A stretch of DNA of 64,000 bases from Acrocarpospora macrocephala (GTDB taxonomy: Bacteria; Actinomycetota; Actinomycetes; Streptosporangiales; Streptosporangiaceae), in contig NZ_BLAE01000010.1 in assembly GCF_009687865.1 (NCBI RefSeq), positions 41,992 to 105,991 of the forward strand. The letters run 5' to 3'. The stretch's first letter is position 1. The number at the start of each line of letters is the position of its first letter. Below the pieces are notes generated by a model, which was given only the letters and a program-made list of their open reading frames with translations, did no database searches and was not told the origin of the DNA. The translations under genes and the position numbers were made by a program. This document shows positions 1 to 64,000 of this stretch, piece by piece.

Positions 1-1
1 C

Positions 2-283
2 CCCCGCCACGAGGATGGGGAAACCGATCGACAGGAGCGCGAGATACCCCAGGGCGGCCAGCACGACACCAGCGATCGCCAGCGCGATCCCCCGTCTCGG
101 GGCTGCCCGCGACGCGCCGTACACCATCAGCACGGCGCACCCGGCCAGCCCTCCGAGGAACCAGGCCACCGGCCGGCCGCCCTCCCGCGCGATCAACGTG
201 ACGTACCAGACGGACATCATCACGGTGATCAAGACCGCCGACACCGCCAGCCAATCCCAGCCCGCTCTCCGCGCCACAGCCAC
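2..283 (-). CDS. Integral membrane protein, C-terminus cut off by window edge
   Basis: The minus strand stays open from about 331 to the window edge and reads as a small membrane protein. Three hydrophobic segments follow one another: one after W-D-W (LAVSAVLITVMMSVWYVTLI), one around WFLGGLAGCAVLMVYGA, and one around IALAIAGVVLAALGYLALL. Between them lies a short basic stretch (RAAPRRG). The likely start is GTG at 283 (MAVARRAGWDW), with GTG at 277 as alternative; I see no strong ribosome-binding site. The C-terminus lies beyond base 1. No family is recognised. The positive reading of the same DNA is Arg/Pro/Ala-rich and is a shadow. Confidence 0.6.
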   Translation of the reverse strand, partial: MAVARRAGWDWLAVSAVLITVMMSVWYVTLIAREGGRPVAWFLGGLAGCAVLMVYGASRAAPRRGIALAIAGVVLAALGYLALLSIGFPILVAG

Positions 284-556
284 GTGTCCACGATGCCACC
301 ACCAGCCCAGAACTCGTAGCCCGGGTCGCCTCTACCGGTGGCTGACAGGTCAGAGCAGGTGACGCCCCATCGAGGGTGAGGGCGTAGAGCCGGCCCCGCC
401 TGCTCGTCACCGACAAGCGCTACGACAAGAACCCGGTCTATGGAGGCCCGCGGGACGCCATCATCACCGATTAGCCACGCCTTCGCGGCCCCGGCACCCT
501 GTCCTCAAGGGCAGCGTTCCAGGGCCACCGCGGGCCCGTGGAGGTGGGCCAGCGGG
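284..556. other. Intergenic region with a short coding-like fragment
   Basis: No full gene is visible. On the plus strand, codons 388-474 sit between two TAG stops and read like protein (LLVTDKRYDKNPVYGG followed by PRDAIITD), with no start codon. This may be the tail of a decayed gene. I do not recognise it. Confidence 0.3.
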
Positions 557-1498
557 TTACAGCTCGCAGCCGATTTCCACGTCGACGCCCAGCCCGCCGT
601 TGCAGTCGTCGGCGAAGCCGAGGCCGCCGTTCAGGGTGTCGTTGCCCCAGCCGCCCCAGAGGGTGTCGTTGCCCAGACCGCCGTTCAAGGTGTCGTTGCC
701 CCAGCCGCCCCGCAGGGTGTCGTTGCCCAGACCGCCGTTCAGAGTGTCGGCGCCTAGGCCGCCGTTCAGGGTGTCGATGCCGACGCCGCCGTTCAGGGTG
801 TCGTTGCCGGACTTGCCGGTGATGTCGTCGTTGCCGCCTCCGCCGGTCAGGGTGTTGGCGAGGGTGTTGCCGGTCAGGGTGTCGGATGTGGAGCCGCCGA
901 TGACGTTCTCGACGCCGTTCAGGGTGTCGGCTTCGCCGGCCTCACCGCAGGGGCAGGCGGCCAGGTCGACGGTGACCGGGGCGACGCGGGCGGCGTAGCT
1001 GACGGTGTCGGTGCCGGTGCCGCCGTCGATCAGGTGCTGGCCGGGGCCGGAGTGGATGAGGTCGTCGCCTGGGCCGCCGTCGACCAGGGAGCCGATGCTG
1101 CCGGGGTAGCCGTAGGCGATGTCGTCGCCGGAGCCCAGGCCGATCAGGGCGTGGTTGGGGCCCGTCGGGTTGACGATGTCGTCCATGTCGCCGACGTCGA
1201 CGATGAGCTGGCCGCCGAAGCCGAACTTGGCCGTGCACTGGACCAGGGTGAGGTCCCTGGCGTCGGGGTGGGAACAGCCGTCGAGCGGGGTGATGGCGAC
1301 GATGTCGTCGACGAGGTAGGTGTTGGGGTCGGTGAGGGTGAACACCACGTGGTTGACCTGGCCCGGCGCGGCCGTGTAGTTGAGTTCGCCGCCCTGGACC
1401 GACGCGCTGGTGTCGGCCGCGTAGGCGGGGGCCACCGCGATCGTGGTGGAGAAAGTGAGAACCGCCGCGATGACCGCGGCTGAGCGTAATGCTGACAT
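557..1498 (-). CDS. Secreted RTX-repeat (hemolysin-type calcium-binding) protein
   Basis: The 313-residue product starts with a clean Sec signal peptide ([20 protein letters not shown], cleavage probably after AYA near residue 27). The first 130 residues are a non-repetitive beta-rich domain with a Cys pair. From about residue 135 on there are degenerate then regular nonapeptides of the GGxGxDxLx type (for example [22 protein letters not shown]), the signature of calcium-binding parallel beta-rolls. The DNA of the last 120 codons is correspondingly repetitive. A GGGAGAAG ribosome-binding site precedes the ATG. In Gram-negative bacteria RTX proteins leave by type I secretion, but here the signal peptide points to Sec export followed by calcium-dependent folding outside. 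It could be a wall-associated or adhesive protein; no enzymatic domain is visible. Confidence 0.85.
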
Positions 1499-1641
1499 GT
1501 GCTTCTCCCGTCGGAGGAAATGCCTGACCGCAGGGTCCGCCCATGCCGTTGAGAGCTGGTTGCCCGCCGCTTGCAGACGTCAGCACGTGGACGCCGGTTA
1601 CCGCGAGGTACGGATCCCCAGGTGCGAAGGCTGACCGTCGG

Positions 1642-2430
1642 TCACGAGTAGTCCGGGACCAGTTCCCGCTGGTCGATCACCTGGTCGGCGGGTGGGGCGG
1701 TGACCACCAGGGGCTGCCCCCATCCGCTGAACCGGGTATCGACGCTCGCCGCGCCCGGGTGCGTGCCCCAGCCGGAGGGCTCCGAGGTACGCAGGCGGGT
1801 GGGCAGGCCCTTGGCGTCGGTCCAGAGCCACCAGCTGATCTTCTTGTGGTCGTTGTCGTACCAGCTCCGGGCGGCCTTGGACAGCTCGGCATAGGTGGTC
1901 GTGCCCTGGTAGAGCCGCCCACCGGTGTCGAGCCTGCCGGTCTTTCCGGCCAGCAGGACGGTGAGGACGCGCGGGTCGTACACGTTGATCGGCTGAACGG
2001 TGATGTGCGGGGAGTCCTGGGCGCTCGGAATCTGCCTGATCCAGGGCTTGCCGTCCTGAAGTTCGGGCTCGCCGCGCACATAGGTTGATCCGCCGGTGCT
2101 GATGAAGTTGTACTCGTCCACCGAGTCCCTGGAGTCCTGCGCGTCCGCCTCCAGCGTCCGCGGCCCCGGGTCGGGGACGCCGGAGAACTGCGCGTAGGAA
2201 CCGACCGGACCGGTGGGACTGAGCTGGACCAGGCTGCGAACGCGGATCCGGCGCCAGCCACCCTTCGACAGGGAATACCGGCCGACCTCGGAGACCTCGA
2301 CACCGCGCTGGTGACGCAAGTGGTTCTTGACCGCCTGCGCGGGGTTCGGGGCGCCGGAGCCCCCGAGGGCCGGCACCGGGGTGCACAGGACCAGCAGGCC
2401 GACGGCGGCCAGGGCTAACCATCGCCTCAT
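1642..2430 (-). CDS. Secreted LppX/LolA-like protein
   Basis: The 262-residue product is exported: basic start MRRW followed by LALAAVGLLVLCTPVPALGG. A Cys sits at the end of the hydrophobic stretch but not in a good lipobox, so lipidation is doubtful. The body is polar and beta-rich, and ends in FSGWGQPLVVTAPPADQVID. This matches the 'DFG.P..V.APPA' ending of actinobacterial LppX/LprG/LolA-like lipid-carrier proteins, on which the call rests. ATG at 2430 is preferred over an upstream GTG at 2466 because GGAAGGAC lies 9-10 bases before it and the signal peptide then begins at once. The divergent LysE gene lies 170 bp away. The role is unknown; binding a hydrophobic ligand outside the membrane is the family expectation. 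Confidence 0.65.
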   Translation of the reverse strand: MRRWLALAAVGLLVLCTPVPALGGSGAPNPAQAVKNHLRHQRGVEVSEVGRYSLSKGGWRRIRVRSLVQLSPTGPVGSYAQFSGVPDPGPRTLEADAQDSRDSVDEYNFISTGGSTYVRGEPELQDGKPWIRQIPSAQDSPHITVQPINVYDPRVLTVLLAGKTGRLDTGGRLYQGTTTYAELSKAARSWYDNDHKKISWWLWTDAKGLPTRLRTSEPSGWGTHPGAASVDTRFSGWGQPLVVTAPPADQVIDQRELVPDYS

Positions 2431-2600
2431 GAAGCCTTTGTCCTTCCCGGAAAGAACCGTGATCATGCGGAATGGTCATCATTGCAGATGGCGATGGCGC
2501 GATTGATGAACATTTGAAGGGAATGCGCGGCTTTGGCCGACCCTCGCGATGCTTGCCAGGACGCCACCTTTACTCTGGAGCCGATGCGGAGGGGGACGCG

Positions 2601-3248
2601 GTGAACTACGGGGGCTTGGGCGGGATCGCAGTGGTGGCTCTGGCTATGGTGCTCACCCCTGGGCCGAACATGGTCTATCTGGTCTCACGGTCGATCGCTC
2701 AGGGGCGGCGGGCCGGCCTCTTATCGCTCACCGGCGTGGTCGTCGGGTTTCTCGCCTACCTGACGGCCACCTGTTTGGGGCTCACTGCGGTGTTCGCGTT
2801 GGTCCCTGCCGCGTATTCGGCGATCAAGCTGGCCGGAGCCGGTTATCTGCTCTATCTCGCCTGGAAGACGTTGCGGCCGGGCGGCGTCTCGGTTTTCGAG
2901 GCCGGTGAACTGAAGCCTGACTCGACGCTGAGGCTGTTCACCATGGGGTTGGTCACTAATCTGCTCAACCCAAAGGCAGCCGTGCTGTATTTGTCGCTGC
3001 TGCCGCAGTTCATCGATCCGGCGGCAGGTCATGTGATGATGCAGAGTTTCATGCTGGGCACCGTACAGATCACGGTGAGCATGGCGGTGAACCTGCTGAT
3101 CGTGCTCACGGCCGGAAGCCTGGCTGCCTTCCTGAAGGACCGACCGGCCTGGCTTCGCTTCCAGCGCTACGTCACCGGCACGCTGCTCGGCGCCTTCGCG
3201 GTCAAGCTCGCGACGGACCGATCGCGGGTTGTCGTGGCCACACCGTGA
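2601..3248 (+). CDS. LysE/RhtB-family amino-acid exporter
   Basis: The 215-residue product is the usual length for this family and carries its N-terminal signature LTPGPNMVYLVSRSIAQGRR on the first membrane segment, then VVVGFLAYLTATCLGL, the AGAGYLLYLAWKTLR helix and the conserved LLNPKAAVLYLSLLPQF motif. About six hydrophobic segments are visible. LysE-type proteins export amino acids or homoserine lactone-like compounds by proton exchange; the substrate cannot be told from sequence. The start is GTG at 2601, with GGAGGGGG directly upstream. A longer open frame reaching back to 2472 has a non-membrane, low-quality N-terminus and is rejected. The gene stands alone. Confidence 0.88.
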   Translation: MNYGGLGGIAVVALAMVLTPGPNMVYLVSRSIAQGRRAGLLSLTGVVVGFLAYLTATCLGLTAVFALVPAAYSAIKLAGAGYLLYLAWKTLRPGGVSVFEAGELKPDSTLRLFTMGLVTNLLNPKAAVLYLSLLPQFIDPAAGHVMMQSFMLGTVQITVSMAVNLLIVLTAGSLAAFLKDRPAWLRFQRYVTGTLLGAFAVKLATDRSRVVVATP

Positions 3249-3289
3249 AGGTGATCGATCGCACGTGAGAGACCGGGTGCCGTCGCTCG

Positions 3290-4297
3290 TCAGCGGATGT
3301 GCTGGGCTCCCAGCTCTTGGACCAGCCCGGCGGCGGGCATGTCCCGCGCGAGCGCGAACCCCTGCCCCGCCCAGAGATTGATCATCTCGGCGTCACCCGC
3401 CCGGCGGGCGGCGGCGCGTAGCGGGGCGGTCAGCCGGTGGACCTGCGGATAGGCGGCGGGCGCGTGCGCCGAATGCTCGGTCAGGAACCGGTTCACCAAG
3501 CTCCGGGCCAGGCGCCCGGTAAAGGCCCGAGTCAGCGCTGTGGCCGACGCCGACGTCAGCGCGGCCCGGTGGGGTTCGCTCGTGCCCGCCTCGGGGCAGC
3601 GCAGGAAGGCGGTGCCCAGCTGGGCGGCGACCGCGCCGGCGGCCAGGACCGCGGCCACCCCCGCGTGGTCCATGACGCCTCCCGCGCCCACCACGGGAAG
3701 CGGGGTGTGCCGCGCCACCAGCCGCAGCAGGGTCAGCAGTCCGAGGTCGCCCTCGTCGGTGAACCCGCCCCGGTGCCCGCCCGCCTCGATCCCCTGGGCC
3801 ACCAAGGCGTCGGCGCCCCCATCGCAGGCGGCGACCGCCTCGGCCGGGGTGGTGACCGTCACCAGCACGAGTGCCCCGGCCCCGCGCAACTCCTCGACGA
3901 TCTCCCGGGCGGGCAACCCGAAGGCGAAGGACACCACCGGCACCCGTTCCCCGACGACCAGAGCGAGCTTCTCCGCCCAGCCGTCGTCGTCGGCCACGGG
4001 GTCCCCCAGGCGCACGCCGTACCGGTCCGCGTCGGGGCGCAGCAGCTCCGCGTAGGTCTCCACCGGACCTGGGGCGGGCCGGTCGGCGGCTGGCACGAAG
4101 AGGTTGACGCCGAACGGGGCTTCCGTACGCGCTCGCACCGCCGCGATGTCGGCCCGCAGCTCCGAGATGGTCCGGTACCCGGCCGCCAGGAAACCCAGCC
4201 CGCCCGCCCCGGACACCGCCGCCGCCAGCTCGGGCGTGGACGGACCGCCCGCCATCGGGGCCTGGATGATCGGGTAGCGCAGGCTCTGAAGATCCAC
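3290..4297 (-). CDS. Nitronate monooxygenase / NPD-type FMN oxidoreductase
   Basis: The product is a TIM-barrel flavoprotein of the 2-nitropropane dioxygenase group. It opens with LRYPIIQAPMAGG (the flavin-contacting first strand), has GGLGFLAAGY, then VTVTTPAEAVAACDGGADAL, QGIEAGGHRGG with the presumed catalytic His, and the phosphate-binding VVGAGGV and GAVAAQLGTAFLRC. The family uses FMN and O2 to oxidise alkyl nitronates, and removes toxins such as propionate-3-nitronate; some members are NADH:quinone reductases. The open frame reaches 4372, but the conserved domain begins only at residue 26 of that reading, so GTG at 4297 (about 335 residues) is preferred; GTG at 4306 is the alternative. 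The gene is convergent with the LysE gene and stands alone. Confidence 0.85.
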   Translation of the reverse strand: MDLQSLRYPIIQAPMAGGPSTPELAAAVSGAGGLGFLAAGYRTISELRADIAAVRARTEAPFGVNLFVPAADRPAPGPVETYAELLRPDADRYGVRLGDPVADDDGWAEKLALVVGERVPVVSFAFGLPAREIVEELRGAGALVLVTVTTPAEAVAACDGGADALVAQGIEAGGHRGGFTDEGDLGLLTLLRLVARHTPLPVVGAGGVMDHAGVAAVLAAGAVAAQLGTAFLRCPEAGTSEPHRAALTSASATALTRAFTGRLARSLVNRFLTEHSAHAPAAYPQVHRLTAPLRAAARRAGDAEMINLWAGQGFALARDMPAAGLVQELGAQHIR

Positions 4298-4528
4298 AAC
4301 CGCCACCCTAACGGCCGGAATCAGAGCGGCAGGTGAGCCGTCACCGTGGTGACCCCATCGATTTCGGGTCACCGCCGGCCCATCCCCCGGCGTCGCGGGT
4401 GATCACGACGGATTGGCGAGAAAGCAGCATGGAATTGCTTTGCGGAAAGAATGGTCCTTCGGATTTTCGACTGGCCCGGTTCAGCCGTTAAGGTATGGCA
4501 AATATCGCGGCGGCATGAGGAGCGGACC
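4298..4528. promoter_or_regulatory. Divergent promoter region between the nitronate monooxygenase and lsr2
   Basis: This stretch is less GC-rich than its flanks, especially 4400-4510. It must hold the promoters of both flanking genes. A GAGGAGCGG ribosome-binding site lies at 4517-4525 just before lsr2. I cannot assign a convincing -35/-10 pair. Confidence 0.4.
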
Positions 4529-4867
4529 ATGGCCAAGCACATCGTTGAGCAGGTCACCGACGACCTGGACGGCACTGCGGGTGCCGCCACCTACCAGTTC
4601 GGCTGGGGCAAGGACACCTTTGAAATCGATCTGAGCGAGGCCAACAAGGACAAGCTGGAGAAATTCCTGGCGCCCTACATCACCAACGGGCGACTGGTCC
4701 GCGAGGCCAGGGCCGGCCGCGGGCGGCGGGCCGGCGTCAGCCAGGCCAAGCTCAGCCGGGAGAAGTCCCACGAGATCAGAGAATGGGCCAAGGCCAACAA
4801 CTATCCGGTGAACGAGCGGGGCCGGATCGCGGCCACCATCCTCGAAGCGTACGAGGCGGCCCACTGA
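4529..4867 (+). CDS. lsr2: Lsr2-type nucleoid-associated protein
   Basis: The 112-residue product has the standard Lsr2 length and layout. The N-terminal dimerisation domain begins MAKHIVEQVTDDLDG and runs through FGWGKDTFEIDLSEANKDKL; a basic linker (GRGRRAG) follows. The C-terminal DNA-binding domain carries REWAKANNYPVNERGRIA, in which the R-G-R is the AT-hook-like element that enters the minor groove. Lsr2 silences AT-rich, often foreign DNA in actinobacteria and is diagnostic of that phylum. The ATG at 4529 is preceded by GAGGAGCGG; the in-frame extension upstream is not conserved in kind. Actinomycetes often carry two paralogues; which one this is cannot be told here. Confidence 0.95.
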   Translation: MAKHIVEQVTDDLDGTAGAATYQFGWGKDTFEIDLSEANKDKLEKFLAPYITNGRLVREARAGRGRRAGVSQAKLSREKSHEIREWAKANNYPVNERGRIAATILEAYEAAH

Positions 4868-4921
4868 CCTGGGCCACCGGCGACGCGATGACTCAGATGG
4901 GCCTCTCGCACCATCAGCCGA

Positions 4922-6121
4922 TCACAGGTCTTCCAGGGCGTTGAGCAGGCGGTCCACGTCCGATCTGTCGTTGTAGTGCACCAGCCCGGCCCGTACGGCA
5001 GAACCGGTGTCACGGATGCCGAGCGCCCCCGTGAGCTCCCAGGCGTAGCAGTGCCCGTCCCACACGTTGACCTTGCGAGCCGCCAGGTGCTCGGCCACCT
5101 GGCGGGGCTCGCGCCCGGCGACGTCGAAGAACGCGGTGGCCGTACGGCGCACGGGCGAGCCGATCAGGCCGACGCCGGGCAGGGACGACAAGCCCTTGAG
5201 CAAGTGCGCGAACTCGGCCTGCTCATGGGCTTCGACCGCCGTCATCGAGGCGAGCAGCCGTTCCCGCCGGGTGCCGGTCGCGTCCGGGTCCAGTCCGGCG
5301 AGATGGTCGACCGCGGCGGTCACCCCGGCCAGGTCGGCGAAGGGCAGGGTGCCCGTTTCGAACCGGTCCGGCACCTCGTCCGGCGATGAGGCGAGCTTGT
5401 CGGGCGACAGCCGTACGAGCAGGTCAGGCCGGGCGATGACGGCTCCGATGTGCGGTCCCGACCATTTGTAGGAGCTGGTCGCGTAGAAGTCCGCGCCGAG
5501 GGCGACCATGTCGATCGGGGTGTGCGGCGTCGCGTGCACGCCGTCGACGTAGGCCAGCGCTCCCACGGCATGGGCCCGCGCGGTGATCCGCCGGACGTCG
5601 GGCATGGTGCCCAGGATGTTGCTGGCCGCGGTGACGGCGACGAGTCTCGTGCGGTCGGTCACGAGCTCGTCGTACTGCTCGGCGGGCAGTTCCCCGCTCG
5701 GCGCGTCGACGGCCGCCCATCTGATCCGGGCTCCGGCCCGGGTGGCGGCCTGCACCCATGGCCGTACGTTCGCGTCGTGGTCGAGCTGGGACACCACGAT
5801 CTCGTCGTCCGGGCCCCAGTCCTTCGCCAGCGCGTACGCGAACCGGTAGGTCAAAGTGGTCATGTTGGGGCCGAACACGACGCCGTCCGCGTCGCCGCCG
5901 ACGAGATCCGCGACGGCCTGGCGAGCCCGCGAGACGATCTCGTCGGATCGTGCGCTGGCCGGGAAGGCGCCGTGGGCGTTGCCGATTCCCTCGGCGTAGG
6001 CGGCGGCGATGGCATCGATCACCGGTCGCGGCACCTGGGTGCCCGCGGCCGCGTCCAACCAGGCATATCCGTCAGAAAGGGCAGGGTAGAGCGCGCGGAT
6101 CCGCGCGATGTCGAGGCTCAT
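4922..6121 (-). CDS. Cysteine-desulfurase-like class V aminotransferase
   Basis: The 399-residue product is a fold-type I PLP enzyme. Visible are the N-terminal WLDAAAGTQVP, SQLDHDANVRPW with the PLP-stacking His (H115), AVTAASNILGT, YVDGVHATPH with the cofactor Asp (D193), and SSYKWSGPH with the Schiff-base Lys (K219). It resembles the 'cysteine desulfurase-like' subfamily. The C-terminal region lacks the R-x-G-x-x-C-A motif that carries the catalytic Cys of SufS/IscS (here it reads VRAGLVHYNDRSD), although a Cys occurs earlier in DGHCYAWEL. A true desulfurase role is therefore doubtful, and a C-S lyase or other beta-elimination is possible. It is divergent to the SDR gene. Confidence 0.85.
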   Translation of the reverse strand: MSLDIARIRALYPALSDGYAWLDAAAGTQVPRPVIDAIAAAYAEGIGNAHGAFPASARSDEIVSRARQAVADLVGGDADGVVFGPNMTTLTYRFAYALAKDWGPDDEIVVSQLDHDANVRPWVQAATRAGARIRWAAVDAPSGELPAEQYDELVTDRTRLVAVTAASNILGTMPDVRRITARAHAVGALAYVDGVHATPHTPIDMVALGADFYATSSYKWSGPHIGAVIARPDLLVRLSPDKLASSPDEVPDRFETGTLPFADLAGVTAAVDHLAGLDPDATGTRRERLLASMTAVEAHEQAEFAHLLKGLSSLPGVGLIGSPVRRTATAFFDVAGREPRQVAEHLAARKVNVWDGHCYAWELTGALGIRDTGSAVRAGLVHYNDRSDVDRLLNALEDL

Positions 6122-6206
6122 GCCTCCCCAGTCTCATGGGTCGGCCGGTCGGAGGCAAAGGGGGCCCCATCCGGCCGGAGCACGTCGACCTGTTAGTGTC
6201 CGGCCG

Positions 6207-6953
6207 GTGAGCGGACGAGCGGTAGTGATCACTGGGGCATCGCGGGGAATCGGACGAGCGGTCGCGACGGCGTTCGCGGCCGAAGGCGACCGGGTCGCGA
6301 TTCACCATCGGGCTTCGCCGGAGCTGGCCGAACGGCTCCGCGCCGAATTGCCGGGAGAGGGCCATGCCGTCGTCCAGGCCGACCTCGCCGATCCCGATGA
6401 GGTGCGCCGGATGGTCGACTCGGCGGCTGACGCCCTCGGCGGGATCGACGTGCTGGTCAACAACGCCGGCGTCTTCTTCTCCCATCCGATCACGGAGGTC
6501 TCCTACGAGGAGTGGCAGGCCGCGTGGCACCAGACTCTGGGCGTCAACCTCCTCGGGGCGGCCAACGCGACGTGGTGCGCCGTACGGCACATGGCCCGCG
6601 GCGGCAGGATCATCAACGTCTCGTCGCGCGGCGCCTTCCGCGGGGAGCCGGACAGTCCCGCGTACGGCGCGAGCAAGGCGGGCATGAACGCGCTGGGCCA
6701 GTCGCTCGCCATCGCCCTGGCTCCGCGCGGCATCACGGTGGGAACCGTGGCGCCCGGGTTCGTCGAGACCGACATGACGAACGAGCACCTCAAGGCGCCG
6801 CGGGGCGACGCGATTCGGGCGCAGAGCCCGTTCGGACGGGTGGCGGTGCCGGAGGAGATCGCCGCCGCCGTGCTGTATCTGGCCTCACCGGCGGCCGAAT
6901 GGGCGAGCGGCACCATCATCGACCTCAACGGCGCCTCCTACCTGCGCAGCTGA
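6207..6953 (+). CDS. Short-chain dehydrogenase/reductase
   Basis: The 248-residue product is a classical SDR. It has the Rossmann motif TGASRGIG at the N-terminus, DVLVNNAG, the catalytic Ser in IINVSSRG, and YGASKAG with the Tyr-x3-Lys pair. The C-terminus has the usual PGFVETDMT substrate loop and SGTIIDLNGA. It would oxidise an alcohol or reduce a carbonyl with NAD(P); the substrate is unknown. The closest known style is FabG-like 3-oxoacyl reductase. The start is taken as GTG at 6207; GTG at 6195 in the same frame is the alternative, and the open frame to 6108 overlaps the divergent gene. It is followed by a strong terminator. Confidence 0.88.
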   Translation: MSGRAVVITGASRGIGRAVATAFAAEGDRVAIHHRASPELAERLRAELPGEGHAVVQADLADPDEVRRMVDSAADALGGIDVLVNNAGVFFSHPITEVSYEEWQAAWHQTLGVNLLGAANATWCAVRHMARGGRIINVSSRGAFRGEPDSPAYGASKAGMNALGQSLAIALAPRGITVGTVAPGFVETDMTNEHLKAPRGDAIRAQSPFGRVAVPEEIAAAVLYLASPAAEWASGTIIDLNGASYLRS

Positions 6954-6967
6954 TCCCTTGGCCGAGC

Positions 6968-6994
6968 GGCGCGGCCTGATCGGCAGGCCGCGCC
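6968..6994. terminator. Bidirectional hairpin terminator
   Basis: GGCGCGGCCTG and CAGGCCGCGCC form a perfect 11-bp stem with a 5-base loop. It sits between the convergent SDR gene and the small secreted-protein gene. No U-tract is present, as is common in high-GC actinobacteria. Confidence 0.75.
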
Positions 6995-7024
6995 ACATGC
7001 CCAGGCTCCCCTAGTTTGGGTTGC

Positions 7025-7507
7025 TTACGGACAGAAGGGCTCGTCGGGCAGGCCAGGGGGCGGGTCGACCAATAGGAACGAAACGATCTCGGAGTCCGCG
7101 TTCAGTTGGGGCTTGTCGGTGTCGTACGCTCGCGCGAATGCCGTGTTTTTGCCCGAGCTCTGCGGGATGAACGGTCCGCGGTCGACCGTGATCTCGTACG
7201 GCGCGATGTTGTCGGTGGCCAGCAGGCGGTCGTTGACGTAGAACTCCACCCGGTCGATCCCGTCGGGGGCGAAGATCGGGATGTCGTCCGGGCCCCGCAT
7301 GATCTCGTTGTCGCCGTCCACGGCGCTGGCGCTGAATGTGATCGGGCACCCTGACACGCCTATGAAGCCGTCGGTCGGGCTGATCAGGGCTACTCGTGGT
7401 GGCAGGTTCTTGGCAATGGGACCGGCCACCGGGTCGCCCATGGCGGTCCCCGCGCCGGCGACCGAGGCTAACGTTAGAGCCCCGATGAGAACCAGGCTGC
7501 GTCTCAC
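7025..7507 (-). CDS. Small secreted protein, Ig-like fold suspected
   Basis: The 160-residue product has a Sec signal peptide (MRRSLVLIGALTLASVAGAG, cleavage near TAMG). The mature part reads like one bacterial Ig-like domain: PPRVALISPTDG at the start, a Cys in GVSGCPITFSASA, then GIDRVEFYVNDRLLATD and APYEITVD, which is the typical 'V.FYVNG...A...PY....D' pattern of Big/Ig repeats. A second Cys lies near the C-terminus (EPFCP) and may pair with the first. No catalytic motif is visible. The function is unknown; single-domain secreted Ig-like proteins often bind carbohydrate or other surface proteins. Confidence 0.7.
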   Translation of the reverse strand: MRRSLVLIGALTLASVAGAGTAMGDPVAGPIAKNLPPRVALISPTDGFIGVSGCPITFSASAVDGDNEIMRGPDDIPIFAPDGIDRVEFYVNDRLLATDNIAPYEITVDRGPFIPQSSGKNTAFARAYDTDKPQLNADSEIVSFLLVDPPPGLPDEPFCP

Positions 7508-7940
7508 GTGCTACTCCTTCGATTTGCTGTTGCTATGGCAGGAGACCTGTGTTGCCCCGTGTCTGTGGTGAAGGACATGGCCAGCGCGGCCGCGGGAGGC
7601 CTGAGACCAGGGTCATCGTCGGCTCTCCGATTGGATAGATCAGCGGGATTAGCCCACTACGCAGCCCGATAATCAGTGCAAACTGGGAGAAGGCACGTGC
7701 TCGCGACGGACGCGGTGGCAGCTTCCTGCGTTTTGACGCGCTGTTACAGGGCCTATCGAGTTCCGCGCGCACGGCGTAGGTGGCGCGGGACGACCCGGCT
7801 GGGAGCTTAAGTAGCCCAGGTCGTCCGGACCGTAGCTTGAGGACAGCTGATCTATAGGCTGTCTACACATCACCGCCGCACAACCGCTGTCCACCTGCGG
7901 CGACCCCTACCTGCCGGCCCAAAAAAGAATGCGCCGGCTG
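7508..7940. other. Intergenic region with an imperfect stem-loop
   Basis: No convincing gene is visible. A short minus-strand reading (7533-7772) has a protein-like stretch (FALIIGLRSGLIPLIYPIGE) but no supporting start or family. At 7788-7826, GGACGAC-4-CTGGG pairs with CCCAG-GTCGTCC around an 11-base loop; this could be a terminator or a structured RNA element. Confidence 0.4.
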
Positions 7941-8486
7941 TCAGGCGCGCCGGTAGCGGACGTGGAACGCGCCGGTGTCGAAGTGCTTGATGCTGATCAG
8001 CCGCATGCTGATCGGTTCGGGAAGGCCGGGGAACAACGGCAGCCCTGTCCCGAGGGCCAACGGGTGGACGATCAGGCTGTACTCGTCGATCAGTCCGAGC
8101 CTGGACAGTGACTGGACGAAGCGGGCGCCGCCGGCCACGGCGATGTTCTTGCCGGATCGCTGCTTGAGCTGTGCGATCTCGGTAGCGGGGTCGGCGGTTG
8201 CCAGCCGGGCGTTGGCCCACTCGACCCGGTCCAGGGTCTCGGAGAAGACGATCTTTGTCATGTCGTTTATCAGGGGCGCGATCTCGTCGGTTGAAGTCGG
8301 CCAGTGTGCCGCCTGCTCGTGGTAATTGACACGCCCAAGCAGATAGGTGTCCATGTCCCGCAAGCCCCCGACGATCAACTCTTTCAGCTCATCGTTGAAC
8401 GTGCGCCAGATCCAATCCAGCTCTCCGTTCGGTCCGGCGACGAAACCGTCCAGCGAGACCTGCATCCCCAGTACCACTTTCCTCAT
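7941..8486 (-). CDS. DHFR/RibD_C-family protein
   Basis: The 181-residue product belongs to the RibD C-terminal/dihydrofolate-reductase-like fold. It starts MRKVVLGMQVSLDGFVAGPN, the family's strand 1 and first helix, then has MDTYLLGRVNYHE, SGKNIAVAGGARFVQSL (NADPH-binding glycine turn) and LIDEYSLIVHPLALGTGLPL. These small proteins are common in actinobacteria and mostly uncharacterised; NADPH-dependent reduction is the family expectation. The ATG at 8486 lies 12 bp after the stop of the sigma-factor gene, with GAGAGGAC before it, so the two are probably cotranscribed and functionally linked. Confidence 0.85.
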   Translation of the reverse strand: MRKVVLGMQVSLDGFVAGPNGELDWIWRTFNDELKELIVGGLRDMDTYLLGRVNYHEQAAHWPTSTDEIAPLINDMTKIVFSETLDRVEWANARLATADPATEIAQLKQRSGKNIAVAGGARFVQSLSRLGLIDEYSLIVHPLALGTGLPLFPGLPEPISMRLISIKHFDTGAFHVRYRRA

Positions 8487-8498
8487 GCGCGTGTCCTC

Positions 8499-9587
8499 TC
8501 ACGATCTCTTCCTGCTGCGCGTCATCGTTGGTTGAGACGGCGAGAGGATCGAAAAGGAATCGCCGGGGTCGCGCGTCACGAGGGTGGCCGGGAGGCCGAA
8601 CGCCTCCAGCACAGCCGGAGAACTGAAGTCGACTATCTCTGTGATCTTGCCTTCCTCGACGCGCAGGACTTCCAGCGCCAGCGCCCGGAACTCGCTGTCC
8701 TGCGGGCGACGCAGGTAGACCGCGACAGCCGGTTGCAAGTTGGACCGGGTGGCCAGGTAGCGGTATTCCCCTGCGGCCGCGAACTCCGTGCTGCCTGTAA
8801 TAAACGCCTGGCTCCCCTCGACCCAGAACGGCAGCGGCGGGAACGAAACGCGCACATCCTCGCGCAGCAGGCCGGCCAGCACGTGGGTGTCGCGCCGCTG
8901 GTGGGCGTCCATGTAACGCTGCAGCAGCGCACGCTCGGCCGCGCTGGGATCGGTCACCGGACCCCATTGCGACCGTTGCCGTGGCAGGTGCTTCCGCAGC
9001 GTCGAGCGCGCCCTTTGCAGCGCGCTCTTCACCGCGGCGACGGTGAGCTCCAGCGTCGCCGCCGTATCGCCGGCCGTCCAGCCCAGGACATCCCGCAGGA
9101 TGAGCACCGCCCGCTGCCGGGGCGGCAGATGCTGGATGGCCGCCAGGAACGCCAATTCGATGGTCTCCTTCGCCACGACCACCGCATCCGGAGCGTCCTC
9201 ATCGGAGGTGACATTCGGCAGCAGATGATCCGGGTACGGCTCAAGCCATGGATGATCGGCCGGTTCGAAGGGCGCCGTACCGGTCCCTGCCACCGGCGCC
9301 ACCTCATAGGGCAGGACACGGCGGGGACGCTGGTCGAGCACGTCGAGACAGGCATTGGTCGCGATCCGATACAGCCATCCCCGGAATGTCGAACGCCCCT
9401 CGAAACCTTCCCGCCCGCGCCAGGCGCGCAGAAAGGTCTCCTGCACCAGGTCCTCCGACTCCTCAAGCGAGCCGAGCATCCGGTAACAATGCACCTGAAG
9501 CTCTCGCCGGTAGCGCTCGGTCAACGCGGTGAACGCCGACTCGTCCCCCGCCCGCACCGCGGCGACGGCAACGCTGTCCTCGGCCAC
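8499..9587 (-). CDS. ECF sigma-70 factor with C-terminal SnoaL-like domain
   Basis: The 362-residue product has sigma region 2 (about residues 15-90, with SLEESEDLVQETFLRAWRG and STFRGWLYRIATNACLD) and region 4 (about 165-215, with LPPRQRAVLILRDVLGW, then ALQRARSTLRKHL). The C-terminal 130 residues form an NTF2/SnoaL-like domain (RYMDAHQRRDTHVLAGLL, then FPPLPFWVEGSQAF). This architecture matches the SigG/TIGR02960-type ECF factors, in which the C-terminal domain modulates activity and no anti-sigma gene is needed; none is adjacent here. The start is GTG at 9587 with AGGAGGGG about ten bases upstream. It heads a two-gene unit with the DHFR-like gene. Confidence 0.9.
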   Translation of the reverse strand: MAEDSVAVAAVRAGDESAFTALTERYRRELQVHCYRMLGSLEESEDLVQETFLRAWRGREGFEGRSTFRGWLYRIATNACLDVLDQRPRRVLPYEVAPVAGTGTAPFEPADHPWLEPYPDHLLPNVTSDEDAPDAVVVAKETIELAFLAAIQHLPPRQRAVLILRDVLGWTAGDTAATLELTVAAVKSALQRARSTLRKHLPRQRSQWGPVTDPSAAERALLQRYMDAHQRRDTHVLAGLLREDVRVSFPPLPFWVEGSQAFITGSTEFAAAGEYRYLATRSNLQPAVAVYLRRPQDSEFRALALEVLRVEEGKITEIVDFSSPAVLEAFGLPATLVTRDPGDSFSILSPSQPTMTRSRKRS

Positions 9588-9730
9588 ACCCTGTCCCCTC
9601 CTGCTGATAACAGTTCACCCATTGCTATGACGACCACCAATCGAGAAAGGAATCGCTGACGCAAAGGGCGGGGCACCATAAGGGTTCCTGGAGCTTAAGC
9701 CGGGCCGACCTGCCGGACGGATCCTGAGCG

Positions 9731-10669
9731 TCATCGACGTTCGTGCTGGTACCAATGGCGCAGCCGCCGCACGATGGCCTGGAGGGCGCCGTTCCGAATC
9801 GCTTCCTGTATCGTCCCGTCAGAGAATCGCTCCCCCCGGATAAAGGTGGTCGCCAGTCGCGCCGCGTCGGCGACGGGCGCCTGGTCCAGCCCATTCCCGT
9901 CGGGAAACAGGGGCGTGACCTGGTGCCACGCCCACCAGTCGAACACCACAATGATCTTCAGTCCGACCAGGATGCTGAAGACGGCGTTCAAAGCCTCGCT
10001 GTAAATCGCGTGGACGCCCTCTTCACCCGGTACCGCTCCGCCCTCCCAGGTAACCTCCAGATCGGCATCCGTGAGCCCGTCGGCCAGCGCGAACAGCTTT
10101 TCCCAGCGTTCGGACGGCTGCTCGGCGAGCACCGCCTCGATCTCCTCATCCGTGGGTCCCAGGCCCCGAAGGACCTGTTCAAACGTCTGGTACGCCACCA
10201 CGTCGAACAACACGAACCTGACATCTTCGATCCGCGTATCCACTGACCGCACCGTGCCGAGAGCGATTCGGGCCGCATCCTCCATGGGCCACCGATAGAC
10301 CCCCGTAGAGATCGCGGGAAAAGCGACACTCCGCGCACCGAGTTCATCGGCCACGCGCAACGATTCCCGATAGCAGGAGGCCAGCAGCCCTGACCTGTCC
10401 TCCCCCACCGAATGAACTGGCCCGACCGTGTGAATCACCCACCGCGCCGGTAGCTCCCCCGCAGTGGTCGCGACCGCCTGCCCCGTCGGCAACCCCCTGC
10501 CAAACCGCGACGCCCGCAACTGCCGACACTCCGCCAGAATCTCGGGTCCGCCACGCCGATGGATAGCCCCGTCAACACCACCTCCACCCAACAGCGAGGA
10601 GTTCGCGGCATTGACGACAACATCTGTGTCCTGCCGAGTGATATCCCCCCGCACCAGCGTTATCTTCAT
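9731..10669 (-). CDS. Macro-domain protein fused to a DUF6508-like domain
   Basis: Residues 1-165 are an ADP-ribose-binding macro domain of the O-acetyl-ADP-ribose deacetylase type: VVVNAANSSLLGGGGVDGAI, then GGPEILAECRQL, PARWVIHTVGPV and SVAFPAISTGVYRWP. The residues expected for hydrolysis (Asn in NAANSS, Asp in GVDGAI) are present. A C-terminal domain (about 185-312) contains LKIIVVFDWWAWHQVTPLF and resembles DUF6508. The first domain would remove ADP-ribose from acetate or proteins; the second is of unknown role. The coupling hints at an ADP-ribosylation-linked stress or conflict function. It stands apart from its neighbours. Confidence 0.82.
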   Translation of the reverse strand: MKITLVRGDITRQDTDVVVNAANSSLLGGGGVDGAIHRRGGPEILAECRQLRASRFGRGLPTGQAVATTAGELPARWVIHTVGPVHSVGEDRSGLLASCYRESLRVADELGARSVAFPAISTGVYRWPMEDAARIALGTVRSVDTRIEDVRFVLFDVVAYQTFEQVLRGLGPTDEEIEAVLAEQPSERWEKLFALADGLTDADLEVTWEGGAVPGEEGVHAIYSEALNAVFSILVGLKIIVVFDWWAWHQVTPLFPDGNGLDQAPVADAARLATTFIRGERFSDGTIQEAIRNGALQAIVRRLRHWYQHERR

Positions 10670-10717
10670 GCGATCGAGTATCCCAGCGTGACACGTCGCC
10701 GCCCTGCCATCGGCCGC

Positions 10718-11572
10718 CTAACGTACCGAGCAGACCGCGGATGCGATAACTGCCGTCACCTCATCCGGATGCGATATCAATGTCAAATGGGACCCACCCT
10801 GGAACTCAGTGATCTTCGCGTGTGCCCGGTGGGCCATAGCCAGCTTCGAAGCCGGAGTGATGATCTGATCGCTGCTGCTGATGAAGGCCCAGGACGGAAT
10901 CGTCTTCCACGCCGCCGTTTTCGACGGCGTCGTGAACGCAGTGGTTGAGGCGGGACGCTGGGAAGCCCACAGACGCATCGCGACGTCCCGGGGCTGATCG
11001 GAGGCAAACGAACGGACGAAGATCTCCTGCTGGAGGTAGAGGTCTTTCACTCCCTTAGGCGCTCCCGGATAGGACACGTCGTAGTACAGGGAAGCGGGAT
11101 TCTCGTTGAGCACGGATCCGGAGCCGCTGAGTTGACCGGTCGTCTCCCCGATGTCAGGCGCGACCGCGTCGACGTACACAAGAGCCTTGACACTGGGATT
11201 GCCCGCGGCGGCGTTCGTGATGACCGATCCCCCGTAGGAATGCCCGACGAGCACGATCGGGCCAGAGATGGTCCTCAGATAGTCCGCCACGGCCGCGGCA
11301 TCGGTGGTCAGGCTCCGGAGCGGATTCGGTACGGCCCGGGCGACGTACCCCGCCTCTTGCAGAGCGTTCACCTCGCCGTTCCAGCTCGACGTACCGGCCC
11401 AGGCGCCGTGAACCAGGATGATCACGGGCTTCTCGGTGCCCGAAGCCTGGCAGGGAAACGGACTGCTCTTGGTGGCCACCTGAGCGTTGGCCGTCCCCGC
11501 CGTGGTGGCGATCACCGATAGGGCCAGGGGGACGATGACCTGCCGTCGTCGTCGGGTACGCGCAACTTTCAT
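10718..11572 (-). CDS. Secreted alpha/beta hydrolase
   Basis: The 284-residue product has a signal peptide (basic MKVARTRRRRQ, then VIVPLALSVIATTAGTANAQ) and one alpha/beta-hydrolase domain. The oxyanion motif is ILVHGAWAG; the nucleophile elbow is LVGHSYGGSV with the Ser intact. The acid is probably the Asp of ISSSDQIITP and the base the His of QGGSHLTLISHPD. This matches the exported esterase-like hydrolases of the EstC/salicylate-esterase style. The substrate is unknown. ATG at 11572 follows GAGGGGGAGAC. It is transcribed alone, with 45 bp to the macro gene downstream. Confidence 0.88.
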   Translation of the reverse strand: MKVARTRRRRQVIVPLALSVIATTAGTANAQVATKSSPFPCQASGTEKPVIILVHGAWAGTSSWNGEVNALQEAGYVARAVPNPLRSLTTDAAAVADYLRTISGPIVLVGHSYGGSVITNAAAGNPSVKALVYVDAVAPDIGETTGQLSGSGSVLNENPASLYYDVSYPGAPKGVKDLYLQQEIFVRSFASDQPRDVAMRLWASQRPASTTAFTTPSKTAAWKTIPSWAFISSSDQIITPASKLAMAHRAHAKITEFQGGSHLTLISHPDEVTAVIASAVCSVR

Positions 11573-11711
11573 GTCTCCCCCTCCGATGACGGCCGATTTA
11601 GATGATCAAGCGCATGCAACCCATCATGCCTCGAACAACGACGCAATTAACCCAAACAGGGTTAAAACGTCAGATTTTGGCAATCGGCAATAGGGGTCGT
11701 ATTCGGGCCAG

Positions 11712-12752
11712 TTATCCCGCAACAGGCCCGGCCGGGGTGTCGGCGCGGAACTGATCCAGCGCCGCGGCCCGTTCGTGGTAGGGGATGCGGGACAGCTTGG
11801 TGACCAGGTCCCACATCGTGCGTTCCGCCGCTAGGTCCACCGGGAGCTTGAGGCCGAGGGACTCGGCCAGGGGTTTGCGGCCGACATTGACCAGCGCACG
11901 TACGGATGCGGCCCACTCGTCGGTGGAGGAGACCGCGGCGAGGTACCACAACGGGAGCAGGGCGCTCAGGCCGACGATGGTGATGAGCAGGACCGTGGGG
12001 TCGGAGCCGGCAGCCGCCAGCGTCGCCGCAGCCGCGACGATCACTATGACGTGGCCGGCCAGGAGCGCGATGAAGAAGTCCACGTTGGCCCGGGCCAGGT
12101 CGACTTGCTTGCGCACCTGTTCGGGCGAGACGCCGGTCAGTTCGTTCCACATGACCTGGGTGTCGAGCCGATAGCGGTCATAGCCGTACTCCTCAAGACG
12201 CCGGATCGCGTTGCCGAGGCGGGTGGGTGCCATCTGCTCGTCGCTGATCGGATAGCGGGCCAGTTTCTCGCGGAGCAGGGCCCGCTGGGTAGCACTTCGG
12301 AGACGGTCCTTGGCGAGCACTCGGGTCATCTCCGGATCGGCGCTCAGCTCAGCCAGCCGCGCCGCCAAGTCGGGGGGCAGCGACCCCTCAGATCGCTGCC
12401 GGCGCTCCAGCCGCAGCACGGTGAGTCGATCCTGGAGATTCTGTTTCGCTCTCGTCCGCCGGGCGCACCCTAAACGGTAGAGCCGCGACGGCCACAGCAG
12501 GTATCCCTCGAGCATCCGGTAGAGCAGGTTCTGCAGTGCGCTGAGGACCAGCCCGAGCAGGACGGAGGCCGCCAGCAGCAGCAAGGCGGCCGAGCCGCTG
12601 GCCGCCGGCCACAGCTTCTCGACGGGGCCGGTGTGACGCAGGCTGGGTGCGACCGCGATGACGAACAGGCCCACGTTGAGCGCGGTCGGCAGAATCCAGC
12701 CGACCAGCAGCGCCCACGCCCCGCCCAGGACGCCCTTGGCGATGTCAACCAC
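11712..12752 (-). CDS. Membrane protein with four predicted segments and a long cytoplasmic loop
   Basis: The 346-residue product has hydrophobic segments near residues 8-35 and 48-75, a charged central region of about 130 residues (LRLERRQRSEGSLPPDLAAR, then LREKLARYPISDEQMAPTRL), two more segments around 225-275 and a soluble tail. A conserved-looking block reads GNAIRRLEEYGYDRYRLDTQ, then WNELTGVSPEQV. I do not recognise a characterised family; similar proteins are annotated as hypothetical in actinomycetes. The GTG start at 12752 lies 3 bases after the stop of the upstream truncated gene, which suggests they were once translated together. Confidence 0.7.
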   Translation of the reverse strand: MVDIAKGVLGGAWALLVGWILPTALNVGLFVIAVAPSLRHTGPVEKLWPAASGSAALLLLAASVLLGLVLSALQNLLYRMLEGYLLWPSRLYRLGCARRTRAKQNLQDRLTVLRLERRQRSEGSLPPDLAARLAELSADPEMTRVLAKDRLRSATQRALLREKLARYPISDEQMAPTRLGNAIRRLEEYGYDRYRLDTQVMWNELTGVSPEQVRKQVDLARANVDFFIALLAGHVIVIVAAAATLAAAGSDPTVLLITIVGLSALLPLWYLAAVSSTDEWAASVRALVNVGRKPLAESLGLKLPVDLAAERTMWDLVTKLSRIPYHERAAALDQFRADTPAGPVAG

Positions 12753-12755
12753 ATG

Positions 12756-13096
12756 TCACCATTCGTCATCGTCCCCGCCGACCGGAGGCCCCGGCGGAGT
12801 GGCCATGGCCCCCGGCTCCGGACGCGTAAAGGTGCCCTGAACGGTGTGGACCTGGCCAACACTCGAGCCTCCGGCTCGGTGCCAGGCAGAACTGCCAGTT
12901 CACCATCGCCGTACCATTGCCTCGTCCAGGAGGCCCGATCGAGGCCCGAGCGGCTCGCCGCAGACTCCAGGACGCCGGGCAGCCCCTCCTGGAGATCGTG
13001 CTGCTCCTGATCACTGAGCGAACTAAGGCCAGCGATGGCGAAGGCCACGATCGACCGTCGGCCGAAGTCATCACCTGGCGGATTCGGCGGGGTCAT
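12756..13096 (-). pseudogene. Truncated/frameshifted cyclase-homology-like gene
   Basis: From ATG at 13096 the first 85 codons read like the N-terminus of a widespread actinobacterial protein distantly like nucleotide-cyclase domains: RRSIVAFAIAGLSSLSDQEQ, then a long helix, then SWTRQWYGDGELAVLPGTEP. After EARVLA (about 12850) the frame becomes arginine-rich and nonsensical, while another frame there reads plausibly to a TGA at 12756 (ending PPVGGDDDEW). I infer a deletion plus frameshift that removed most of the domain. A sequencing error is possible but would still leave the protein far short. It sits directly upstream of the membrane protein, probably its former partner. Confidence 0.5.
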
Positions 13097-13599
13097 TCAT
13101 CCCTCACACGCGAATACTCAGCGTTGCTCGTTCTGGGTGCCAGTGCCTGTCGTATGGGATAGACCGAAAAACGTGAGAGAGGCCCCGTGGGCCCAAAAGT
13201 TGTGCCACCAGCTACCTTCATGGCGAAGCATGATCTCTCCTCTCCGACAAGTCCACGGGTTGTCCAGGCAGATGCGCGAGCGGTCGCGGTGTCGCCCGAG
13301 ACAACCACGACTCGTAAATGACACTACCGTAACGATTACCAATATGCCCAGAATGCCACCGATCGCTGCGCATTTAGTCATTCGCAAAGTTGTACGTGCC
13401 GAAAATTGTGTCACTAGCTCTGACCTGCGGCCTGACCTTAGGTTCGTGAATCGGCTGAGGAGGGACAACCGTCCGGCAATTCAGTAGAGGTGTTCATGAG
13501 CGTGCATGACCTGATGGAATGGGCGACACCCCTGTCCGATCTGGGGCACCGGCTCCGACGTCCCAGGCAAATCCGGTCTTCGGAAGGGAGTAACCCACC
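13097..13599. other. Intergenic region with two weak small reading frames
   Basis: No solid gene is visible. A minus-strand frame starting near 13377 would give an 87-residue protein with one membrane segment (MTKCAAIGGILGILVIVTVV). On the plus strand ATG at 13496, behind AGAGGTG, opens a 38-residue frame (MSVHDLMEWATPLSDLGHRL) that ends at 13612, inside the next gene; it could be a leader peptide. Local composition around 13300-13400 is noticeably AT-richer than average. Confidence 0.35.
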
Positions 13600-14190
13600 A
13601 TGGGCAAGGTAATCGCGAGCGCGACGGTCTCATTGGACGGCTACATCGCCGACGAGTCGGACCAGGTAGGTCCGCTCTTCGACTGGTACAACAACGGGGA
13701 CGTTCCCTTCAACGGCGGCGACCCAGAGCGGGTCTTCCATGTTTCGGCCGCCAGCGCCGCGTATATGGAGGAAACCTGGTCGCGGATCGGAACGGCGGTG
13801 ATCGGCCGTCGCCTGTTTGACATCACCAACGGCTGGAATGGCCGCCCCGCAGCCGGCGACGCTGTCTTCGTGGTGACCCACGAAGCACCGACGGACTGGC
13901 CGTTCCCCGACGCGCCGTTCACGTTCGTCACAGCTGGCCTGGCAAGCGCGATTGCCCAGGCCAAGGCTGCCGCCGGGGAGAAGGACGTGTCGCTGACCGG
14001 CGGTGACCTGCTGGGCCAGGCCCTGGCCGCCGGCCTGGTGGACGAACTCCAGGTCGACCTGGTCCCGGTGGTGTTCGGCAAGGGCGTACGGTTCTTCGGC
14101 GCGTACGACGGTCCGCCCGCACTCCTCGGCAACCCAGAGATCGTCCAAGGCGACCGGGTCACCCATCTGCGATACGACGTCCGTCGATAG
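13600..14190 (+). CDS. DHFR/RibD_C-family protein
   Basis: The 196-residue product starts MGKVIASATVSLDGYIADES, typical of the RibD_C/DHFR-like family, and continues with IGTAVIGRRLFDITNGW, AVFVVTHEAP, EKDVSLTGGDLLGQAL and VDELQVDLVPVVFGKGVRFF. It is a different branch from the copy at 7941-8486, as the two share only the family motifs. NADPH-dependent reductase activity is the family expectation; the substrate is unknown. ATG at 13600 is preceded by GGAAGGGAG. A short overlapping upstream frame (13496-13612) may couple to it. Confidence 0.87.
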   Translation: MGKVIASATVSLDGYIADESDQVGPLFDWYNNGDVPFNGGDPERVFHVSAASAAYMEETWSRIGTAVIGRRLFDITNGWNGRPAAGDAVFVVTHEAPTDWPFPDAPFTFVTAGLASAIAQAKAAAGEKDVSLTGGDLLGQALAAGLVDELQVDLVPVVFGKGVRFFGAYDGPPALLGNPEIVQGDRVTHLRYDVRR

Positions 14191-14226
14191 GAAGGATCGG
14201 CTCGGCGAACCACGGACGCATGGATG

Positions 14227-14466
14227 TCACACCGCCTGCCGGTAAGCGGTGGTCACGGCGTTCAGTGCCCAGCGCATGCGGCTGGCGAAAGACTCGGGGT
14301 GGTCACCGGCTTCCTGGGCGACGAAGGCGGCGCACACCGCGGCGTCGCCGTCGCAGGAGCACAGCCTGTCGTCGATGGCCGTCCTGATCTTGTCGGGCGA
14401 GAGGTCGTCCGAGGGCTGCAGCGAGGATGTGAACAACACCTGGGCCAGGTCTGATGTGGTCAACAT
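14227..14466 (-). CDS. Small conserved hypothetical protein (about 79 aa)
   Basis: The product reads MLTTSDLAQVLFTSSLQPSD, then a Cys-containing middle (DDRLCSCDGDAAVCAAFVAQ) and EAGDHPESFASRMRWALNAV. I recall similar short proteins with an 'LF.S.LQPSD ... GDHPE...RMRWA' pattern as common hypothetical genes in actinomycetes; none has an assigned function. The frame is open to 14622, but the extra residues look non-conserved, so ATG at 14466 is preferred although its ribosome-binding site is poor. It is convergent with the DHFR-like gene. Confidence 0.6.
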   Translation of the reverse strand: MLTTSDLAQVLFTSSLQPSDDLSPDKIRTAIDDRLCSCDGDAAVCAAFVAQEAGDHPESFASRMRWALNAVTTAYRQAV

Positions 14467-14852
14467 GCCTTCACTGTGCGCCCGATACCGGGCTGAGAAC
14501 ATCCGGGGAGACCACTGATTCACCACGGTAAGAACCACGTAACTACCAGACGGGTCGTAGGGGTACGGGCCCTCAGGGCTAGGGGCATCGATGTAAAGCG
14601 CCCCGGGCGCGGTCGAGCACATCCGGCTTCGCGTACCGTCTCACGGCGAGGTAGGCCAAGCGCACCAACATGGCCGATCATCATGCCGTGCTGACACATC
14701 CCCTGCCGGCTCGCACAACTATGCCGGGAGCCGCCTGCCGCTGGCCGAGAATGGCCACACCACTGGTGCTCACGACGGCGAGCCGCGCGGCGCCATAGAC
14801 CCCACCCATCCCGTGGCGACCACGCAAACCCCAACCAGCACAGGAGCCGGCC
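14467..14852. other. Intergenic region
   Basis: It holds the promoters for the two divergent flanking genes. If the upstream gene starts earlier (14502 or 14622) this region shrinks. I see no repeat, RNA or further gene. An AGGAG ribosome-binding site near 14841 serves the plus-strand gene. Confidence 0.35.
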
Positions 14853-15452
14853 ATGCACCCCCGACTGCTCGAAGCGGTACGTAACAACGCCGTCTGGTGT
14901 GAGGCGGTGTGCGTGGCGCACGGGCTGCCCGGCAGGTTTGGCGAGCGCGCGTGGACCAACCCGGCCAGGACCCCGATGCACTATCCGGACGCCATCTCGC
15001 TGGCCCCGGACGCGACCGCTCAGGACGTGCTCGACGGCATCGACACGAGTTCGGGCGCCTCGGTGAAGGACAGCTTCGCCACCCTCGACCTGTCGGCCGC
15101 CGGGTTCACGGTGCTCTTCGAAGCCCGATGGATCCACCGCCGGGCAGGCACGCCGGGTGAGGAGTGGCAGGTGGTGACCGATCCGGGGATCCTTCCCGAG
15201 GGGGTCTTCCGCCCGAACCTGATCGCCGACGACACGATCACCCTGCTGCGCGACACCAGAGGCAACAGCGCGGCGCTCAACACCAGCGACAGCGTCGTCG
15301 GCGTCTCCAACGTCTCCGGCGACAACCCCTGGCCCGGCATCGTCGCCATGGCCGCCCGGCTCCACCCCGGCCGCGACCTCGTCGGCTACGAAGACGAAGC
15401 GCCTGACGGCTTCACAGCGATCGGACCGCTGAGAGTTTGGTTCAAAGACTGA
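14853..15452 (+). CDS. Conserved hypothetical protein
   Basis: The 199-residue product begins MHPRLLEAVRNNAVWCEAVC and contains ERAWTNPARTPMHYPDAISL, a weakly amphipathic middle, ARWIHRRAG and FRPNLIADDTITLLRD, and ends in a compact alpha/beta stretch (GYEDEAPDGFTAIGPLRVWF). The last part is reminiscent of the end of an acetyltransferase (GNAT) domain, in which a degraded acetyl-CoA loop would lie at SNVSGDNPWPGIVAMAA, but key glycines are absent and I do not claim that function. An AGGAG site precedes the ATG. It is a single gene. Confidence 0.7.
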   Translation: MHPRLLEAVRNNAVWCEAVCVAHGLPGRFGERAWTNPARTPMHYPDAISLAPDATAQDVLDGIDTSSGASVKDSFATLDLSAAGFTVLFEARWIHRRAGTPGEEWQVVTDPGILPEGVFRPNLIADDTITLLRDTRGNSAALNTSDSVVGVSNVSGDNPWPGIVAMAARLHPGRDLVGYEDEAPDGFTAIGPLRVWFKD

Positions 15453-15622
15453 CCAATGCGACATCAGCGCCGACGCAGGCACCGGCGGTCTCAACGGTCC
15501 ATGCCTAAGTGAGCATCGCCGCTGGATGTGCACGCGGAGGCCGGCGAGAGGGTGCGGACAACGGCGAGCGCCGATGAGATGCCACTCATGCGGCTAGAGG
15601 TGAGCACAACGCGTATGCGGGT

Positions 15623-15649
15623 GGGCCCGGCGGGGATGCCGCCGGGCCC
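15623..15649. terminator. Hairpin terminator
   Basis: GGGCCCGGCGG and CCGCCGGGCCC form a perfect 11-bp stem with a 5-base loop, 27 bp downstream of the stop codon of the leftward X-Pro peptidase gene. Confidence 0.75.
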
Positions 15650-15676
15650 TGAGATCTGCCGGGGATCGTCCCGGTA

Positions 15677-17605
15677 TCAGTAGAGACGGTTGTCCGGCAC
15701 CGGCAGGTCGATCTCGCCGGGGCCGATCCAGCTGCCTCGCCTCGCCGTGATGTCGCTGTCGCTCAGCACGGGACCGGCGCCGACGACGAGCGGGATCCGC
15801 ACCTTGCTCCTTTGCAGGTCGATCGTGACGTTGGTCCCGGTGGCCGTCTCGCCGCTGTACGTCGAGTCGGTTCCGGCGATCACCAGACCCAGCCGATGCC
15901 CCTGCTTGAAGGTGTAGTCCTGCGGCAGGGTCTCCCATTCGACCTCGCCGTACGTTCCCGGGGCCAGCGGGGAGGACTCGCTGAGCGAATCGCGATTCTG
16001 CACGTCGATCCAGCCGCGGGCCACGATCTCCAGCGGCCGGGTGACCATGTTCGTCACGACCTTGCGGTAGCAGCCGTCGTCGGTGGCGGTGGCCTCGCCG
16101 TGGCAGCTCTCCTCGGTCAGGGTGGTGATGCCCTGCCCGCGCCGCCAGTCGATCCTGGAGTCGTCCCCGAAGTCCACGAGGAGCGCGGTCAGGTTGGCGG
16201 TCGGCTTGTCGAGCGCCACGCTCAGCTTGATCACTGGCGTGCCGGACAGGCGCAGGTCGCCGGGCAGCTCGCCGGTGGTGAAGGCCACCCGGCCCGGCTG
16301 GGTCGTGCCGACGTTGGCGACCATCGTGTTCTCCGACTGGCGGATGTCGGTGAAGGTCGCGGTCTCCCCCTTGCCGGCCTGAACGAGGCCGAGCGTCCCG
16401 TCGGCCGCCGGGCGGAAGACGTGGCCCGACGCCTCCGACGCGGGCCAGTCACGCTGAGTGATCCACTCGGTGGGGCCGACCTGCACGTCGGCACGGGGCT
16501 CCCGCATGATGTCGTTGTTGACGCCCATCAGCCAGTAGTCGAACCAGCGGTGCAGCGTGTCGACCCACGCGTCCCGGCGTCCCTCGAAGTCGAAGGGATC
16601 CACATGCTGGTACTGGCCGACCCAGATCTTGCGCGGCACGCCCCGCTTGGCCAGCGCGTCCCACCAGGTGGAGAAGTGGTCGGGCTTGACGTTCAGGTCG
16701 TTGACCGTGTGCACGGCGAACACGCTGGCCCGCACGCTGCGGGCATCGCCCAGCGTGCCGTCGATGTAGTCGCGCTCGGCCCAGAAGGGGTTGTAATTGC
16801 CGGTGTCGTCGCCGTCCTGGGCGTCCAGCCCCGCCCGTACGGCGGCGCACTTGGCGATCGGGTCGGTGTCGACCGCCCTCGCCAGGAAGGACATGTAGTC
16901 GTAGTTGTAGACCACGCCGTTGGACCGCTGGTACTTGTACCAGGAGCTGATCGCGGAGATCGGGACGATGGTCTCCAGGCCCTTGACGCCGGTCGCCGCG
17001 ACCGCGTTGGCCAGCGTGCCGTCGTACGACTTGCCGATCATCCCGGCCTTGCCGGTGCTCCAGTCGGCGAACGCCGGCGTGCCGTCGGCGCGGTAGGCGG
17101 CGGCGCGGCCGTTCAGCCAGTCGATGACGGCCTTGCCGCCCAGCACGTCCGCCCGCCCGCCGACGTCGGGGCAGCCGTCGGACCTGGTGGTTCCGATCAT
17201 GTCGACGTTGAGCACCGCGTACCCGCGGGGCACGAAGTAGTTGTCGTAGAACAGCGGGAACTTGGCGAGGTTGCCCGCCGAGTCGTAGACCTTGCGCTCG
17301 GATTCGTTGCCTCGGCCGGAGTTGTCGTAGTACGGGCTCTCATCGATGATCGCCGGCACCTTGAGGCTGGGACCCGACTGGTTGGGCCTGATGATGTCGA
17401 CCCGGACCCGGTCCAGCTGCCCGTCGGAGTCGCTGTCGATGCTCGACTCGACGTAGACATGTTCGCGGATGGCGTCGGCGTAGGAGAAAACGGGCTGGGT
17501 GCGCGCCTGTTCGACGGTGATGGTGGGGGTGCTGAGCGCCTGCACCGGGGTGGCTCCGATCAGGACCAGACCCACGGCGACGACGGCTGCTCGTAACGGT
17601 GGCAC
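15677..17605 (-). CDS. Secreted X-Pro dipeptidyl-peptidase (S15/CocE type)
   Basis: The 642-residue product has a Sec signal (MPPLRAAVVAVGLVLIGATP, cleavage near VQA) and a CocE/PepX catalytic domain. The catalytic Ser sits in GMIGKSYDGTLANA; the acid is probably the Asp of HTVNDLNVKPDH and the base the His of GQYQHVDPFDF. The C-terminal half is the jelly-roll domain (PGRVAFTTGELPGDLRLSGT, later GEVEWETLPQDYTFKQGHRL). The family releases X-Pro dipeptides or hydrolyses bulky esters. GTG at 17605 is chosen because a perfect GGAGG lies 5-9 bases upstream and the signal peptide then starts immediately; the ATG at 17650 is less likely. It is divergent to the winged-helix regulator. Confidence 0.9.
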   Translation of the reverse strand: MPPLRAAVVAVGLVLIGATPVQALSTPTITVEQARTQPVFSYADAIREHVYVESSIDSDSDGQLDRVRVDIIRPNQSGPSLKVPAIIDESPYYDNSGRGNESERKVYDSAGNLAKFPLFYDNYFVPRGYAVLNVDMIGTTRSDGCPDVGGRADVLGGKAVIDWLNGRAAAYRADGTPAFADWSTGKAGMIGKSYDGTLANAVAATGVKGLETIVPISAISSWYKYQRSNGVVYNYDYMSFLARAVDTDPIAKCAAVRAGLDAQDGDDTGNYNPFWAERDYIDGTLGDARSVRASVFAVHTVNDLNVKPDHFSTWWDALAKRGVPRKIWVGQYQHVDPFDFEGRRDAWVDTLHRWFDYWLMGVNNDIMREPRADVQVGPTEWITQRDWPASEASGHVFRPAADGTLGLVQAGKGETATFTDIRQSENTMVANVGTTQPGRVAFTTGELPGDLRLSGTPVIKLSVALDKPTANLTALLVDFGDDSRIDWRRGQGITTLTEESCHGEATATDDGCYRKVVTNMVTRPLEIVARGWIDVQNRDSLSESSPLAPGTYGEVEWETLPQDYTFKQGHRLGLVIAGTDSTYSGETATGTNVTIDLQRSKVRIPLVVGAGPVLSDSDITARRGSWIGPGEIDLPVPDNRLY

Positions 17606-17774
17606 AGATGCCTCCAGAGACTCGGGGGAAACATCCGTAATCTCCGGCATTGTCCGTATATCTACAAGATCCCTTTATCGGTTCGACATCACCTTGGTTT
17701 TACTGTGTGACATTGCACATTCAACAGGCCTGTGTAAACGACGGCGAGCATCAGGTGACGCCAGACGGCTCGCT

Positions 17775-17806
17775 TGCACGATTATTCGTGCATGATTTAT
17801 CGTGCA
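17775..17806. promoter_or_regulatory. Putative operator: TGCACGA / TCGTGCA repeats
   Basis: TGCACGA (17775-17781) and TCGTGCA (17786-17792) form a perfect inverted repeat with a 4-base spacer; a third TCGTGCA lies at 17800-17806. The cluster ends just before the GTG at 17810 that I take as the start of the regulator, so binding there would block its own transcription or translation. Confidence 0.55.
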
Positions 17807-17809
17807 CGT

Positions 17810-18370
17810 GTGACTGATTCCATCGCGGACCTGGGGACGGCGAAGGCGCTGGCCAATCCGGTGCGTCAGCGCATCTTGCGGGAGCTGGAGATCCTTGGTG
17901 AAGCCACCTCCACGACGCTGGCCGACCGGCTCCGGATCACTACCGGGGGCACCAGCTACAACTTGCGGATCCTGGCCGGGCACGGGCTTGTCGAAGAGGT
18001 ACCGGATCGAGGGCAGGGGCGGGAGCGGTGGTGGAAACTATCCCGCCGTAGCATCCGCTTCCCCATGCTCAGCCGGCAGAGTCCTGCGTTGCGGGCCGCG
18101 ATCGAGCAGCTCAACGAGTTGTGGCTGACCGAGGATCTGGAGACCTTCGCCCGGTTTCAGATGGAGCGTGAGCGGATGGGCGAATGGTCGGACGCCATGC
18201 CGTACTCACGCGGTTCGATCCGGGTGGACCTGGATGAGCTCGCGGATTTCTTCGAGGACTACCTCGCCCTGCTCAAGCGATATCAGCGCGACCCGGAACA
18301 GACCCCCCGGGGAGCGCGCACGGTGCTCACCCGGTTCATCGCCTTTCCCGACCCTGAGGAGGACGTCTGA
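17810..18370 (+). CDS. Winged-helix (ArsR-like) transcriptional regulator
   Basis: The product (about 186 residues) starts with a DNA-binding domain of the ArsR/HTH_20 type: TAKALANPVRQRILREL, then ATSTTLADRLRITTGGTSYN (recognition helix) and the wing GLVEEVPDRGQGRERWWKL. A C-terminal alpha-helical domain (about 90-186), with no obvious metal or ligand motif, probably dimerises or senses. GTG at 17810 gives an N-terminus (MTDSIADLGTAKAL) typical of the family; ATG at 17792 and TTG at 17774 are alternatives. No ribosome-binding site is visible, so the transcript may be leaderless. The exported hydrolase 120 bp downstream and the divergent peptidase are plausible targets. Confidence 0.85.
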   Translation: MTDSIADLGTAKALANPVRQRILRELEILGEATSTTLADRLRITTGGTSYNLRILAGHGLVEEVPDRGQGRERWWKLSRRSIRFPMLSRQSPALRAAIEQLNELWLTEDLETFARFQMERERMGEWSDAMPYSRGSIRVDLDELADFFEDYLALLKRYQRDPEQTPRGARTVLTRFIAFPDPEEDV

Positions 18371-18490
18371 GCTGAGTCGATCCTGGGCCGTCGAGCGGCA
18401 ACTCAACGGCCCAGGCAGCGGAAGCCGCCACACCTCGCCCGATGGGCGAGGCCCTGATGTAACCAACTTCCAGCCAAAGGAGAGCACTCC

Positions 18491-19876
18491 GTGCTGCCCA
18501 AAAGCAAATACCGAAGGTTAGGCCGCTGGATCGCGGCCGTCTCGGTCGCCCTGTCCCCGCTGACCATCCCGGCACCCGCCGCGGCGGATGACCTCGTGAA
18601 CACCAACGTCACCTTCCAGAACGGCACCACCACGCTGTACGGCACCGTGATCGCTCCCGCCCCGACCGGAACGCGATGGCCGGGCCTGGTGCTGATCGCC
18701 GGAGCCGGTGCCCGTGATCGCGACTCCTACCGGCCCGAGGCCGAGGCTTTCGCCAGAGCGGGGATCGTGGTGCTGATCTATGACAAGCGCGCCGGATACT
18801 CCCGGGCGACCAGCTCGTTCTCCGACCTTGCCGACGACGCCGTAGCGGGCGTGCGAATGCTGCGCACCCGCCCCGACGTACAACCTTCCAGGGTCGGGGT
18901 CTGGGGCCACAGCGAAGGCGGCTGGGTGGCGCCACTGGCCGCCTCCCGCTCGGACGCGGTGGACTTCGTGGCGGTAGCGGGGGCCAGCGCGCTACCTGCC
19001 AGCAGGACCCAGCTGTGGAGCAACCGCACGTACCTCTCCCATGCCGGGGTGAAACAGGCCCTGCAGGCACCGATCGGAGTGAACCTGAGCAGGATGCTGG
19101 TGGCCGCCGGACTGTTCGGCGACGCCGACAACATCCCCGTGGCCGCGCTGGAGAAGGTACGCCAGCCGCTGCTCGCCCTGTTCGCCGAGTACGACAGGTC
19201 CACGCCGCCCGGCGAGAGCATGCGCCTGTTCCGCGAGGCTCTGGCCCGAGGCTCCAATACCCACTACACGCTGAGGGTGATCAGCGGAGCCGATCACAAC
19301 CTCCGCCGCAGCACCACCGGCTTCGACGAACCCGATGGAGGATTCGCCCCTGGCTACACGGACACCGTCACGCGTTGGATAGCCGGACTCGCCGACAGCC
19401 CGCCCGCGACCAGCTCCGATCAGCCACCTTCCCAGTCGCTGACGAGCGAGCCCGTGCGCCCGCTGGCTTGGTACGAGTCGATCAGCCTGCAGCTCACACT
19501 GCTGGCGGTGATGCTGACGGCGTTCGCCGGTTTCCTCGTCAGCGGGCTCTTTCGCAACAAACTTCGCCACAGTCCGACCTCAGTCCGCCGGCTGGCCTGG
19601 CTGACGGCTCTCGGGGGACTGGTGACCGTACTCGGCACTCTGACATATCTGTTTTCGATCGTCGCGACCGGCGCCACCAGCGTGGGCGGCACCGTGCTCG
19701 GCCGACCGCCGCTCTGGCTACTCCTGCAACTGCTGGCGGTCGGGGTGATCATCGCAGGAGCGGCGCTCGCCGTCCGCTGGCACCAGTCGGGCGGCGGCGT
19801 CCGGCTCGGCCTGCTCATGGCAGGCGGAGCGGTCTTCGTTCCCTGGGCAGCCTATTGGGGCCTGCTCACCCCGTAG
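18491..19876 (+). CDS. Exported alpha/beta hydrolase with C-terminal membrane domain
   Basis: The 461-residue product has a signal peptide (cleavage near PAPAAA, residue 32), an alpha/beta-hydrolase domain (about 35-300) and a C-terminal membrane region with four segments (about 330-460). The catalytic elements are LVLIAGAGARDRDSY (oxyanion), GVWGHSEGGWVAPL with the nucleophilic Ser, FAEYDRSTP with the probable acid and SGADHNLRR with the His. It would be an outward-facing esterase or peptidase tethered to the membrane; the head resembles the BAAT/dienelactone-hydrolase-like exported group. GTG at 18491 follows AAAGGAGAG. It lies in the same direction as, and 120 bp behind, the winged-helix regulator. 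Confidence 0.85.
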   Translation: MLPKSKYRRLGRWIAAVSVALSPLTIPAPAAADDLVNTNVTFQNGTTTLYGTVIAPAPTGTRWPGLVLIAGAGARDRDSYRPEAEAFARAGIVVLIYDKRAGYSRATSSFSDLADDAVAGVRMLRTRPDVQPSRVGVWGHSEGGWVAPLAASRSDAVDFVAVAGASALPASRTQLWSNRTYLSHAGVKQALQAPIGVNLSRMLVAAGLFGDADNIPVAALEKVRQPLLALFAEYDRSTPPGESMRLFREALARGSNTHYTLRVISGADHNLRRSTTGFDEPDGGFAPGYTDTVTRWIAGLADSPPATSSDQPPSQSLTSEPVRPLAWYESISLQLTLLAVMLTAFAGFLVSGLFRNKLRHSPTSVRRLAWLTALGGLVTVLGTLTYLFSIVATGATSVGGTVLGRPPLWLLLQLLAVGVIIAGAALAVRWHQSGGGVRLGLLMAGGAVFVPWAAYWGLLTP

Positions 19877-19890
19877 CCCCGGCGACTTCA

Positions 19891-19919
19891 GGCTGAGGCC
19901 GTTCCGGTCGGTCTCAGCC
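19891..19919. terminator. Hairpin terminator between convergent genes
   Basis: GGCTGAG and CTCAGCC pair perfectly around a 15-base loop. It lies in the 44-bp gap between the hydrolase gene and the convergent dual-NTPase gene. Confidence 0.55.
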
Positions 19920-19920
19920 G

Positions 19921-22900
19921 TCATTCGTCGACGAGCGGGGACAACTCGATGTCGTGGTCGTGCCTAGGGCCCTCATGTGCGCCGAGGTCGATCGACAGGT
20001 TGGAGGTGGCGGCCGCGGTCAGCGGGTGCGCGTCTCCCCACCGCTTTCGCGACTCCCGCAGGGTCGACCGGCCCAGTTCGACGGCGTCTTCCCGCTGGCC
20101 CAGGGCGGCGTGATCACCGGCCAAGTTGAGGGCGCAGGTGAGGGTGTGGGGATGGGCGGGGCCGAGCGTCGCCACCAACTCCGTGTATGCCCGACGGTTC
20201 AGCTCCAATGCGCCGGCGGCGTCGCCCTGCAGGCGCCGGATCAGGGCGAGATTGCCCGTGGAGCAGTAGGTGAACGGATGGTTCGAGGCCAACGTCGCCA
20301 CGTAGCGGGAGTGGACCTCTTCAGTGCAGGCGCGCGCTTCATCTAAGCGTCCCGCGGCACGAAGGGCGTTGCCCAAGCTCAGCGAGACGGCCAGCAGCTC
20401 AGGATGCCCCGGATGGACGATCCCGCGGAATTGGTCCACTACGACCACAAGCACATCCGTCGGAGACTCGTCGTGGGCAGGCTGAGGGCCTGCGATACGC
20501 AAGGCGACGGCATAGTCTCGGCGCGTCCGAAGCTTGAGCAGGTCGCTCACTTTGCCGAATGACTCAGCCAAAGCCTTGGCGTCAGTGGCTACCAGCAGGG
20601 CCTTGGTGTAATTTCCGGCGATCCGCATCGTGCGCGCTGTGCCCGTCTGAGCGAGCAACGCGAGTCGGCTGCGGCGCGATGCCGTGGTCGCGAACAGAGC
20701 ACGACGCAGGCGTGTGTAAATGTCCGCAGCCCGATGGTGGTCTCCGAGAAGTTCAAGGTCCAGGGCCAGGCGGTACCAGGCCCAGAGGGTGTCGTGGTCA
20801 TTTGGGCTGCCAAGACTCTCGTATTCCGTCGCCGTCTTCTCATCAAGGGCTCGGGCGGCTGCGAAAGATCCGGCGACCCGCAGATCCGTGGCGTGGTTCT
20901 GGATGGCCGATAGATGGTCTGGAGCCCCGGCAAGAGCCGCCTGGCTGACCTCACGTGCTTCTTGATAGTCACCGGTTACCCGCAGAAGCATGGCATGCAG
21001 ATGCTTGGCTTCCTGAAGCCTGGCATCATCCGGGTCGAATTCCCCTGCCCACCGTCCGAGAACTCGGCGTACGAGTTCACGCGCGGACTGATTGTCACCG
21101 ATAACACGCAGGTATCTGACCATTCTCAGCACGAGATCACGCACGTTCGGATCTGTACTATCTTCAGAAAATGAAGGGCTTACGTGGCCGACCAGCTCTG
21201 CGTAGCGGGGCCATCCTTCGGGGTCTTCGGGATCTTCCGGCGCGACCCGCAAGAGCGCCGAATGCACCCTCTGCACGGTGTGATCGCGTTTCTCCTGGGA
21301 CATGGCCTCGCGGAGCAATCCCTGGACCACGCGGGTGAGCTGGACCGTCCGGCGTTGGGGATCCACCGACACCAGACCGTAGCCCGACAATCGCTCCAAA
21401 GCGAAGAGCAGGTCAACCGGGTCCCCGGTGACGGAATCAACCGACGCGTCTTCCAATAGCCCCAGGACATCGAAAGGAATCGGTTCCGGCCCGAAATAGG
21501 CGCAGAAAGATAACAGAGCATCCAGCGTCGGATCTTCGTCGGCCAATCTACCAACGGATATGTCCACGGACGCCTTGAACGGAGCGGGAAAATCCAGTTC
21601 TCCTGCCGCAGCTACGGCGGAGACTTGGTCCTCGAATTCTCTGACGTGGGCTCCAACAGACTGTCCAGTCACGGCCAGCAAGGCAGCGCTGGCCTCCAGC
21701 GATGTCGCGATATCGCCGTGGCGCGCCGCGATCTGGTCCGCGCTGGCCTCGTCGATGTCCGGCAGCCTCCTACGGAGCAGGGCAATACTTTCCTCCCTGG
21801 TGAACACATCTAATTCAATCACCGGGAATTGACTTTCCCAGCGAGGGTTGCGAGAGGTAACGATCACATGACCGGAATCTACGATATAGGGCCTGATATC
21901 CTCTGGCTGGTTGGCTTGGTCGAAGACAAGTAACCACCGACCGCCGAGACCGTCGTCACGGAGCGCCGCGAGCACGCCGTCGATCGCCGCTTCAATCCCT
22001 ACCGCCGACGCCAAGGGTACGCCGACATGCGGCGCGAGGTCGGCCAACGCGCTTTTCATCATCATTGTCTGATCAGCTGGTATCCACCAGATCAGATCGT
22101 AGGAGCCCCGGTAGCGATAGGCGTACTCGATGGCGATCTGCGTCTTGCCCAAGCCTCCGTAACCGATCAGTGCGGTGGGTGTCCCGATCCGAGTGTGCAT
22201 CTCCGCCAGAATCTCGTCGCGGCCGGTGAAGAGGAGATTGCGTGGCGGCACGGCGCCCCAGATGCGGGGCATCGCACCGGCTTCCTGTTCGGTGCTGCGT
22301 ACGCCCGTCTCCTCCGACCAAGCCGCCAGGGAGGGGAATCTCGCCGCGAACTCCGTCCCTCCCTCAGCGGCCAGTCCGGCGAGCGTCTCGCGGGCGTCCT
22401 CGTCCCGTGCCGAGGCCATCGCGGCCAGGACCGGGACCCTGACCTCCAGCGGTTGCGCGCTCTGCCGACAGACGCGGCGCAAGATGTCCACCGCCTCGGC
22501 GATGTCGAGCTGCAAGACGGCGCGGGTGGCGTCCAGGCGCGACTCAGGGGTCAGCGCCGGGTTGACGATGATGTCCCCCAGCGGGGAGAACTCATCCGCC
22601 AGACCGCCTTCGGCGAGCGTGAGCAGGGCCCGAAGCCGGTGCCCGGGATCACGCGCGGTGTCCATGACGACCTCCCGGTACCACTGGGCGGCCATGGCGC
22701 TGGTCGGCCCGCCGCCGCGCGCCGGGGCCAGGTCTGCCAGCTGTGCCAGGTCGGCTTCGGTGGCCTGGCCGCGGGCGGCGAGCCGTTCCAGGACCCAGCG
22801 CCGGGCGTCGTGCTCATCATCGGAGGTGGCGGCGAGGACGACGCGGAGCAATTCGACGCCGCCACCGGTGGCACCGGTCAGGGCGTCGGCGGTGAAGGCC

Positions 22901-24834
22901 CGTACCCAGATCGAGCTCTGCCCGTCCCTGACCAGTGCGGCCAGTCTCTCGGTGACCTCAGAGTGTGTCGTCAGGTTGATCAGGACGGTCAACGCCTCCG
23001 GGGCGCTGCGGTCGTCACGGGCGAGCTGTTCGAGGATGACGTCGATCACCCGCCCGCGCAGCTCGGTGCCGACCTCAATGCCGTCGGCCACGATCTCGCC
23101 GGCGATGCACGCGTCCGTGCCGCCGCCCTCCAGGAGCATGGTCACCAGCGGATCGGCTGAGTGGCTGCTGCGCGCCAGGGTGAACAGGGCGAGGTTACGG
23201 CTGTCCGGACTCCGCGCGTCGGCCAGCCAGGTGCTCCGGTCGAACGTGCGCGAGCGAGGCCCGGCGGCCAGGTACTCGGCAAAGCTAGGATGCGCGAACT
23301 GCAGCCCGTTCGTCCGGTGCACGATCAGGCTGGAGGAGGTCAGCACGGTACGCAGCGACGCCTCCCAGCCCGGGAGCTGCTCGAACAGGCCCGGCGGCGC
23401 GTGACCGGACACCCAGCTCACGGCCGAGGCGAGGACACGGGCTCCCGAACTGGACAGGAAGATGTCCGAGGTGCCCTCCAGCAACTCGCGCAGGTTCTCC
23501 CTCAGCCACTCCCACGCCTGCCTGCCGTGCTCGCCATGACGGGCGAACTCCGCGACCAGCACGTCCCGCTCCCGCGCCTCCGCCCGGCGCGAGTTGAGCA
23601 GATGCTGGATGAAACGCTCGTACAGGCCGACCCGGCTGGTCGGCAGTGCGCTGTCCTGGTCCGCCTCCAGGATCAGGGCGGTGATCGTCGCGATCAGCGG
23701 GACGCGTGCGATCGCCGACAGCCGGGACGACGACACGCTCGACAGGAACGCGTCGAGGGTGATCGGCTCGGTCTCCGTCTCGGGGGCGCGGGTCCGGCGG
23801 CGGTGTTCGACCCAGCGCTCGGCGAAGGTGTGCAGATCGCTGCGCTCGAACCGGCGCAAGGTGAAGCGGGTGATGTGCGCACCGCTGAGCTTGCCCAGCT
23901 CCCCCAGCATCAACGGCCGCGTCGTGATCATTATCCGGTGGTGCGGCAGGTTCTCCGCCACGCTGTCACCCAGCCGGGACAGCACCCGAGACCGCTGGCG
24001 CGTGCTCAGCACCTGGTCGATCCCGTCGACTAAGATCAGCCACGCGTCGGCACGAGCCGGTGGCCGCTCGAACACGCGGGCCGCGACGGTCCGCCCGCTC
24101 ACCTGGCTACAGTGCGCGGCCACCGCCTCCGCGAGCCCCAGGCCGGCCAGCAGTTCGGCCGGCACCAGGATCGGGATGACGCTCCCGTATGGCGCGGCAC
24201 CCGGCGAGTCCGACCGGCGGGCGTCCAGCCACCACCGGCACTGCTCACGTAACACCAGGGCCACCGCCGTCGACTTGCCGACCCCTGGTTCGGCCACCAC
24301 GACCGTGCTCCGGTAGGCGCGGATCATCTCCCGGATCGTGTACAGGACGGACAGACCACCCGTGATCGGGGCCAACGCGCTCTCGGTCCGCTGCTCGACG
24401 TAGATCTCCGGCAGCGGCGGCGCGTCCCCGACGAAGTATTCGTACTGGTGCCTGCGCGCGTCCTGCCACTGCTCCAGCAACAGCGCCCGGATCGGGGCAG
24501 GGAGCGGTATGCTCTGCCGCCGGAACGCCAGATACGCCATGAGTGCCGCCGCGCAGGCCAGAGCGGCGGCCGTGAAGGCCACCGCGGAGGACAGCCACTG
24601 CCACGACCCCGGGACCACGTCCAGACCGCGAAACAGCGCCACGACCAGCGGCACGGCTCCGCAGGCAGCCGCCGCCTGGATCCATCGCCGTCCCGATCCC
24701 CCGGAGTCCGCGCTCTCGGGATCGTGCTCGCCTCGTTTGCCGCGAGCGGCGGCGGCCAATCCCAGCACTCCGGAGACCGCACCGACGATCGACGCGAACT
24801 TGTCCCCGTAATCCAGCCAGATCAGCACGTCCAC
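19921..24834 (-). CDS. Giant dual-STAND protein: membrane segments, NACHT-like NTPase, helical repeats, NB-ARC, TPR
   Basis: The 1637-residue product has, in order: two or three hydrophobic segments (residues 14-31, 51-73, 80-104); a first STAND/NACHT NTPase with Walker A AEPGVGKST (181-189), Walker B WLILVDGIDQ (about 265-273) and sensor RIMITTRP (300-307); winged-helix and HEAT-like helices to about 850; a second NTPase that opens MPRIWGAVPPRNLLFTGRDE (residue 854 on) with P-loop GYGGLGKT (891-898) and LLVFDQAN; and TPR-like repeats from about 1200 to the end. The second half matches stand-alone NB-ARC/TPR proteins of the FxsT type. STAND proteins are signal-activated switches, many in antiviral defence or regulation. 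GTG at 24834 has no clear ribosome-binding site. Confidence 0.88.
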   Translation of the reverse strand: MDVLIWLDYGDKFASIVGAVSGVLGLAAAARGKRGEHDPESADSGGSGRRWIQAAAACGAVPLVVALFRGLDVVPGSWQWLSSAVAFTAAALACAAALMAYLAFRRQSIPLPAPIRALLLEQWQDARRHQYEYFVGDAPPLPEIYVEQRTESALAPITGGLSVLYTIREMIRAYRSTVVVAEPGVGKSTAVALVLREQCRWWLDARRSDSPGAAPYGSVIPILVPAELLAGLGLAEAVAAHCSQVSGRTVAARVFERPPARADAWLILVDGIDQVLSTRQRSRVLSRLGDSVAENLPHHRIMITTRPLMLGELGKLSGAHITRFTLRRFERSDLHTFAERWVEHRRRTRAPETETEPITLDAFLSSVSSSRLSAIARVPLIATITALILEADQDSALPTSRVGLYERFIQHLLNSRRAEARERDVLVAEFARHGEHGRQAWEWLRENLRELLEGTSDIFLSSSGARVLASAVSWVSGHAPPGLFEQLPGWEASLRTVLTSSSLIVHRTNGLQFAHPSFAEYLAAGPRSRTFDRSTWLADARSPDSRNLALFTLARSSHSADPLVTMLLEGGGTDACIAGEIVADGIEVGTELRGRVIDVILEQLARDDRSAPEALTVLINLTTHSEVTERLAALVRDGQSSIWVRAFTADALTGATGGGVELLRVVLAATSDDEHDARRWVLERLAARGQATEADLAQLADLAPARGGGPTSAMAAQWYREVVMDTARDPGHRLRALLTLAEGGLADEFSPLGDIIVNPALTPESRLDATRAVLQLDIAEAVDILRRVCRQSAQPLEVRVPVLAAMASARDEDARETLAGLAAEGGTEFAARFPSLAAWSEETGVRSTEQEAGAMPRIWGAVPPRNLLFTGRDEILAEMHTRIGTPTALIGYGGLGKTQIAIEYAYRYRGSYDLIWWIPADQTMMMKSALADLAPHVGVPLASAVGIEAAIDGVLAALRDDGLGGRWLLVFDQANQPEDIRPYIVDSGHVIVTSRNPRWESQFPVIELDVFTREESIALLRRRLPDIDEASADQIAARHGDIATSLEASAALLAVTGQSVGAHVREFEDQVSAVAAAGELDFPAPFKASVDISVGRLADEDPTLDALLSFCAYFGPEPIPFDVLGLLEDASVDSVTGDPVDLLFALERLSGYGLVSVDPQRRTVQLTRVVQGLLREAMSQEKRDHTVQRVHSALLRVAPEDPEDPEGWPRYAELVGHVSPSFSEDSTDPNVRDLVLRMVRYLRVIGDNQSARELVRRVLGRWAGEFDPDDARLQEAKHLHAMLLRVTGDYQEAREVSQAALAGAPDHLSAIQNHATDLRVAGSFAAARALDEKTATEYESLGSPNDHDTLWAWYRLALDLELLGDHHRAADIYTRLRRALFATTASRRSRLALLAQTGTARTMRIAGNYTKALLVATDAKALAESFGKVSDLLKLRTRRDYAVALRIAGPQPAHDESPTDVLVVVVDQFRGIVHPGHPELLAVSLSLGNALRAAGRLDEARACTEEVHSRYVATLASNHPFTYCSTGNLALIRRLQGDAAGALELNRRAYTELVATLGPAHPHTLTCALNLAGDHAALGQREDAVELGRSTLRESRKRWGDAHPLTAAATSNLSIDLGAHEGPRHDHDIELSPLVDE

Positions 24835-24967
24835 AATAACAGCGTATGCACCGTTCCATCTGCGGGGGGCGATTATTCATCCGGCCAGGTCAAGCTGCTT
24901 GTTGATACTCCCTGAGGACCCGCCGAGTCGATCATGCTGGCGGATGTCCAGGCACCCCAAAGTCTTC

Positions 24968-25960
24968 TTATACGATGACAACGACCTTTCCCCTGGCATG
25001 TCCTTTTTCGAGGTAAGCGATGGCCTCGGGGACTTCGTTCAGCTGATAGGTCCGATCGATAACTGGTGCGATCTTTCCCGCCTCGAGAAGACCGCTCAGA
25101 ACGGTGAGATCGTCCTGGCTCTCCCTCGCCAGAAAGGAAACCATCGTCTGGCTCACGATTCGTGAGAGCACGATCAGCTTGAGCACGCCGATCACAGGGC
25201 CGGCCCACTGGCCCTTGGCCGGCGCGGCTCCCACAAGTATTCCCCGGTGAGCGAGGGCTCGCCTGCTTTCCGCTGGGGTCCGGTTTCCCACCAGGTCGAC
25301 AAGCACGTCATAGCGCTGCCCGGTACGGGTGAAATCCTCCTTGGTGTAGTCGATGACCTGATCGGCGCCGATCGACAGGACCATCTCAACGTTGGGTGTG
25401 CTGCACACGCCGGTCACCTCGGCGCCCAGCGCCTTGGCGATCTGCACCGCGAAAGTCCCGACACCGCCCGCCGCGCCGTTGACCAGAACCTTGTGCCCTG
25501 CCTGGATCCGTCCCTTGTCGCGCAGTGCCTGCAAGGCGCTCAACGCCGCCACCGGGACGGACGCCGCCTGCTCGAAGGTCAGGTTGGCCGGTTTCTTCGC
25601 CAGCATTCCGTTCTCGGGAAGGCTGGCGTACTCGGCGAACGACGCGGCGCGATCGACCAGGCCCACACCTCTGCCGCCGAACACCTCGTCCCCCGGCTGG
25701 AACTTGGTGACGTTCCTGCCTACGGCTTCGACGTGTCCCGCCAGGTCTCCACCCATTCCGCAGGTCTTGGGGCGGAAGAGGCCGAACTGGGTCCGGGCGA
25801 TGTACGGCTTACCCCGCATAAAGTGCCAGTCCAGCGGATTGACCGAGGCCGCACGCACCCGGATCAACACCTCATCGTCGTTGACGGCGGGCACATCGAC
25901 GTCCTGGAGTCGGAGGACGACCTCAGGCGAACCGTAAGAGTAGTAGCGGATTGCCTTCAT
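24968..25960 (-). CDS. Zinc-independent medium-chain dehydrogenase (quinone-oxidoreductase type)
   Basis: The product (330 residues) is a medium-chain reductase: MKAIRYYSYGSPEVV, the GroES-like domain with VRAASVNPLDWHFMRG and GMGGDLAGHVEAVG, then VLVNGAAGGVGTFAVQIAKA (NADPH-binding AxxGxxG) and the C-terminal GHARGKVVVIV. The zinc-ligand cysteines of alcohol dehydrogenase are not in place, so it belongs with NADPH:quinone/enone reductases. ATG at 25960 is preceded by GAGG; ATG at 25972 and the open frame to 25978 are alternatives. It diverges from the LuxR regulator gene, which may control it. Confidence 0.88.
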   Translation of the reverse strand: MKAIRYYSYGSPEVVLRLQDVDVPAVNDDEVLIRVRAASVNPLDWHFMRGKPYIARTQFGLFRPKTCGMGGDLAGHVEAVGRNVTKFQPGDEVFGGRGVGLVDRAASFAEYASLPENGMLAKKPANLTFEQAASVPVAALSALQALRDKGRIQAGHKVLVNGAAGGVGTFAVQIAKALGAEVTGVCSTPNVEMVLSIGADQVIDYTKEDFTRTGQRYDVLVDLVGNRTPAESRRALAHRGILVGAAPAKGQWAGPVIGVLKLIVLSRIVSQTMVSFLARESQDDLTVLSGLLEAGKIAPVIDRTYQLNEVPEAIAYLEKGHARGKVVVIV

Positions 25961-26106
25961 GGTGCGCCTCATATTCACCGATTCAGAACCCTCTCACGCG
26001 AGCGTGCGTCGGCCGCCAGCCTAGGCAGCACGCGAGAACGTCGAAATCACTGAAATTCGTGATTAGGTGGCTAAACCCGATCGGCGGCGTAGCGGTAGTA
26101 AAGTCC

Positions 26107-28404
26107 ATGCCAACCATGGCCAGACCCCCGCGCCGCTCCGGCAACCTGCAGGCGGAGACGACCAGCTTCATAGGCCGCCGCCGCGAGCTGGCAGAAGTCA
26201 GGAGGAAACTCACCGAGGCCCGCCTGGTCAGCCTCGTCGGGCCTGGCGGGGTCGGCAAGACACGCGTCGCGATCCGGATCGCGACCGACCTCGGACGTGG
26301 CTTCCCCGGCGGCGCGTGGTTCGTCGAGCTCGCTGAAGTACGGGATCCCGCACTGGTCGGCGACGCCGTCATCGTGGCCCTGGACCTGCGGAACCAGGTA
26401 GTCACCGATCCCCTGGCCCTGCTCCTGTCCTACCTACGGGACAAGGAACTGTTGCTGGTGGTGGACAACTGTGAGCATCTACTCGAAGCAACCGCTCGGC
26501 TCGTGACCGAAGTCATGAAGGCGGCGCCAGGTGTGCGCGTGATGGTCACCAGCCGGGAGCCGCTCGCGGTGCCGGGTGAGCACGTGGTGCCCATCCCCCC
26601 TCTCGAACTGCCTTCGACTCACGTGGCCACGCCTCTCACCCAGCTGCGGCAGAACGAGGCGGTCATGCTGTTCGTGGAACGGGCCGCCGCCGGATCAGGC
26701 AGGTTCGAGCTGGCGGCCGCGAATCAGGCGAGCGTGGTCGATCTGTGCCGCCGCCTCGACGGTTTGCCGCTGGCGATCGAACTGGCGGCGGTCAGGACAC
26801 GGGTCCTCACCGTCGAGCAGATCCTCGATCGCCTGACCGACCGGTTCGGTCTGCTCACCGGAGGAGGCCGCGTCGTGCCGCCGCGTCAGCAAACGCTGCG
26901 CACCACCATCGACTGGAGCCACGACCTGCTGGCGGCAGGCGAGCAGACGCTGCTGCGGCGGCTGTGCGTGTTCGCGGGCAGGTTCACCCTCGACGACATC
27001 GAATCGGTTTGCGCATCCGACGACGTTCCGGCAGCGCACGCGCTCGGCTTCCTGTCATCGCTCGTCGACAAGTCCCTGGTGATGAAAGAGGACGCCAAGG
27101 GCTTCGCCTGTTATCACCTGCACGAGACCATGCGCGAATATGCCCGCCTCAAGTTGCGGGAGGCCGGTGAGGAAGAAACCGTCGCGCGGCGATGCGCCGA
27201 GTACTACGAGTCGAGGTGCCGTCGATCTGCGGCCGAAGCTCGATATCGGCTTGTGGAGTGGCTCGAATGGATGGATCTGGAAATCGACAACGTCCGATCG
27301 ATCCTGCGGCGATGCATGACTCCGGAGGGCTCGCTACGCGGAATCGCCCTCGCCTACGCCCTCGGCTGGTATTGGATGACCCGCGCGACCAGTGAAGGCG
27401 TCCGGTGGCTCGACGAATTGCTCGCGCGTGGAGGCGGCGATTCCCGGACGCACGCCAAGGCTTACTTCATGCGCGGGTTCCTGGCCGTGTTGCAGTCTGA
27501 TCCCGTGGCCGCCAGGCCGGCGCTTGACCGAGCGGTGTCGGCGGCCCGGGAAGCGGGCCTGCCCAGCCTGCTGTCGCAATCCCTCTCGCTGGCATCGATC
27601 GCCGCGAGCATGGCCGATGATCGCGCGTCGGCCGAACGTTTGGCCGATGCGGCCCAGGTGCCCGCGAAGGATCTTCCCGCGACGCTCATGTCGCTCCAGG
27701 CGCGGGCGCTCAACGGTCTTTTCGCCGGCGACCTCGACGTAGTCAGGTCCGCGGCGAGGGAGGGCGCACGGCTGAGCCGGGAAGCGGGCGACCTCTACAG
27801 CCTCGGCATGATGCTGATGAACCTGGGCTTGGCCACGCTGATCGCCGGTGATCTCGACGGGTCGGAGCCGCTGCTCGCGGAAGCCCTGAGGATCGCGGAA
27901 CAGATCGATGACCGGGTGGCACAGCACCATTTGCTCTACGCGTCAGGCTGCCACGCGGCGAGTTCCGGCCAAGCGCGGTTGGCGGCACAGCTGTTCGGGG
28001 CGGCCGAAACCGTGCGAACGAGCATCGGCGCGAGCGTCTTGTCATTCCTTGGCCCATTGCTGGCCCGGGCCGAGAATTCGGCGACAGCGGCGCTGGGGGC
28101 GCCCGGGTTCGAGGCAGAGTTCGATACCGGGAAACAGCTGAGCCGAGACGCCGCGATCGGACTCGCGCTCGGCGAGCCGACGCCCGTCGCCGCCGCTTCA
28201 GACGACGTCGGCGCTCCGCCGCTGGGGAAGCGGGAAGCGGAGGTCGCACGGTTGATCGCCGAAGGCCTGAGCAACAAGCAGATCGGAACGCGTCTCTTCA
28301 TATCCGAGCACACCGTCGACAGTCATGTCCGCAGCATCCTGAACAAGCTGGGGTTCAACTCGCGTACGCAGATCGCCGCCTGGATGGCGTCGCCGAAACG
28401 GTAA
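26107..28404 (+). CDS. LuxR-family regulator with N-terminal NB-ARC ATPase
   Basis: The 765-residue product starts with TSFIGRRRELAEVRRKLTEA, then a P-loop GPGGVGKT (residues 45-52), Walker B LLLVVDNCEH (about 115-124) and the VTSREPLAVPGEHV sensor stretch. The middle (about 380-690) is helical and TPR-like. The C-terminus is a LuxR/GerE helix-turn-helix: LGKREAEVARLIAEGLSNKQ, then IGTRLFISEHTVDSHVRSIL. This is the large ATP-dependent activator (LAL-like) class common in actinomycetes. ATG at 26107 is preferred, with ATG at 26116 also possible; the open frame to 25951 overlaps the divergent dehydrogenase gene and is unlikely. The target genes are unknown; the divergent dehydrogenase is the obvious candidate. 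Confidence 0.88.
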   Translation: MPTMARPPRRSGNLQAETTSFIGRRRELAEVRRKLTEARLVSLVGPGGVGKTRVAIRIATDLGRGFPGGAWFVELAEVRDPALVGDAVIVALDLRNQVVTDPLALLLSYLRDKELLLVVDNCEHLLEATARLVTEVMKAAPGVRVMVTSREPLAVPGEHVVPIPPLELPSTHVATPLTQLRQNEAVMLFVERAAAGSGRFELAAANQASVVDLCRRLDGLPLAIELAAVRTRVLTVEQILDRLTDRFGLLTGGGRVVPPRQQTLRTTIDWSHDLLAAGEQTLLRRLCVFAGRFTLDDIESVCASDDVPAAHALGFLSSLVDKSLVMKEDAKGFACYHLHETMREYARLKLREAGEEETVARRCAEYYESRCRRSAAEARYRLVEWLEWMDLEIDNVRSILRRCMTPEGSLRGIALAYALGWYWMTRATSEGVRWLDELLARGGGDSRTHAKAYFMRGFLAVLQSDPVAARPALDRAVSAAREAGLPSLLSQSLSLASIAASMADDRASAERLADAAQVPAKDLPATLMSLQARALNGLFAGDLDVVRSAAREGARLSREAGDLYSLGMMLMNLGLATLIAGDLDGSEPLLAEALRIAEQIDDRVAQHHLLYASGCHAASSGQARLAAQLFGAAETVRTSIGASVLSFLGPLLARAENSATAALGAPGFEAEFDTGKQLSRDAAIGLALGEPTPVAAASDDVGAPPLGKREAEVARLIAEGLSNKQIGTRLFISEHTVDSHVRSILNKLGFNSRTQIAAWMASPKR

Positions 28405-28442
28405 CCCCCGCCTATCGGCGGATGGCCTATGCCCGGGAGCGG

Positions 28443-28662
28443 TCAGCGTTCGATTACCAGGGCCAGCCCTTGGCCGACGCCTATGCACACCACCGGCGAT
28501 GGCGATCGAGGCATCGCCGTACGCGATGGCGCGCGCCGCCTGGATGGCGGCCTCCAAGCCGCACAGCCGGTTGACGGTGGCGCCGGGGACCGTGACGGGC
28601 AGGCCCGCGAGCAGCACGGCCATGCGGGCGACGTCGCGGTTCTCCTCGCCGGCGCCGTTGGC
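28443..28662 (-). pseudogene. Thiolase remnant with internal deletion
   Basis: The minus strand shows two pieces of an acetyl-CoA acetyltransferase-type thiolase. One frame reads NGAGEENRDVARMAVLLAGL, then PVTVPGATVNRLCG (the active-site Cys region, lacking the usual Ser-Gly after it) and ARAIAYGDASIAIAGG. At about 28490 another frame takes over with CIGVGQGLALVIER and a TGA at 28443, the canonical thiolase C-terminus. Some 300 codons between the two are gone, and the N-terminus is missing. It is therefore non-functional. It probably belonged to an aromatic or fatty-acid pathway, in keeping with the catabolic island that starts just beyond it. Confidence 0.8.
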
Positions 28663-28706
28663 GGTGGCGGGGTCGGGCTGTCGTGAGTCACAACAGCTCA
28701 CGCTAG

Positions 28707-28714
28707 TGTCGACA
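28707..28714. promoter_or_regulatory. TGTCGACA operator-like site 1
   Basis: Palindrome TGTCGACA, 240 bp upstream of the ABC-importer operon, in the region between the thiolase remnant and that operon. It is the first of nine intergenic copies around regulon 1. Confidence 0.6.
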
Positions 28715-28804
28715 GTTTTTATCGTCAAGGGCGGCCAACCGAGGCGCTTCCGCGCCTGTCCATGCACCCATCCGCACCGACGCTGGCGTGCGAACTGGCC
28801 AGAA

Positions 28805-28812
28805 TGTCGACA
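28805..28812. promoter_or_regulatory. TGTCGACA operator-like site 2
   Basis: Second copy upstream of the ABC-importer operon, 50 bp from site 3. The flank GAATGTCGACAGATT is only partly symmetric outside the 8-bp core. Confidence 0.6.
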
Positions 28813-28854
28813 GATTTTGCGTCAATTCAGCATCGGACGCTTGACCGGGCCTTG

Positions 28855-28862
28855 TGTCGACA
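28855..28862. promoter_or_regulatory. TGTCGACA operator-like site 3
   Basis: Third copy, 92 bp before the start codon of the substrate-binding protein gene; the closest to the presumed promoter. Confidence 0.62.
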
Positions 28863-28953
28863 GTAGGTTTCGGACACATTACGACTGGGTGCACGGCCGG
28901 CCGCAGACCTGGCCCACTTCGCACTTACCGGTAACGTCCCGCAGAGGAGCAAC

Positions 28954-29982
28954 ATGTCGCGAGGTTCGTTGGGCCGGGCGGGCCGGACCCGCCTTGCCGC
29001 CACTATCGCCATCATCGTCGCCGCCGCCGGCACACTCAGCGCCTGTGGCGGTGGCGACGCCCCGGACGGCACGGGCGGGGACGGTACCGGCAACACCAGC
29101 AGCATCACCGTCCTCCGCTCGACGGGCGCGACGTTCGAGCCGCTGTACATCGCCGAGGAGCAGGGCTACTTCAAGGAGGCCGGCCTGAACGTGACCATCA
29201 AGCCCGGCGCCGCCGACACCTCGCAGAACGCGCCCTCGATCGTCAACGGCGAGGCGCAGTTCGCCATGACCGACAGCCCGGGCTTCCTCAAGGCGGCCGC
29301 GTCCAAACTGCCGGTCCAGATCGTGTCCGCGCTGCAGGTCGCGACCAGGAAGACCCCGCCGAGCGACGGTCTCATGGTCAAGCCGGACAGCCCGATCAAG
29401 TCCTTCGCCGACGTCGGCGGCAAGACGATCGCCGTGGCGGCGCTCGGTGGCAGCGTGCAGTTCGTCACCGAATACGCGGCCAAGCAGGCCGGCGTCGACC
29501 CGTCGACGATCAAGTTCGTGGCGCTGCCGCTGAACGGCCTGGTCGACGCGGTCAAGAACGGCCAGGTCGACGCGGCACACACGTTCGCGTCGTTCTTCGA
29601 CGCGGCCAAGGCCCAAGGCCTGACCGCCATCGGCGAAGGCACCAACATCATACCGGGCCTGCCGCAGTCGGTGCTGTTCGCCGACAGGACCTGGCTCGCG
29701 GCCAACGCCGCCGCGGCCAAGAAGTTCACCGACGCCGTCGCCAAGGCGGTGACCTACGCCAACTCGCATCCGGACGACGTGCGCGCGATCGACGTCAAGT
29801 ACACGACGATGGCGCCTGAGTACATCAAGAACCGGCAGATCCAGATCTACAGCGCCGAGGTCGACAAGAGTGTCGTGTCCATGATCATCAAGGAGATGCT
29901 GGGGTTCGGGCTGCTCAAGGCGGCCCCGGACGAGAGCACGATCTACTGGGACCAGATGCCGACCACCACGAGGTCGGAGTGA
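28954..29982 (+). CDS. ABC importer substrate-binding lipoprotein (NMT1/TauA type)
   Basis: The 342-residue product has a lipoprotein signal with lipobox LSAC (Cys31) followed by a Gly-rich linker. The mature part is an NMT1/THI5/SsuA-type solute-binding protein: FEPLYIAEEQGYFKEAGLNV, then GEAQFAMTDSPGFLKAA, FADVGGKTIAVAALGGSVQF and KNGQVDAAHTFASFFDA. This family feeds ABC importers of sulfonates, nitrate, pyrimidine precursors and, in catabolic clusters, aromatic acids. ATG follows GCAGAGGAGCAAC. It opens the operon with two permeases, an ATPase and a VOC protein; the three TGTCGACA sites upstream suggest control by the GntR regulator. Confidence 0.93.
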   Translation: MSRGSLGRAGRTRLAATIAIIVAAAGTLSACGGGDAPDGTGGDGTGNTSSITVLRSTGATFEPLYIAEEQGYFKEAGLNVTIKPGAADTSQNAPSIVNGEAQFAMTDSPGFLKAAASKLPVQIVSALQVATRKTPPSDGLMVKPDSPIKSFADVGGKTIAVAALGGSVQFVTEYAAKQAGVDPSTIKFVALPLNGLVDAVKNGQVDAAHTFASFFDAAKAQGLTAIGEGTNIIPGLPQSVLFADRTWLAANAAAAKKFTDAVAKAVTYANSHPDDVRAIDVKYTTMAPEYIKNRQIQIYSAEVDKSVVSMIIKEMLGFGLLKAAPDESTIYWDQMPTTTRSE

Positions 29983-29989
29983 CCGCATC

Positions 29990-30826
29990 ATGACCACACC
30001 GGTCCAAGCGGCGACCACCGAGGTCTTGGAGCCCGCCGCGGCGGGCTCCAAGACCCGTGGCCGACGGGCGAGGGTCCACGCGTACCAGCTGCTGTGCGTG
30101 GTCCTCGTATTGCTGCTCTGGGGCGCGGTGACCGTGTCCGGGCTTTTCACCGCGTCGTCCTTGCCCAGCCCCGCTTCGGTGGCCACCGAGTGGCTGCACC
30201 TGCTCGGCGCCCCGGTGTTCTGGCAGGCGGTCTGGGACACGCTGCGCGGCGCGCTCGTCGGGCTCCTGTTCGCGGGGGCCGTCGGCGTGCCACTCGGCCT
30301 CGTCACCGGCACCTACGCGGCCGCCGAGCTCTCCTCGCGCATCCTGGTCGACTTCCTCCGGTCGTTCCCGGTCATCGCGCTGCTGCCGGTGTTCCTGCTC
30401 GTGCTCGGCTCGACGCCCGAGATGAAGTCCACCGTGGTCTTCATCGCCTGCGTCTTCCCGATCTTCCTGCAGGCCCAGTACGGCGCCCGCAGCGTGCCCC
30501 CGATGATCTCGGAAACGGTGCGGGCGTACCGGATCCCCCGCCTGCTGCGCTACACCAAGGTGGTGCTGCCCAGCGCGACGCCGTCCATCATGACCGGCCT
30601 CCGGCTGGCCGCCACCACCTCGATCCTGGTCGCCATCGGCGTCGAGATCCTCACCACTCTGCCGGGGATCGGGCATGAGGTCACCCAGCACCAGCAGAAC
30701 GGCAATTCGGCCGTCGCGTTCGGCTACATCTTCACCGCCGGCCTGCTCGGGTACGGCATCAACCGCGGGTCGATGCTGCTCGAATCGATCCTGCTCCGCT
30801 GGCGCCCGCCGGCGCACACGGTCTGA
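29990..30826 (+). CDS. ABC importer permease 1 (SsuC/TauC type)
   Basis: The 278-residue product has about six membrane segments and the BPD-transporter signature with the ATPase-contacting EAA loop, here ISETVRAYRIPRLLRYTKVV followed by LPSATPSIMTGLRLA. The N-terminal 28 residues are a polar, basic cytoplasmic extension. The start ATG lies 7 bp after the binding-protein gene with GGAGTGA overlapping its end. It would form a heterodimer with the next permease, since the two differ in sequence. Substrate is unknown but shared with the adjacent binding protein. Confidence 0.92.
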   Translation: MTTPVQAATTEVLEPAAAGSKTRGRRARVHAYQLLCVVLVLLLWGAVTVSGLFTASSLPSPASVATEWLHLLGAPVFWQAVWDTLRGALVGLLFAGAVGVPLGLVTGTYAAAELSSRILVDFLRSFPVIALLPVFLLVLGSTPEMKSTVVFIACVFPIFLQAQYGARSVPPMISETVRAYRIPRLLRYTKVVLPSATPSIMTGLRLAATTSILVAIGVEILTTLPGIGHEVTQHQQNGNSAVAFGYIFTAGLLGYGINRGSMLLESILLRWRPPAHTV

Positions 30827-30836
30827 GGGGAGCCCG

Positions 30837-31658
30837 GTGTCCCGCACGTTCCTGGTCTCGGCACTCAACCAGCTGTGGTTGCCTGTGCTCGTCATCGTGC
30901 TGCTGTGGGTCGGCACAGCCGGCAGCACCAACTTCTACTTTCCGCCGTTCGGCGACATGGTCGGCGCGATGGGGGCCAACCTCGCGCACGGCGGCCTCCT
31001 TGAGGACCTGTGGTTCAGCCTCAAGAACATCCTCGCCGGGCTCGGGCTCGCCATCGTCGTCGGCGTGCTCGCCGGGCTGATCATCGGCGAGCACCGCCGG
31101 CTGCGCGAGTCGCTCGGCCCCGTCCTCGACTTCGCCCGGGCCACCCCGACCGTCGCGTTCGTGCCGGTCATCATCCTCACCCTGGGCATCGGCGCGACGC
31201 CGAAGATCTTTCTGATCTTCCTGGGCTCGCTGTGGCCGATCCTGCTCAACACGATCAGCGGCGTCGAGGGCATCAACCCGGCCGTCCTGGAGACCGCGCG
31301 CAGCTACCGGATCCCCTGGCAGCTGCGGCTGCGCCGGGTCATCCTGCCGGGCGCGACGCCGCAGATCGTGGCCGGCGTGCGGGTCGCGCTGTCGGTGGCC
31401 GTCGTGCTCATGGTGGTCAGCGAGATCTACGGGTCGCCGGTCGGGCTGGGCAACTTCATCCTGCGGAGCGGCAGCAGCTTCGCGGTCACCGACACCTGGG
31501 GCGGGACCCTCCTGATCGGACTGCTCGGCTATGGGCTGAGCGTGGTACTGCTGGCCGTGGAACACGTGCTGCTCGGGTGGTACTTCCAGCGGCCTCCCCG
31601 AGTCCGCCGCAACACGCAGGGCCTGGCCCTGCTCGAACGAGAGGCCCTCACCCGATGA
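30837..31658 (+). CDS. ABC importer permease 2 (SsuC/TauC type)
   Basis: The 273-residue product is the second permease: MSRTFLVSALNQLWLPVLVI at the start, an RATPTVAFVPVIILTLGIGA helix and the EAA-like loop VLETARSYRIPWQLRLRRVI followed by LPGATPQIVAGVRVALS. GTG at 30837 follows GAGGGGAG; a longer open frame from 30675 overlaps the previous gene and is rejected. Its last bases overlap the ATPase start codon (ATGA), so translation is coupled. Confidence 0.92.
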   Translation: MSRTFLVSALNQLWLPVLVIVLLWVGTAGSTNFYFPPFGDMVGAMGANLAHGGLLEDLWFSLKNILAGLGLAIVVGVLAGLIIGEHRRLRESLGPVLDFARATPTVAFVPVIILTLGIGATPKIFLIFLGSLWPILLNTISGVEGINPAVLETARSYRIPWQLRLRRVILPGATPQIVAGVRVALSVAVVLMVVSEIYGSPVGLGNFILRSGSSFAVTDTWGGTLLIGLLGYGLSVVLLAVEHVLLGWYFQRPPRVRRNTQGLALLEREALTR

Positions 31659-32476
31659 GCGACTCCGACCGGCTGGCCCCCCTTTCGGTCACCGGCCTGC
31701 ACAAGAGCTACGGCCACCACGCCGTGCTCGCCGACCTCAACCTGTCCGTGGAGCCTGGCTCGTTCGTCTGCATCGTCGGGCCCTCCGGCGCCGGCAAGAC
31801 GACGCTGCTGCGCTGCCTGTCCGGGCTGCTCGCCCCCACCTCCGGGTCGGTGCGGTACGGCGACCGGCCGGTGAACCAGCCCTTGGCGGAGATCGCGGTC
31901 GTGTTCCAGGATTACCGCGGCTCGCTGTTGCCGTGGATGCGGGTGCGGGACAATGTCGCCTTCCCCCTGGAGGGGCGCGGGGTGAGCCGTTCGGCACGCC
32001 GGGCCCGGGCCGACGAATGCCTGGCCGCGGTCGGCCTGCCCGGCGTCGGCGACAAGTACCCCTGGCAGCTCTCGGGCGGCATGCAGCAGCGGGTCGCGAT
32101 CGCCCGCGGCCTCGCGTACGACGCGGCCGTGCTGCTCATGGACGAACCCTTCGGCTCGGTCGACGCGCAGGCCCGGTTCGACCTGGAGGACCTCGTCCTG
32201 CGGCTGCGCCGCGATCTCGGCATCACCGTCATCGTCGTCACGCACGACATCGACGAGGCGGTGTACCTGGGCGACCGGGTGATCGTCCTCGGTGGACAGC
32301 CGGCGACAGTGATCGACAACCTCACCGTCGACCTCGGCCAGGACCGCGACCAGATCCACACCCGGGCGCTGCCCCGCTTCGCCGAGCTGCGCACGCGGGT
32401 GCTGACCCGCATCCGCGGCGGCGCGGCGGCACCGGACCCCGCGCCCCCGGCTCAGCTGGACGTGAGCCGCACATGA
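31655..32476 (+). CDS. ABC importer ATPase (SsuB/TauB type)
   Basis: The 273-residue product has Walker A GPSGAGKTT, the Q-loop VVFQDYRGSLLPW, signature LSGGMQQRVAIARGL, Walker B VLLMDEPFGSVD and the H-loop VVTHDIDEAVYLGD. It drives the importer formed with the two upstream permeases. The C-terminus has an extra Ala/Pro-rich tail (RGGAAAPDPAPPAQ). ATG at 31655 overlaps the stop codon of the permease gene, and its own stop overlaps the start of the VOC gene. Confidence 0.95.
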   Translation: MSDSDRLAPLSVTGLHKSYGHHAVLADLNLSVEPGSFVCIVGPSGAGKTTLLRCLSGLLAPTSGSVRYGDRPVNQPLAEIAVVFQDYRGSLLPWMRVRDNVAFPLEGRGVSRSARRARADECLAAVGLPGVGDKYPWQLSGGMQQRVAIARGLAYDAAVLLMDEPFGSVDAQARFDLEDLVLRLRRDLGITVIVVTHDIDEAVYLGDRVIVLGGQPATVIDNLTVDLGQDRDQIHTRALPRFAELRTRVLTRIRGGAAAPDPAPPAQLDVSRT

Positions 32477-32898
32477 GCCGCATGATGGTTCGGTTCGACC
32501 ACGTCGGCATCTCGGTGCCCGACCTCGAGGCCGCCACCGCGTGGTACTGCGCCGCGCTCGATCTCACGGCCGCGCCGCCGTTCGCCGTGGCCGGCACCGA
32601 CCTGCGCGGCGTCATGCTGCTGCACGAGGAGAGCGGCTACCGCATCGAGCTGCTGCACCGGCCGGACGCCGGGCCGGGCCTGGCCGCCGGCAGCGCCCTC
32701 GAGGCGGTGGGCACCCTCGGCTACGGGCACATGTGCCTGTGCGTCGAGGAGGTCCAGGCCGAGTACGACCGGCTCATCGCGGCCGGCGCCACGACCCGGA
32801 TGACGCCGTCACCGGCGCCCCGGGCGGGCGCGACCGTCTCGTACGTCGCCGACCCCTGGGGCAACCTCATCGAGCTCATCGACCGCAAGGAAGCCTAG
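32473..32898 (+). CDS. VOC-fold protein (glyoxalase/epimerase-like)
   Basis: The 141-residue product is a single vicinal-oxygen-chelate domain pair: MVRFDHVGISVPDLEAATAW with the first metal His, IELLHRP with an acidic/His strand, LGYGHMCLCVEEVQAEYDRL with the second His and WGNLIELIDRKEA with the C-terminal Glu. The spacing fits lactoylglutathione lyase or methylmalonyl-CoA-epimerase-like proteins; in a catabolic operon an isomerase or small dioxygenase role is equally possible. ATG overlaps the ATPase stop (ATGA), so it is the last gene of the importer operon and its substrate is probably the imported compound or a product. Confidence 0.85.
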   Translation: MSRMMVRFDHVGISVPDLEAATAWYCAALDLTAAPPFAVAGTDLRGVMLLHEESGYRIELLHRPDAGPGLAAGSALEAVGTLGYGHMCLCVEEVQAEYDRLIAAGATTRMTPSPAPRAGATVSYVADPWGNLIELIDRKEA

Positions 32899-32952
32899 GC
32901 GCGCACCCCAGGCGGTCGGCAAAGACGCACGCGGCCGGCGACTGGGGCGCGC
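32899..32952. terminator. Imperfect hairpin between convergent genes
   Basis: GCGCGCACCCCAG (32899-32911) pairs with CTGGGGCGCGC (32942-32952), leaving a small bulge and a 30-base loop, and is followed by TTTCCTG. It lies between the VOC gene and the convergent SDR gene and can stop both transcripts. Confidence 0.5.
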
Positions 32953-32963
32953 TTTCCTGTCAT

Positions 32964-33737
32964 TCAGGCGGCCGTGACACCGCCGTCGATGCCGAACGCG
33001 GCGCCGGTGACCCAGTTCGCCTCGTCGGAGGCCAGGTACACGGCGCACCAAGCGATGTCATCGGGCACGCCGAGCCTGCCGAGCAGCGTGCGGGCGGTGA
33101 CGGTCGCCGCGATGTCGCCGGAGGCGAGGCCCGCGCTCGCGGTCGCCGCGGTCTGGATCAGCCCGGGGGCGATGCTGTTGGCCCGGATGCCGTGCGGGCC
33201 GCCCTCCACCGCCAGCTGACGCGTCATCGACAGCACCGCGCCCTTGGCCGCGCAGTGGGCGACCATCGCCAGGTGGCGGCTCCCGCGATAGGAGTTCACC
33301 GAGGCGAAGTTGATGATCGAGGCGTTGCCGCTGCGGATGAGCCAGGGCCAGGCCGCCTGGCAGGCGAGGAAGACGAGGTCCACCTCGCCGGCGATGGTGG
33401 GACGCCACTGCGTCTCGTAGTCCATCTCGCCGACGCCGGCCATGTGCGGCGGGATCGCGCCCGCGTTGACCAGGACGTCGACGCGGCCGTACTCGTCGGC
33501 CGCGGCCTGGACGTATCGCCGGGCGTCCTCGGGCCGGGTGAGGTCGATCGGGTGCAGCGACCGCAGTGGCGTGCCGCGCTCGGCCGCCTGGGCGACGGTC
33601 GCCTCGGCGGTCGCCGGGTTGATGTCGCACCCGAGCACGGTCGCCCCCTCGGCGGCGAACCGCAGCGCGATGCCCTGTCCGATGCCGGACCCGATGCCGG
33701 TGACGAGTGCGACCTTACCTGCCAGCCGATCAGCCAT
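32964..33737 (-). CDS. SDR with His in place of the catalytic Tyr
   Basis: The 257-residue product is an SDR: KVALVTGIGSGIGQGIALRF (NAD motif), DVLVNAGAIPPH in place of NNAG, IINFASVNSYRGSRH with the Ser, and IAPGLIQTAATA. At the position of the Tyr of YxxxK it reads VAHCAAKGAV, so the catalytic Tyr is His while the Lys remains. Such His variants do occur in SDRs, but activity cannot be assumed. The start has AAGGGACAGGA upstream. It is transcribed away from the importer operon from the promoter region with TGTCGACA sites 4 and 5, so it belongs to regulon 1. It could oxidise a hydroxylated intermediate. Confidence 0.88.
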   Translation of the reverse strand: MADRLAGKVALVTGIGSGIGQGIALRFAAEGATVLGCDINPATAEATVAQAAERGTPLRSLHPIDLTRPEDARRYVQAAADEYGRVDVLVNAGAIPPHMAGVGEMDYETQWRPTIAGEVDLVFLACQAAWPWLIRSGNASIINFASVNSYRGSRHLAMVAHCAAKGAVLSMTRQLAVEGGPHGIRANSIAPGLIQTAATASAGLASGDIAATVTARTLLGRLGVPDDIAWCAVYLASDEANWVTGAAFGIDGGVTAA

Positions 33738-33759
33738 TCCTGTCCCTTCGATGAGTGTA

Positions 33760-33767
33760 TGTCGACA
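33760..33767. promoter_or_regulatory. TGTCGACA operator-like site 4
   Basis: Lies 23 bp upstream of the leftward SDR start codon, flanked TATGTCGACACTA. It is 63 bp (centre to centre) from site 5, so one faces each divergent gene. Confidence 0.65.
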
Positions 33768-33822
33768 CTATCAAGCTATCACTCACGCTAGAAGACCGAT
33801 TTAGGGGATTTGATTTACTTTC

Positions 33823-33830
33823 TGTCGACA
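33823..33830. promoter_or_regulatory. TGTCGACA operator-like site 5
   Basis: Lies 39 bp upstream of the carboxymuconolactone-decarboxylase-like gene start, flanked TCTGTCGACACTAG. Confidence 0.65.
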
Positions 33831-33868
33831 CTAGGCTAGAAAGGACGCCAACGACGAGGGGAGAACCA

Positions 33869-34387
33869 GTGGCGCGGATACCGGTGGCGACACTTGACGC
33901 GGCGGTGAGCGACGTGCTGCGTCGCGTCCTCGACCGCCGGGGCGGTGCCTTGCGCCCGCTCGACGAGGTCCTGCTGCACAGCCCGCCGCTGGCCGACGGC
34001 TGGAACGGCCTGCTGGGGGCGATCCGCGGCGGGCTCGCGCTCCCGGCATTCGTCCGCGAGCTCGTCATCCTGCGCATCGCGGTCCTCAACCGCGCGTCCT
34101 ACGAGTGGGCCGCGCACGAGCCCGTCGCGCGCCGGGCGGGCCTGAGCGGTGCGCAGCTCGTGGCGCTCCGAGCCGGTGACCTCGGGCCGTTCGACGAGCG
34201 CGCCCGGGCGGTGCTCGCCTACACCGACGCGATGACGCTTCAGGTCGACGTCGCTCCGGCGATCTTCGACGCGGTCCGGGCGCATTTCGACGACGCCGGG
34301 CTGGTCGAGCTGACCGGCACGATCGCCGCCTACAACATGGTGTCGCGGTTCGTGGTCGCGCTTGGGGTGACCGAGGTGGACCGGTGA
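33869..34387 (+). CDS. Carboxymuconolactone-decarboxylase (AhpD-like) family protein
   Basis: The 172-residue product is an all-helical CMD/AhpD-fold protein: PPLADGWNGLLGAIRGGLAL, then ELVILRIAVLNRASYEWAAH EPVARRAGL, and the helix ARAVLAYTDAMT. The position where AhpD peroxidase-type members have CxxC carries no cysteine (ASYEWAAHE), so a redox role is unlikely and a lyase/decarboxylase-like or binding role fits better. GTG at 33869 follows GAGGGGAGAACC; the frame back to 33755 covers the operator region and is rejected. Its stop overlaps the next SDR's GTG, so the two are coupled. Confidence 0.85.
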   Translation: MARIPVATLDAAVSDVLRRVLDRRGGALRPLDEVLLHSPPLADGWNGLLGAIRGGLALPAFVRELVILRIAVLNRASYEWAAHEPVARRAGLSGAQLVALRAGDLGPFDERARAVLAYTDAMTLQVDVAPAIFDAVRAHFDDAGLVELTGTIAAYNMVSRFVVALGVTEVDR

Positions 34388-35184
34388 CCGGGCGGCTGGC
34401 CGGGAAGGTGGCGTTGGTGACCGGGGCCGGGAGCGTCGGTCCCGGCTGGGGCAACGGCCGGGCGACCGCGGTCATCTTCGCTCGCGAAGGGGCGCGGGTG
34501 CTGCTCGTCGACCGCGACGCCGAGTCGGTCGAGGTGACCGCGAAGCAGATCCGGGCCGAGGGCGGCACGGTGATCACCCAGCTGGCCGACGTCACCCAGC
34601 CGGACGACGTCGAAACCTTCGTGTCGGCGTGCGTCGATCGGCTCGGCGGGCTCGACGTGCTGGTCAACAACGTTGGCGGCTCGCGGCCGGGCGGGGTCGC
34701 CGAATTGTCCGCGCAGGACTGGCAGCGGCAGCTGGATGTCAACCTCACCAGCGTCTTCCTGGCCTGCAAGCACGCCGTGCCGGTGCTGCGCGCCCGGGGC
34801 GGCGGCTCCATCGTGAACATCGCCTCGGCCTCCGGCCTGCGGTGGACGGGCGCCGCGCAGGTCGGCTACGCGGCCGCCAAGGCCGGGATCATCCAGCTGT
34901 CGCGGGTCACCGCGGTCCAGTACGCGCCGGACCGGATCCGGGTCAACACCGTGGTGCCCGGCCAGCTGCACACGCCGATGGTCGAGGCCCGCCTGGCCGG
35001 CCAGCGCGCCGGCGGCGACGTGGCGAAGCTGCTGGCCCAGCGGCAGGCGCGGATCCCGCTCGGGTTCATGGGAGACGGGCGCGACACCGCCTACGCGGCC
35101 CTGTTCCTGGCGAGCGACGAGTCCCGCTTCGTCACCGGCACCGAGATCGTCGTCGACGGCGGGATGACGGCGCGCTGTGACTGA
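34384..35184 (+). CDS. Short-chain dehydrogenase/reductase
   Basis: The 266-residue product is a canonical SDR with all catalytic residues: KVALVTGAGSVGPGWGNGRA (the Rossmann glycine motif carries an insertion), LDVLVNNVGG, IVNIASASGLRW with the Ser, and GYAAAKAGIIQLSRV with Tyr and Lys. VPGQLHTPMVEARL is the substrate loop. It would act on an alcohol or ketone intermediate. The insertion between the glycine residues is also seen in dihydroxycyclohexadiene-carboxylate and some steroid-type SDRs. GTG start overlaps the stop of the CMD gene (GTGA); its own end overlaps the next gene by 8 bp. Confidence 0.9.
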   Translation: MTGRLAGKVALVTGAGSVGPGWGNGRATAVIFAREGARVLLVDRDAESVEVTAKQIRAEGGTVITQLADVTQPDDVETFVSACVDRLGGLDVLVNNVGGSRPGGVAELSAQDWQRQLDVNLTSVFLACKHAVPVLRARGGGSIVNIASASGLRWTGAAQVGYAAAKAGIIQLSRVTAVQYAPDRIRVNTVVPGQLHTPMVEARLAGQRAGGDVAKLLAQRQARIPLGFMGDGRDTAYAALFLASDESRFVTGTEIVVDGGMTARCD

Positions 35185-36091
35185 CAGCCTGATCTCCACC
35201 GCCGCCGAGCACGGCCCGTATCGGCCGTCGGAGGGCAACCCGCCGCCGCATCCGTCGCCCCGCAAGCCCGCCCTGGCGCTGCCGGCGGACAGTTGCGACT
35301 CGCACTGCCACGTCTTCGGGCCGGGCGCGCTGTTCCCGTACGACAAGGACCGCACCTTCACCCCGGTCGACGCGCCGCGGCAGCAGGTCGCCGCCCTGCA
35401 CGAGCACCTCGGGCTGGGCCGGGCGGTGGTCATCCAGTCCGCGTGCAACGGCTTCGACCACAGCGTGCTGCTCGACGCGCTGGGCCACGGCGGCGGGCGG
35501 CTCCGCGGGGTCGGGCTCATCGACGAGCGGACGTCGCCCGAAGAGATCGCCCGGCTGCACGCGGCCGGAGTGCGCGGCTTCCGCTGCAACTTCCTGCCCC
35601 ATCTGCGCCGAGCCCCGAGCGAGGCCGAGATCGCCATGCTGGCCGCCTCGGTGGCCGGCCTCGGCTGGCACACCGAGATCCACGTGCAGGGTGAGGGCGT
35701 CGTCGAACACGAACGGTTCATCGCCGCGCTGCCGACGCCGGTCGTCGTCGACCACCTGGGCCGGATCGACATCCGGCGGGGACTCGGCCAGCCCGCGGTC
35801 CGGAGCCTGCTGCGGCTGCTCGACACCGGCCGCGTGTACGTCAAGGTGAGCGGGATCGACCGGGTGTCGCGGCAGGGTCCGCCCTACGCCGATGCCGTCG
35901 AACTGGCCGCGCTGCTCGTACGTCACGCGCCGGAGCGGGTGCTGTGGGGCACCGACTTCCCGCACCCGAACATCGCCGGGGACGCGCCCGACGACGGGCT
36001 CCTGGTCGACCTGCTGGCCGAGATCGCGCCGAGCGCGAAGCTGCGCGACCTGTTGCTGGTCGCGAACCCCGCCGCCGTCTTCGACTTCTGA
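35177..36091 (+). CDS. Amidohydrolase-fold lactonase (LigI-like)
   Basis: The 304-residue product belongs to the PF04909-type amidohydrolases. It has the HxH motif in DSCDSHCHVFGPG, IQSACNGFDHSVLLDAL, GLIDERTSPEEIARL, HTEIHVQGEGV, VVVDHLGRIDIR and the metal Asp in VLWGTDFPHPNI. The layout (HCHVFGP near the N-terminus, GTDFPHP near the end) is that of 2-pyrone-4,6-dicarboxylate lactonase and related sugar-lactone hydrolases. In this cluster it would open a lactone or decarboxylate a ring-cleavage product. GTG start overlaps the SDR gene by 8 bp. It is the third gene of the unit starting at 33869. Confidence 0.88.
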   Translation: MTDSLISTAAEHGPYRPSEGNPPPHPSPRKPALALPADSCDSHCHVFGPGALFPYDKDRTFTPVDAPRQQVAALHEHLGLGRAVVIQSACNGFDHSVLLDALGHGGGRLRGVGLIDERTSPEEIARLHAAGVRGFRCNFLPHLRRAPSEAEIAMLAASVAGLGWHTEIHVQGEGVVEHERFIAALPTPVVVDHLGRIDIRRGLGQPAVRSLLRLLDTGRVYVKVSGIDRVSRQGPPYADAVELAALLVRHAPERVLWGTDFPHPNIAGDAPDDGLLVDLLAEIAPSAKLRDLLLVANPAAVFDF

Positions 36092-36109
36092 CCGCGTGCC
36101 CCGGCTGTG

Positions 36110-36838
36110 TCAGGCGCTCGACTGGCGTTGCGACCAGTCGCTCTCCTCGATCGCGCGCAGCGCGGCAACCGTCGCCCGGGACAGCAGCATCGCGGCCAGC
36201 TCGCCGTCGCGGTTCTGGATCGCCTCGAAGATGCGCAGCTGGTCGGCCACGCTGGCGGCGAGCCGGCCCGGCTGGGCCAGGCTGGCGTGGCGGAGGATCA
36301 GCGTGCGCAGGGCGAGGGAGTCGAGGATGCCTTTGAGGGTCTCGTTCCCGGCGATCTGGGTCATTCGCTCCTGCAGGGCCACGTGACCCCAGAAGTAGCT
36401 GTCGACATCACCGCCGGCGGCGTCGGCCTCCATCTGGGCCAGCCGCGCCCGTAGCTCGACCAGCTCGTCGTCGGTGGCCTTCTCGGTGACCAGCCCGCCG
36501 ACGAGCGCCAGCAGGTGTTGCCGCACGAAGTAGATCTCCCGCACCCGCTCCAGGGTGAAGGCGGCGACCCGGGGCCGCTTGCGGGCGCGGATCTCCACCA
36601 GGCCCTCGGACTCGAGCAGCATGAGCGCCTCCCGCACCGGGGTCCGGCTGCTGTTGAACCGGTGGGACAGCTCGACGCTGTTGAGGTCCTCGCCCGGCCG
36701 GAGCCGGCCCTCGATGATGCCCAGGCCGACCCACGTGGCGACCTGCACCACGGACGGTTCACGGCGCTCGTTCAGCTTGAGCAACCGCACGAGCTCGATC
36801 GAGCGGTCCGCTGAGGGCGCTGCCGGTGCTGTGCTCAT
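36110..36838 (-). CDS. GntR-family regulator, FadR/FCD subfamily
   Basis: The 242-residue product has a winged helix (about residues 28-95: VGLGIIEGRLRPGEDLNSVE, then LSHRFNSSRTPVREALMLLE and the wing GLVEIRARKRPRVAAF) and a helical FCD ligand-binding domain (about 100-230). FadR-subfamily members bind GT-N-AC palindromes and are released by an acidic or CoA-linked effector. ATG at 36838 is chosen because GAGAGGACAG precedes it; the open frame to 36934 runs over an operator site. It diverges from the flavoprotein gene across two TGTCGACA sites and is the best candidate for the regulator of regulon 1. It converges with the lactonase gene (18 bp). Confidence 0.92.
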   Translation of the reverse strand: MSTAPAAPSADRSIELVRLLKLNERREPSVVQVATWVGLGIIEGRLRPGEDLNSVELSHRFNSSRTPVREALMLLESEGLVEIRARKRPRVAAFTLERVREIYFVRQHLLALVGGLVTEKATDDELVELRARLAQMEADAAGGDVDSYFWGHVALQERMTQIAGNETLKGILDSLALRTLILRHASLAQPGRLAASVADQLRIFEAIQNRDGELAAMLLSRATVAALRAIEESDWSQRQSSA

Positions 36839-36925
36839 CTGTCCTCTCGCGGGGTGAGGTGGTCGTTCGCCCGTACAGTCTCGCGCATTCGCGATCGTCG
36901 TGCACGTCCAGGCCCGACCCATAAT

Positions 36926-36933
36926 TGTCGACA
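36926..36933. promoter_or_regulatory. TGTCGACA operator-like site 6
   Basis: Lies 88 bp upstream of the GntR gene start, flanked AATTGTCGACATT, and probably mediates autoregulation. It is 63 bp from site 7. Confidence 0.65.
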
Positions 36934-36988
36934 TTCAATGGCGATTATCCACGCTATTTCCGATATTATCGGCTCGATCACCAATTAG

Positions 36989-36996
36989 TGTCGACA
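36989..36996. promoter_or_regulatory. TGTCGACA operator-like site 7 (full 12-bp palindrome)
   Basis: AGTGTCGACACT is the most complete copy, a perfect 12-bp palindrome, 23 bp before the flavoprotein start codon. Confidence 0.7.
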
Positions 36997-37018
36997 CTGT
37001 AGCCTGGAAGGCGGAACC

Positions 37019-38389
37019 GTGGCGAATCACATCTTTCGCGGCAGACTGCTGCGACGCGGCATGGACGGTTACGAGCTCGCCCGGCGGGCCGCCGTCTGGA
37101 ACGAGCGCAAGCCCGACCGCTACCCGGACGCGATCCTGCTCGCCGAGCATGAGGACGACGTAGTGGCGGGCGTACGCCTGGCCGCTGACAACGGCTGGAC
37201 GATCGGCATCCGGTCGGGCGGCCACTCCTGGGTCGGCAACGGCATCCGCGACGGCGGTCTGCTGCTCGACCTGTCCCGGCTCGACGGCATCGCCCTCGAC
37301 GCCGACGCCCGGATCGCTCGCGTCGGCCCGGCGGTCAAGGGCCCGGCGTTGAACGCGCGCCTCGGCGAGCACGGCCTGTTCTTCCCGACCGGTCACGCGC
37401 CGACCGTCGGCATCGGCGGCTTCATCCTCGGCGGTGGCTACGGCTGGAATTCGCGGTTCTGGGGGCCCGCCTGCCTGAGCATCCGTGCCATCGACGTGGT
37501 CCTGGCCGACGGCGAGCTCGTGCACGCCGACGACGCGAGCCACCCTGACCTGCTGTGGGCCGCCCGGGGCAGCGGGCCCGGCTTCTTCGGTGTGGTCACG
37601 CGGTTCCACCTCGACGTCCACCCGGCGCCGACGCGGATCCTGCGGACCGTCCACACGTATCCGATCGCCCTGCGCGATGAGGTCCTCGGCTGGTCGTACG
37701 ACATGCTGGAAACGTTGTCGCCGGCCGTGGAGATCTCGGCCAAGGTCGGCCACGCTCCCGGGCTCGGCGAGCCCGCGGTGTCGTTGACCTGCACGGCCTT
37801 CTGCACGCCCGACACGGGCGAGGACCTCCTGGCGCCCATCGAGGCGATCCCGGTGCGGGACCAGGCGATCCGCGCGACGGTCAACCAGGAGACGACCATC
37901 GCCGCGCTGTACGACGCGGCCGACCGGCTCACGCCCGAGGGCTACCGGTGGGCACTGGACGGCATCTGGATGGACGGTGACAGCGGGGACGTGCTCGACG
38001 CCGCCAGACCGATGCTCGACGACATCCCGCCCGGACTCAACTTCGTGCTGTGGATGCTCTGGGGTGGGTACCCGGAGCGGGCCAACGCCTGCTGGTCGGC
38101 GCAGGCGAAGCTCTACCTCTCACCCAACGCCGGCTGGGTCGACCCGGCCGAGGACCTGCGGCACGAGCAGTGGGCGCACGGGACTCTCGCCGCGATTCAG
38201 CACCGCTCGAAGGGCCTGCAGTTCTCCGACAACAACCTCGCCGACCGGTTCGACCTCGGCCTGAGCGCGACGAACGCCGAGCGGGTCGAGGAGATCCGCA
38301 GCCACTACGACCCGAACGGCAGATTCAACGGCTACATGCGCCCCGGGGAATCCACTACGGCCTACGCCGCCTGGCTGCGGACCGAGTGA
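37019..38389 (+). CDS. FAD-linked oxidase of the berberine-bridge (BBE)/6-HDNO type
   Basis: The 456-residue product is a VAO-fold flavoprotein. Its PP-loop carries IGIRSGGHSWVGNG; His69 is the expected attachment site of 8-alpha-histidyl FAD. At the place where bicovalent BBE enzymes have Cys it reads PTGHAPTVGIGG (Ala127), so a single covalent link like that of 6-hydroxy-D-nicotine oxidase is predicted. LGGGYGWNSRFWG and DLLWAARGSGPGFFGVVTRF complete the FAD domain; a C-terminal BBE motif (ERVEEIRSHYDPNGRFNGYM) closes it. It would oxidise an alcohol or amine with O2. GTG start with GGAAGGCGG upstream. It converges with the next gene with only 5 bp between stops. Confidence 0.9.
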   Translation: MANHIFRGRLLRRGMDGYELARRAAVWNERKPDRYPDAILLAEHEDDVVAGVRLAADNGWTIGIRSGGHSWVGNGIRDGGLLLDLSRLDGIALDADARIARVGPAVKGPALNARLGEHGLFFPTGHAPTVGIGGFILGGGYGWNSRFWGPACLSIRAIDVVLADGELVHADDASHPDLLWAARGSGPGFFGVVTRFHLDVHPAPTRILRTVHTYPIALRDEVLGWSYDMLETLSPAVEISAKVGHAPGLGEPAVSLTCTAFCTPDTGEDLLAPIEAIPVRDQAIRATVNQETTIAALYDAADRLTPEGYRWALDGIWMDGDSGDVLDAARPMLDDIPPGLNFVLWMLWGGYPERANACWSAQAKLYLSPNAGWVDPAEDLRHEQWAHGTLAAIQHRSKGLQFSDNNLADRFDLGLSATNAERVEEIRSHYDPNGRFNGYMRPGESTTAYAAWLRTE

Positions 38390-38394
38390 GATCA

Positions 38395-39348
38395 TCAGCG
38401 CCCTGCTCCTCGTCCTCCGATCCGATTCCGCCGCAGGAAGGCGAGGATGGTGCGGTTGAACAGAGCGGGGCGCTCCCAGCAACCGTTGTGCCCGCATTCG
38501 GGGAAGATCACCTGCTTGGCGCGTGGGATGCCACGTCCGAGCTCGCGGAGCATGGCGGGTGGCGTATAGAGATCGGCGTCGCCGGTGGCGAGCAGGATCG
38601 GGACTCCGGCGGCGCCCAGAGCCGCGGCTGTCACCGTCGCCTTGGTGCGCTGGCGTCTGCTGGCCGGCGGAGCGAGCGCGGCCTCGGCCAGCCACGTGGC
38701 GACGCCGTCGGGGTTGGTCGCGCGGTACGAACCGGAGAGTTCCTGGAAGTCCTTCGGCAGAGTATCCCACTGCGGTGGGCGCAACGCGTTACTGCGGGCG
38801 ACGTAGGCGGGATCCCCGACGGCCACCAGACTGCAGGTGAGCGCAGCGCTCGCGACCCGATCGGGATGGGAGAGAACGTAGTCAGCCGCCGCGATCCCGC
38901 CTGCCGCGGTGCCGACGAGATGGATGCGCGCGAGTCCGAGGTGCTCGACGAGCGCGTGCAGGTCGTCCGCGTACGTCCCGGTGTCATCCGCCGGGCCGAG
39001 ATCCGAGTTGCGATGGCCACGGCGTGAGTAGCCGATGACCCGGAATCCCGCACTGGCCAGCACCGGCTGCTGGTAGCCCCAGGATGCGCCGCTACCGGTG
39101 GCGGCATGACCCAGAACGACCGGATCGCCCTTCTCTCCGGTGTCCCAGTACCACAGTTCACCCCCGCCGAAGGACACACGTCCCTCGGTCGCCGGGACCT
39201 GCGGTGGCACCGGAACGGGTTTGAGGTCGTCGTCGGGTGCCGGCCCGGCGACGGCCGCCGCCGGCAGTGCGGGCACAGTGAGGGCCGCCGCGGCGAGCCC
39301 GGCGCCTCCCAGTACGTGCCGACGAGAGATGGACGGATACCGACTCAT
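38395..39348 (-). CDS. Tat-exported alpha/beta-hydrolase-fold protein lacking the nucleophilic Ser
   Basis: The 317-residue product has a twin-arginine signal (SRRHVLGGAGLAAAALTVP) and an alpha/beta fold (VVLGHAATGSGASWGYQQPV, FRVIGYSRRGHRNSD). The nucleophile elbow, usually G-x-S-x-G, reads LVGTAAGGIAA, so the nucleophile is Ala. The acid region (LLATGDADLYTPPAML) and the final His (FPECGHNGCW) are kept. It may be a non-hydrolytic member (lyase, cofactor-free oxygenase-like or binding protein) or inactive. ATG at 39348 follows GGGAGAAG; the open frame to 39363 is less likely. TGTCGACA sites 8 and 9 lie upstream, so it belongs to regulon 1. Confidence 0.85.
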   Translation of the reverse strand: MSRYPSISRRHVLGGAGLAAAALTVPALPAAAVAGPAPDDDLKPVPVPPQVPATEGRVSFGGGELWYWDTGEKGDPVVLGHAATGSGASWGYQQPVLASAGFRVIGYSRRGHRNSDLGPADDTGTYADDLHALVEHLGLARIHLVGTAAGGIAAADYVLSHPDRVASAALTCSLVAVGDPAYVARSNALRPPQWDTLPKDFQELSGSYRATNPDGVATWLAEAALAPPASRRQRTKATVTAAALGAAGVPILLATGDADLYTPPAMLRELGRGIPRAKQVIFPECGHNGCWERPALFNRTILAFLRRNRIGGRGAGR

Positions 39349-39365
39349 GAACTTCTCCCACATAC

Positions 39366-39373
39366 TGTCGACA
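39366..39373. promoter_or_regulatory. TGTCGACA operator-like site 8
   Basis: Lies 18 bp upstream of the Tat-exported protein start codon, probably over the promoter/leader. It is 64 bp from site 9. Confidence 0.62.
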
Positions 39374-39429
39374 TTATTGGCCAGTTAGTGCGCACGAACA
39401 GCAACAGAATAGTCCGTTTCAGGCAATTC

Positions 39430-39437
39430 TGTCGACA
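39430..39437. promoter_or_regulatory. TGTCGACA operator-like site 9
   Basis: Flanked ATTCTGTCGACACTTC, upstream of the Tat-exported protein gene and just beyond a short coding-like remnant. Confidence 0.62.
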
Positions 39438-39439
39438 CT

Positions 39440-39529
39440 TCAGTCGTAGGTTCGGGCGGGTGCGACCTCGATGTTGAGGAGCATGCGGCAACCCGGGTGG
39501 TTCACCAGGGTTTCGTGAATGAACCGCAC
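39440..39529 (-). other. Short coding-like fragment, possible gene remnant
   Basis: Fourteen bases after the oxidase stop, GTG opens a 29-codon frame reading MRFIHETLVNHPGCRMLLNI, then EVAPARTYD and TGA. It looks like the end of a protein rather than a random frame, but I do not recognise it. It may be the remnant of a gene lost when the cluster was assembled, or a tiny real gene. Confidence 0.3.
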
Positions 39530-39543
39530 TCAGGCGTCGCCCG

Positions 39544-41121
39544 TCAGGGCCGGTCGCGGAGGGCCGCGGGCCAGATGCCCTGCTTGCCCGGAGACAGGAT
39601 TCCCGCCGGATCGACCGCATCCTTGATCTTCTCGACGAACCGCAGGTAGGCGTGATCGTTGAAGGAGAATTGCTCGGCGGCGAGGTCCATGAAGCTGAGA
39701 TGCGCGCGGTACGCGCCGTATCCGAGCTTTCCGGCCTCGCGTACGAGACTCTGGAGCGTGTCGTAGACCCGCTGAGCCTGCTCTTCGTCGTTGAAGGTGA
39801 AGTTGCTGCCGCTGACATAGATCGCGCTGCGCGCGCTGATCGCCATGATGTCGCTCTTGAAGTCCAACCCCGCCGCCTCGACCATCGGCCGGAACTTCTT
39901 GATGAACCGCAGCACCTCGGCGCCGAGCAACGGCACGACGGGGGCGAAGTCCATGTGCCCGCCTCGGGTCCCGCCGTTCCATCCGGCCATTCCGAGCAGG
40001 TCAAGGTTGGCCACGCCGGAGGCGACCCGATCAGAGGGGTGCTCGAGGTTCCTGGCTTCCTCCGGCGTTGTCTTCTCGCCTCGGACTTCGACGCCGGGAA
40101 TGGAGGTGAACGCCGCCCTCAGCTTCTCGTACTTCCGGTCGACGATGGCACTGTCCCCCCACAGGGAGAGCCGCATCATCCACCGGCCGATTCCCAGCTC
40201 CCGGCCGACCTTGTCGAGAACGGCGTCTGGCATCGGGCCGTCGCCGTCGTACCAGTCGGAGCGTTGCGACAACATGGACGCCGCGGTCGGCGTGTTCATG
40301 ATGCACGGCACACCCGCGACGGTGCCGTCGAGGAGCAACATTCGGAGGGTGTCGACCAGCTGGACGATATCGTCCTCATTGGGCGCCGTGATCGTGAGGG
40401 GCATCACCACCTCCGGGAGGGGTTGAAGCCATACGCCCATCTTCGTGACGATCCCGAAGTTGGACTGCATGAACAGCTGGTCCAGTGAGGGTCCCAGCCC
40501 ACGCCGGTACAGGTTCCAGCTGCGGTTCCCCGGCACGCCGCCCATCCCTGTGCGCAACAGCCCTCCATCGGCCGTCACGATCTCCATGCCACACGGAGCC
40601 ATGAAGTCCTGGCCGTACGCCATGTAGGTGACACCGTGGTCGAGAGAGTTACCCACGACGCTGCCCCAGCCGATGTCGGGGACGGACAGCATCAACCGAT
40701 GCCCGCCGTCCCTGAGTGCCGTGTAGAGCTGCAGGAAACTCACTCCGGGTTCGACCAGTGCGTACGCGAGGTCGTCATCGATCTCCAGGATCCGGTTCAT
40801 CCGGCGCAGGTTGACGGTGACCGAGCCTTTCAACCGCGGCCCTGCGCCGCCGTAGCCGTTGTTGCGGCCCTGGCTGTTCGTCCACAGCGGCACGCCGTAC
40901 TCGCCCGCGACGAGGACGATGTCCTGGATCTGCTCGACGCTCTCAGGCTGCACGACCGCCGACGGGGTGTGCGTGTCCCAGCGTTCCGGCTGGAAAGGGT
41001 CGCGGAACTCACGGAACGCCTCGCCCGAGGTCAGAACATGTTCAGCGCCGACGATCGCTTCGAAACGAGCAATCGCCGCCGAAAGCGAAATCTCCGACGG
41101 CCCGCCTGCCCTTTCGGACAT
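39544..41121 (-). CDS. FAD-linked oxidase of the vanillyl-alcohol-oxidase / 4-cresol dehydrogenase type
   Basis: The 525-residue product is a VAO/PCMH-fold flavoprotein: PSAVVQPESVEQIQDIVLVA and VPLWTNSQGRNNGYGGAGPR (PP loop), LEIDDDLAYALVEPGVSFLQ, GWGSVVGNSLDHGVTYMAYG and LDQLFMQSNFGIVTKMGVWL. GGHMDFAPVVPLLGAEV lies where this family attaches FAD through His or Tyr; here a His is available. VAO, eugenol oxidase and 4-cresol dehydrogenase oxidise para-substituted phenols at the benzylic carbon. No cytochrome c partner is adjacent, so O2 rather than cytochrome is the likely acceptor. ATG at 41121 (GTG at 41127 alternative) follows GGGAGAG. It is the last gene of the leftward operon of regulon 2. 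Confidence 0.9.
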   Translation of the reverse strand: MSERAGGPSEISLSAAIARFEAIVGAEHVLTSGEAFREFRDPFQPERWDTHTPSAVVQPESVEQIQDIVLVAGEYGVPLWTNSQGRNNGYGGAGPRLKGSVTVNLRRMNRILEIDDDLAYALVEPGVSFLQLYTALRDGGHRLMLSVPDIGWGSVVGNSLDHGVTYMAYGQDFMAPCGMEIVTADGGLLRTGMGGVPGNRSWNLYRRGLGPSLDQLFMQSNFGIVTKMGVWLQPLPEVVMPLTITAPNEDDIVQLVDTLRMLLLDGTVAGVPCIMNTPTAASMLSQRSDWYDGDGPMPDAVLDKVGRELGIGRWMMRLSLWGDSAIVDRKYEKLRAAFTSIPGVEVRGEKTTPEEARNLEHPSDRVASGVANLDLLGMAGWNGGTRGGHMDFAPVVPLLGAEVLRFIKKFRPMVEAAGLDFKSDIMAISARSAIYVSGSNFTFNDEEQAQRVYDTLQSLVREAGKLGYGAYRAHLSFMDLAAEQFSFNDHAYLRFVEKIKDAVDPAGILSPGKQGIWPAALRDRP

Positions 41122-41302
41122 CACCACGAATCTCTCCCTACTGTCTTTCTGGTTCTCAAGAACGAAAGCTCTACTCGGGCAGGCCCGCTCGGCCGCATTT
41201 CCGGAGCATCCTGCCCTGATCGCTGCTCCGCGCTCGTCGCATCCAACCGGTCATGGGCGTGAGGTGTGTCATTGCGAATGAGCGCCGCGATGCGTGCGCG
41301 CG

Positions 41303-41794
41303 TCATTCCCCTTCGGTGTTCTCGCCTGCGGCGGGACGGTTTCCGGTGAAGTCATCCATGCCGATGAAGAAGTAGGTGAAGCGCCAGCAGCCATCTGCCT
41401 GGCGCCGCAGTTCGCCGTTGTAGAAGACGCTGGCACCGAGGACCAGGCCGTCTTTCGCGACCGTGACCACACAGAACGCCAGGGCCTTCGCGGTGCCGGC
41501 CCCGAGGTCGAGTTCTTCGACCAGCACGTTGGATATGACGTGGCGGCGTTGATCTCTCGTCTCGTCGAAGATGGCCGAAAGCTTGTCCTCGACCATCGTG
41601 CGGCCGCGGTAGGTCGCGAACGGCTTGGCCGAACCGAGCGCGACATCGTAGACGACGTCCTCGGTGAAACACGACCCCGCGACGTCGGCCCGGCACTCGT
41701 CGTGACCGATGCCGAACCGATAGAAGGCCTCGGCGATCTGGGCGCGAGCGGCAAGTGCCTCCGGCGACCAGTCAGCCGGCTGAAGGGTCTTCAT
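41303..41794 (-). CDS. NTF2/SnoaL-fold protein
   Basis: The product (163 residues) starts MKTLQPADWSPEALAARAQI and shows an NTF2-like cone: YRFGIGHDECRADVAGSCFT, then YRGRTMVEDKLSAIF, QRRHVISNVLVEELD and YNGELRRQADGCWRFTYFFI. This fold covers dehydratases, isomerases and small subunits of ring-hydroxylating oxygenases; the DECR-x-DVAGSCF stretch resembles SnoaL_4 members. ATG at 41794 follows GGGGAAGG. A TTG at 41863 with AAGGAG about ten bases upstream would add 23 residues and cannot be excluded. It sits 167 bp behind the aldolase gene; a dehydratase/isomerase step is possible. Confidence 0.82.
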   Translation of the reverse strand: MKTLQPADWSPEALAARAQIAEAFYRFGIGHDECRADVAGSCFTEDVVYDVALGSAKPFATYRGRTMVEDKLSAIFDETRDQRRHVISNVLVEELDLGAGTAKALAFCVVTVAKDGLVLGASVFYNGELRRQADGCWRFTYFFIGMDDFTGNRPAAGENTEGE

Positions 41795-41961
41795 CGAGAC
41801 CTTCCCCTGCCGGTGGGCCCACGCCTGCGGAGGAAACGTCTCGACCTTGTCCTGCGTCGTCAATTTCTTAGTCTCCTTAGCGGATGTTCCGCAGATCAAA
41901 TGTCGGCCACGACGGTTCGTTGAATGAACATGAACCCTCATGCTCGGAGCCGGCGGTCGGC

Positions 41962-42981
41962 TCAGAGCGGGTTGCGGCCGATGAAGAACTCGCGCAGCGG
42001 TTCCATGCTGGGGTTTAGACCCGCATCGATGAGTCCCTTGCGGAGCGCGGTCATTTGCTGGTCGTGGATGCGCTGCGTGGGTTGGCGAAGGGGTCCGCCG
42101 TTGTAGCCCTGGAGCCAACCCTGGAACTTCCACGCCTGGCGGTTGATGAAGTAGCCGCCGTGAATCGTGGGCGAGAGCGCGCGGGCGACCTGGCGGGCCG
42201 GATGCAGCTGCCAGTAGATCTTCGCGGCGTCGTCGTATTTTCCGGCGCGCAGCAGGTCGAACACGTGCGGGATCGTCGGGCCGTAGAACTCGTGATTGCT
42301 CGTGGCCGACAGTTGGATCGGCATGATCTGCGACAGTGGAATGAGATCGCCTTCGATCGGCATCGAGATTACGACCTCGTCGCCGAAGTGGCGATGACAC
42401 TCGATGACGCTCTGCACACCCGGAAAGCCACCCTCGGCCTTGATCGCCGCGATGTTCGGGCAGGCGTCGAGCAGCCGGCGGATGAGGGCGACCGGAATGT
42501 CGGACGGATGGATGCGAGAGCCGAAGCCCCACAGATACATGGGGAACAGCATCACCGCGAGGTTCGTGGCGTCGCACACCGCTTTGGTGTAGTCGAAGAT
42601 CTCCTGCTCGGTCTCGGGGTAGAAATTCGGCGGATACGACAGCAGCACGAGTTCGGCTCCGGCGTCCTCCGCTCCCTGCAACGCCTCGATGTTCTGCTCG
42701 AGGTTTCCGAAGCTCGCGTGGTGGACGACGATCAGCCGGTCGCCTGCCTCATCCTTGATGATGCGCAGGAAATCGTGATATTCGGATATCGAGATCGCCA
42801 CTTCGGAAACGCCGAGCGTGCCGACGAACCCGTGCTCGATGGCCAGTCTCGTGTCATGGCGAATCGCTTTTTCGTTGATGTTCCGCAGGTCCGCGGTGAA
42901 AGACGGGATGGTGCAGTTGACTACTCCGACCAGCTGCTGACGTCCCCATTCACGGGCCTCGTCTCTGTTGTACCGAGCCAT
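41962..42981 (-). CDS. DHDPS/N-acetylneuraminate-lyase-family aldolase
   Basis: The 339-residue product is a class I pyruvate aldolase of the DapA fold. The Schiff-base Lys is in CPNIAAIKAEGGFPGV. The N-terminal VVNCTIPSFTADLRNINEKA, GFVGTLGVSEVAISISEYHD and LVLLSYPPNFYPETEQEIFD (YPP region in place of PPYY) are recognisable. It would form or cleave a pyruvate-derived C-C bond. NahE (trans-o-hydroxybenzylidenepyruvate hydratase-aldolase) belongs to this superfamily, so it could release pyruvate plus an aldehyde for the neighbouring dehydrogenase. ATG follows AAAGG, 23 bp from the dehydrogenase gene, in one operon. Confidence 0.9.
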   Translation of the reverse strand: MARYNRDEAREWGRQQLVGVVNCTIPSFTADLRNINEKAIRHDTRLAIEHGFVGTLGVSEVAISISEYHDFLRIIKDEAGDRLIVVHHASFGNLEQNIEALQGAEDAGAELVLLSYPPNFYPETEQEIFDYTKAVCDATNLAVMLFPMYLWGFGSRIHPSDIPVALIRRLLDACPNIAAIKAEGGFPGVQSVIECHRHFGDEVVISMPIEGDLIPLSQIMPIQLSATSNHEFYGPTIPHVFDLLRAGKYDDAAKIYWQLHPARQVARALSPTIHGGYFINRQAWKFQGWLQGYNGGPLRQPTQRIHDQQMTALRKGLIDAGLNPSMEPLREFFIGRNPL

Positions 42982-43004
42982 GTCGCAACCTTTCGAGATG
43001 TGAT

Positions 43005-44471
43005 TCAGGAAGGCCCGGCGCCATGCCAGGCGAGGTATTTCAGTTCGAGGTACTCATCGATGCCGTAGATCGATCCCTCGCGCCCGATGCCGGATTGCTT
43101 GACACCTCCGAAGGGAGCGACCTCGTTGGAGATCAAGCCGGTGTTGATGCCGACCATGCCGGCTTCGAGCGCGGCGCTCACCCGCCAGATGCGCTCCGGA
43201 TCCCGTGTGTAGAGATATGCGGCCAGGCCGAACTCGGTGTCGTTGGCCTGGCGGATCGCCTCCTGCTCGTCCGTGAATCGCACCAGCGGGGCGACAGGAC
43301 CGAACGTCTCCTCCTTGGTCACCGCCATGTCGTCGGTGACTCCGGTGAGCACCGTGGGTTGGTAGAACAGTTCGCCACGCGGATGACGGGCGCCACCCTG
43401 GAGCACGGTCGCGCCCTTGGCGACCGCGTCGGCCACATGCGATTCGACCTTGGCGATGGCATCGGCGTCGATCAGTGGACCCTGCTGTACGCCCTCGTCG
43501 AAACCGGCACCGACTACGAGATCGGCGACTCGGCGCGCCAGCCGCCGCGCGAAGGCGTCATAGGCGCCGTCTTGGACGTAGACGCGGTTCGCGCTGATGC
43601 ACGCCTGTCCTGTATTCCGGTACTTGGTGGCGATCAGGCCGTCGACGGCGGCGTCGACGTCGGCATCGTCGAAGACGAGAAACGGGGCGTTGCCGCCCAG
43701 CTCCATGGAGGTCTTCTTGACTGTGGTGGCCGACTGAGCCAGCAGTAGCCGCCCGACCGCGGTGGAGCCGGTGAAGGTCAGCTTGCGCACCAGGGAGTTA
43801 CTGGTGAGCTCGGCACCGATCTCGATCGGGTCGCCGACGACGACGTTGAACACGCCGGGCGGCACCCCCGCCCGATCGGCCAGGTCAGCCAGGGCGAGCG
43901 CGGTGAGCGGAGTCTGCTCGGCCGGCTTGAGCACCATCGTGCAGCCGGCCGCGAGGGCCGGACCGGCCTTGCGGGTGATCATCGCGGCCGGGAAGTTCCA
44001 CGGCGTGATGGCGGCACAGACGCCCACCGGTTCTTTCAGCACCACGATGCGACGGCCTGCTTCCGGCGCCGCGATGACATCGCCTGTCACCCGTTTGGCT
44101 TCCTCGGCGAACCACTCCAGGAAGGACGCGGCGTAGTTGACCTCCCCCACCGCCTCAGCGAACGGTTTGCCCTCTTCGTGGACGATCAGGCGGGCGAGAT
44201 CATCGGTAGCCGCGCGCACCAGCTCGAACCACCGCCGCAGGACACCGCTTCGCTGTTTGCCGGTAAGCGCGCGCCATTGCGGCCAGGCCCGGTGGGCGGC
44301 CCGGATCGCCTCGGCGGTCTCGCTTCGGCTGATCTTCGGCAGCGTGGCCAGTAGCCGGCCGGTGGCGGGATCGCGCACGTCGAACGTGCCGTCGGCCCCG
44401 GAGGCGACCCAGCGTCCGTCTATGTAGGCACTGTTCCGCAGAAGTGCCGGATCGGTCAGCTCTCGTTTCAT
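43005..44471 (-). CDS. NAD(P)-dependent aldehyde dehydrogenase
   Basis: The 488-residue product is a standard ALDH: AAITPWNFPAAMITRKAGPA, KPAEQTPLTALALADL, KLTFTGSTAVGRLLL, MELGGNAPFLVFDDADVDAA with the catalytic Glu, NTGQACISANRVYVQ with the nucleophilic Cys, and KEETFGPVAPLVRF. It is closest in style to succinate-semialdehyde dehydrogenases, which also include aromatic-aldehyde enzymes. In this operon it lies between the aldolase and the cyclodeaminase-like genes; oxidation of an aldehyde released by the aldolase is the natural job. ATG at 44471 with GGAGAT upstream; the frame reaching 44684 is an extension into the previous gene. Confidence 0.95.
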   Translation of the reverse strand: MKRELTDPALLRNSAYIDGRWVASGADGTFDVRDPATGRLLATLPKISRSETAEAIRAAHRAWPQWRALTGKQRSGVLRRWFELVRAATDDLARLIVHEEGKPFAEAVGEVNYAASFLEWFAEEAKRVTGDVIAAPEAGRRIVVLKEPVGVCAAITPWNFPAAMITRKAGPALAAGCTMVLKPAEQTPLTALALADLADRAGVPPGVFNVVVGDPIEIGAELTSNSLVRKLTFTGSTAVGRLLLAQSATTVKKTSMELGGNAPFLVFDDADVDAAVDGLIATKYRNTGQACISANRVYVQDGAYDAFARRLARRVADLVVGAGFDEGVQQGPLIDADAIAKVESHVADAVAKGATVLQGGARHPRGELFYQPTVLTGVTDDMAVTKEETFGPVAPLVRFTDEQEAIRQANDTEFGLAAYLYTRDPERIWRVSAALEAGMVGINTGLISNEVAPFGGVKQSGIGREGSIYGIDEYLELKYLAWHGAGPS

Positions 44472-44487
44472 GCCACGATCTCCGGGA

Positions 44488-45468
44488 TCATTTGACGACT
44501 GTGCACAGGCGGACGGGAAGTATCGTTCCGAGCGCCCGCTCCTCGGCGCGGCGCAGGCACATGGCGGCGACCGCGAGATCCTGGAGGGCCGAGCCGACCG
44601 ACTTGTAAAGGACGATCGCCTCCGGCGACGGCCGGCCGGACGCGCGGCCGCTGAGCACGTCGCTGAGTGAGCACAGCTTGCCATCGATCGATGTGCCCGC
44701 CTTCTGGGCGGCGATCAGGTCACCGGTCTGGTGTACGACTTCGTCGGGTTGGTCGGCGACGATGAGATCGGCGCGTCCGATGGCTTCTTCATCGAGCTCG
44801 CGCTGTTCGGGCAGCGTGGACCCGATCGAGACCACGGTCATCCCGGCTTCCAGCCACGCACCGTGCAGGGTGGGCCGCTCGTCACGAGATCGGGCGGCGC
44901 AGACGACGACATCGGCGCCGGCGACCGCGGCCTCGGCGCCGGATGCCGTACCGATCGGTACGTCGAGATCGGAGAGACTCTCCACGAACCGCAGCCGGCT
45001 CGCGGGATTGGGACTGAATACCGTGACAGCCGCCAGTTCCCGGGCCGCCGCCAGGGCTCGGACGTGCTGTTGTGCCTCGAATCCCGATCCGATGACCGCG
45101 GCACGCAAAGCGCCGGCCGGGCTCAGGGCGTCGATCGCGAGCGCGGACGTCGCCGCGGTACGAAAACCGGTGATGAGACTTCCGTCAAGCAGCGCCAGGA
45201 GTTCGGTGGACTGCTGATCGAAGAGCGGGATCAAATAGGTGGCGCGGCGCCCCACGGTCGAGGCGGCGATCAACTTCGCCCCCATGACTTCGCCGTTGGG
45301 CAGTGCGCCGGTGAGTGTCCGAAGCCACCCACCCGGCGTCCGTGCCATCGACCGTGGTGGTAGCCGGCTGTCGTCGGCCGGAGCGGAGTACGCCGCGCGC
45401 AGGGCCGCGATCGCGCCGTGCCAATCGAAGACAGCCCGTACGTCGGTATCGGTGAGAAACCTGGTCAT
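44488..45468 (-). CDS. Ornithine-cyclodeaminase / mu-crystallin-family protein
   Basis: The product (326 residues) starts MTRFLTDTDVRAVFDWHGAI and has LPPRSMARTPGGWLRTLTGA, GAKLIAASTVGR, GFRTAATSALAIDALS, AAVIGSGFEAQQHVRALAAA (NAD-binding) and IVADQPDEVVHQTGDLIAA. The family includes ornithine cyclodeaminase, alanine dehydrogenase, ketimine reductase and imine reductases. In an aromatic cluster, reduction of a cyclic imine or release of ammonia from an amino intermediate would fit. ATG at 45468 is preferred; GTG at 45489 overlaps the preceding stop (TAGTG) and would allow reinitiation. Confidence 0.88.
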   Translation of the reverse strand: MTRFLTDTDVRAVFDWHGAIAALRAAYSAPADDSRLPPRSMARTPGGWLRTLTGALPNGEVMGAKLIAASTVGRRATYLIPLFDQQSTELLALLDGSLITGFRTAATSALAIDALSPAGALRAAVIGSGFEAQQHVRALAAARELAAVTVFSPNPASRLRFVESLSDLDVPIGTASGAEAAVAGADVVVCAARSRDERPTLHGAWLEAGMTVVSIGSTLPEQRELDEEAIGRADLIVADQPDEVVHQTGDLIAAQKAGTSIDGKLCSLSDVLSGRASGRPSPEAIVLYKSVGSALQDLAVAAMCLRRAEERALGTILPVRLCTVVK

Positions 45469-45488
45469 GGTCGTCGGTGTCCTAATCA

Positions 45489-46625
45489 CTACGCCGGCTC
45501 GGCCAGTCGCCGGGTTATGCGTTCCTGGCGAGCACCTAGCCCGGCCGCGAAGATCGCCTTTTTCGCCGCGTCGGCTTCCATCTCGTTGAGCAGGATGGCG
45601 TGGGCCTCCTCCTGGACGTAGCGCACCCGGGGAAGCCGGCGGCGCATGAACGCGGCGAGCGCTTTGGGCACGTCGTCCTCGTGGCGGCGCAGTTCGTCGG
45701 CAAGGACGATGGCGTCCTCCATCGCCATCCCAGCGCCTTGCGCGAGGTGGGGGATGACCGCGTGCGCCGCGTCGCCGACGAGCACCACCCGACCGTCGTT
45801 CCAGGTCGTGGGAAGTTCGACCACTTCCAAGGGCCCGCGGTGGATGTCGGTCTGTGGCGTGATGCTCGCGCGGATGTCGCTGATGATTCCCGGGAATCCC
45901 GCGAGCAGGCCGCTGAGTTCGCCGGCCAGTTGCGTGCGGTCGAGCGCGGCCGCCGGCGGCGCCTGCTGGACGACCAGCAGGTACATGGATTCCGCGTTGA
46001 GGTTGATGACCGTGGCTTTGACCTGCTCGCCGTTGTAGTAGAGGCTGTGCGTCACGTCCGCGGGCCGTCGTACCGGCATCCGCCAGCAGACGTACCCGGT
46101 GCCGCGAGGTTCGTACGCGTTGCCGAAGAGGACTCGACGTAGAGGCGAACGAATGCCCTCAGCGCCGATGACGAGGTCGTAGGTCCGCGTGCTGCCGTCG
46201 GCGAGGGTGGCGGTCACGGCGGCATCGTTCTGCTCGATCGCGGTCCAGGTCTGCCCCAGCTCGATTCTGGCCCCCACCTCGACGGCTCGGTCAGTCAGGA
46301 TCTCGTGCAGGTCAGCCCGGGTCATGGAGATCTGGAAGGGCACGTCATCGGGATTGGCCGGTTCGAAGGTGGCGATCAGGTCGCCGGCTTGGGTGTACCG
46401 CTTTATCCCGCGGTAGACGTATCCGCGTTCCACGACCTGGTCGTAGACGCCGAGAGCCTGCAGCGCGCGCAGAGCGTTGGCCGGGTGGTTGAGCCCGACC
46501 CCGACCGTGGTGTTCTCGGTCTTTATCTCGATGACGGTGACGTCCCAGCCGATCTCGCCAAGCGCGATGGCAGCGGCGAGGCCGGCGATTCCAGCGCCGG
46601 ACACGAGCGCGGATCGGCCGGTCAT
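45489..46625 (-). CDS. FAD-dependent aromatic monooxygenase (PHBH/salicylate-hydroxylase type)
   Basis: The 378-residue product is a group A flavin monooxygenase: ALVSGAGIAGLAAAIALGEI (GxGxxG), TTVGVGLNHPANALRALQAL, DLHEILTDRAVEVGA, TYDLVIGAEGIRSPLRRVLF (DG motif) and VVLVGDAAHAVIPHLAQGAG (GD motif). Family members hydroxylate phenolic or heterocyclic acids (salicylate, 3- and 4-hydroxybenzoate, urate, kynurenine) using NAD(P)H and O2. It is probably the hydroxylase that prepares the ring for the extradiol dioxygenase in the same operon. ATG at 46625 overlaps the stop of the upstream gene (ATGA), so translation is coupled. Confidence 0.93.
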   Translation of the reverse strand: MTGRSALVSGAGIAGLAAAIALGEIGWDVTVIEIKTENTTVGVGLNHPANALRALQALGVYDQVVERGYVYRGIKRYTQAGDLIATFEPANPDDVPFQISMTRADLHEILTDRAVEVGARIELGQTWTAIEQNDAAVTATLADGSTRTYDLVIGAEGIRSPLRRVLFGNAYEPRGTGYVCWRMPVRRPADVTHSLYYNGEQVKATVINLNAESMYLLVVQQAPPAAALDRTQLAGELSGLLAGFPGIISDIRASITPQTDIHRGPLEVVELPTTWNDGRVVLVGDAAHAVIPHLAQGAGMAMEDAIVLADELRRHEDDVPKALAAFMRRRLPRVRYVQEEAHAILLNEMEADAAKKAIFAAGLGARQERITRRLAEPA

Positions 46626-47551
46626 GCCATGCACCGGAGCGGCCCGCCGTTGAATGCGATCATGTCTCGCCGTGTCGCGACGAGATCGATCGGGTCGCCG
46701 GGAGCAGCGCCATCGAGCTCGGCGTAGGCGCGGTGGAGGTTGGCGACCAACCGCTCCGAGTCGAGCAGGCCGGCGAACGGGTTGTCGGCGGCGTCGCGGG
46801 CCGTCTCCAGGGGAGTGCGTCCGAGTCGATGGCCGACTGCGGCCACATCCTGGACGAATTTGAGGTAGTCGATCTCTAGGAGGAAGATCTCCGAGCCGCA
46901 TACGTCGCCGTGGCCGGGCACAACCCGCTCCGCGCCGAGTTGGCTCAGTTCGGTCAGGACCTTGATCGCGCCCGCGACCGACCCCGCGGACATCAGCGGA
47001 GCGCTGCCGTTGAACGCGAGGTCGCCGGCGAACAGCACCGAATGCTCCTCGATCCACACGATCGAGTCGTCGACGGTGTGCGCCGGCGTACCCACCCAAC
47101 TGATGTCGCAGCGGGTTTCGCCGGCCCACAGCGCGAGCCCCTGCGCATAGGTGAGGAAGGGCGGAGCGGGCTCCAGTGGCCCCCAGTCGACGTCCGGGAA
47201 AGGCCCGTTCGGATCCGGGATCGTCGGAGCGTGTTCGAGCATCATGGCCCGGGTCCGCTCGTGCGCGACGATGGTCGCCCCCCGGAACTGGTAGTTGCCG
47301 TTGGTGTGGTCGGTGTGCCAATGGGTGTTCACCAGCGTCGCGATCGGCAGCGACGTGGTCTCCGCCACCGCGGCTCGCAGGTCTTGGGTACGGGAGGCGG
47401 TTGCCGCCGAATCGATGACGGTCACCGTGTCGGCGCCGACGATGATCCCGCTGTTGTTGAGGAACCAGCCCCCGTCGGGTTGCACGAAGGCATAGACGCC
47501 CGGTGCGACCTGTTCGGTCCGCGATGGCGCGATGTCGACGATGTGCGTCAT
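46622..47551 (-). CDS. Metallo-beta-lactamase-fold hydrolase
   Basis: The 309-residue product has the MBL metal motif NTHWHTDHTNG (HxHxDH), the third His in TPAHTVDDS, the bridging Asp in LFAGDLAFNG, and the final His in VVPGHGDV. The N-terminal GVYAFVQPDGGWFLNNSGII is the family's starting strand pair. MBL enzymes hydrolyse lactones, thioesters or (as flavodiiron-like relatives) carry out redox chemistry. Here a lactone or ring-fission-product hydrolysis is plausible. ATG at 47551 with GAGGATC upstream, 10 bp after the dioxygenase gene. Confidence 0.9.
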   Translation of the reverse strand: MTHIVDIAPSRTEQVAPGVYAFVQPDGGWFLNNSGIIVGADTVTVIDSAATASRTQDLRAAVAETTSLPIATLVNTHWHTDHTNGNYQFRGATIVAHERTRAMMLEHAPTIPDPNGPFPDVDWGPLEPAPPFLTYAQGLALWAGETRCDISWVGTPAHTVDDSIVWIEEHSVLFAGDLAFNGSAPLMSAGSVAGAIKVLTELSQLGAERVVPGHGDVCGSEIFLLEIDYLKFVQDVAAVGHRLGRTPLETARDAADNPFAGLLDSERLVANLHRAYAELDGAAPGDPIDLVATRRDMIAFNGGPLRCMA

Positions 47552-47561
47552 GGCCAGATCC

Positions 47562-48590
47562 TCAGATCGGTGCGGGTGTCCACAACCCGCTGTCGGCTTC
47601 GGACTGGGAATCGAGGGCGTACAGGTCCTCGAGCCCACCCGCGGTACCCCACTGGTCGTAGTAGTCCGGGGTGCCCGGCCAGACGCGCGGAGTCCACGCG
47701 TCCTCGTCGACGATCTTCTCCAGTTCGGTGGTGTATTCGACGACGTTGCCGTGCGGATCGGCGAAGTAGGAGAAGGTGTTGTCCCCGGCCGAGTGCCGGC
47801 CCGGCCCCCACGCCGGGGCATGGCCGTGCCGGATGAGCCGGCCCGTTCCCCGCAGGTATTCGTCGATCCCGCGCATCTCGAAGGAGATGTGGTTGAGCGA
47901 AACCCTGGTGCGCTGGGCGATGGCCAGGCTGTGGTGATCTGTGGAACACCGCAGGAACGCCATCCGGTTGGTCAGCCAGTCCGACAGGCGGAATCCGAGG
48001 AACCGCTCGTAAAAGGCCATCGTCGCGGCGATGTCGGTGCTGTTCACCACGACGTGACTCAGCTTCTGGGGAACGGATTCGCCCGCCTCCAGGCTGCGGA
48101 ACGATTTGGCCCTCACCTCCACCGATACCTCGATCAGGCGCCCGTCCAGATCGAAGAATCGGACACCGTACCCCCCGCCCGGAGTGTCCTGTTCGCCAGG
48201 CTCGCGAACCAGGCGGAAACCGGATGTGGCCAGGTCGGCCGCGAGCGCGTCGACGGCGGCCCGGCTACGGCCGGCGAAGGCGATGATGTCGACCCGCTTC
48301 GCGTGCGCCTGACGCAACCGGACGATGTATGGCTCAGGTGAGCCGACAGAGCCGAGGAAGACGACATCGCGGTCGTCGGCGACTCGGTACAGACCCCAGA
48401 CCCCCTCGTAGAACGCGCACGCCTGCCGCAGATCCGGAACTCCGAGACCGACGTGCCGCAGGCCGGCGATCGGCGAGCGGGCGGCCAGTTCGGATGCGCG
48501 GATCTGGCCGGTGGGCGCGGGCGGCGGCATCGGCCGCGGCTGGAACGGTGGTGGCTCAACGTCGACGGACGTGGGGACGGATCCTGACAT
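47562..48590 (-). CDS. Two-domain extradiol ring-cleavage dioxygenase (VOC, type I)
   Basis: The 342-residue product has two VOC modules. The N-terminal (about 40-160: GLRHVGLGVPDLRQACAFYE) lacks a full metal set. The C-terminal module has the complete 2-His-1-Glu triad of type I extradiol dioxygenases: KLSHVVVNSTDIAATMAFYE, RVSLNHISFEMRG and GNVVEYTTELEKI. This would cleave a catechol-like ring next to the hydroxyls with Fe(II) and O2. The first 40 residues are a Pro-rich extension. ATG at 48590 follows CGGAGTC. It is the first gene of the leftward operon and diverges from the MarR gene across the palindromic operator. Confidence 0.9.
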   Translation of the reverse strand: MSGSVPTSVDVEPPPFQPRPMPPPAPTGQIRASELAARSPIAGLRHVGLGVPDLRQACAFYEGVWGLYRVADDRDVVFLGSVGSPEPYIVRLRQAHAKRVDIIAFAGRSRAAVDALAADLATSGFRLVREPGEQDTPGGGYGVRFFDLDGRLIEVSVEVRAKSFRSLEAGESVPQKLSHVVVNSTDIAATMAFYERFLGFRLSDWLTNRMAFLRCSTDHHSLAIAQRTRVSLNHISFEMRGIDEYLRGTGRLIRHGHAPAWGPGRHSAGDNTFSYFADPHGNVVEYTTELEKIVDEDAWTPRVWPGTPDYYDQWGTAGGLEDLYALDSQSEADSGLWTPAPI

Positions 48591-48648
48591 GGCGTGACTC
48601 CGAAGTTTGAAGCGGGCGTTGAGGACGATCCACCATCCCGCGCATGAT

Positions 48649-48677
48649 GTCAACCACTTGACGTCAACTAGTTGACG
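48649..48677. promoter_or_regulatory. MarR-type operator: overlapping GTCAA/TTGAC inverted repeats
   Basis: GTCAA (48649) - TTGAC (48658) - GTCAA (48663) - TTGAC (48672) form two adjacent inverted repeats; CGTCAACTAGTTGACG (48662-48677) is a perfect 16-bp palindrome. It lies 60 bp from the MarR start and 58 bp from the dioxygenase start, between the divergent operons. Confidence 0.72.
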
Positions 48678-48737
48678 CCCAGGCTCGCCGGACCTAGAGT
48701 CCGGTACGCGTCGTCTGGCGCCCAAAGGAGCAGGCCA

Positions 48738-49301
48738 ATGCCCAACCGTTCAGCTGGGCGATCCGACAAGATCTCGGATCGGACCATGAACTTCATCCAC
48801 CGGATCCGCATCGCCACCGGCGAAGCGGTCACCACGATGCTGGCCGATCTGGGCCTGAATGGAACGCTCGCGCTGATCGTGGAGACGCTCGACGAAACCG
48901 GGCCGGTCAGCGCTGCCGAGATCGCACGGCGCACGCTGGTCACGCGTCAGGCGCTGACCGATCCCCTCAACGAACTGCAACGACGCGGGTTCGTGGATCG
49001 ACCGCCGGTCAATGCGAACGCGCACACCCGGCCAGTCGCACTCACCGATGAGGGCCGAGCGCTGGCCGAAACACTGCGCGAGCGCATGCACCTCATCGAG
49101 GACCGCGCTATCAGCGACATGACCGCAGAAGAGGTGGCAACGCTGCGGTCCCTGCTGGCTCGCTACGCCAGCGGATGGGAGCAGCTGGCCGCCGACTCCA
49201 GCGAGCTTGCCTCGATCGCGAACAAGGCCCGTCCGGAATCGGCCGCCCGCGTTCGGTCCCCCGACCGACCCGCCGGGCCTACCGTGCGGAGCACCTCGTG
49301 A
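48738..49301 (+). CDS. MarR-family regulator
   Basis: The 187-residue product has a MarR winged helix: TLALIVETLDETGPVSAAEI, then ARRTLVTRQALTDPLNELQR and the wing RRGFVDRPPVNANAHTRPVA. Helices at both ends make the dimer. MarR proteins near aromatic operons usually repress until a phenolic or acyl-CoA ligand binds. ATG at 48738 follows AAAGGAG; the frame back to 48672 overlaps the operator. Its stop overlaps the next gene's GTG (GTGA), so it is the first gene of the rightward operon and controls itself, that operon and, across the operator, the leftward one. Confidence 0.9.
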   Translation: MPNRSAGRSDKISDRTMNFIHRIRIATGEAVTTMLADLGLNGTLALIVETLDETGPVSAAEIARRTLVTRQALTDPLNELQRRGFVDRPPVNANAHTRPVALTDEGRALAETLRERMHLIEDRAISDMTAEEVATLRSLLARYASGWEQLAADSSELASIANKARPESAARVRSPDRPAGPTVRSTS

Positions 49302-50320
49302 AGGCGGCATTCCCGGCCGGCCCAGACCTGACCGACAACGTTTCCGACCACGGGTTCGGCTTGGCCGCGGTGCGGTTGCCCAGCGGGCAACGCCGGCTGC
49401 GAGTCGTCTCCGCACGCGGGGTGTACCCGGTTTCCCTCGCACTCGGCGCGCGATGGTCTGACGTGACGACCGTCAACCAGCTCCTGCCCGACTGGGACAC
49501 GCACGTGCGGACGATCTCGTCCTGGCTCCAATCGGCGTCGCCGGACGCCGATGGCTCCGACGGGGAGGCGGCGGAGGTGCTCGCTCCTGTCTGTCCCGGG
49601 CATATCTACCAGGCGGCGGCGAACTATCGCCGCCACGTCATCGATCTGATGGTCGCGTCGCCACGACCGGAGCACCGGGACCTCGGGTTGGCGGACCGGC
49701 GCGCGGTGGCCGTGAAGCTCATGGACGAGCGGGTGGCCTCTGGCGTTCCGACGGTCTTCTCCGGGGCGGTCTCGAGCCTGTGCGGTCCCTACGACGACGT
49801 GGTGATCCCGCACATCACCGAGCAATGCGACTGGGAGCTCGAACTCGCTGCGGTGATCAAGGCCCCGGCTCGCTATGTGAGCAAGGAAGACGCGCTGGAC
49901 TACGTCGCCGGCTACACGATCGCCAATGACATCACCATGCGCGACCAGATCTATCCGAGCGGAGACAGCAGTCGCGGGGCAGACTGGCTCGCGAGCAAGT
50001 CCGCCCCGACGCATCTTCCCGTCGGTCCGCTGCTCGTGCCCGCCGCATTCGTCGCACCTGGCGATGTCACCATCACCCTGCGGCTCAACGGGCAGGTCAT
50101 GCAGGACGAATCGAGTGCCGACATGATCTACGACCTGCCGCGCCTGATCGAGCACACATCGCGCTACGCGTTGATGCGGCCAGGTGATCTCCTGCTTACC
50201 GGTTCACCGGCCGGCAACGGTGTGCATCACGGCCGATTCCTGCGGGCGGGCGACGTCATGGAGGGCCGCATCAGTGGTCTCGGTGTCCAGCGTACCGGCG
50301 TCGTGGACGAGCCATCATGA
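49298..50320 (+). CDS. Fumarylacetoacetate-hydrolase-family protein 1
   Basis: The 340-residue product is FAH-fold: PVCPGHIYQAAANYRRHVID (start of the catalytic domain), ITEQCDWELELAAVIKAPAR with the metal-binding Glu residues, DALDYVAGYTIANDITMRDQ with the third acid, and a C-terminal SPAGNGVHHGRFLRAGDVME. Members hydrolyse or decarboxylate 1,3-diketo-acids or hydrate 2-hydroxypentadienoates (HpcG, fumarylpyruvate hydrolase, 4-oxalocrotonate decarboxylase). GTG at 49298 overlaps the MarR stop (GTGA). The first 100 residues are a non-catalytic N-terminal domain, as in eukaryote-like FAH. Confidence 0.9.
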   Translation: MKAAFPAGPDLTDNVSDHGFGLAAVRLPSGQRRLRVVSARGVYPVSLALGARWSDVTTVNQLLPDWDTHVRTISSWLQSASPDADGSDGEAAEVLAPVCPGHIYQAAANYRRHVIDLMVASPRPEHRDLGLADRRAVAVKLMDERVASGVPTVFSGAVSSLCGPYDDVVIPHITEQCDWELELAAVIKAPARYVSKEDALDYVAGYTIANDITMRDQIYPSGDSSRGADWLASKSAPTHLPVGPLLVPAAFVAPGDVTITLRLNGQVMQDESSADMIYDLPRLIEHTSRYALMRPGDLLLTGSPAGNGVHHGRFLRAGDVMEGRISGLGVQRTGVVDEPS

Positions 50321-51333
50321 TCGACTTCCACGCACACGTCGGCATCCCGGCGGCCGAAGGGATCGCTCGAAACAGTGCCGGATGGGAGGACAACCAGGCA
50401 GCGCTTGCCCGTCGATACCGCGATCCCGCGACGGCGGCGCACATGGCGTCCGTGGCGAGCGAGTGGGATCGACGGCTGACCGACCTGGATGAGCGGATCC
50501 GGTTCATGGACGACGCGGGCATCTCTACTCAGATCGTCTCGGTCAATCCCGGTCAGTATCACTACTGGATGGGTGAAGCCGATTCCGCTGAGCTGGTCGG
50601 CTGCGTCAACGCCCAACTCGCCCGCATCGTCGAGTCCGCACCGCCGAACCGCCTGCTCGGGCTCGCCACCGTGTCGTTGCAGCATCCGAAGCTGGCGGCC
50701 GCACAACTGGAGCGAGCGGTCGAGCGCGACGGTCTCGTCGGAGTGCAGATCTCGACATCCGCCGGGGGGCGCGACCTGGCCGACCCGGCGTTCGACGGTT
50801 TGTGGTCGGCGGCCAAGCGGCTGGACGCGGCTGTCTTCGTCCACCCGCTCGGCTGTCCGCAGCTCACCGATCGGCTCGCCCCGTCCTACTTGAACAACGT
50901 CGTCGGGCAGCCGCTGGAGACCACGATCGCGCTGTCCCTGCTGATCTTCTCCGGCGTGCTGGATCGCCACCCCGGCTTGCGCATCTGCGCGGCGCACGGC
51001 GGTGGCTACCTGCCGCATTACCTGGGCCGCGGCGACCACGCCTGGGGCGTACGGCCCGACAGCCGGACCATGGCCCACCCGCCCAGTTGGTACCTGCGCG
51101 GTGTCTATGTCGACTCCCTTGTGCACTCCGCCGAGGTGTTGACCAATCTCGTGCGAACGATGGGGCCGGACCGGGTGGTGGTCGGCACCGACTACCCCTT
51201 CGACATGGGCGAGACGGATCCCGCGGGCGCCATCGGTGCGGTGCGCCACCTCACCGCCGAGCAGCGCCATGCGATCGCGGCGGACAACGCCCTTCGTCTG
51301 CTAGGCCCCCGCGCCACCGGCCGACACAGCTAG
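50317..51333 (+). CDS. Amidohydrolase-2-family decarboxylase (ACMSD-like)
   Basis: The 338-residue product starts directly with the metal motif MIDFHAHVGIP (HxH). It has HPLGCPQLTDRL with a metal His, GLRICAAHGGGYLPHYLGRG with the second, and VVVGTDYPFDMGETDP with the metal Asp: the set of aminocarboxymuconate-semialdehyde decarboxylase, gamma-resorcylate decarboxylase and related non-oxidative decarboxylases. It would remove a carboxylate from a ring-cleavage product or aromatic acid. ATG at 50317 overlaps the preceding stop (ATGA). Confidence 0.9.
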   Translation: MIDFHAHVGIPAAEGIARNSAGWEDNQAALARRYRDPATAAHMASVASEWDRRLTDLDERIRFMDDAGISTQIVSVNPGQYHYWMGEADSAELVGCVNAQLARIVESAPPNRLLGLATVSLQHPKLAAAQLERAVERDGLVGVQISTSAGGRDLADPAFDGLWSAAKRLDAAVFVHPLGCPQLTDRLAPSYLNNVVGQPLETTIALSLLIFSGVLDRHPGLRICAAHGGGYLPHYLGRGDHAWGVRPDSRTMAHPPSWYLRGVYVDSLVHSAEVLTNLVRTMGPDRVVVGTDYPFDMGETDPAGAIGAVRHLTAEQRHAIAADNALRLLGPRATGRHS

Positions 51334-51340
51334 GAGAGTC

Positions 51341-52279
51341 ATGCGCTGGTCAAGCTATCGGGCATCGGAGTCCGGGTTGCGAGTGGCGGTCGTCACCGAT
51401 GACGGCCGGCTGTTCGGCAGCCGTACCCACACTGATCTCGTGACGCTCCTCTGCGATGGAGTGGACCTGGCCGCCGCTGCGGAGGCCATCTTGGCCGACC
51501 CGCTCGAGGTACTGAGGATCGACGAGGCGACGCTGACGGCGCCGATACCCCGGCCCCCCAGCATCCGCGACTTCATGGCTTTCGAGGACCACCTCAAGCC
51601 GATCCTGGCGGCACGGGGAGCGTCGATCGACCCTGCCTGGTACGAGATTCCCGCCTTCTACTTCACCAATCCCGCCGCGGCCAAAGGCCCGTTCGAGGAC
51701 GTTCGGGCGGCGCCCGGGGCCGTCGAACTCGACTTCGAGCTCGAGGTCGCCGCGGTTATCGGGCGACCGGGCAGCGACCTGGACGTTGACGCGGCGCAGC
51801 ACCTGATCGCCGGTTATATCCTCATGAACGACTGGAGCGCGCGCGACCTGCAACGACGCGAGCGGGGCGTCGGCCTCGGCCCGGCCAAAGGCAAGGACTG
51901 GGCGACCAGCTTCGGCCCGTTCTTCGTCACGGCAGACGAGTTCCCGATGGTCGACGGGCAGGCTCGGCCGGATCTCCCCCTCCGCGCCAGTGTGAACGGC
52001 CGCCCGTATTCCGCGGGCAACCTCAGCGAGCTCTACTGGACGTTCGGGGAAATGATCGCCTACGCCTCCCGCGGCACCGAGTTGCGCCCCGGCGACATCA
52101 TCGGCTCCGGCACCGTGGGTACGGGTTGCATCGCCGACCTGTCCGCCCGCCACGGACTCGACAGCTATCCATGGCTTCGGCCGGGCGACCGCGTGCGCTT
52201 GGAGGCGGACCGCCTCGGAGCGATCGACTGCGCATTGCTTCCGGCTCCGCCGGTCGTCCAGTTGCGCCCAACGCGATAG
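51341..52279 (+). CDS. Fumarylacetoacetate-hydrolase-family protein 2
   Basis: The 312-residue product has the classic two-domain FAH layout: RDFMAFEDHLKPILAARGAS, YEIPAFYFTNPAAAKGPFED, VELDFELEVAAVIGRPGSDL (two metal acids), AGYILMNDWSARDLQRRERG (third acid), then KGKDWATSFGPFFVTADEF and IIGSGTVGTGC. It is closer to true FAH and acylpyruvate hydrolases than protein 1. Together the two could give consecutive steps (decarboxylation or tautomerisation, then hydrolysis). ATG follows GGAGAGTC, 7 bp after the decarboxylase gene. Confidence 0.92.
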   Translation: MRWSSYRASESGLRVAVVTDDGRLFGSRTHTDLVTLLCDGVDLAAAAEAILADPLEVLRIDEATLTAPIPRPPSIRDFMAFEDHLKPILAARGASIDPAWYEIPAFYFTNPAAAKGPFEDVRAAPGAVELDFELEVAAVIGRPGSDLDVDAAQHLIAGYILMNDWSARDLQRRERGVGLGPAKGKDWATSFGPFFVTADEFPMVDGQARPDLPLRASVNGRPYSAGNLSELYWTFGEMIAYASRGTELRPGDIIGSGTVGTGCIADLSARHGLDSYPWLRPGDRVRLEADRLGAIDCALLPAPPVVQLRPTR

Positions 52280-52307
52280 ATCATCAAAGGGAGAAGGCCC
52301 GACAAGC

Positions 52308-53675
52308 ATGGCTGACCGCAAACCGCAGGTGTTCACCGAGACTGAGCTGCGGGAAATCAAGGAAGACATCAATCGAGCGCGGCGACCCAGAGCGTACGAG
52401 CCCGGCCGCTGGTCGGTAAGCCCGCTCAATCGCGACCCCGAGGTCGCCGGACGGATGCCGACGTCGGTGCGCTTTCGCGACATCACGCTGCGGGCGATCG
52501 AGGCATTGCCCGGAGTCGTGGTTTCCACGCGGGCCAAGTCCGAGTACCTCCGGCAACTTGTCGAGGCAGGCGTCCCCGAGATCGTGACCGCCGGCGTCCG
52601 CGATCGCGGCGACGACGAGCTGCGGCGCGACATAGAGATGGTCAAGTCGATAGACCCTGACCGGCGGGTCACCTGTCCGCTGGTGTTCTCCGCACGCGAC
52701 CTCGCGGCACCCGCACGCGCGGGCTACGACGCGGTCCAGATCTGGGTGCCACCGTGGGGCGGCGCGTCACGCCTGTACGAGGCGGGCGTGCACGCCGCGG
52801 CATGGCGGGGCGACGACTGGCGGGACCTGGGCCTGCCGTCCGACCGGGCCGGGTTCGTCGCCCGCGCGGCCGACCTGGTGACGCGGGCACGAGACCTCGG
52901 CCTCGAGGTCACCGCCCCGCTGCTCATGGTGTCGTTCCTGTCGATCGAGGAATTGCTTGAGACGTGCTCGGTACTCGTGCACGCCGGCGCCAACGAGATC
53001 GGGCTGTTCGACGGACCCGGTGCCATGTCACCTGAGGCATATGGACACCTGGTCGCCCAGACCAAGGCGCATTTCCCCGACGTCCGGGTCGGGATTCACC
53101 CGCACAACACCTTCGGCCTGGCGGTCGCCGCCGCGATCGCCGCCGCCCGCAACGGAGTCGATGTGGTCGAGGTATCGGTCAACGGCTACTGCGGCGGACC
53201 GGGCAACGCGGACCTGTCCGTGGCGACCGCGGCCTTCGAGGCGCTCTACGGTGTCGAAACGGGAATCAGGCCCGAGCGGCTGAAGGCCCTGGCCCGGGCC
53301 GGCGAGCGGCTGACGGGGTATCGCACCGCGTACAACCACCCGGTGACCGGCGATCGCGTCTACAACTGGGGCGGCATGGACTTCATAACCCAGGAACTCG
53401 GGATCGACGAATTGTTGCACAACGCCATCGCACCAGGCTGGTCGGGCAGCACCATCGACATTCCGATCACCGAGGTCAGCGGGCCGTTCACCTTGTGGGA
53501 CAAGATGATTCGGCTCGGCTTGGCGCCCACCCACCAGACCGTCGAGACCGCGCTCGGCATGATCAAGAGCGAGATCGAAAAGCAGGGTAGCCTGCTCACC
53601 GACGCTCAAGTCAAGGACCTGTGCCGGGCGGCAGGCGCGACCACTGCTCCCATGCCGGCGGAGGGTCACGCATGA
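52308..53675 (+). CDS. HMGL-like DRE-TIM metallolyase
   Basis: The 455-residue product is a DRE-TIM lyase/synthase: SVRFRDITLRAIEALPGVVV (catalytic strand, with R-D-I-T in the place of the usual D-x-T-x-R-E), VPEIVTAGVRDRG, AGANEIGLFDGPGAMSPEAY, GIHPHNTFGLAVAAAIAAAR with the two metal His, and EVSVNGYCGGPGNADLSVAT. The last two match isopropylmalate/homocitrate synthases, HMG-CoA lyase and 4-hydroxy-2-oxovalerate aldolase. At 455 residues it is longer than the lyases and lacks an obvious biotin or regulatory domain. In this operon a terminal aldolase or acyl-transfer step is likely. ATG follows AAAGGGAGAAGG. Confidence 0.85.
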   Translation: MADRKPQVFTETELREIKEDINRARRPRAYEPGRWSVSPLNRDPEVAGRMPTSVRFRDITLRAIEALPGVVVSTRAKSEYLRQLVEAGVPEIVTAGVRDRGDDELRRDIEMVKSIDPDRRVTCPLVFSARDLAAPARAGYDAVQIWVPPWGGASRLYEAGVHAAAWRGDDWRDLGLPSDRAGFVARAADLVTRARDLGLEVTAPLLMVSFLSIEELLETCSVLVHAGANEIGLFDGPGAMSPEAYGHLVAQTKAHFPDVRVGIHPHNTFGLAVAAAIAAARNGVDVVEVSVNGYCGGPGNADLSVATAAFEALYGVETGIRPERLKALARAGERLTGYRTAYNHPVTGDRVYNWGGMDFITQELGIDELLHNAIAPGWSGSTIDIPITEVSGPFTLWDKMIRLGLAPTHQTVETALGMIKSEIEKQGSLLTDAQVKDLCRAAGATTAPMPAEGHA

Positions 53676-54688
53676 GAATCGGGGTGGTCCTGTCCGTCCC
53701 GGCGTTCGCCCCGCTGGCCGAGGCGGCGCGCCGGGCCGAGGCCGGGGGTCTGGACCGCGTCTGGCTGACCGAGACCCCGGGACGAGACGCGCTCATCCGC
53801 GCGGTACACGTCGCGGCGCACACAGACCGGATAGCAGTTGGCACCGGCATCGCCTACGCCTTCACGCGGCATCCGATCGCGATGGCATCGGCGGCGCTTG
53901 AGGCGAACGCGGCCTCGGCCGATCGCATCACGATCGCGATCGGCGCCGGCCCCGCGCCGATCCGGTCGGGGGTCGGGGCCTCGTTCGACCACCCGGCCGA
54001 CCGCCTGGCCGAATACATCCACTACGTACGGACCGCGGTCCGAGCCGATGCCGGGTTCTCGTTCGAGGGTGCGTACTACCGGTCACAGCTGCCGACCTTC
54101 ACGACGCGAACGGCCGCCGTGGCGCCGCCGAAGATTTACGGTTCCGGCGCCGGGAAGAACGCGCTGCGGGCCATCGCCCCCGTCGCGGACGGCATCGCCC
54201 TGCATCCGCTCGCGGTCTACGAACCGTACTTCCGTTCTGCCGTCGTGCCGGCCATCACGCGCCAGGACGGCAGCCGCCCCGCGACGGTGGCCTGGTGCGT
54301 CACGTCGATCAGTGAACATCGTGGACAGGCGGTTCAGGAGGCGCGAACCAGGCTCGCGCAGTATCTCAGCTTGCCGTCGTTCGCCGCGGTGCTCGCCGGT
54401 TCGAGGTGGGAATCGATACTCGGCGACGTCCAAGCCGTTGCCGTCGCCTCCGGATGGGCCGCGGCCGGCCGCCTCATTCCCGAGGATCTGGTCGATCACC
54501 TGAGTGTGACCGGCACTCCGGAGGAGGCCGCCGCTCGCCTCGCGGGCCTGGCGCAACGGCTGGCCGCAGCGGGCGTCGACGAGATCGCACTGCAGATCGC
54601 ACGGATGTCGGGACCGCCAGAAGCCGTACTCGACGATATGGACCAGATCGTCGGCGTGGCGTCATCCATGGCTACGTCCACCGAATGA
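53672..54688 (+). CDS. LLM-class flavin/F420-dependent oxidoreductase
   Basis: The 338-residue product is a luciferase-like TIM barrel: MRIGVVLSVPAFAPLAEAAR, GLDRVWLTETPGRDALIRAV, IAVGTGIAYAFTRHPIAMAS, RITIAIGAGPAPIRSGVGAS, RLAEYIHYVRTAVRADAGFS, APPKIYGSGAGKNALRAIA and VAWCVTSISEH. In actinobacteria many of these use F420; others use FMNH2 to split C-S or oxygenate. It is the last gene of the rightward operon; ATG overlaps the lyase stop (ATGA). The role in the pathway may be reductive, or the insertion of oxygen before ring cleavage. Confidence 0.9.
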   Translation: MRIGVVLSVPAFAPLAEAARRAEAGGLDRVWLTETPGRDALIRAVHVAAHTDRIAVGTGIAYAFTRHPIAMASAALEANAASADRITIAIGAGPAPIRSGVGASFDHPADRLAEYIHYVRTAVRADAGFSFEGAYYRSQLPTFTTRTAAVAPPKIYGSGAGKNALRAIAPVADGIALHPLAVYEPYFRSAVVPAITRQDGSRPATVAWCVTSISEHRGQAVQEARTRLAQYLSLPSFAAVLAGSRWESILGDVQAVAVASGWAAAGRLIPEDLVDHLSVTGTPEEAAARLAGLAQRLAAAGVDEIALQIARMSGPPEAVLDDMDQIVGVASSMATSTE

Positions 54689-54727
54689 GTCGCGTCGGAG
54701 CGGCGACGAAACGTGGTTCGCGAGTTG

Positions 54728-54757
54728 CGGGTGGTGAAGCCGCGGTTCAACCACCCG
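54728..54757. terminator. Hairpin terminator of the rightward operon
   Basis: CGGGTGGTGAA pairs with TTCAACCACCCG with a single-A bulge and a 7-base loop, 40 bp after the LLM gene stop. Confidence 0.6.
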
Positions 54758-54969
54758 GACCAGCCTGACCTGCCCGGGCGGCCATCCCCCTACGCCGGAA
54801 AATCAGATTGGCGATGGCCGGGGCCGGAGGTATGGTCGTCGGAGGCGGTTTCCGGCCGCCTCTGGGTCCGCGGGCAGAGCTGCAAGCTCACCGGTTCGCC
54901 AAGTAAGTAATGGCATGTCTTTTCCCCGCCCGATGTCGCGGACCCGCGGGCGACGAGGGAAGGACTGCC

Positions 54970-56484
54970 TTGTCCGATCAGTCGCGTGCGCTCCCCGACC
55001 GGCCGAGTCTCCGGTACCTGAAGCTTGAGGCGAAACGCCGCCTCTCCGCCGGGGAGTTCGCCACGCTTCACCAGGCCCAGCTGGCCATCGCCCGCGAGCA
55101 CGGGCTGTCGAGCTGGACCGCGCTCAAGGAACACATCGAGGCCGCGGGCCCGGCGAGTCACGCCCTCGCGCAGGTGCGGTGGGTCATGTCCCGCTTCGCG
55201 GCGGCCGACACCCCGGAATGGACACCCCCCGACGAGGAGGAACTGCGCCGGCACTTCGACGACCACTACCTGAGCCTCGTGCCGCCGGACACGCTGACCG
55301 GCATGGCCAGCTCGGTGGCGCAGCGGCTGCGCGAGGACCTCGTCGACGTACGGGCCGAGCCGCTGCGCCTGCGCGCACGGGTCGCCGACCTGCGGGTCGA
55401 GGCGGCGACCGAGGCCGACCCGCCGTACCGGCTGAGCACGTTGCGGTTGTATCCGCTGGAGACGAAGGTCAAGGACCCGCGCGTGGCGGCACCGGCGAGC
55501 CGTACCTCCGGTGCGGTGCCGGAGGAGGCGGCCGCGGTGGCCGCGGAGTCGTTCGCCGAGCTGGGCCTGGTCGGCCTCATCGTGGCCGGCGCGAGCGGTG
55601 ACGGCTCGGTGTGGGTGACCGCACGGGGCTGGGCGAACCTCGACCAGGATGAGGTGTTGCTGCCCGATCACCGGTTTCCCGCGTACTCGATCACCAAGCT
55701 GATCACCGCGATCGCCGTCCTGCGGCTGGTCGCGGACGGGCGCGTACGGCTCGACGAGCCAGCGAACGCGTACCTGCGCACCATCCGGCTCGCCGACGAC
55801 GCCGTCACCGTGCGGGAGCTGCTGTCCCATACCGGCGGCGTCGACAACCCCGCGTCGATGTTCGCCGACCGCGTCCCCGACCTGGTCTCGGTCACCGGGC
55901 CGGTCGCGGCGTGCGGCGGTCCACGCGGCACGTTCGGCTACGGCCACGGCGGGTACGCGCTGCTCGGGCAGCTGATCGCCGACGTGACCGCATCGCGGTA
56001 CGAGGAGGCGGCCACCCGCATGGTGCTCGAACCCCTCGGGATGAGCAATTCGTGGTTCCCGCGCAGCCGTCCGGCCACCAGGGTGGTCACCGGGCACCGC
56101 CTCACCGACGAGGGCGTGTTCGAGCGCGCACCGGCACAGATCTCCATCGTGCCGGCCGCGGGCGGTCTGTGGACCACGGCGGCCGATCTCGTCCGCTTCG
56201 GCCACGCCTGGTCCTCGCTGCTGCCCGACGCGCTCGCCCGCGAAGCGCTGCGGCCGCAGGCCGAGCGGGACGACAGCCCAGGTGGCCAGGCGGGCCTCGG
56301 CTGGGGGCTCGTGCTGCCCAAGGACGTCGCCGGGCATCCCGGCGCCGGCCCCGGCTTCTCCGCGTCCCTGATCGTCAGACCGGGGCTCGTCAGTTCGGGC
56401 GGCGGCCAGACCTGGGTCGTCTTCACCAACCGCCAGGTCTTGGTCGAACCCGTCAACGAGCGCCTGGCCCTCCCGATCCCCTGA
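54970..56484 (+). CDS. Serine beta-lactamase-like hydrolase with N-terminal helical domain
   Basis: The product (504 residues) has three parts. Residues 1-60 are a helical module common to actinobacterial relatives: DRPSLRYLKLEAKRRLSAGE, then LAIAREHGLSSWTALKEHIE. Residues 65-165 look like an NTF2-type insert. The rest is a class C beta-lactamase/D-Ala-D-Ala-peptidase fold with the SxxK motif YSITKLITAI (Ser240, Lys243), GGVDNP and the Tyr motif FGYGHGGYALLGQL, and a C-terminal GLGWGLVLPKD. No signal peptide is visible, so it is cytosolic. TTG at 54970 with GGGAAGGAC upstream is preferred; ATG at 54910 is the alternative. Confidence 0.85.
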   Translation: MSDQSRALPDRPSLRYLKLEAKRRLSAGEFATLHQAQLAIAREHGLSSWTALKEHIEAAGPASHALAQVRWVMSRFAAADTPEWTPPDEEELRRHFDDHYLSLVPPDTLTGMASSVAQRLREDLVDVRAEPLRLRARVADLRVEAATEADPPYRLSTLRLYPLETKVKDPRVAAPASRTSGAVPEEAAAVAAESFAELGLVGLIVAGASGDGSVWVTARGWANLDQDEVLLPDHRFPAYSITKLITAIAVLRLVADGRVRLDEPANAYLRTIRLADDAVTVRELLSHTGGVDNPASMFADRVPDLVSVTGPVAACGGPRGTFGYGHGGYALLGQLIADVTASRYEEAATRMVLEPLGMSNSWFPRSRPATRVVTGHRLTDEGVFERAPAQISIVPAAGGLWTTAADLVRFGHAWSSLLPDALAREALRPQAERDDSPGGQAGLGWGLVLPKDVAGHPGAGPGFSASLIVRPGLVSSGGGQTWVVFTNRQVLVEPVNERLALPIP

Positions 56485-56493
56485 GCACGCACT

Positions 56494-56539
56494 GCCTCCC
56501 GTGCTGTTTCGCGATGGGTTCTGTCGTAGCACGGGAGGC
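56494..56539. terminator. Perfect 12-bp inverted repeat, probable terminator
   Basis: GCCTCCCGTGCT (56494-56505) and AGCACGGGAGGC (56528-56539) pair perfectly around a 22-base loop, starting 9 bp after the serine-hydrolase stop. Confidence 0.65.
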
Positions 56540-56702
56540 CGATCCGTCCCGAAATCGAGGTTCAGCCAGCTTGCTCGCCAGCCGGGCGCGACCAAATATC
56601 GTGCTGTCTCCGCCGCAGGACTAGGGCTTTCCCTGAGAGCGCCCCTGGGGTGGGGTCCCGTCAGTTCTGTCTTCAATGAGGGGACTCCGAAGGGAATCGC
56701 TC

Positions 56703-58298
56703 ATGGACCGATTGACGGCCGACCAGGAGTTGAACGTCGGTGCGGAGCTTGTGTCGGGTAACGGGCGGGTGCGCCTGGTCATGCAGGGCGATGGCAACCT
56801 GGTCCTGTATCGCGTCGACGACGGGCATCCTTTGTGGGATACCGGCACCTGGGGCGGGCCCGTCACCCGAGCCGTGATGCAGGGCGACGGCAACTTCGTT
56901 CTCTACGACGACTCCGGCCAGGCCCACTGGGCTTCGGGTACCGACGGCAACCTCGGTGCCTGGCTGTGTCTGCAGAACGACGGCAACCTGGTCGTGTACG
57001 GCACCGCGGGCAATCCGCTCTGGGCCACCAACACCGTCCGGTACTTCGGCCCGGCCGCAGTGCCGGGGTTCTTGCCCTCCACGAGGGCCCCGCTGTTCGC
57101 AAACGGCCCGTGGCCGCCGGGGACCGCGCTGCCGGTCTCCATCCTCGGCCTGCCTCCGGTGTCCATCGACGTCACCCGGATGGGGTTGTGCGGTGGCATG
57201 TCCTTCCTCGCCAGGGACATTCACGAAAGCGGAACTCCTCAGCTCAAGGGCAGGGACTCGTCCGCCATCCCTGCCCCGCTCGCCCGGCACATCCTCGCCC
57301 GCCTGATCCGCAGCTTCAACGGACCGCCGGTGGTCTCCCGCTGGCTGGCGGACACCCAGGCGCTCGACCACGACACGCTGGTCTGGGGTCACGGGCTCTT
57401 CCACCGGACGTACAACGAAATTCCGGGAATCATCAGTGACATCGACAACGGCGTCCTCTGCCCGATAGGGCTCGTGCTTGTTCACTCATACGCACCGTGG
57501 GACGTCTTCCAGAACCACGTCGTCCTCGTCTGGGGCTACGAACAGCACGGCCATCTCCTGACCCTGCGCACCTACGACTGCAATCACCCCAACCGCGACG
57601 ACATCGTCCTCCAAATCGACATAAGCTCCCCCACCCCCGCCAAGACCATCACCACCAACGGCACAAGCGGCCCTGACCCCGGCCAGATCCGCGGCTTCTT
57701 CAGGATTCCGTACGAACACGCGGACCCAACCCCCGCCTACATCGACGACGGCTCGGTCGTCGCCTCGCCCCTACCCCCGGCGAACCTGCCCGCCGGCGCG
57801 CACACGCACGTCACGATGCGCGCCACCAACACCGGATCCACCACCTGGACTCCCGATCTCGGCTACCGGCTCGGCAGCCAGTCGCCCCAGGACAACACCA
57901 CTTGGGGATTGGGCAGGGTCGAACTGCCGGTGCCCGAGATTCGCCCCGGCTCCACGGCGACATTTCAGTTCGACGTCACCGCAACCGCCACGGCGGGCGT
58001 GCACGAGTTCAGCTGGCAGATGGTCCGGGAGGGGGTGCACTGGTTCGGCCACGCGAGCCCTCCGGTGCGGATCGCGGTGGGCTCCACCGACGGCGCGTGC
58101 GAGCAACTACACCAGCGCCACCAGCACCTCAACGCACAACTCGCCGAGGTGACCGCCGAGATCGCCGGCATCGACTGGAGCGATCCGTTCATCGCCAGAC
58201 ACGAGGCGGCCAATCTCAGCCGCCTCACGCAAGCCCTGCGCAGGCAGATCAGCGCTGTGGAAGCGCAGCAGGTCGCGCAGGGATGTGCCCCGGGATAA
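56703..58298 (+). CDS. Bulb-lectin / cysteine-peptidase-like / Nbr1-FW-like multidomain protein
   Basis: The 531-residue product has: a B-lectin domain (1-115) with three MQGDGNLVLY-type repeats; a central domain (about 155-330) with GLCGGMSFLARD (Cys163) and NHVVLVWGYEQHGHLLTLRT (His272) followed by YDCNHPNRDD, the order of a papain/C39-like Cys-His-Asp/Asn centre; an Ig-like FW domain of Nbr1 type (about 350-460: NTGSTTWTPDLGYRLG, WQMVREGVHWFG); and a C-terminal coiled coil (465-525). No signal peptide or membrane segment is visible. It could recognise a glycan or a tag and cut a peptide. ATG at 56703 with GAAGGGAA upstream. It opens an operon with a small Cys protein and an MNIO-type enzyme. 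Confidence 0.8.
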   Translation: MDRLTADQELNVGAELVSGNGRVRLVMQGDGNLVLYRVDDGHPLWDTGTWGGPVTRAVMQGDGNFVLYDDSGQAHWASGTDGNLGAWLCLQNDGNLVVYGTAGNPLWATNTVRYFGPAAVPGFLPSTRAPLFANGPWPPGTALPVSILGLPPVSIDVTRMGLCGGMSFLARDIHESGTPQLKGRDSSAIPAPLARHILARLIRSFNGPPVVSRWLADTQALDHDTLVWGHGLFHRTYNEIPGIISDIDNGVLCPIGLVLVHSYAPWDVFQNHVVLVWGYEQHGHLLTLRTYDCNHPNRDDIVLQIDISSPTPAKTITTNGTSGPDPGQIRGFFRIPYEHADPTPAYIDDGSVVASPLPPANLPAGAHTHVTMRATNTGSTTWTPDLGYRLGSQSPQDNTTWGLGRVELPVPEIRPGSTATFQFDVTATATAGVHEFSWQMVREGVHWFGHASPPVRIAVGSTDGACEQLHQRHQHLNAQLAEVTAEIAGIDWSDPFIARHEAANLSRLTQALRRQISAVEAQQVAQGCAPG

Positions 58299-58337
58299 GC
58301 CCGGCCCCACCGCACTCCACCTCGAAAGGGAGAAGCC

Positions 58338-58553
58338 ATGGCAACAGAGAACATGTTCCAGCTGAGCGACCGAGTGGTGAACGTCACCATCCCCGCGGAC
58401 GTCGCCTTCGATCTCGACCGGCTCCAGGCGGTGCAGCGGGATATTCTCGGCCGCCTCGGGTGCCAGGCCTGCTGCTCGGGATGGGACATCCGGTACGACA
58501 TCCAGCGCAGGTTCGTGGTCTCACGCGAGCTTGAGATCCGCGAACTGGGATGA
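58338..58553 (+). CDS. 71-residue protein with a C-x-x-C-C cluster, candidate MNIO substrate
   Basis: The product reads MATENMFQLSDRVVNVTIPA, then an amphipathic helix (DLDRLQAVQRDILGRL), GCQACCSGWDIRYD with Cys42, Cys45 and Cys46, and a charged tail (RRFVVSRELEIRELG). AAAGGGAGAAG gives a strong ribosome-binding site. Its stop overlaps the ATG of the DUF692/MNIO-type gene (ATGA), so the two are translated together. Precursors of MNIO enzymes are short peptides whose Cys residues are modified; here the Cys lie in the middle rather than at the C-terminus, so it might also be a metal- or partner-binding protein. No characterised family recognised. Confidence 0.75.
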   Translation: MATENMFQLSDRVVNVTIPADVAFDLDRLQAVQRDILGRLGCQACCSGWDIRYDIQRRFVVSRELEIRELG

Positions 58554-59908
58554 GCGGGGTCCAGGACCTGCGGGAACTGCCGGAGCTGGGTGTCGGGCTC
58601 GTCTACTGGCCCGGGTTCGAGAGCCTGCTCGACCAGGTGGACGTGGTCGAGGTGGAACCGCAGGTCTTCTGGTTCGCCCCAGACACGGACGGCGAGCCGT
58701 TCCGGCTGGACCAGCGCGCGTTCGAACGGCTCTCGCGGATCCGGAAGCCGAAGCTGGTGCACGGCGTGGGCCATCCGGTGGGCGGCACAGAGGCGGACGA
58801 GCGTCACCTCCAGCCTTTCGCCGAATCCGTCGCGCTGCTCCAGGCGCCCTGGGCGAGCGAGCATCTCAGCTTCAACCGGCTCCACGGGACAGACCTCGGT
58901 TTCCTGCTGCCGCCCGTACAGAGCGAGGAAGGCATCGCCCTCGCCGTCGAGAACATCCGCGCGCTGCGCGAACGCCTGCCTGTGCCGTTCGCGTTCGAGA
59001 CAGGAGTCAGCTACCTGCGACCCCAAGCAGGGGAACTGTCCGACGGGACGTTCTTCGCCGCGATCGCCCGCGCGGCGGACTGTGGAATCCTGCTCGATCT
59101 GCACAACCTGTGGGCCAACGAACGCAACGGACGCCAGGCCGCCCTCGACGTGGTGGCCGAACTGCCGCTGGAGCGTGTGGTGGAGGTGCATCTGGCCGGC
59201 GGGCGGGAGTACGCCGGTTACTGGGTGGATGCCCACTCCGGCCCGGTCCCGCCGGAGGTGCTGGACATCGCCCGCCAGGTGATCCCGCGGCTGCCGAATC
59301 TCAAGGCCGTCGTCTACGAGGTGATGCCGGAGTCCGTCACGGACGCGAACCTGCCGATGGACCAGATTCTCGAACTGCGCGACCTGTGGGAACTGCGCGG
59401 CGCCGCCGCCGCTCCCCCGCTGCCCGCACCCCGAGCCTGGGAGGACGGCCTCGCCGCGGCCCTGCTGAGCGGGGAGCCTGCCGCGGACCCCGGAATCACC
59501 GTGCTGCGCAAACTCATCGGATCGGTGCGCGCCGGGAAGGTGGCCGACACGCTGCCTCTCACGACACGGCTGCTCCTGCTGACGCTCGGCGGAGAGGCCG
59601 TCGACGACCTCTTCGCCCACTTCTGGCACGCCACGCCGTCGGAGCAGATGGCCTCCGATGAGGCGCGGCTGTTCGCCGCTCACGTCACCGGCATGCCGCT
59701 GGAGGTGCCGTACCTCCGCGAGGTGGCGGATTTCGAACTGGCCGCGCTCCAGGCCGTCCTGGCCGGACTTCCGCAACGGGTGTCCTTCAGCGTCGATCCA
59801 GGACCTGTCCTCGCGGCCCTCCGCCACGGACGCCTCCCCGCAGCCCAGCCCACCGCCGCCCACGAGATCACGGTGCAGCCTCCGGCGCCGCTCCAAGCGC
59901 CGGGCTAG
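58550..59908 (+). CDS. DUF692/MNIO-type iron oxidase fused to a partner-like domain
   Basis: The 452-residue product has a TIM-barrel DUF692 (multinuclear non-heme iron oxidase) domain in residues 1-290: ELGVGLVYWPGFESLLDQVD, LVHGVGHPVGG (His71), ASEHLSFNRLHGTD (His105), FAFETGVSYL (Glu150), ILLDLHNLWANERNG (Asp183), VVEVHLAGGREY (Glu212, His214), VDAHSGPV (Asp227, His229) and VVYEVMPESV (Glu257). MbnB and TglH of this family install Cys-derived modifications on peptides. The C-terminal part (about 305-435), with FAHFWHATPSEQMASDEARL and VPYLREVADFELAALQAVLA, resembles the DUF2063/MbnC-type partner that binds the peptide. ATG overlaps the small gene's stop. Confidence 0.85.
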   Translation: MSGVQDLRELPELGVGLVYWPGFESLLDQVDVVEVEPQVFWFAPDTDGEPFRLDQRAFERLSRIRKPKLVHGVGHPVGGTEADERHLQPFAESVALLQAPWASEHLSFNRLHGTDLGFLLPPVQSEEGIALAVENIRALRERLPVPFAFETGVSYLRPQAGELSDGTFFAAIARAADCGILLDLHNLWANERNGRQAALDVVAELPLERVVEVHLAGGREYAGYWVDAHSGPVPPEVLDIARQVIPRLPNLKAVVYEVMPESVTDANLPMDQILELRDLWELRGAAAAPPLPAPRAWEDGLAAALLSGEPAADPGITVLRKLIGSVRAGKVADTLPLTTRLLLLTLGGEAVDDLFAHFWHATPSEQMASDEARLFAAHVTGMPLEVPYLREVADFELAALQAVLAGLPQRVSFSVDPGPVLAALRHGRLPAAQPTAAHEITVQPPAPLQAPG

Positions 59909-59982
59909 CGGCCTGTATCGGAGGAGTTGCCAGACACGATCTATTTAATCTTCTTTTCAGCTTGGCCTTGTACGGTGAAGCG

Positions 59983-60780
59983 GTGGAACGCGGGCCCGAG
60001 AGGGTGAACGCTGATGGGTCGCGGCGAGTCATGGCCGGAGTCCCAGGTCGCCTGCTGATCGGTGGTGGGGTAAGTGCCGTCGCCTTAGTGGTGGTGCTCG
60101 CATTCCTGCTCGGCAGGACGACGAGCACGCAGAGCGCGCCGTCACCCTCCCGGAGTCCCACTCCGACGGCGACCACCAGTCCCACGGTGTCGGAGATCTT
60201 CCAGCGGGTCGGGCCCTCCGTGGTCGTCATACGCACGGACGACGCGATCGGCACGGGCGTGATCGCAGCGGATAACGGGACCATCGTGACCGCGAACCAC
60301 GTCATCGACGGCGCCAAGACCATCAACGTCACCTTCTCGGACGGCACAAAGGCGCGGGCACGTGTCGCATCGGCCGATCCGGGTCAGGACATCGCGCTGC
60401 TCATGCCGGAGTCGCTGCCGGAAATCCTCGTTCCCGCGGTTCTCGGCGGGAGTGGGGAGGTGGGCGCCCCGGTCGTCGCCATCGGCAATCCGCTGGGGCT
60501 GACCTTCAGCGTCTCCTCCGGCGTCGTCTCGGGCTTGAACCGGGCATCGAAATCCGACGGTGGCGATCTGGAGGGACTCATCCAGTTCGACGCATCCGTC
60601 AACCCGGGCAGCTCCGGCGGCCCGCTTCTCGACGCGCGAGGGCTCGTCATCGGCATCGTCGTCTCGATCGCCGACCCGGGCAAAGACGAGGCCTTCGCCG
60701 GTATCGCCTTCGCGGTGCCCATCGGTACGGCTCTGTCCGGAGGAGACGGAGACGGCGACGGAAACGGACCCCAAATCTGA
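59983..60780 (+). CDS. Membrane-anchored HtrA-like serine protease
   Basis: The product (265 residues) has a short basic N-terminus, one membrane segment (GRLLIGGGVSAVALVVVLAF), a Ser/Thr/Pro-rich linker and a trypsin-like domain: VGPSVVVIRTDDAIGTGVIA, TIVTANHVIDGAKT with the catalytic His, ASADPGQDIALL with the Asp, and QFDASVNPGSSGGPLLDARG with the Ser. It lacks a PDZ domain. The DegS/HtrA style suggests an extracytoplasmic protease. GTG at 59983 is taken; TTG at 59962 and ATG at 60031 are alternatives. It leads the MoxR/VWA operon 18 bp ahead and lies 74 bp behind the MNIO-type gene. Confidence 0.85.
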   Translation: MERGPERVNADGSRRVMAGVPGRLLIGGGVSAVALVVVLAFLLGRTTSTQSAPSPSRSPTPTATTSPTVSEIFQRVGPSVVVIRTDDAIGTGVIAADNGTIVTANHVIDGAKTINVTFSDGTKARARVASADPGQDIALLMPESLPEILVPAVLGGSGEVGAPVVAIGNPLGLTFSVSSGVVSGLNRASKSDGGDLEGLIQFDASVNPGSSGGPLLDARGLVIGIVVSIADPGKDEAFAGIAFAVPIGTALSGGDGDGDGNGPQI

Positions 60781-60798
60781 GCGACGAAGGAACCCCCG

Positions 60799-61782
60799 AT
60801 GACCTCTCCCGCGAAGTCCACCAACCCGCTCGAACGTATGCTGTTCGAGGTCAAACGCACGATCGTCGGCCAGGACGTGCTGCTGGAACGCATGGCCGTC
60901 GCCCTGCTCTCCGGCGGCCATCTGCTCGTCGAGGGCGTGCCCGGCCTGGCCAAGACGCTCGCCGTCAAGTCGCTCGCCGCCGCGATGGCCGGGCAGTTCC
61001 AGCGGATCCAGTTCACTCCCGACCTCGTCCCCGCCGACCTCATCGGCACGCGGATCTACCACCAGCACTCCGGCGAGTTCCGGACCGAGCTGGGGCCGGT
61101 CTTCGCGAACCTGCTGCTGGCCGATGAGATCAACCGCGCTCCGGCCAAGGTGCAGAGCGCGCTGCTCGAGGTGATGCAGGAGCACCAGGTCACCATCGGC
61201 CGCCAGACGTTCCGGGTGCCCGAGCCGTTCCTGGTCATGGCGACCGAGAACCCGATCGAGTCGGAGGGCACCTATCCGCTGCCCGAGGCGCAGGTGGACC
61301 GGTTCATGATGAAGGTCATCGTCGACTACCCCGGCGGCGCCGAGGAGCACGCGATCGTCGACCGTGCGCTCAGGCCGCCGGAGCCGACGCAGGCGATGCT
61401 CACCACCGACGACCTGATCGGGATGCAGGCACGCGTGCAGGAGGTGTACGTCGACCCCTCCATCGTCGACTACGCCGTGCGCCTGGTCACCGTGACCCGC
61501 GCCCTGGGCAACGCCGGGCTCGGCCAGCTGGAACGGTACGTCAACTACGGCGCCAGCCCCCGCGCCTCGATCGCGCTCGTGATCGGCGCGCGCGCCCTCG
61601 CGTTCCTCCGCGGCCGCGGCTACGTGCTCCCGCACGACGTCACCGAACTCGCCCTCGACGTGCTGCGCCATCGGATCGTGCTCTCCTACGAGGCCCTCGC
61701 CGACGACGTCGACGCCGACACGATCGTGACGAGCGTGCTCGGGGCCGTACGCGTGCCCGATGCCGTCCTCCAGGACCGCTGA
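60799..61782 (+). CDS. moxR: MoxR-type AAA+ ATPase
   Basis: The 327-residue product has Walker A LVEGVPGLAKTLAVK, FTPDLVPADLIGTRIYHQ, Walker B NLLLADEINRAPAKVQSALL, sensor I VMATENPIESEGTYPLPEAQ and the lid domain. MoxR ATPases act as chaperones that load metals or assemble complexes, and are almost always next to DUF58 and VWA genes as here. ATG with GAAGGAA upstream, 18 bp after the protease gene. It may be coupled to extracytoplasmic stress response or to maturation of a substrate. Confidence 0.95.
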   Translation: MTSPAKSTNPLERMLFEVKRTIVGQDVLLERMAVALLSGGHLLVEGVPGLAKTLAVKSLAAAMAGQFQRIQFTPDLVPADLIGTRIYHQHSGEFRTELGPVFANLLLADEINRAPAKVQSALLEVMQEHQVTIGRQTFRVPEPFLVMATENPIESEGTYPLPEAQVDRFMMKVIVDYPGGAEEHAIVDRALRPPEPTQAMLTTDDLIGMQARVQEVYVDPSIVDYAVRLVTVTRALGNAGLGQLERYVNYGASPRASIALVIGARALAFLRGRGYVLPHDVTELALDVLRHRIVLSYEALADDVDADTIVTSVLGAVRVPDAVLQDR

Positions 61783-61786
61783 TCCG

Positions 61787-62668
61787 ATGCGCGCCCCAGA
61801 GAAACTCCTGCTCCGCCTGGAATGGCGGGTCGTCCGCCGTCTCGACGGGCGGCTTCAGGGCGGCCACCGTACGGTGCACCGAGGGGCCGGGACCGACTTC
61901 GCGGGGCTGCGCGCGTACGTGGAGGGCGACGACGCGCGGCACATCGACTGGAACGTCACCGCCCGGCTGAACGAGCCGCACCTCAGGCAGTTCAACGAGG
62001 ATCGCGAGATGACGGTCTGGCTCGTGCTCGACCGGTCGGCGTCGATGGCGGCGGGCCGGCCGGGACGCGGCAAGCACGAGGTCCTCGCGGAGCTCGCGCT
62101 CGTCCTCGCCCGGCTGTTCGGCCGCGGCGGGAACCGCGTGGGCGCCCTGCTCTTCGACACGGGCGTGCTGCGGGTGGTGCCACCCGGCACGGACCGCAGG
62201 CACGTGCTGCGCATCGGCGCCGAGCTGGACCGCACCGCCGCCGCGAGCAGCGGCCAGACGACCGATCTGGCCGCGATGCTCGACGCGGTCGCGCGCCTCG
62301 CCCGGCGCCGCGGCCTGATCGTCGTCGTCTCCGACTTCATCGGCGACGGCGACTGGGAACGCTCGCTGCTGCGCCTGGCGCGACGGCACGAGGTCGTCGC
62401 CCTCCGCATCGTGGACACCGCGGACGACGAGCTGCCGGAGGCCGGGCTCATCGTGGTGGAGGACGCGGAGACCGGCGAGCAGCTCATCGTCGATTCCGGC
62501 GATCCGCTGTTCCGGGTTCGCTTCCGCGCGGCCGTCGACGCACGCGACGCCCGGCTGGCGGACGGCATGCGCGAGGCGGGGGTGCCGGTCCACCGCATCG
62601 ACACCGATCGCGATCTCGCCGCGGCGCTCGTCGAGGTCGTCGCCCGGACCCGGGACCGGCGCACGTGA
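61787..62668 (+). CDS. DUF58-family protein
   Basis: The 293-residue product has the DUF58 core GGHRTVHRGAGTDFAGLRAY, VEGDDARHIDWNVTARLNEP, then EDREMTVWLVLDRSASMAAG, which is a VWA-like metal site (D-x-S-x-S). It continues with LARRRGLIVVVSDFIGDG. DUF58 proteins are partners of MoxR ATPases; the Asp-x-Ser-x-Ser suggests Mg2+-dependent protein binding. ATG at 61787 is 4 bp after the MoxR stop. Its stop overlaps the next gene's GTG (GTGA). Confidence 0.92.
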   Translation: MRAPEKLLLRLEWRVVRRLDGRLQGGHRTVHRGAGTDFAGLRAYVEGDDARHIDWNVTARLNEPHLRQFNEDREMTVWLVLDRSASMAAGRPGRGKHEVLAELALVLARLFGRGGNRVGALLFDTGVLRVVPPGTDRRHVLRIGAELDRTAAASSGQTTDLAAMLDAVARLARRRGLIVVVSDFIGDGDWERSLLRLARRHEVVALRIVDTADDELPEAGLIVVEDAETGEQLIVDSGDPLFRVRFRAAVDARDARLADGMREAGVPVHRIDTDRDLAAALVEVVARTRDRRT

Positions 62669-63606
62669 ACCTTTATCTGCTCGCCCTCGGTCTGCTCGTC
62701 ACCGCGGCGCTCGCCGCCGCGGCCGTCGTCTTCGCGCGCCGCCGGTCGGCCGCATGGGCCGCCGCCGGGATCACCGCGCCGAACCGCCGCCGTACGCAGC
62801 TGGGCACCGGGTTCACCATCGGCGGCCTCGCGGTTCTCGCGATCGCCGTCGCCGGTCCGACCGCGTCCGTGCCCGTGCCACGGGCCTCGGGTACGGTCAT
62901 CCTGGCCATGGACGTCTCCGCGAGCATGGGCGCCGACGACATCGCCCCCACCCGGCTCGCGGCCGCGCAGCAGGCGGCCCGGTCGTTCATCCAGGCGCAG
63001 CCGGCCAGCGTCGACATCGGCGTCGTCGCGTTCGAGCGGGGTGCGCTCACCACCGCGCGTCCGGACGCCGACCACTCCGCCGCCCTGGCGGCGATCGATC
63101 GCCTGAAGGTCACCGGCGGCACCTCGCTGGGGAGCGCCATCATCGCCTCGCTCTCCGCGATCACCGGCGAGCGGGTCGCCCTCGGACGCGACGGCGCCGC
63201 CCCTGACATCGGGTACTGGCCCTCGGCGACCATCGTGATGTTCTCCGACGGCCAGGACCTGGGCGGGAACGTCGACGACGCCGTGGCGGTGGCCGAGCAG
63301 GCGGGTGTGCGCATCCACACCGTCGGCATCGGCACCACCGCCGGGACCGCGGTGAAGGTCGACGGATTCAGCCTGCAGACCGCACTCGACGAGGACGCGC
63401 TCGAATCGATCGCGCAGGCCACCCGCGGCACGTACCATCCCGGCACCGACACGGGCCAGCTCGACGGGGTGGCCTCGACGATCGATCTGCGGCTCACCGT
63501 CAGCGACGAGCCGCTTCCCCTCGCCGGCGCGTTCATCGCGGTCGCCCTCGCCTTGCTCACCGCGGGGTCGGCGCTCACCGTCTTCCGGACAGGGCGGGTG
63601 GTCTGA
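62665..63606 (+). CDS. Membrane VWA-domain protein 1 (BatA-like)
   Basis: The 313-residue product has two N-terminal membrane segments (LYLLALGLLVTAALAAAAVV and FTIGGLAVLAIAVAG), a periplasmic-side VWA domain with MIDAS MDVSASMGADD, TGGTSLGSAII and IVMFSDGQDLGG, and a C-terminal membrane segment. This is the BatA/BatB layout. GTG at 62665 overlaps the DUF58 stop. It would act with the second VWA protein and MoxR in the envelope. Confidence 0.9.
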   Translation: MNLYLLALGLLVTAALAAAAVVFARRRSAAWAAAGITAPNRRRTQLGTGFTIGGLAVLAIAVAGPTASVPVPRASGTVILAMDVSASMGADDIAPTRLAAAQQAARSFIQAQPASVDIGVVAFERGALTTARPDADHSAALAAIDRLKVTGGTSLGSAIIASLSAITGERVALGRDGAAPDIGYWPSATIVMFSDGQDLGGNVDDAVAVAEQAGVRIHTVGIGTTAGTAVKVDGFSLQTALDEDALESIAQATRGTYHPGTDTGQLDGVASTIDLRLTVSDEPLPLAGAFIAVALALLTAGSALTVFRTGRVV

Positions 63607-64000
63607 ATGTCCTTCACATGGCCCTGGGCGCTGCTCGCCCTCCTGGCCATCCCGCTGGTGTTCGCCATCTGGTGGCTGACGCGGCGGCGACGCCGGCGCG
63701 CCGCGATCCGGGTCACCTCGGTCGCGCTGGTCCGGGTGGCGCTGCCCGGACGCGTCCGCTGGCGGCGCTGGATCCCGGCGGCGCTGCTCGCGGCAGGGCT
63801 CGCCGTGCTCGGTTTCGGCGCCGCGCGTCCGCAGGCGACCGTACCGGTCCCGATGACCTCGGCGACGATCCTGCTCTCCCTCGACATCTCGGGCTCCATG
63901 TGCTCCACCGACGTGGACCCGAACCGCATCACCGCCGCCAAGGAAGCCGCCGCGGACTTCATCCGGTCTCAGCAAGGCGGACCGCGCATCGGCCTGGTCA
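63607..64000 (+). CDS. Membrane VWA-domain protein 2 (BatA/BatB-like), cut off by window end
   Basis: 131 codons are visible. The N-terminus has a membrane segment (WALLALLAIPLVFAIWWL), a basic stretch (TRRRRRRAAIR), a second segment (AALLAAGLAVLGFGAA) and the start of a VWA domain with MIDAS LSLDISGSMCSTDVDPN. It directly follows the first VWA gene (the TGA and ATG abut) and is the same type but distinct in sequence. The C-terminus lies beyond the window. Confidence 0.9.
   Translation, partial: MSFTWPWALLALLAIPLVFAIWWLTRRRRRRAAIRVTSVALVRVALPGRVRWRRWIPAALLAAGLAVLGFGAARPQATVPVPMTSATILLSLDISGSMCSTDVDPNRITAAKEAAADFIRSQQGGPRIGLV

Follow-up and report, generated by a model that had tools for sequence, protein, structure and literature searches.

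The question raised by this locus is which of three closely spaced genes work together, and what they do. The window, by which we mean the whole stretch of 64,000 nucleotides that was analysed, comes from a 12.1-Mb draft genome in 166 contigs. Its forward strand carries a gene for a lectin/peptidase-like protein of 531 aa (P0001, 56703..58298, with an in-frame ATG at 56676 as an alternative start that would give 540 aa), a gene for a small, substrate-like Cys protein of 71 aa (P0002, 58338..58553) and a gene for an apparently partner-fused MNIO (DUF692, PF05114) of 452 aa (P0003, 58550..59908). The first-pass annotation had described three open reading frames with tight spacing, and these are real: the coordinates, the gap of 39 bp between P0001 and P0002 and the overlap of 4 bp between P0002 and P0003 were all confirmed. 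It had also placed a terminator-like repeat upstream of P0001. A perfect 12-bp inverted repeat is indeed there (56494-56505/56528-56539, 22-nt loop), but the terminator scan passed it over and returned a single other, weak site (56649-56662), where chance alone would give 1.2, and the repeat is not convincing as a terminator.

To follow the pair formed by P0002 and P0003 across genomes we scanned contigs with an alignment of five MNIOs adjoining small-protein matches as the query. The scan gave 44 loci, of which 35 encode an MNIO of the fused type in a continuous frame; the other nine are L047, whose frame is broken, L057, which is cut by the contig end, four split-type loci (L050-L053) and three loci with other MNIOs (L054, L055 and L058). 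Directly upstream of the MNIO, 34 of the 35 fused-type loci and all four split-type loci encode a protein with a CxSG motif. GCxxCxSG is present in 33 of these 34 fused-type upstream proteins, and L041, where the start lies beyond the contig end, has GSHPCISG. Most of the upstream proteins are shorter than 100 aa; the longer ones are found in L028 (175 aa) and in L043 and L046, where two domains are joined in a single protein. The small protein of L026 is present with its motif lost, the contig-cut L057 has GCPTCYSG upstream, and L054, L055 and L058 have no CxSG small protein upstream. EGKCG- or HKCG-repeat open reading frames stand upstream in L055 and L058. Away from the pre-MNIO site, the 10-kb pieces of the 44 loci hold only two instances of the strict motif pattern (L020 and L028), so its placement before the MNIO is more than chance. 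Many of the loci are from draft MAGs.

Searches that started from the small protein gave the same picture. Among 200 genomes of the order 3 had a homologue, and among 396 of the phylum 5 did, our own being counted in both; two of the five (the weak matches in G405 and G552) were judged to be chance, with no MNIO in their 3-kb pieces. Every real match in the two sets lies directly before an MNIO. With these two dropped, all six further small-protein matches adjoin an MNIO, and four of the six are also among the contig-scan loci. Three of 149 Lysobacteraceae genomes have the small protein, one being the starting genome, and both others have it with an MNIO. For Mucilaginibacter the count is 12 of 149 genomes, the starting genome included, and motif-bearing copies have a fused-type MNIO sequence directly downstream in 11 of 11 genomes (nine whole, one cut by the contig end in L099 and one broken in L103); several of these genomes are also counted as contig-scan loci. 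One weak second match was seen in this genus (G1322, L106). Among 15 genomes chosen via the MNIO, all 17 small-protein matches were at the MNIO locus. The distance matrices of the two proteins agree (r 0.73 over 35 pairs, with none of 2000 permutations as high), an agreement that co-inheritance alone would also produce. P0002 and P0003 are thus a conserved two-gene unit, and the co-occurrence that the first-pass annotation proposed to look for holds for the small protein with the MNIO (34/35) but not for the lectin gene.

The cassette is rare and sporadic in distant bacterial groups. Our enzyme alignment A4 has 36 rows, the 35 fused-type loci and the window, without L047, L057 and the non-fused MNIOs; 13 rows are from Pseudomonadota, eight from Actinomycetota, seven from Bacteroidota, three from Acidobacteriota, two from Chloroflexota and one from Cyanobacteriota, and two more, including the window, carry no phylum label. 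A search of 388 cyanobacterial genomes at E 1e-60 gave just one member, which was already known, and in the window's own genus the small protein is missing from the other four of five genomes. The nearest rows to P0003 in the enzyme tree are from Streptosporangiaceae. Bacteroidota is the only one of the five phyla with at least two rows that makes up one side of a branch, and many deep branches are weak; horizontal transfer of the cassette seems likely from these sequences. No third gene family recurs widely in the 36 neighbourhoods (35 loci and the window), and beyond near relatives the only recurring one is a minus-strand family of about 800 aa, found in four Mucilaginibacter loci and L027.

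The identification of P0003 as a DUF692/MNIO-type protein, made in the first-pass annotation, is well founded: it matches PF05114 at E 3.5e-42 (144.9 bits, cut-off 25), and this family is matched by all 36 aligned enzymes (best E 4.3e-48). The structure model (pLDDT 93.1, pTM 0.71) has a TIM barrel followed by a C-terminal helical domain. The barrel covers about residues 14-285 (58589..59404, forward strand). Nine of its positions, H71, H105, E150, D183, N186, H214, D227, H229 and E257, are invariant in 36 of 36 rows of A4, and they align with the nine iron ligands of TglH given in PMC10880893 (H71, H107, E151, D184, N187, H216, D229, H231 and E258).

The C-terminal domain, residues 290-452 (59417..59905, forward strand), is predicted to have helices at 294-405, a strand at 409-413, a helix at 417-425 and a strand at 438-442. 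What it may do is suggested by the split-type loci, which come from two Acidobacteria, Archangium and Nitrospira. Here a small protein with GL[KR]xCxxCxSG is followed by a shorter MNIO (293-305 aa, as judged by start codons) and a separate gene for a protein of 203-227 aa. When a profile of the C-terminal domain was searched against the open reading frames of eight loci, a small set to which the E-values apply, the four separate genes came first (8e-18, 8e-13, 8e-8 and 3e-7), followed by a DUF2063 protein of L055 (0.002). Alignment of the fused domain with the split partners by hhalign gave 98.7% (E 3e-16), and the two are homologous. The split-type and fused-type small proteins can be aligned at the motif across 31 columns (93%, E 2.6e-7), so that one set of three functions appears to exist in a split and a fused form. 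P0003 most likely combines an MNIO and its partner in one chain. There is a weak relation between the fused domain and DUF2063: directly it was found in 2 of 36 members (best 0.017), hhalign against one DUF2063 protein gave 67%, and the split partners did not match that same protein. Our own genome has no match to DUF2063 (PF09836) at E 0.001. PDB sequence searches with the fused domain and with the split partners found no partner structure, and the matches listed in the fold search of P0003 are barrel proteins, with none for the fused domain alone.

The small protein carries its GCxxCxSG motif at residues G41 to G48 (58458..58481, forward strand). We aligned 37 small proteins (A5), leaving out L028, L047 and the split-type proteins, taking L043 and L046 by their second repeat only and L041 without its start; in this set C42 is kept in 35, C45 and S47 in 36 each and G48 in all 37 rows. 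The first-pass annotation had taken C-x-x-C-C as the motif, and P0002, which has three Cys, does contain it, but the third Cys (C46) is kept in just 12 of 37 rows and was ruled out as a part of the conserved pattern. P0002 matched no Pfam or NCBIfam family, and the 37 proteins together gave only single-member matches (best 0.02 for NCBIfam and 0.015 for Pfam). PDB sequences gave nothing, and no hydrophobic N-terminus or signal peptide was seen by eye. The model of P0002 has a b-a-b-b-b fold of moderate confidence (pLDDT 76.9) with the motif in a loop after the helix, so that the small protein looks folded in the model rather than like a leader-core peptide. The tandem small-protein genes of L031 and the tandem motifs within one protein in L043 and L046 suit a substrate role; the folded look of the protein and the motif loss in L026 speak against our reading.

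In the mechanism that we propose, P0002 would be the substrate and P0003 the enzyme of a two-gene post-translational modification cassette. The fused C-terminal domain would replace the separate protein of DUF2063, TglI or MbnC type and would hold the small, probably folded cytosolic protein so that the loop bearing GCxxCxSG reaches the iron cluster. The enzyme would oxidise a Cys of this loop, with C45 of C-x-S-G as the likeliest target, and turn it into a heterocycle of thiooxazole or oxazolone type. Because recurrent exporters, leader proteases or signal peptides were not observed, the product may remain intracellular, as a metal- or redox-binding protein in modified form. As a whole, a two-gene cassette with a partner-fused MNIO that oxidises a loop Cys of the small protein is probable. 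The parts differ in strength: we hold quite strongly to the small protein as substrate and with some preference to C45 as target, while the heterocycle chemistry is plausible but somewhat doubtful and an intracellular metal or redox role is possible but rather unlikely.

The chemistry could instead be like that of TglH, with excision of the beta-carbon or another oxidation of Cys that does not form a heterocycle, and this would be compatible with the two-gene cassette. Among solved structures TglH comes closest both by sequence profile (5.3e-33), with a DLHN stretch in common, and by fold (1.5e-17), where TglH, 3bww and MbnB rank first in Foldseek; all nine iron-ligand positions are shared, and TglH also works with a helical partner (PMC10880893). 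However, that partner, TglI, is a protein of its own and bears an RRE domain, and the Cys on which TglH acts is a C-terminal one that a PEARL enzyme adds (PMC10880893), whereas here the Cys are internal, at residues 42 and 45 of 71. The first rank among NCBIfam models goes to BufB rather than TglH, at 118.6 bits and far below the cut-off of 310. We consider TglH-like chemistry unlikely.

Another explanation is that the small protein is an accessory of the MNIO, for instance a subunit for iron delivery, redox or targeting, and that the enzyme acts on something else. The predicted fold would suit such a subunit, as would the best, although insignificant, fold match, the metallochaperone HypA (E 0.46; no PDB match reached E 0.001). 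Cys-less paralogues also lie near Cys-bearing copies in three Mucilaginibacter genomes, and in another genome of this genus, G1379, a Cys-less relative is the sole copy and the MNIO profile matched nothing in its piece of 3 kb; the fold may therefore be useful unmodified as well. On the other hand, the enzyme already contains a partner-like domain, and within the small-protein family conservation is highest at the Cys motif, as seen in A5. No gene for an alternative substrate recurs in the 36 neighbourhoods beyond near relatives and the one five-locus family. Finally, the upstream open reading frame of L047 encodes a different peptide, with a leader-like LSD...GG stretch and CPACSSG near its end, as a substrate would have. 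Taken together, an accessory role is distinctly less probable than a substrate role and we regard it as quite unlikely.

Although it adjoins the pair, the first gene seems to have no connection with it. The first-pass annotation had given it a B-lectin, a cysteine-peptidase-like and an Nbr1-type Ig domain. Its lectin part is clear against PDB sequences (Pyocin L1, 8.7e-24), but the Pfam matches to B_lectin (4e-4) and N_BRCA1_IG (2.4e-4) are both below their cut-offs and the middle domain matched no Pfam peptidase. GLCGGM, NH and YDxN are kept in this domain in all eight aligned sequences, two of them 82% identical, and relatives with other N-termini retain the Cys, His and Asp/Asn positions, which is compatible with a peptidase-like Cys/His/Asn set. 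Matches to P0001 occur in 69 of 297 genomes of the order, our own included, and are mostly partial, covering the lectin or the middle domain; among those listed only our own genome and G070 (82%) have full-length matches. That P0001 cleaves, targets or partners the modified peptide in a three-gene system is very improbable: the 39-bp gap and the lack of an inverted repeat between the first two genes make their co-transcription possible in the window, but no copy of P0001 stands within 8 kb of the pair in its three closest relatives (L015, L016 and L049). In G070 the 19-kb neighbourhood holds no homologue of P0002 or P0003, and the MNIO profile matches nowhere in that genome; in G173 the lectin matches are on contigs other than the pair's. 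By the rule set in the first-pass annotation, that a lack of co-occurrence counts against the system, P0001 drops out and a substrate-enzyme-like pair of Cys protein and MNIO is what is left of the three-gene system; the role of partner, once suggested for P0001, would more likely fall to the C-terminal domain of the MNIO itself.

Among known systems, the bufferins (BufABC) also have a precursor gene directly before the MNIO, a Cys motif and a DUF2063-type partner (PMC12452194), but P0002 shows no signal peptide by eye, the putative partner is fused in a genome without a DUF2063 match, and P0003 scores below the BufB equivalog cut-off. Antoine et al. 2025 (PMC12452194) list two groups as putative precursors without function. 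Adjamnio-IV has 10 sequences of 119-146 aa with 5-6 Cys and CxxCC, in an organisation given as 'Adjamnio-IV - MNIO' in which no partner gene is named; adjamnio-7 is signal-less, has a CxxC motif and a gene before the MNIO, and is defined by homology to WP_078758616. P0002, with 71 aa and three Cys, differs from adjamnio-IV although it has CxxCC, whereas its relative P0010 (144 aa, 5 Cys) fits the description. It is a guess, from comparison by description only, that adjamnio-IV and adjamnio-7 are parts of our cassette family, whose members include the Lysobacteraceae loci L022 and L027. Since both groups are already listed and P0010 fits the first, the cassette is not categorically new. The same paper mentions MNIO/nitroreductase fusions and the winged helix of MovX from Vibrio, an MNIO thought to be partner-free because its extra domain may serve instead; that domain is a winged helix, in contrast to the helical, weakly DUF2063-like domain here, and an MNIO fused to a DUF2063-like partner is not mentioned in the Results and Discussion of PMC12452194. 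The literature searched gave no description of a function for the cassette family.

Small Cys proteins that were scattered before now form a single family, whose enzyme comes in split and fused forms. If our reading is true, this would be a very simple MNIO system to test, with two proteins, no separate partner and a sharply defined motif of eight residues, and the partner-fused enzyme would help to show how partners present their substrates. Were the substrate a folded protein, MNIO chemistry would reach beyond peptide natural products to cofactors borne by proteins. We suggest, tentatively and with more doubt than confidence, that a self-partnered MNIO, passed sporadically among at least six phyla, may convert a Cys in the loop of a folded cytosolic protein into a cofactor or metal site for use within the cell, not into a secreted peptide natural product.

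The lectin/peptidase-like protein P0001 (56703-58298, plus strand), which we place outside the cassette of small GCxxCxSG protein and MNIO, is composed of a lectin domain, a middle domain carrying the GLCGGM/NH/YDxN motifs and an Nbr1-type Ig domain. This middle domain is found with differing N-termini in genomes of the window's family, and a Pfam search of P0001 returned no match to a peptidase family. P0001 may be an enzyme that serves in antagonism or acts at a surface. A perfect inverted repeat (56494-56539; 12-bp arms, 22-nt loop) lies between the lectin gene and the beta-lactamase-family gene; no T-run follows it, and it could be a regulatory site.

The window's genome encodes a second MNIO (L008, G000:C14:76541-77320) after a TIGR04222 membrane protein, which matches the actinobacterial TIGR04222-MNIO arrangement described in PMC12452194. 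At another locus, L039, inspection by eye located a second, short MNIO and a DoxX-like protein on the opposite strand, approximately 1.8-3.3 kb upstream of the cassette MNIO; these two genes may form a bufferin-type cluster next to the cassette.

In L043 and L046 the putative precursor before the MNIO consists of two domains in tandem, the first repeat reading GHxACATGC and the second GCxACCSG, connected by an NPQPxPP-type linker; LNPQPLPP also occurs close to the protein start in L035 and L045. Mucilaginibacter genomes carry a small-protein paralogue in which both motif Cys are substituted (GYPDSYTG, GYPDGYAG, GYPNSYSE), present close to the cassette at L107, L108 and L109 and by itself at L105; in three genomes it is near the Cys-bearing copy.

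Finally, in a cyanobacterial draft genome (Acaryochloridaceae, L047), the peptide before the MNIO (L047:5240-5494) differs from the usual cassette small protein, having a leader-like stretch, LSDGEQEASNGG, and CPACSSG close to its end, and is followed by a fused-type MNIO whose reading frame is broken (5620-7010). A leader-core substrate bearing the same motif, as this peptide may be, would lend support to CxxCxSG as the modified site.
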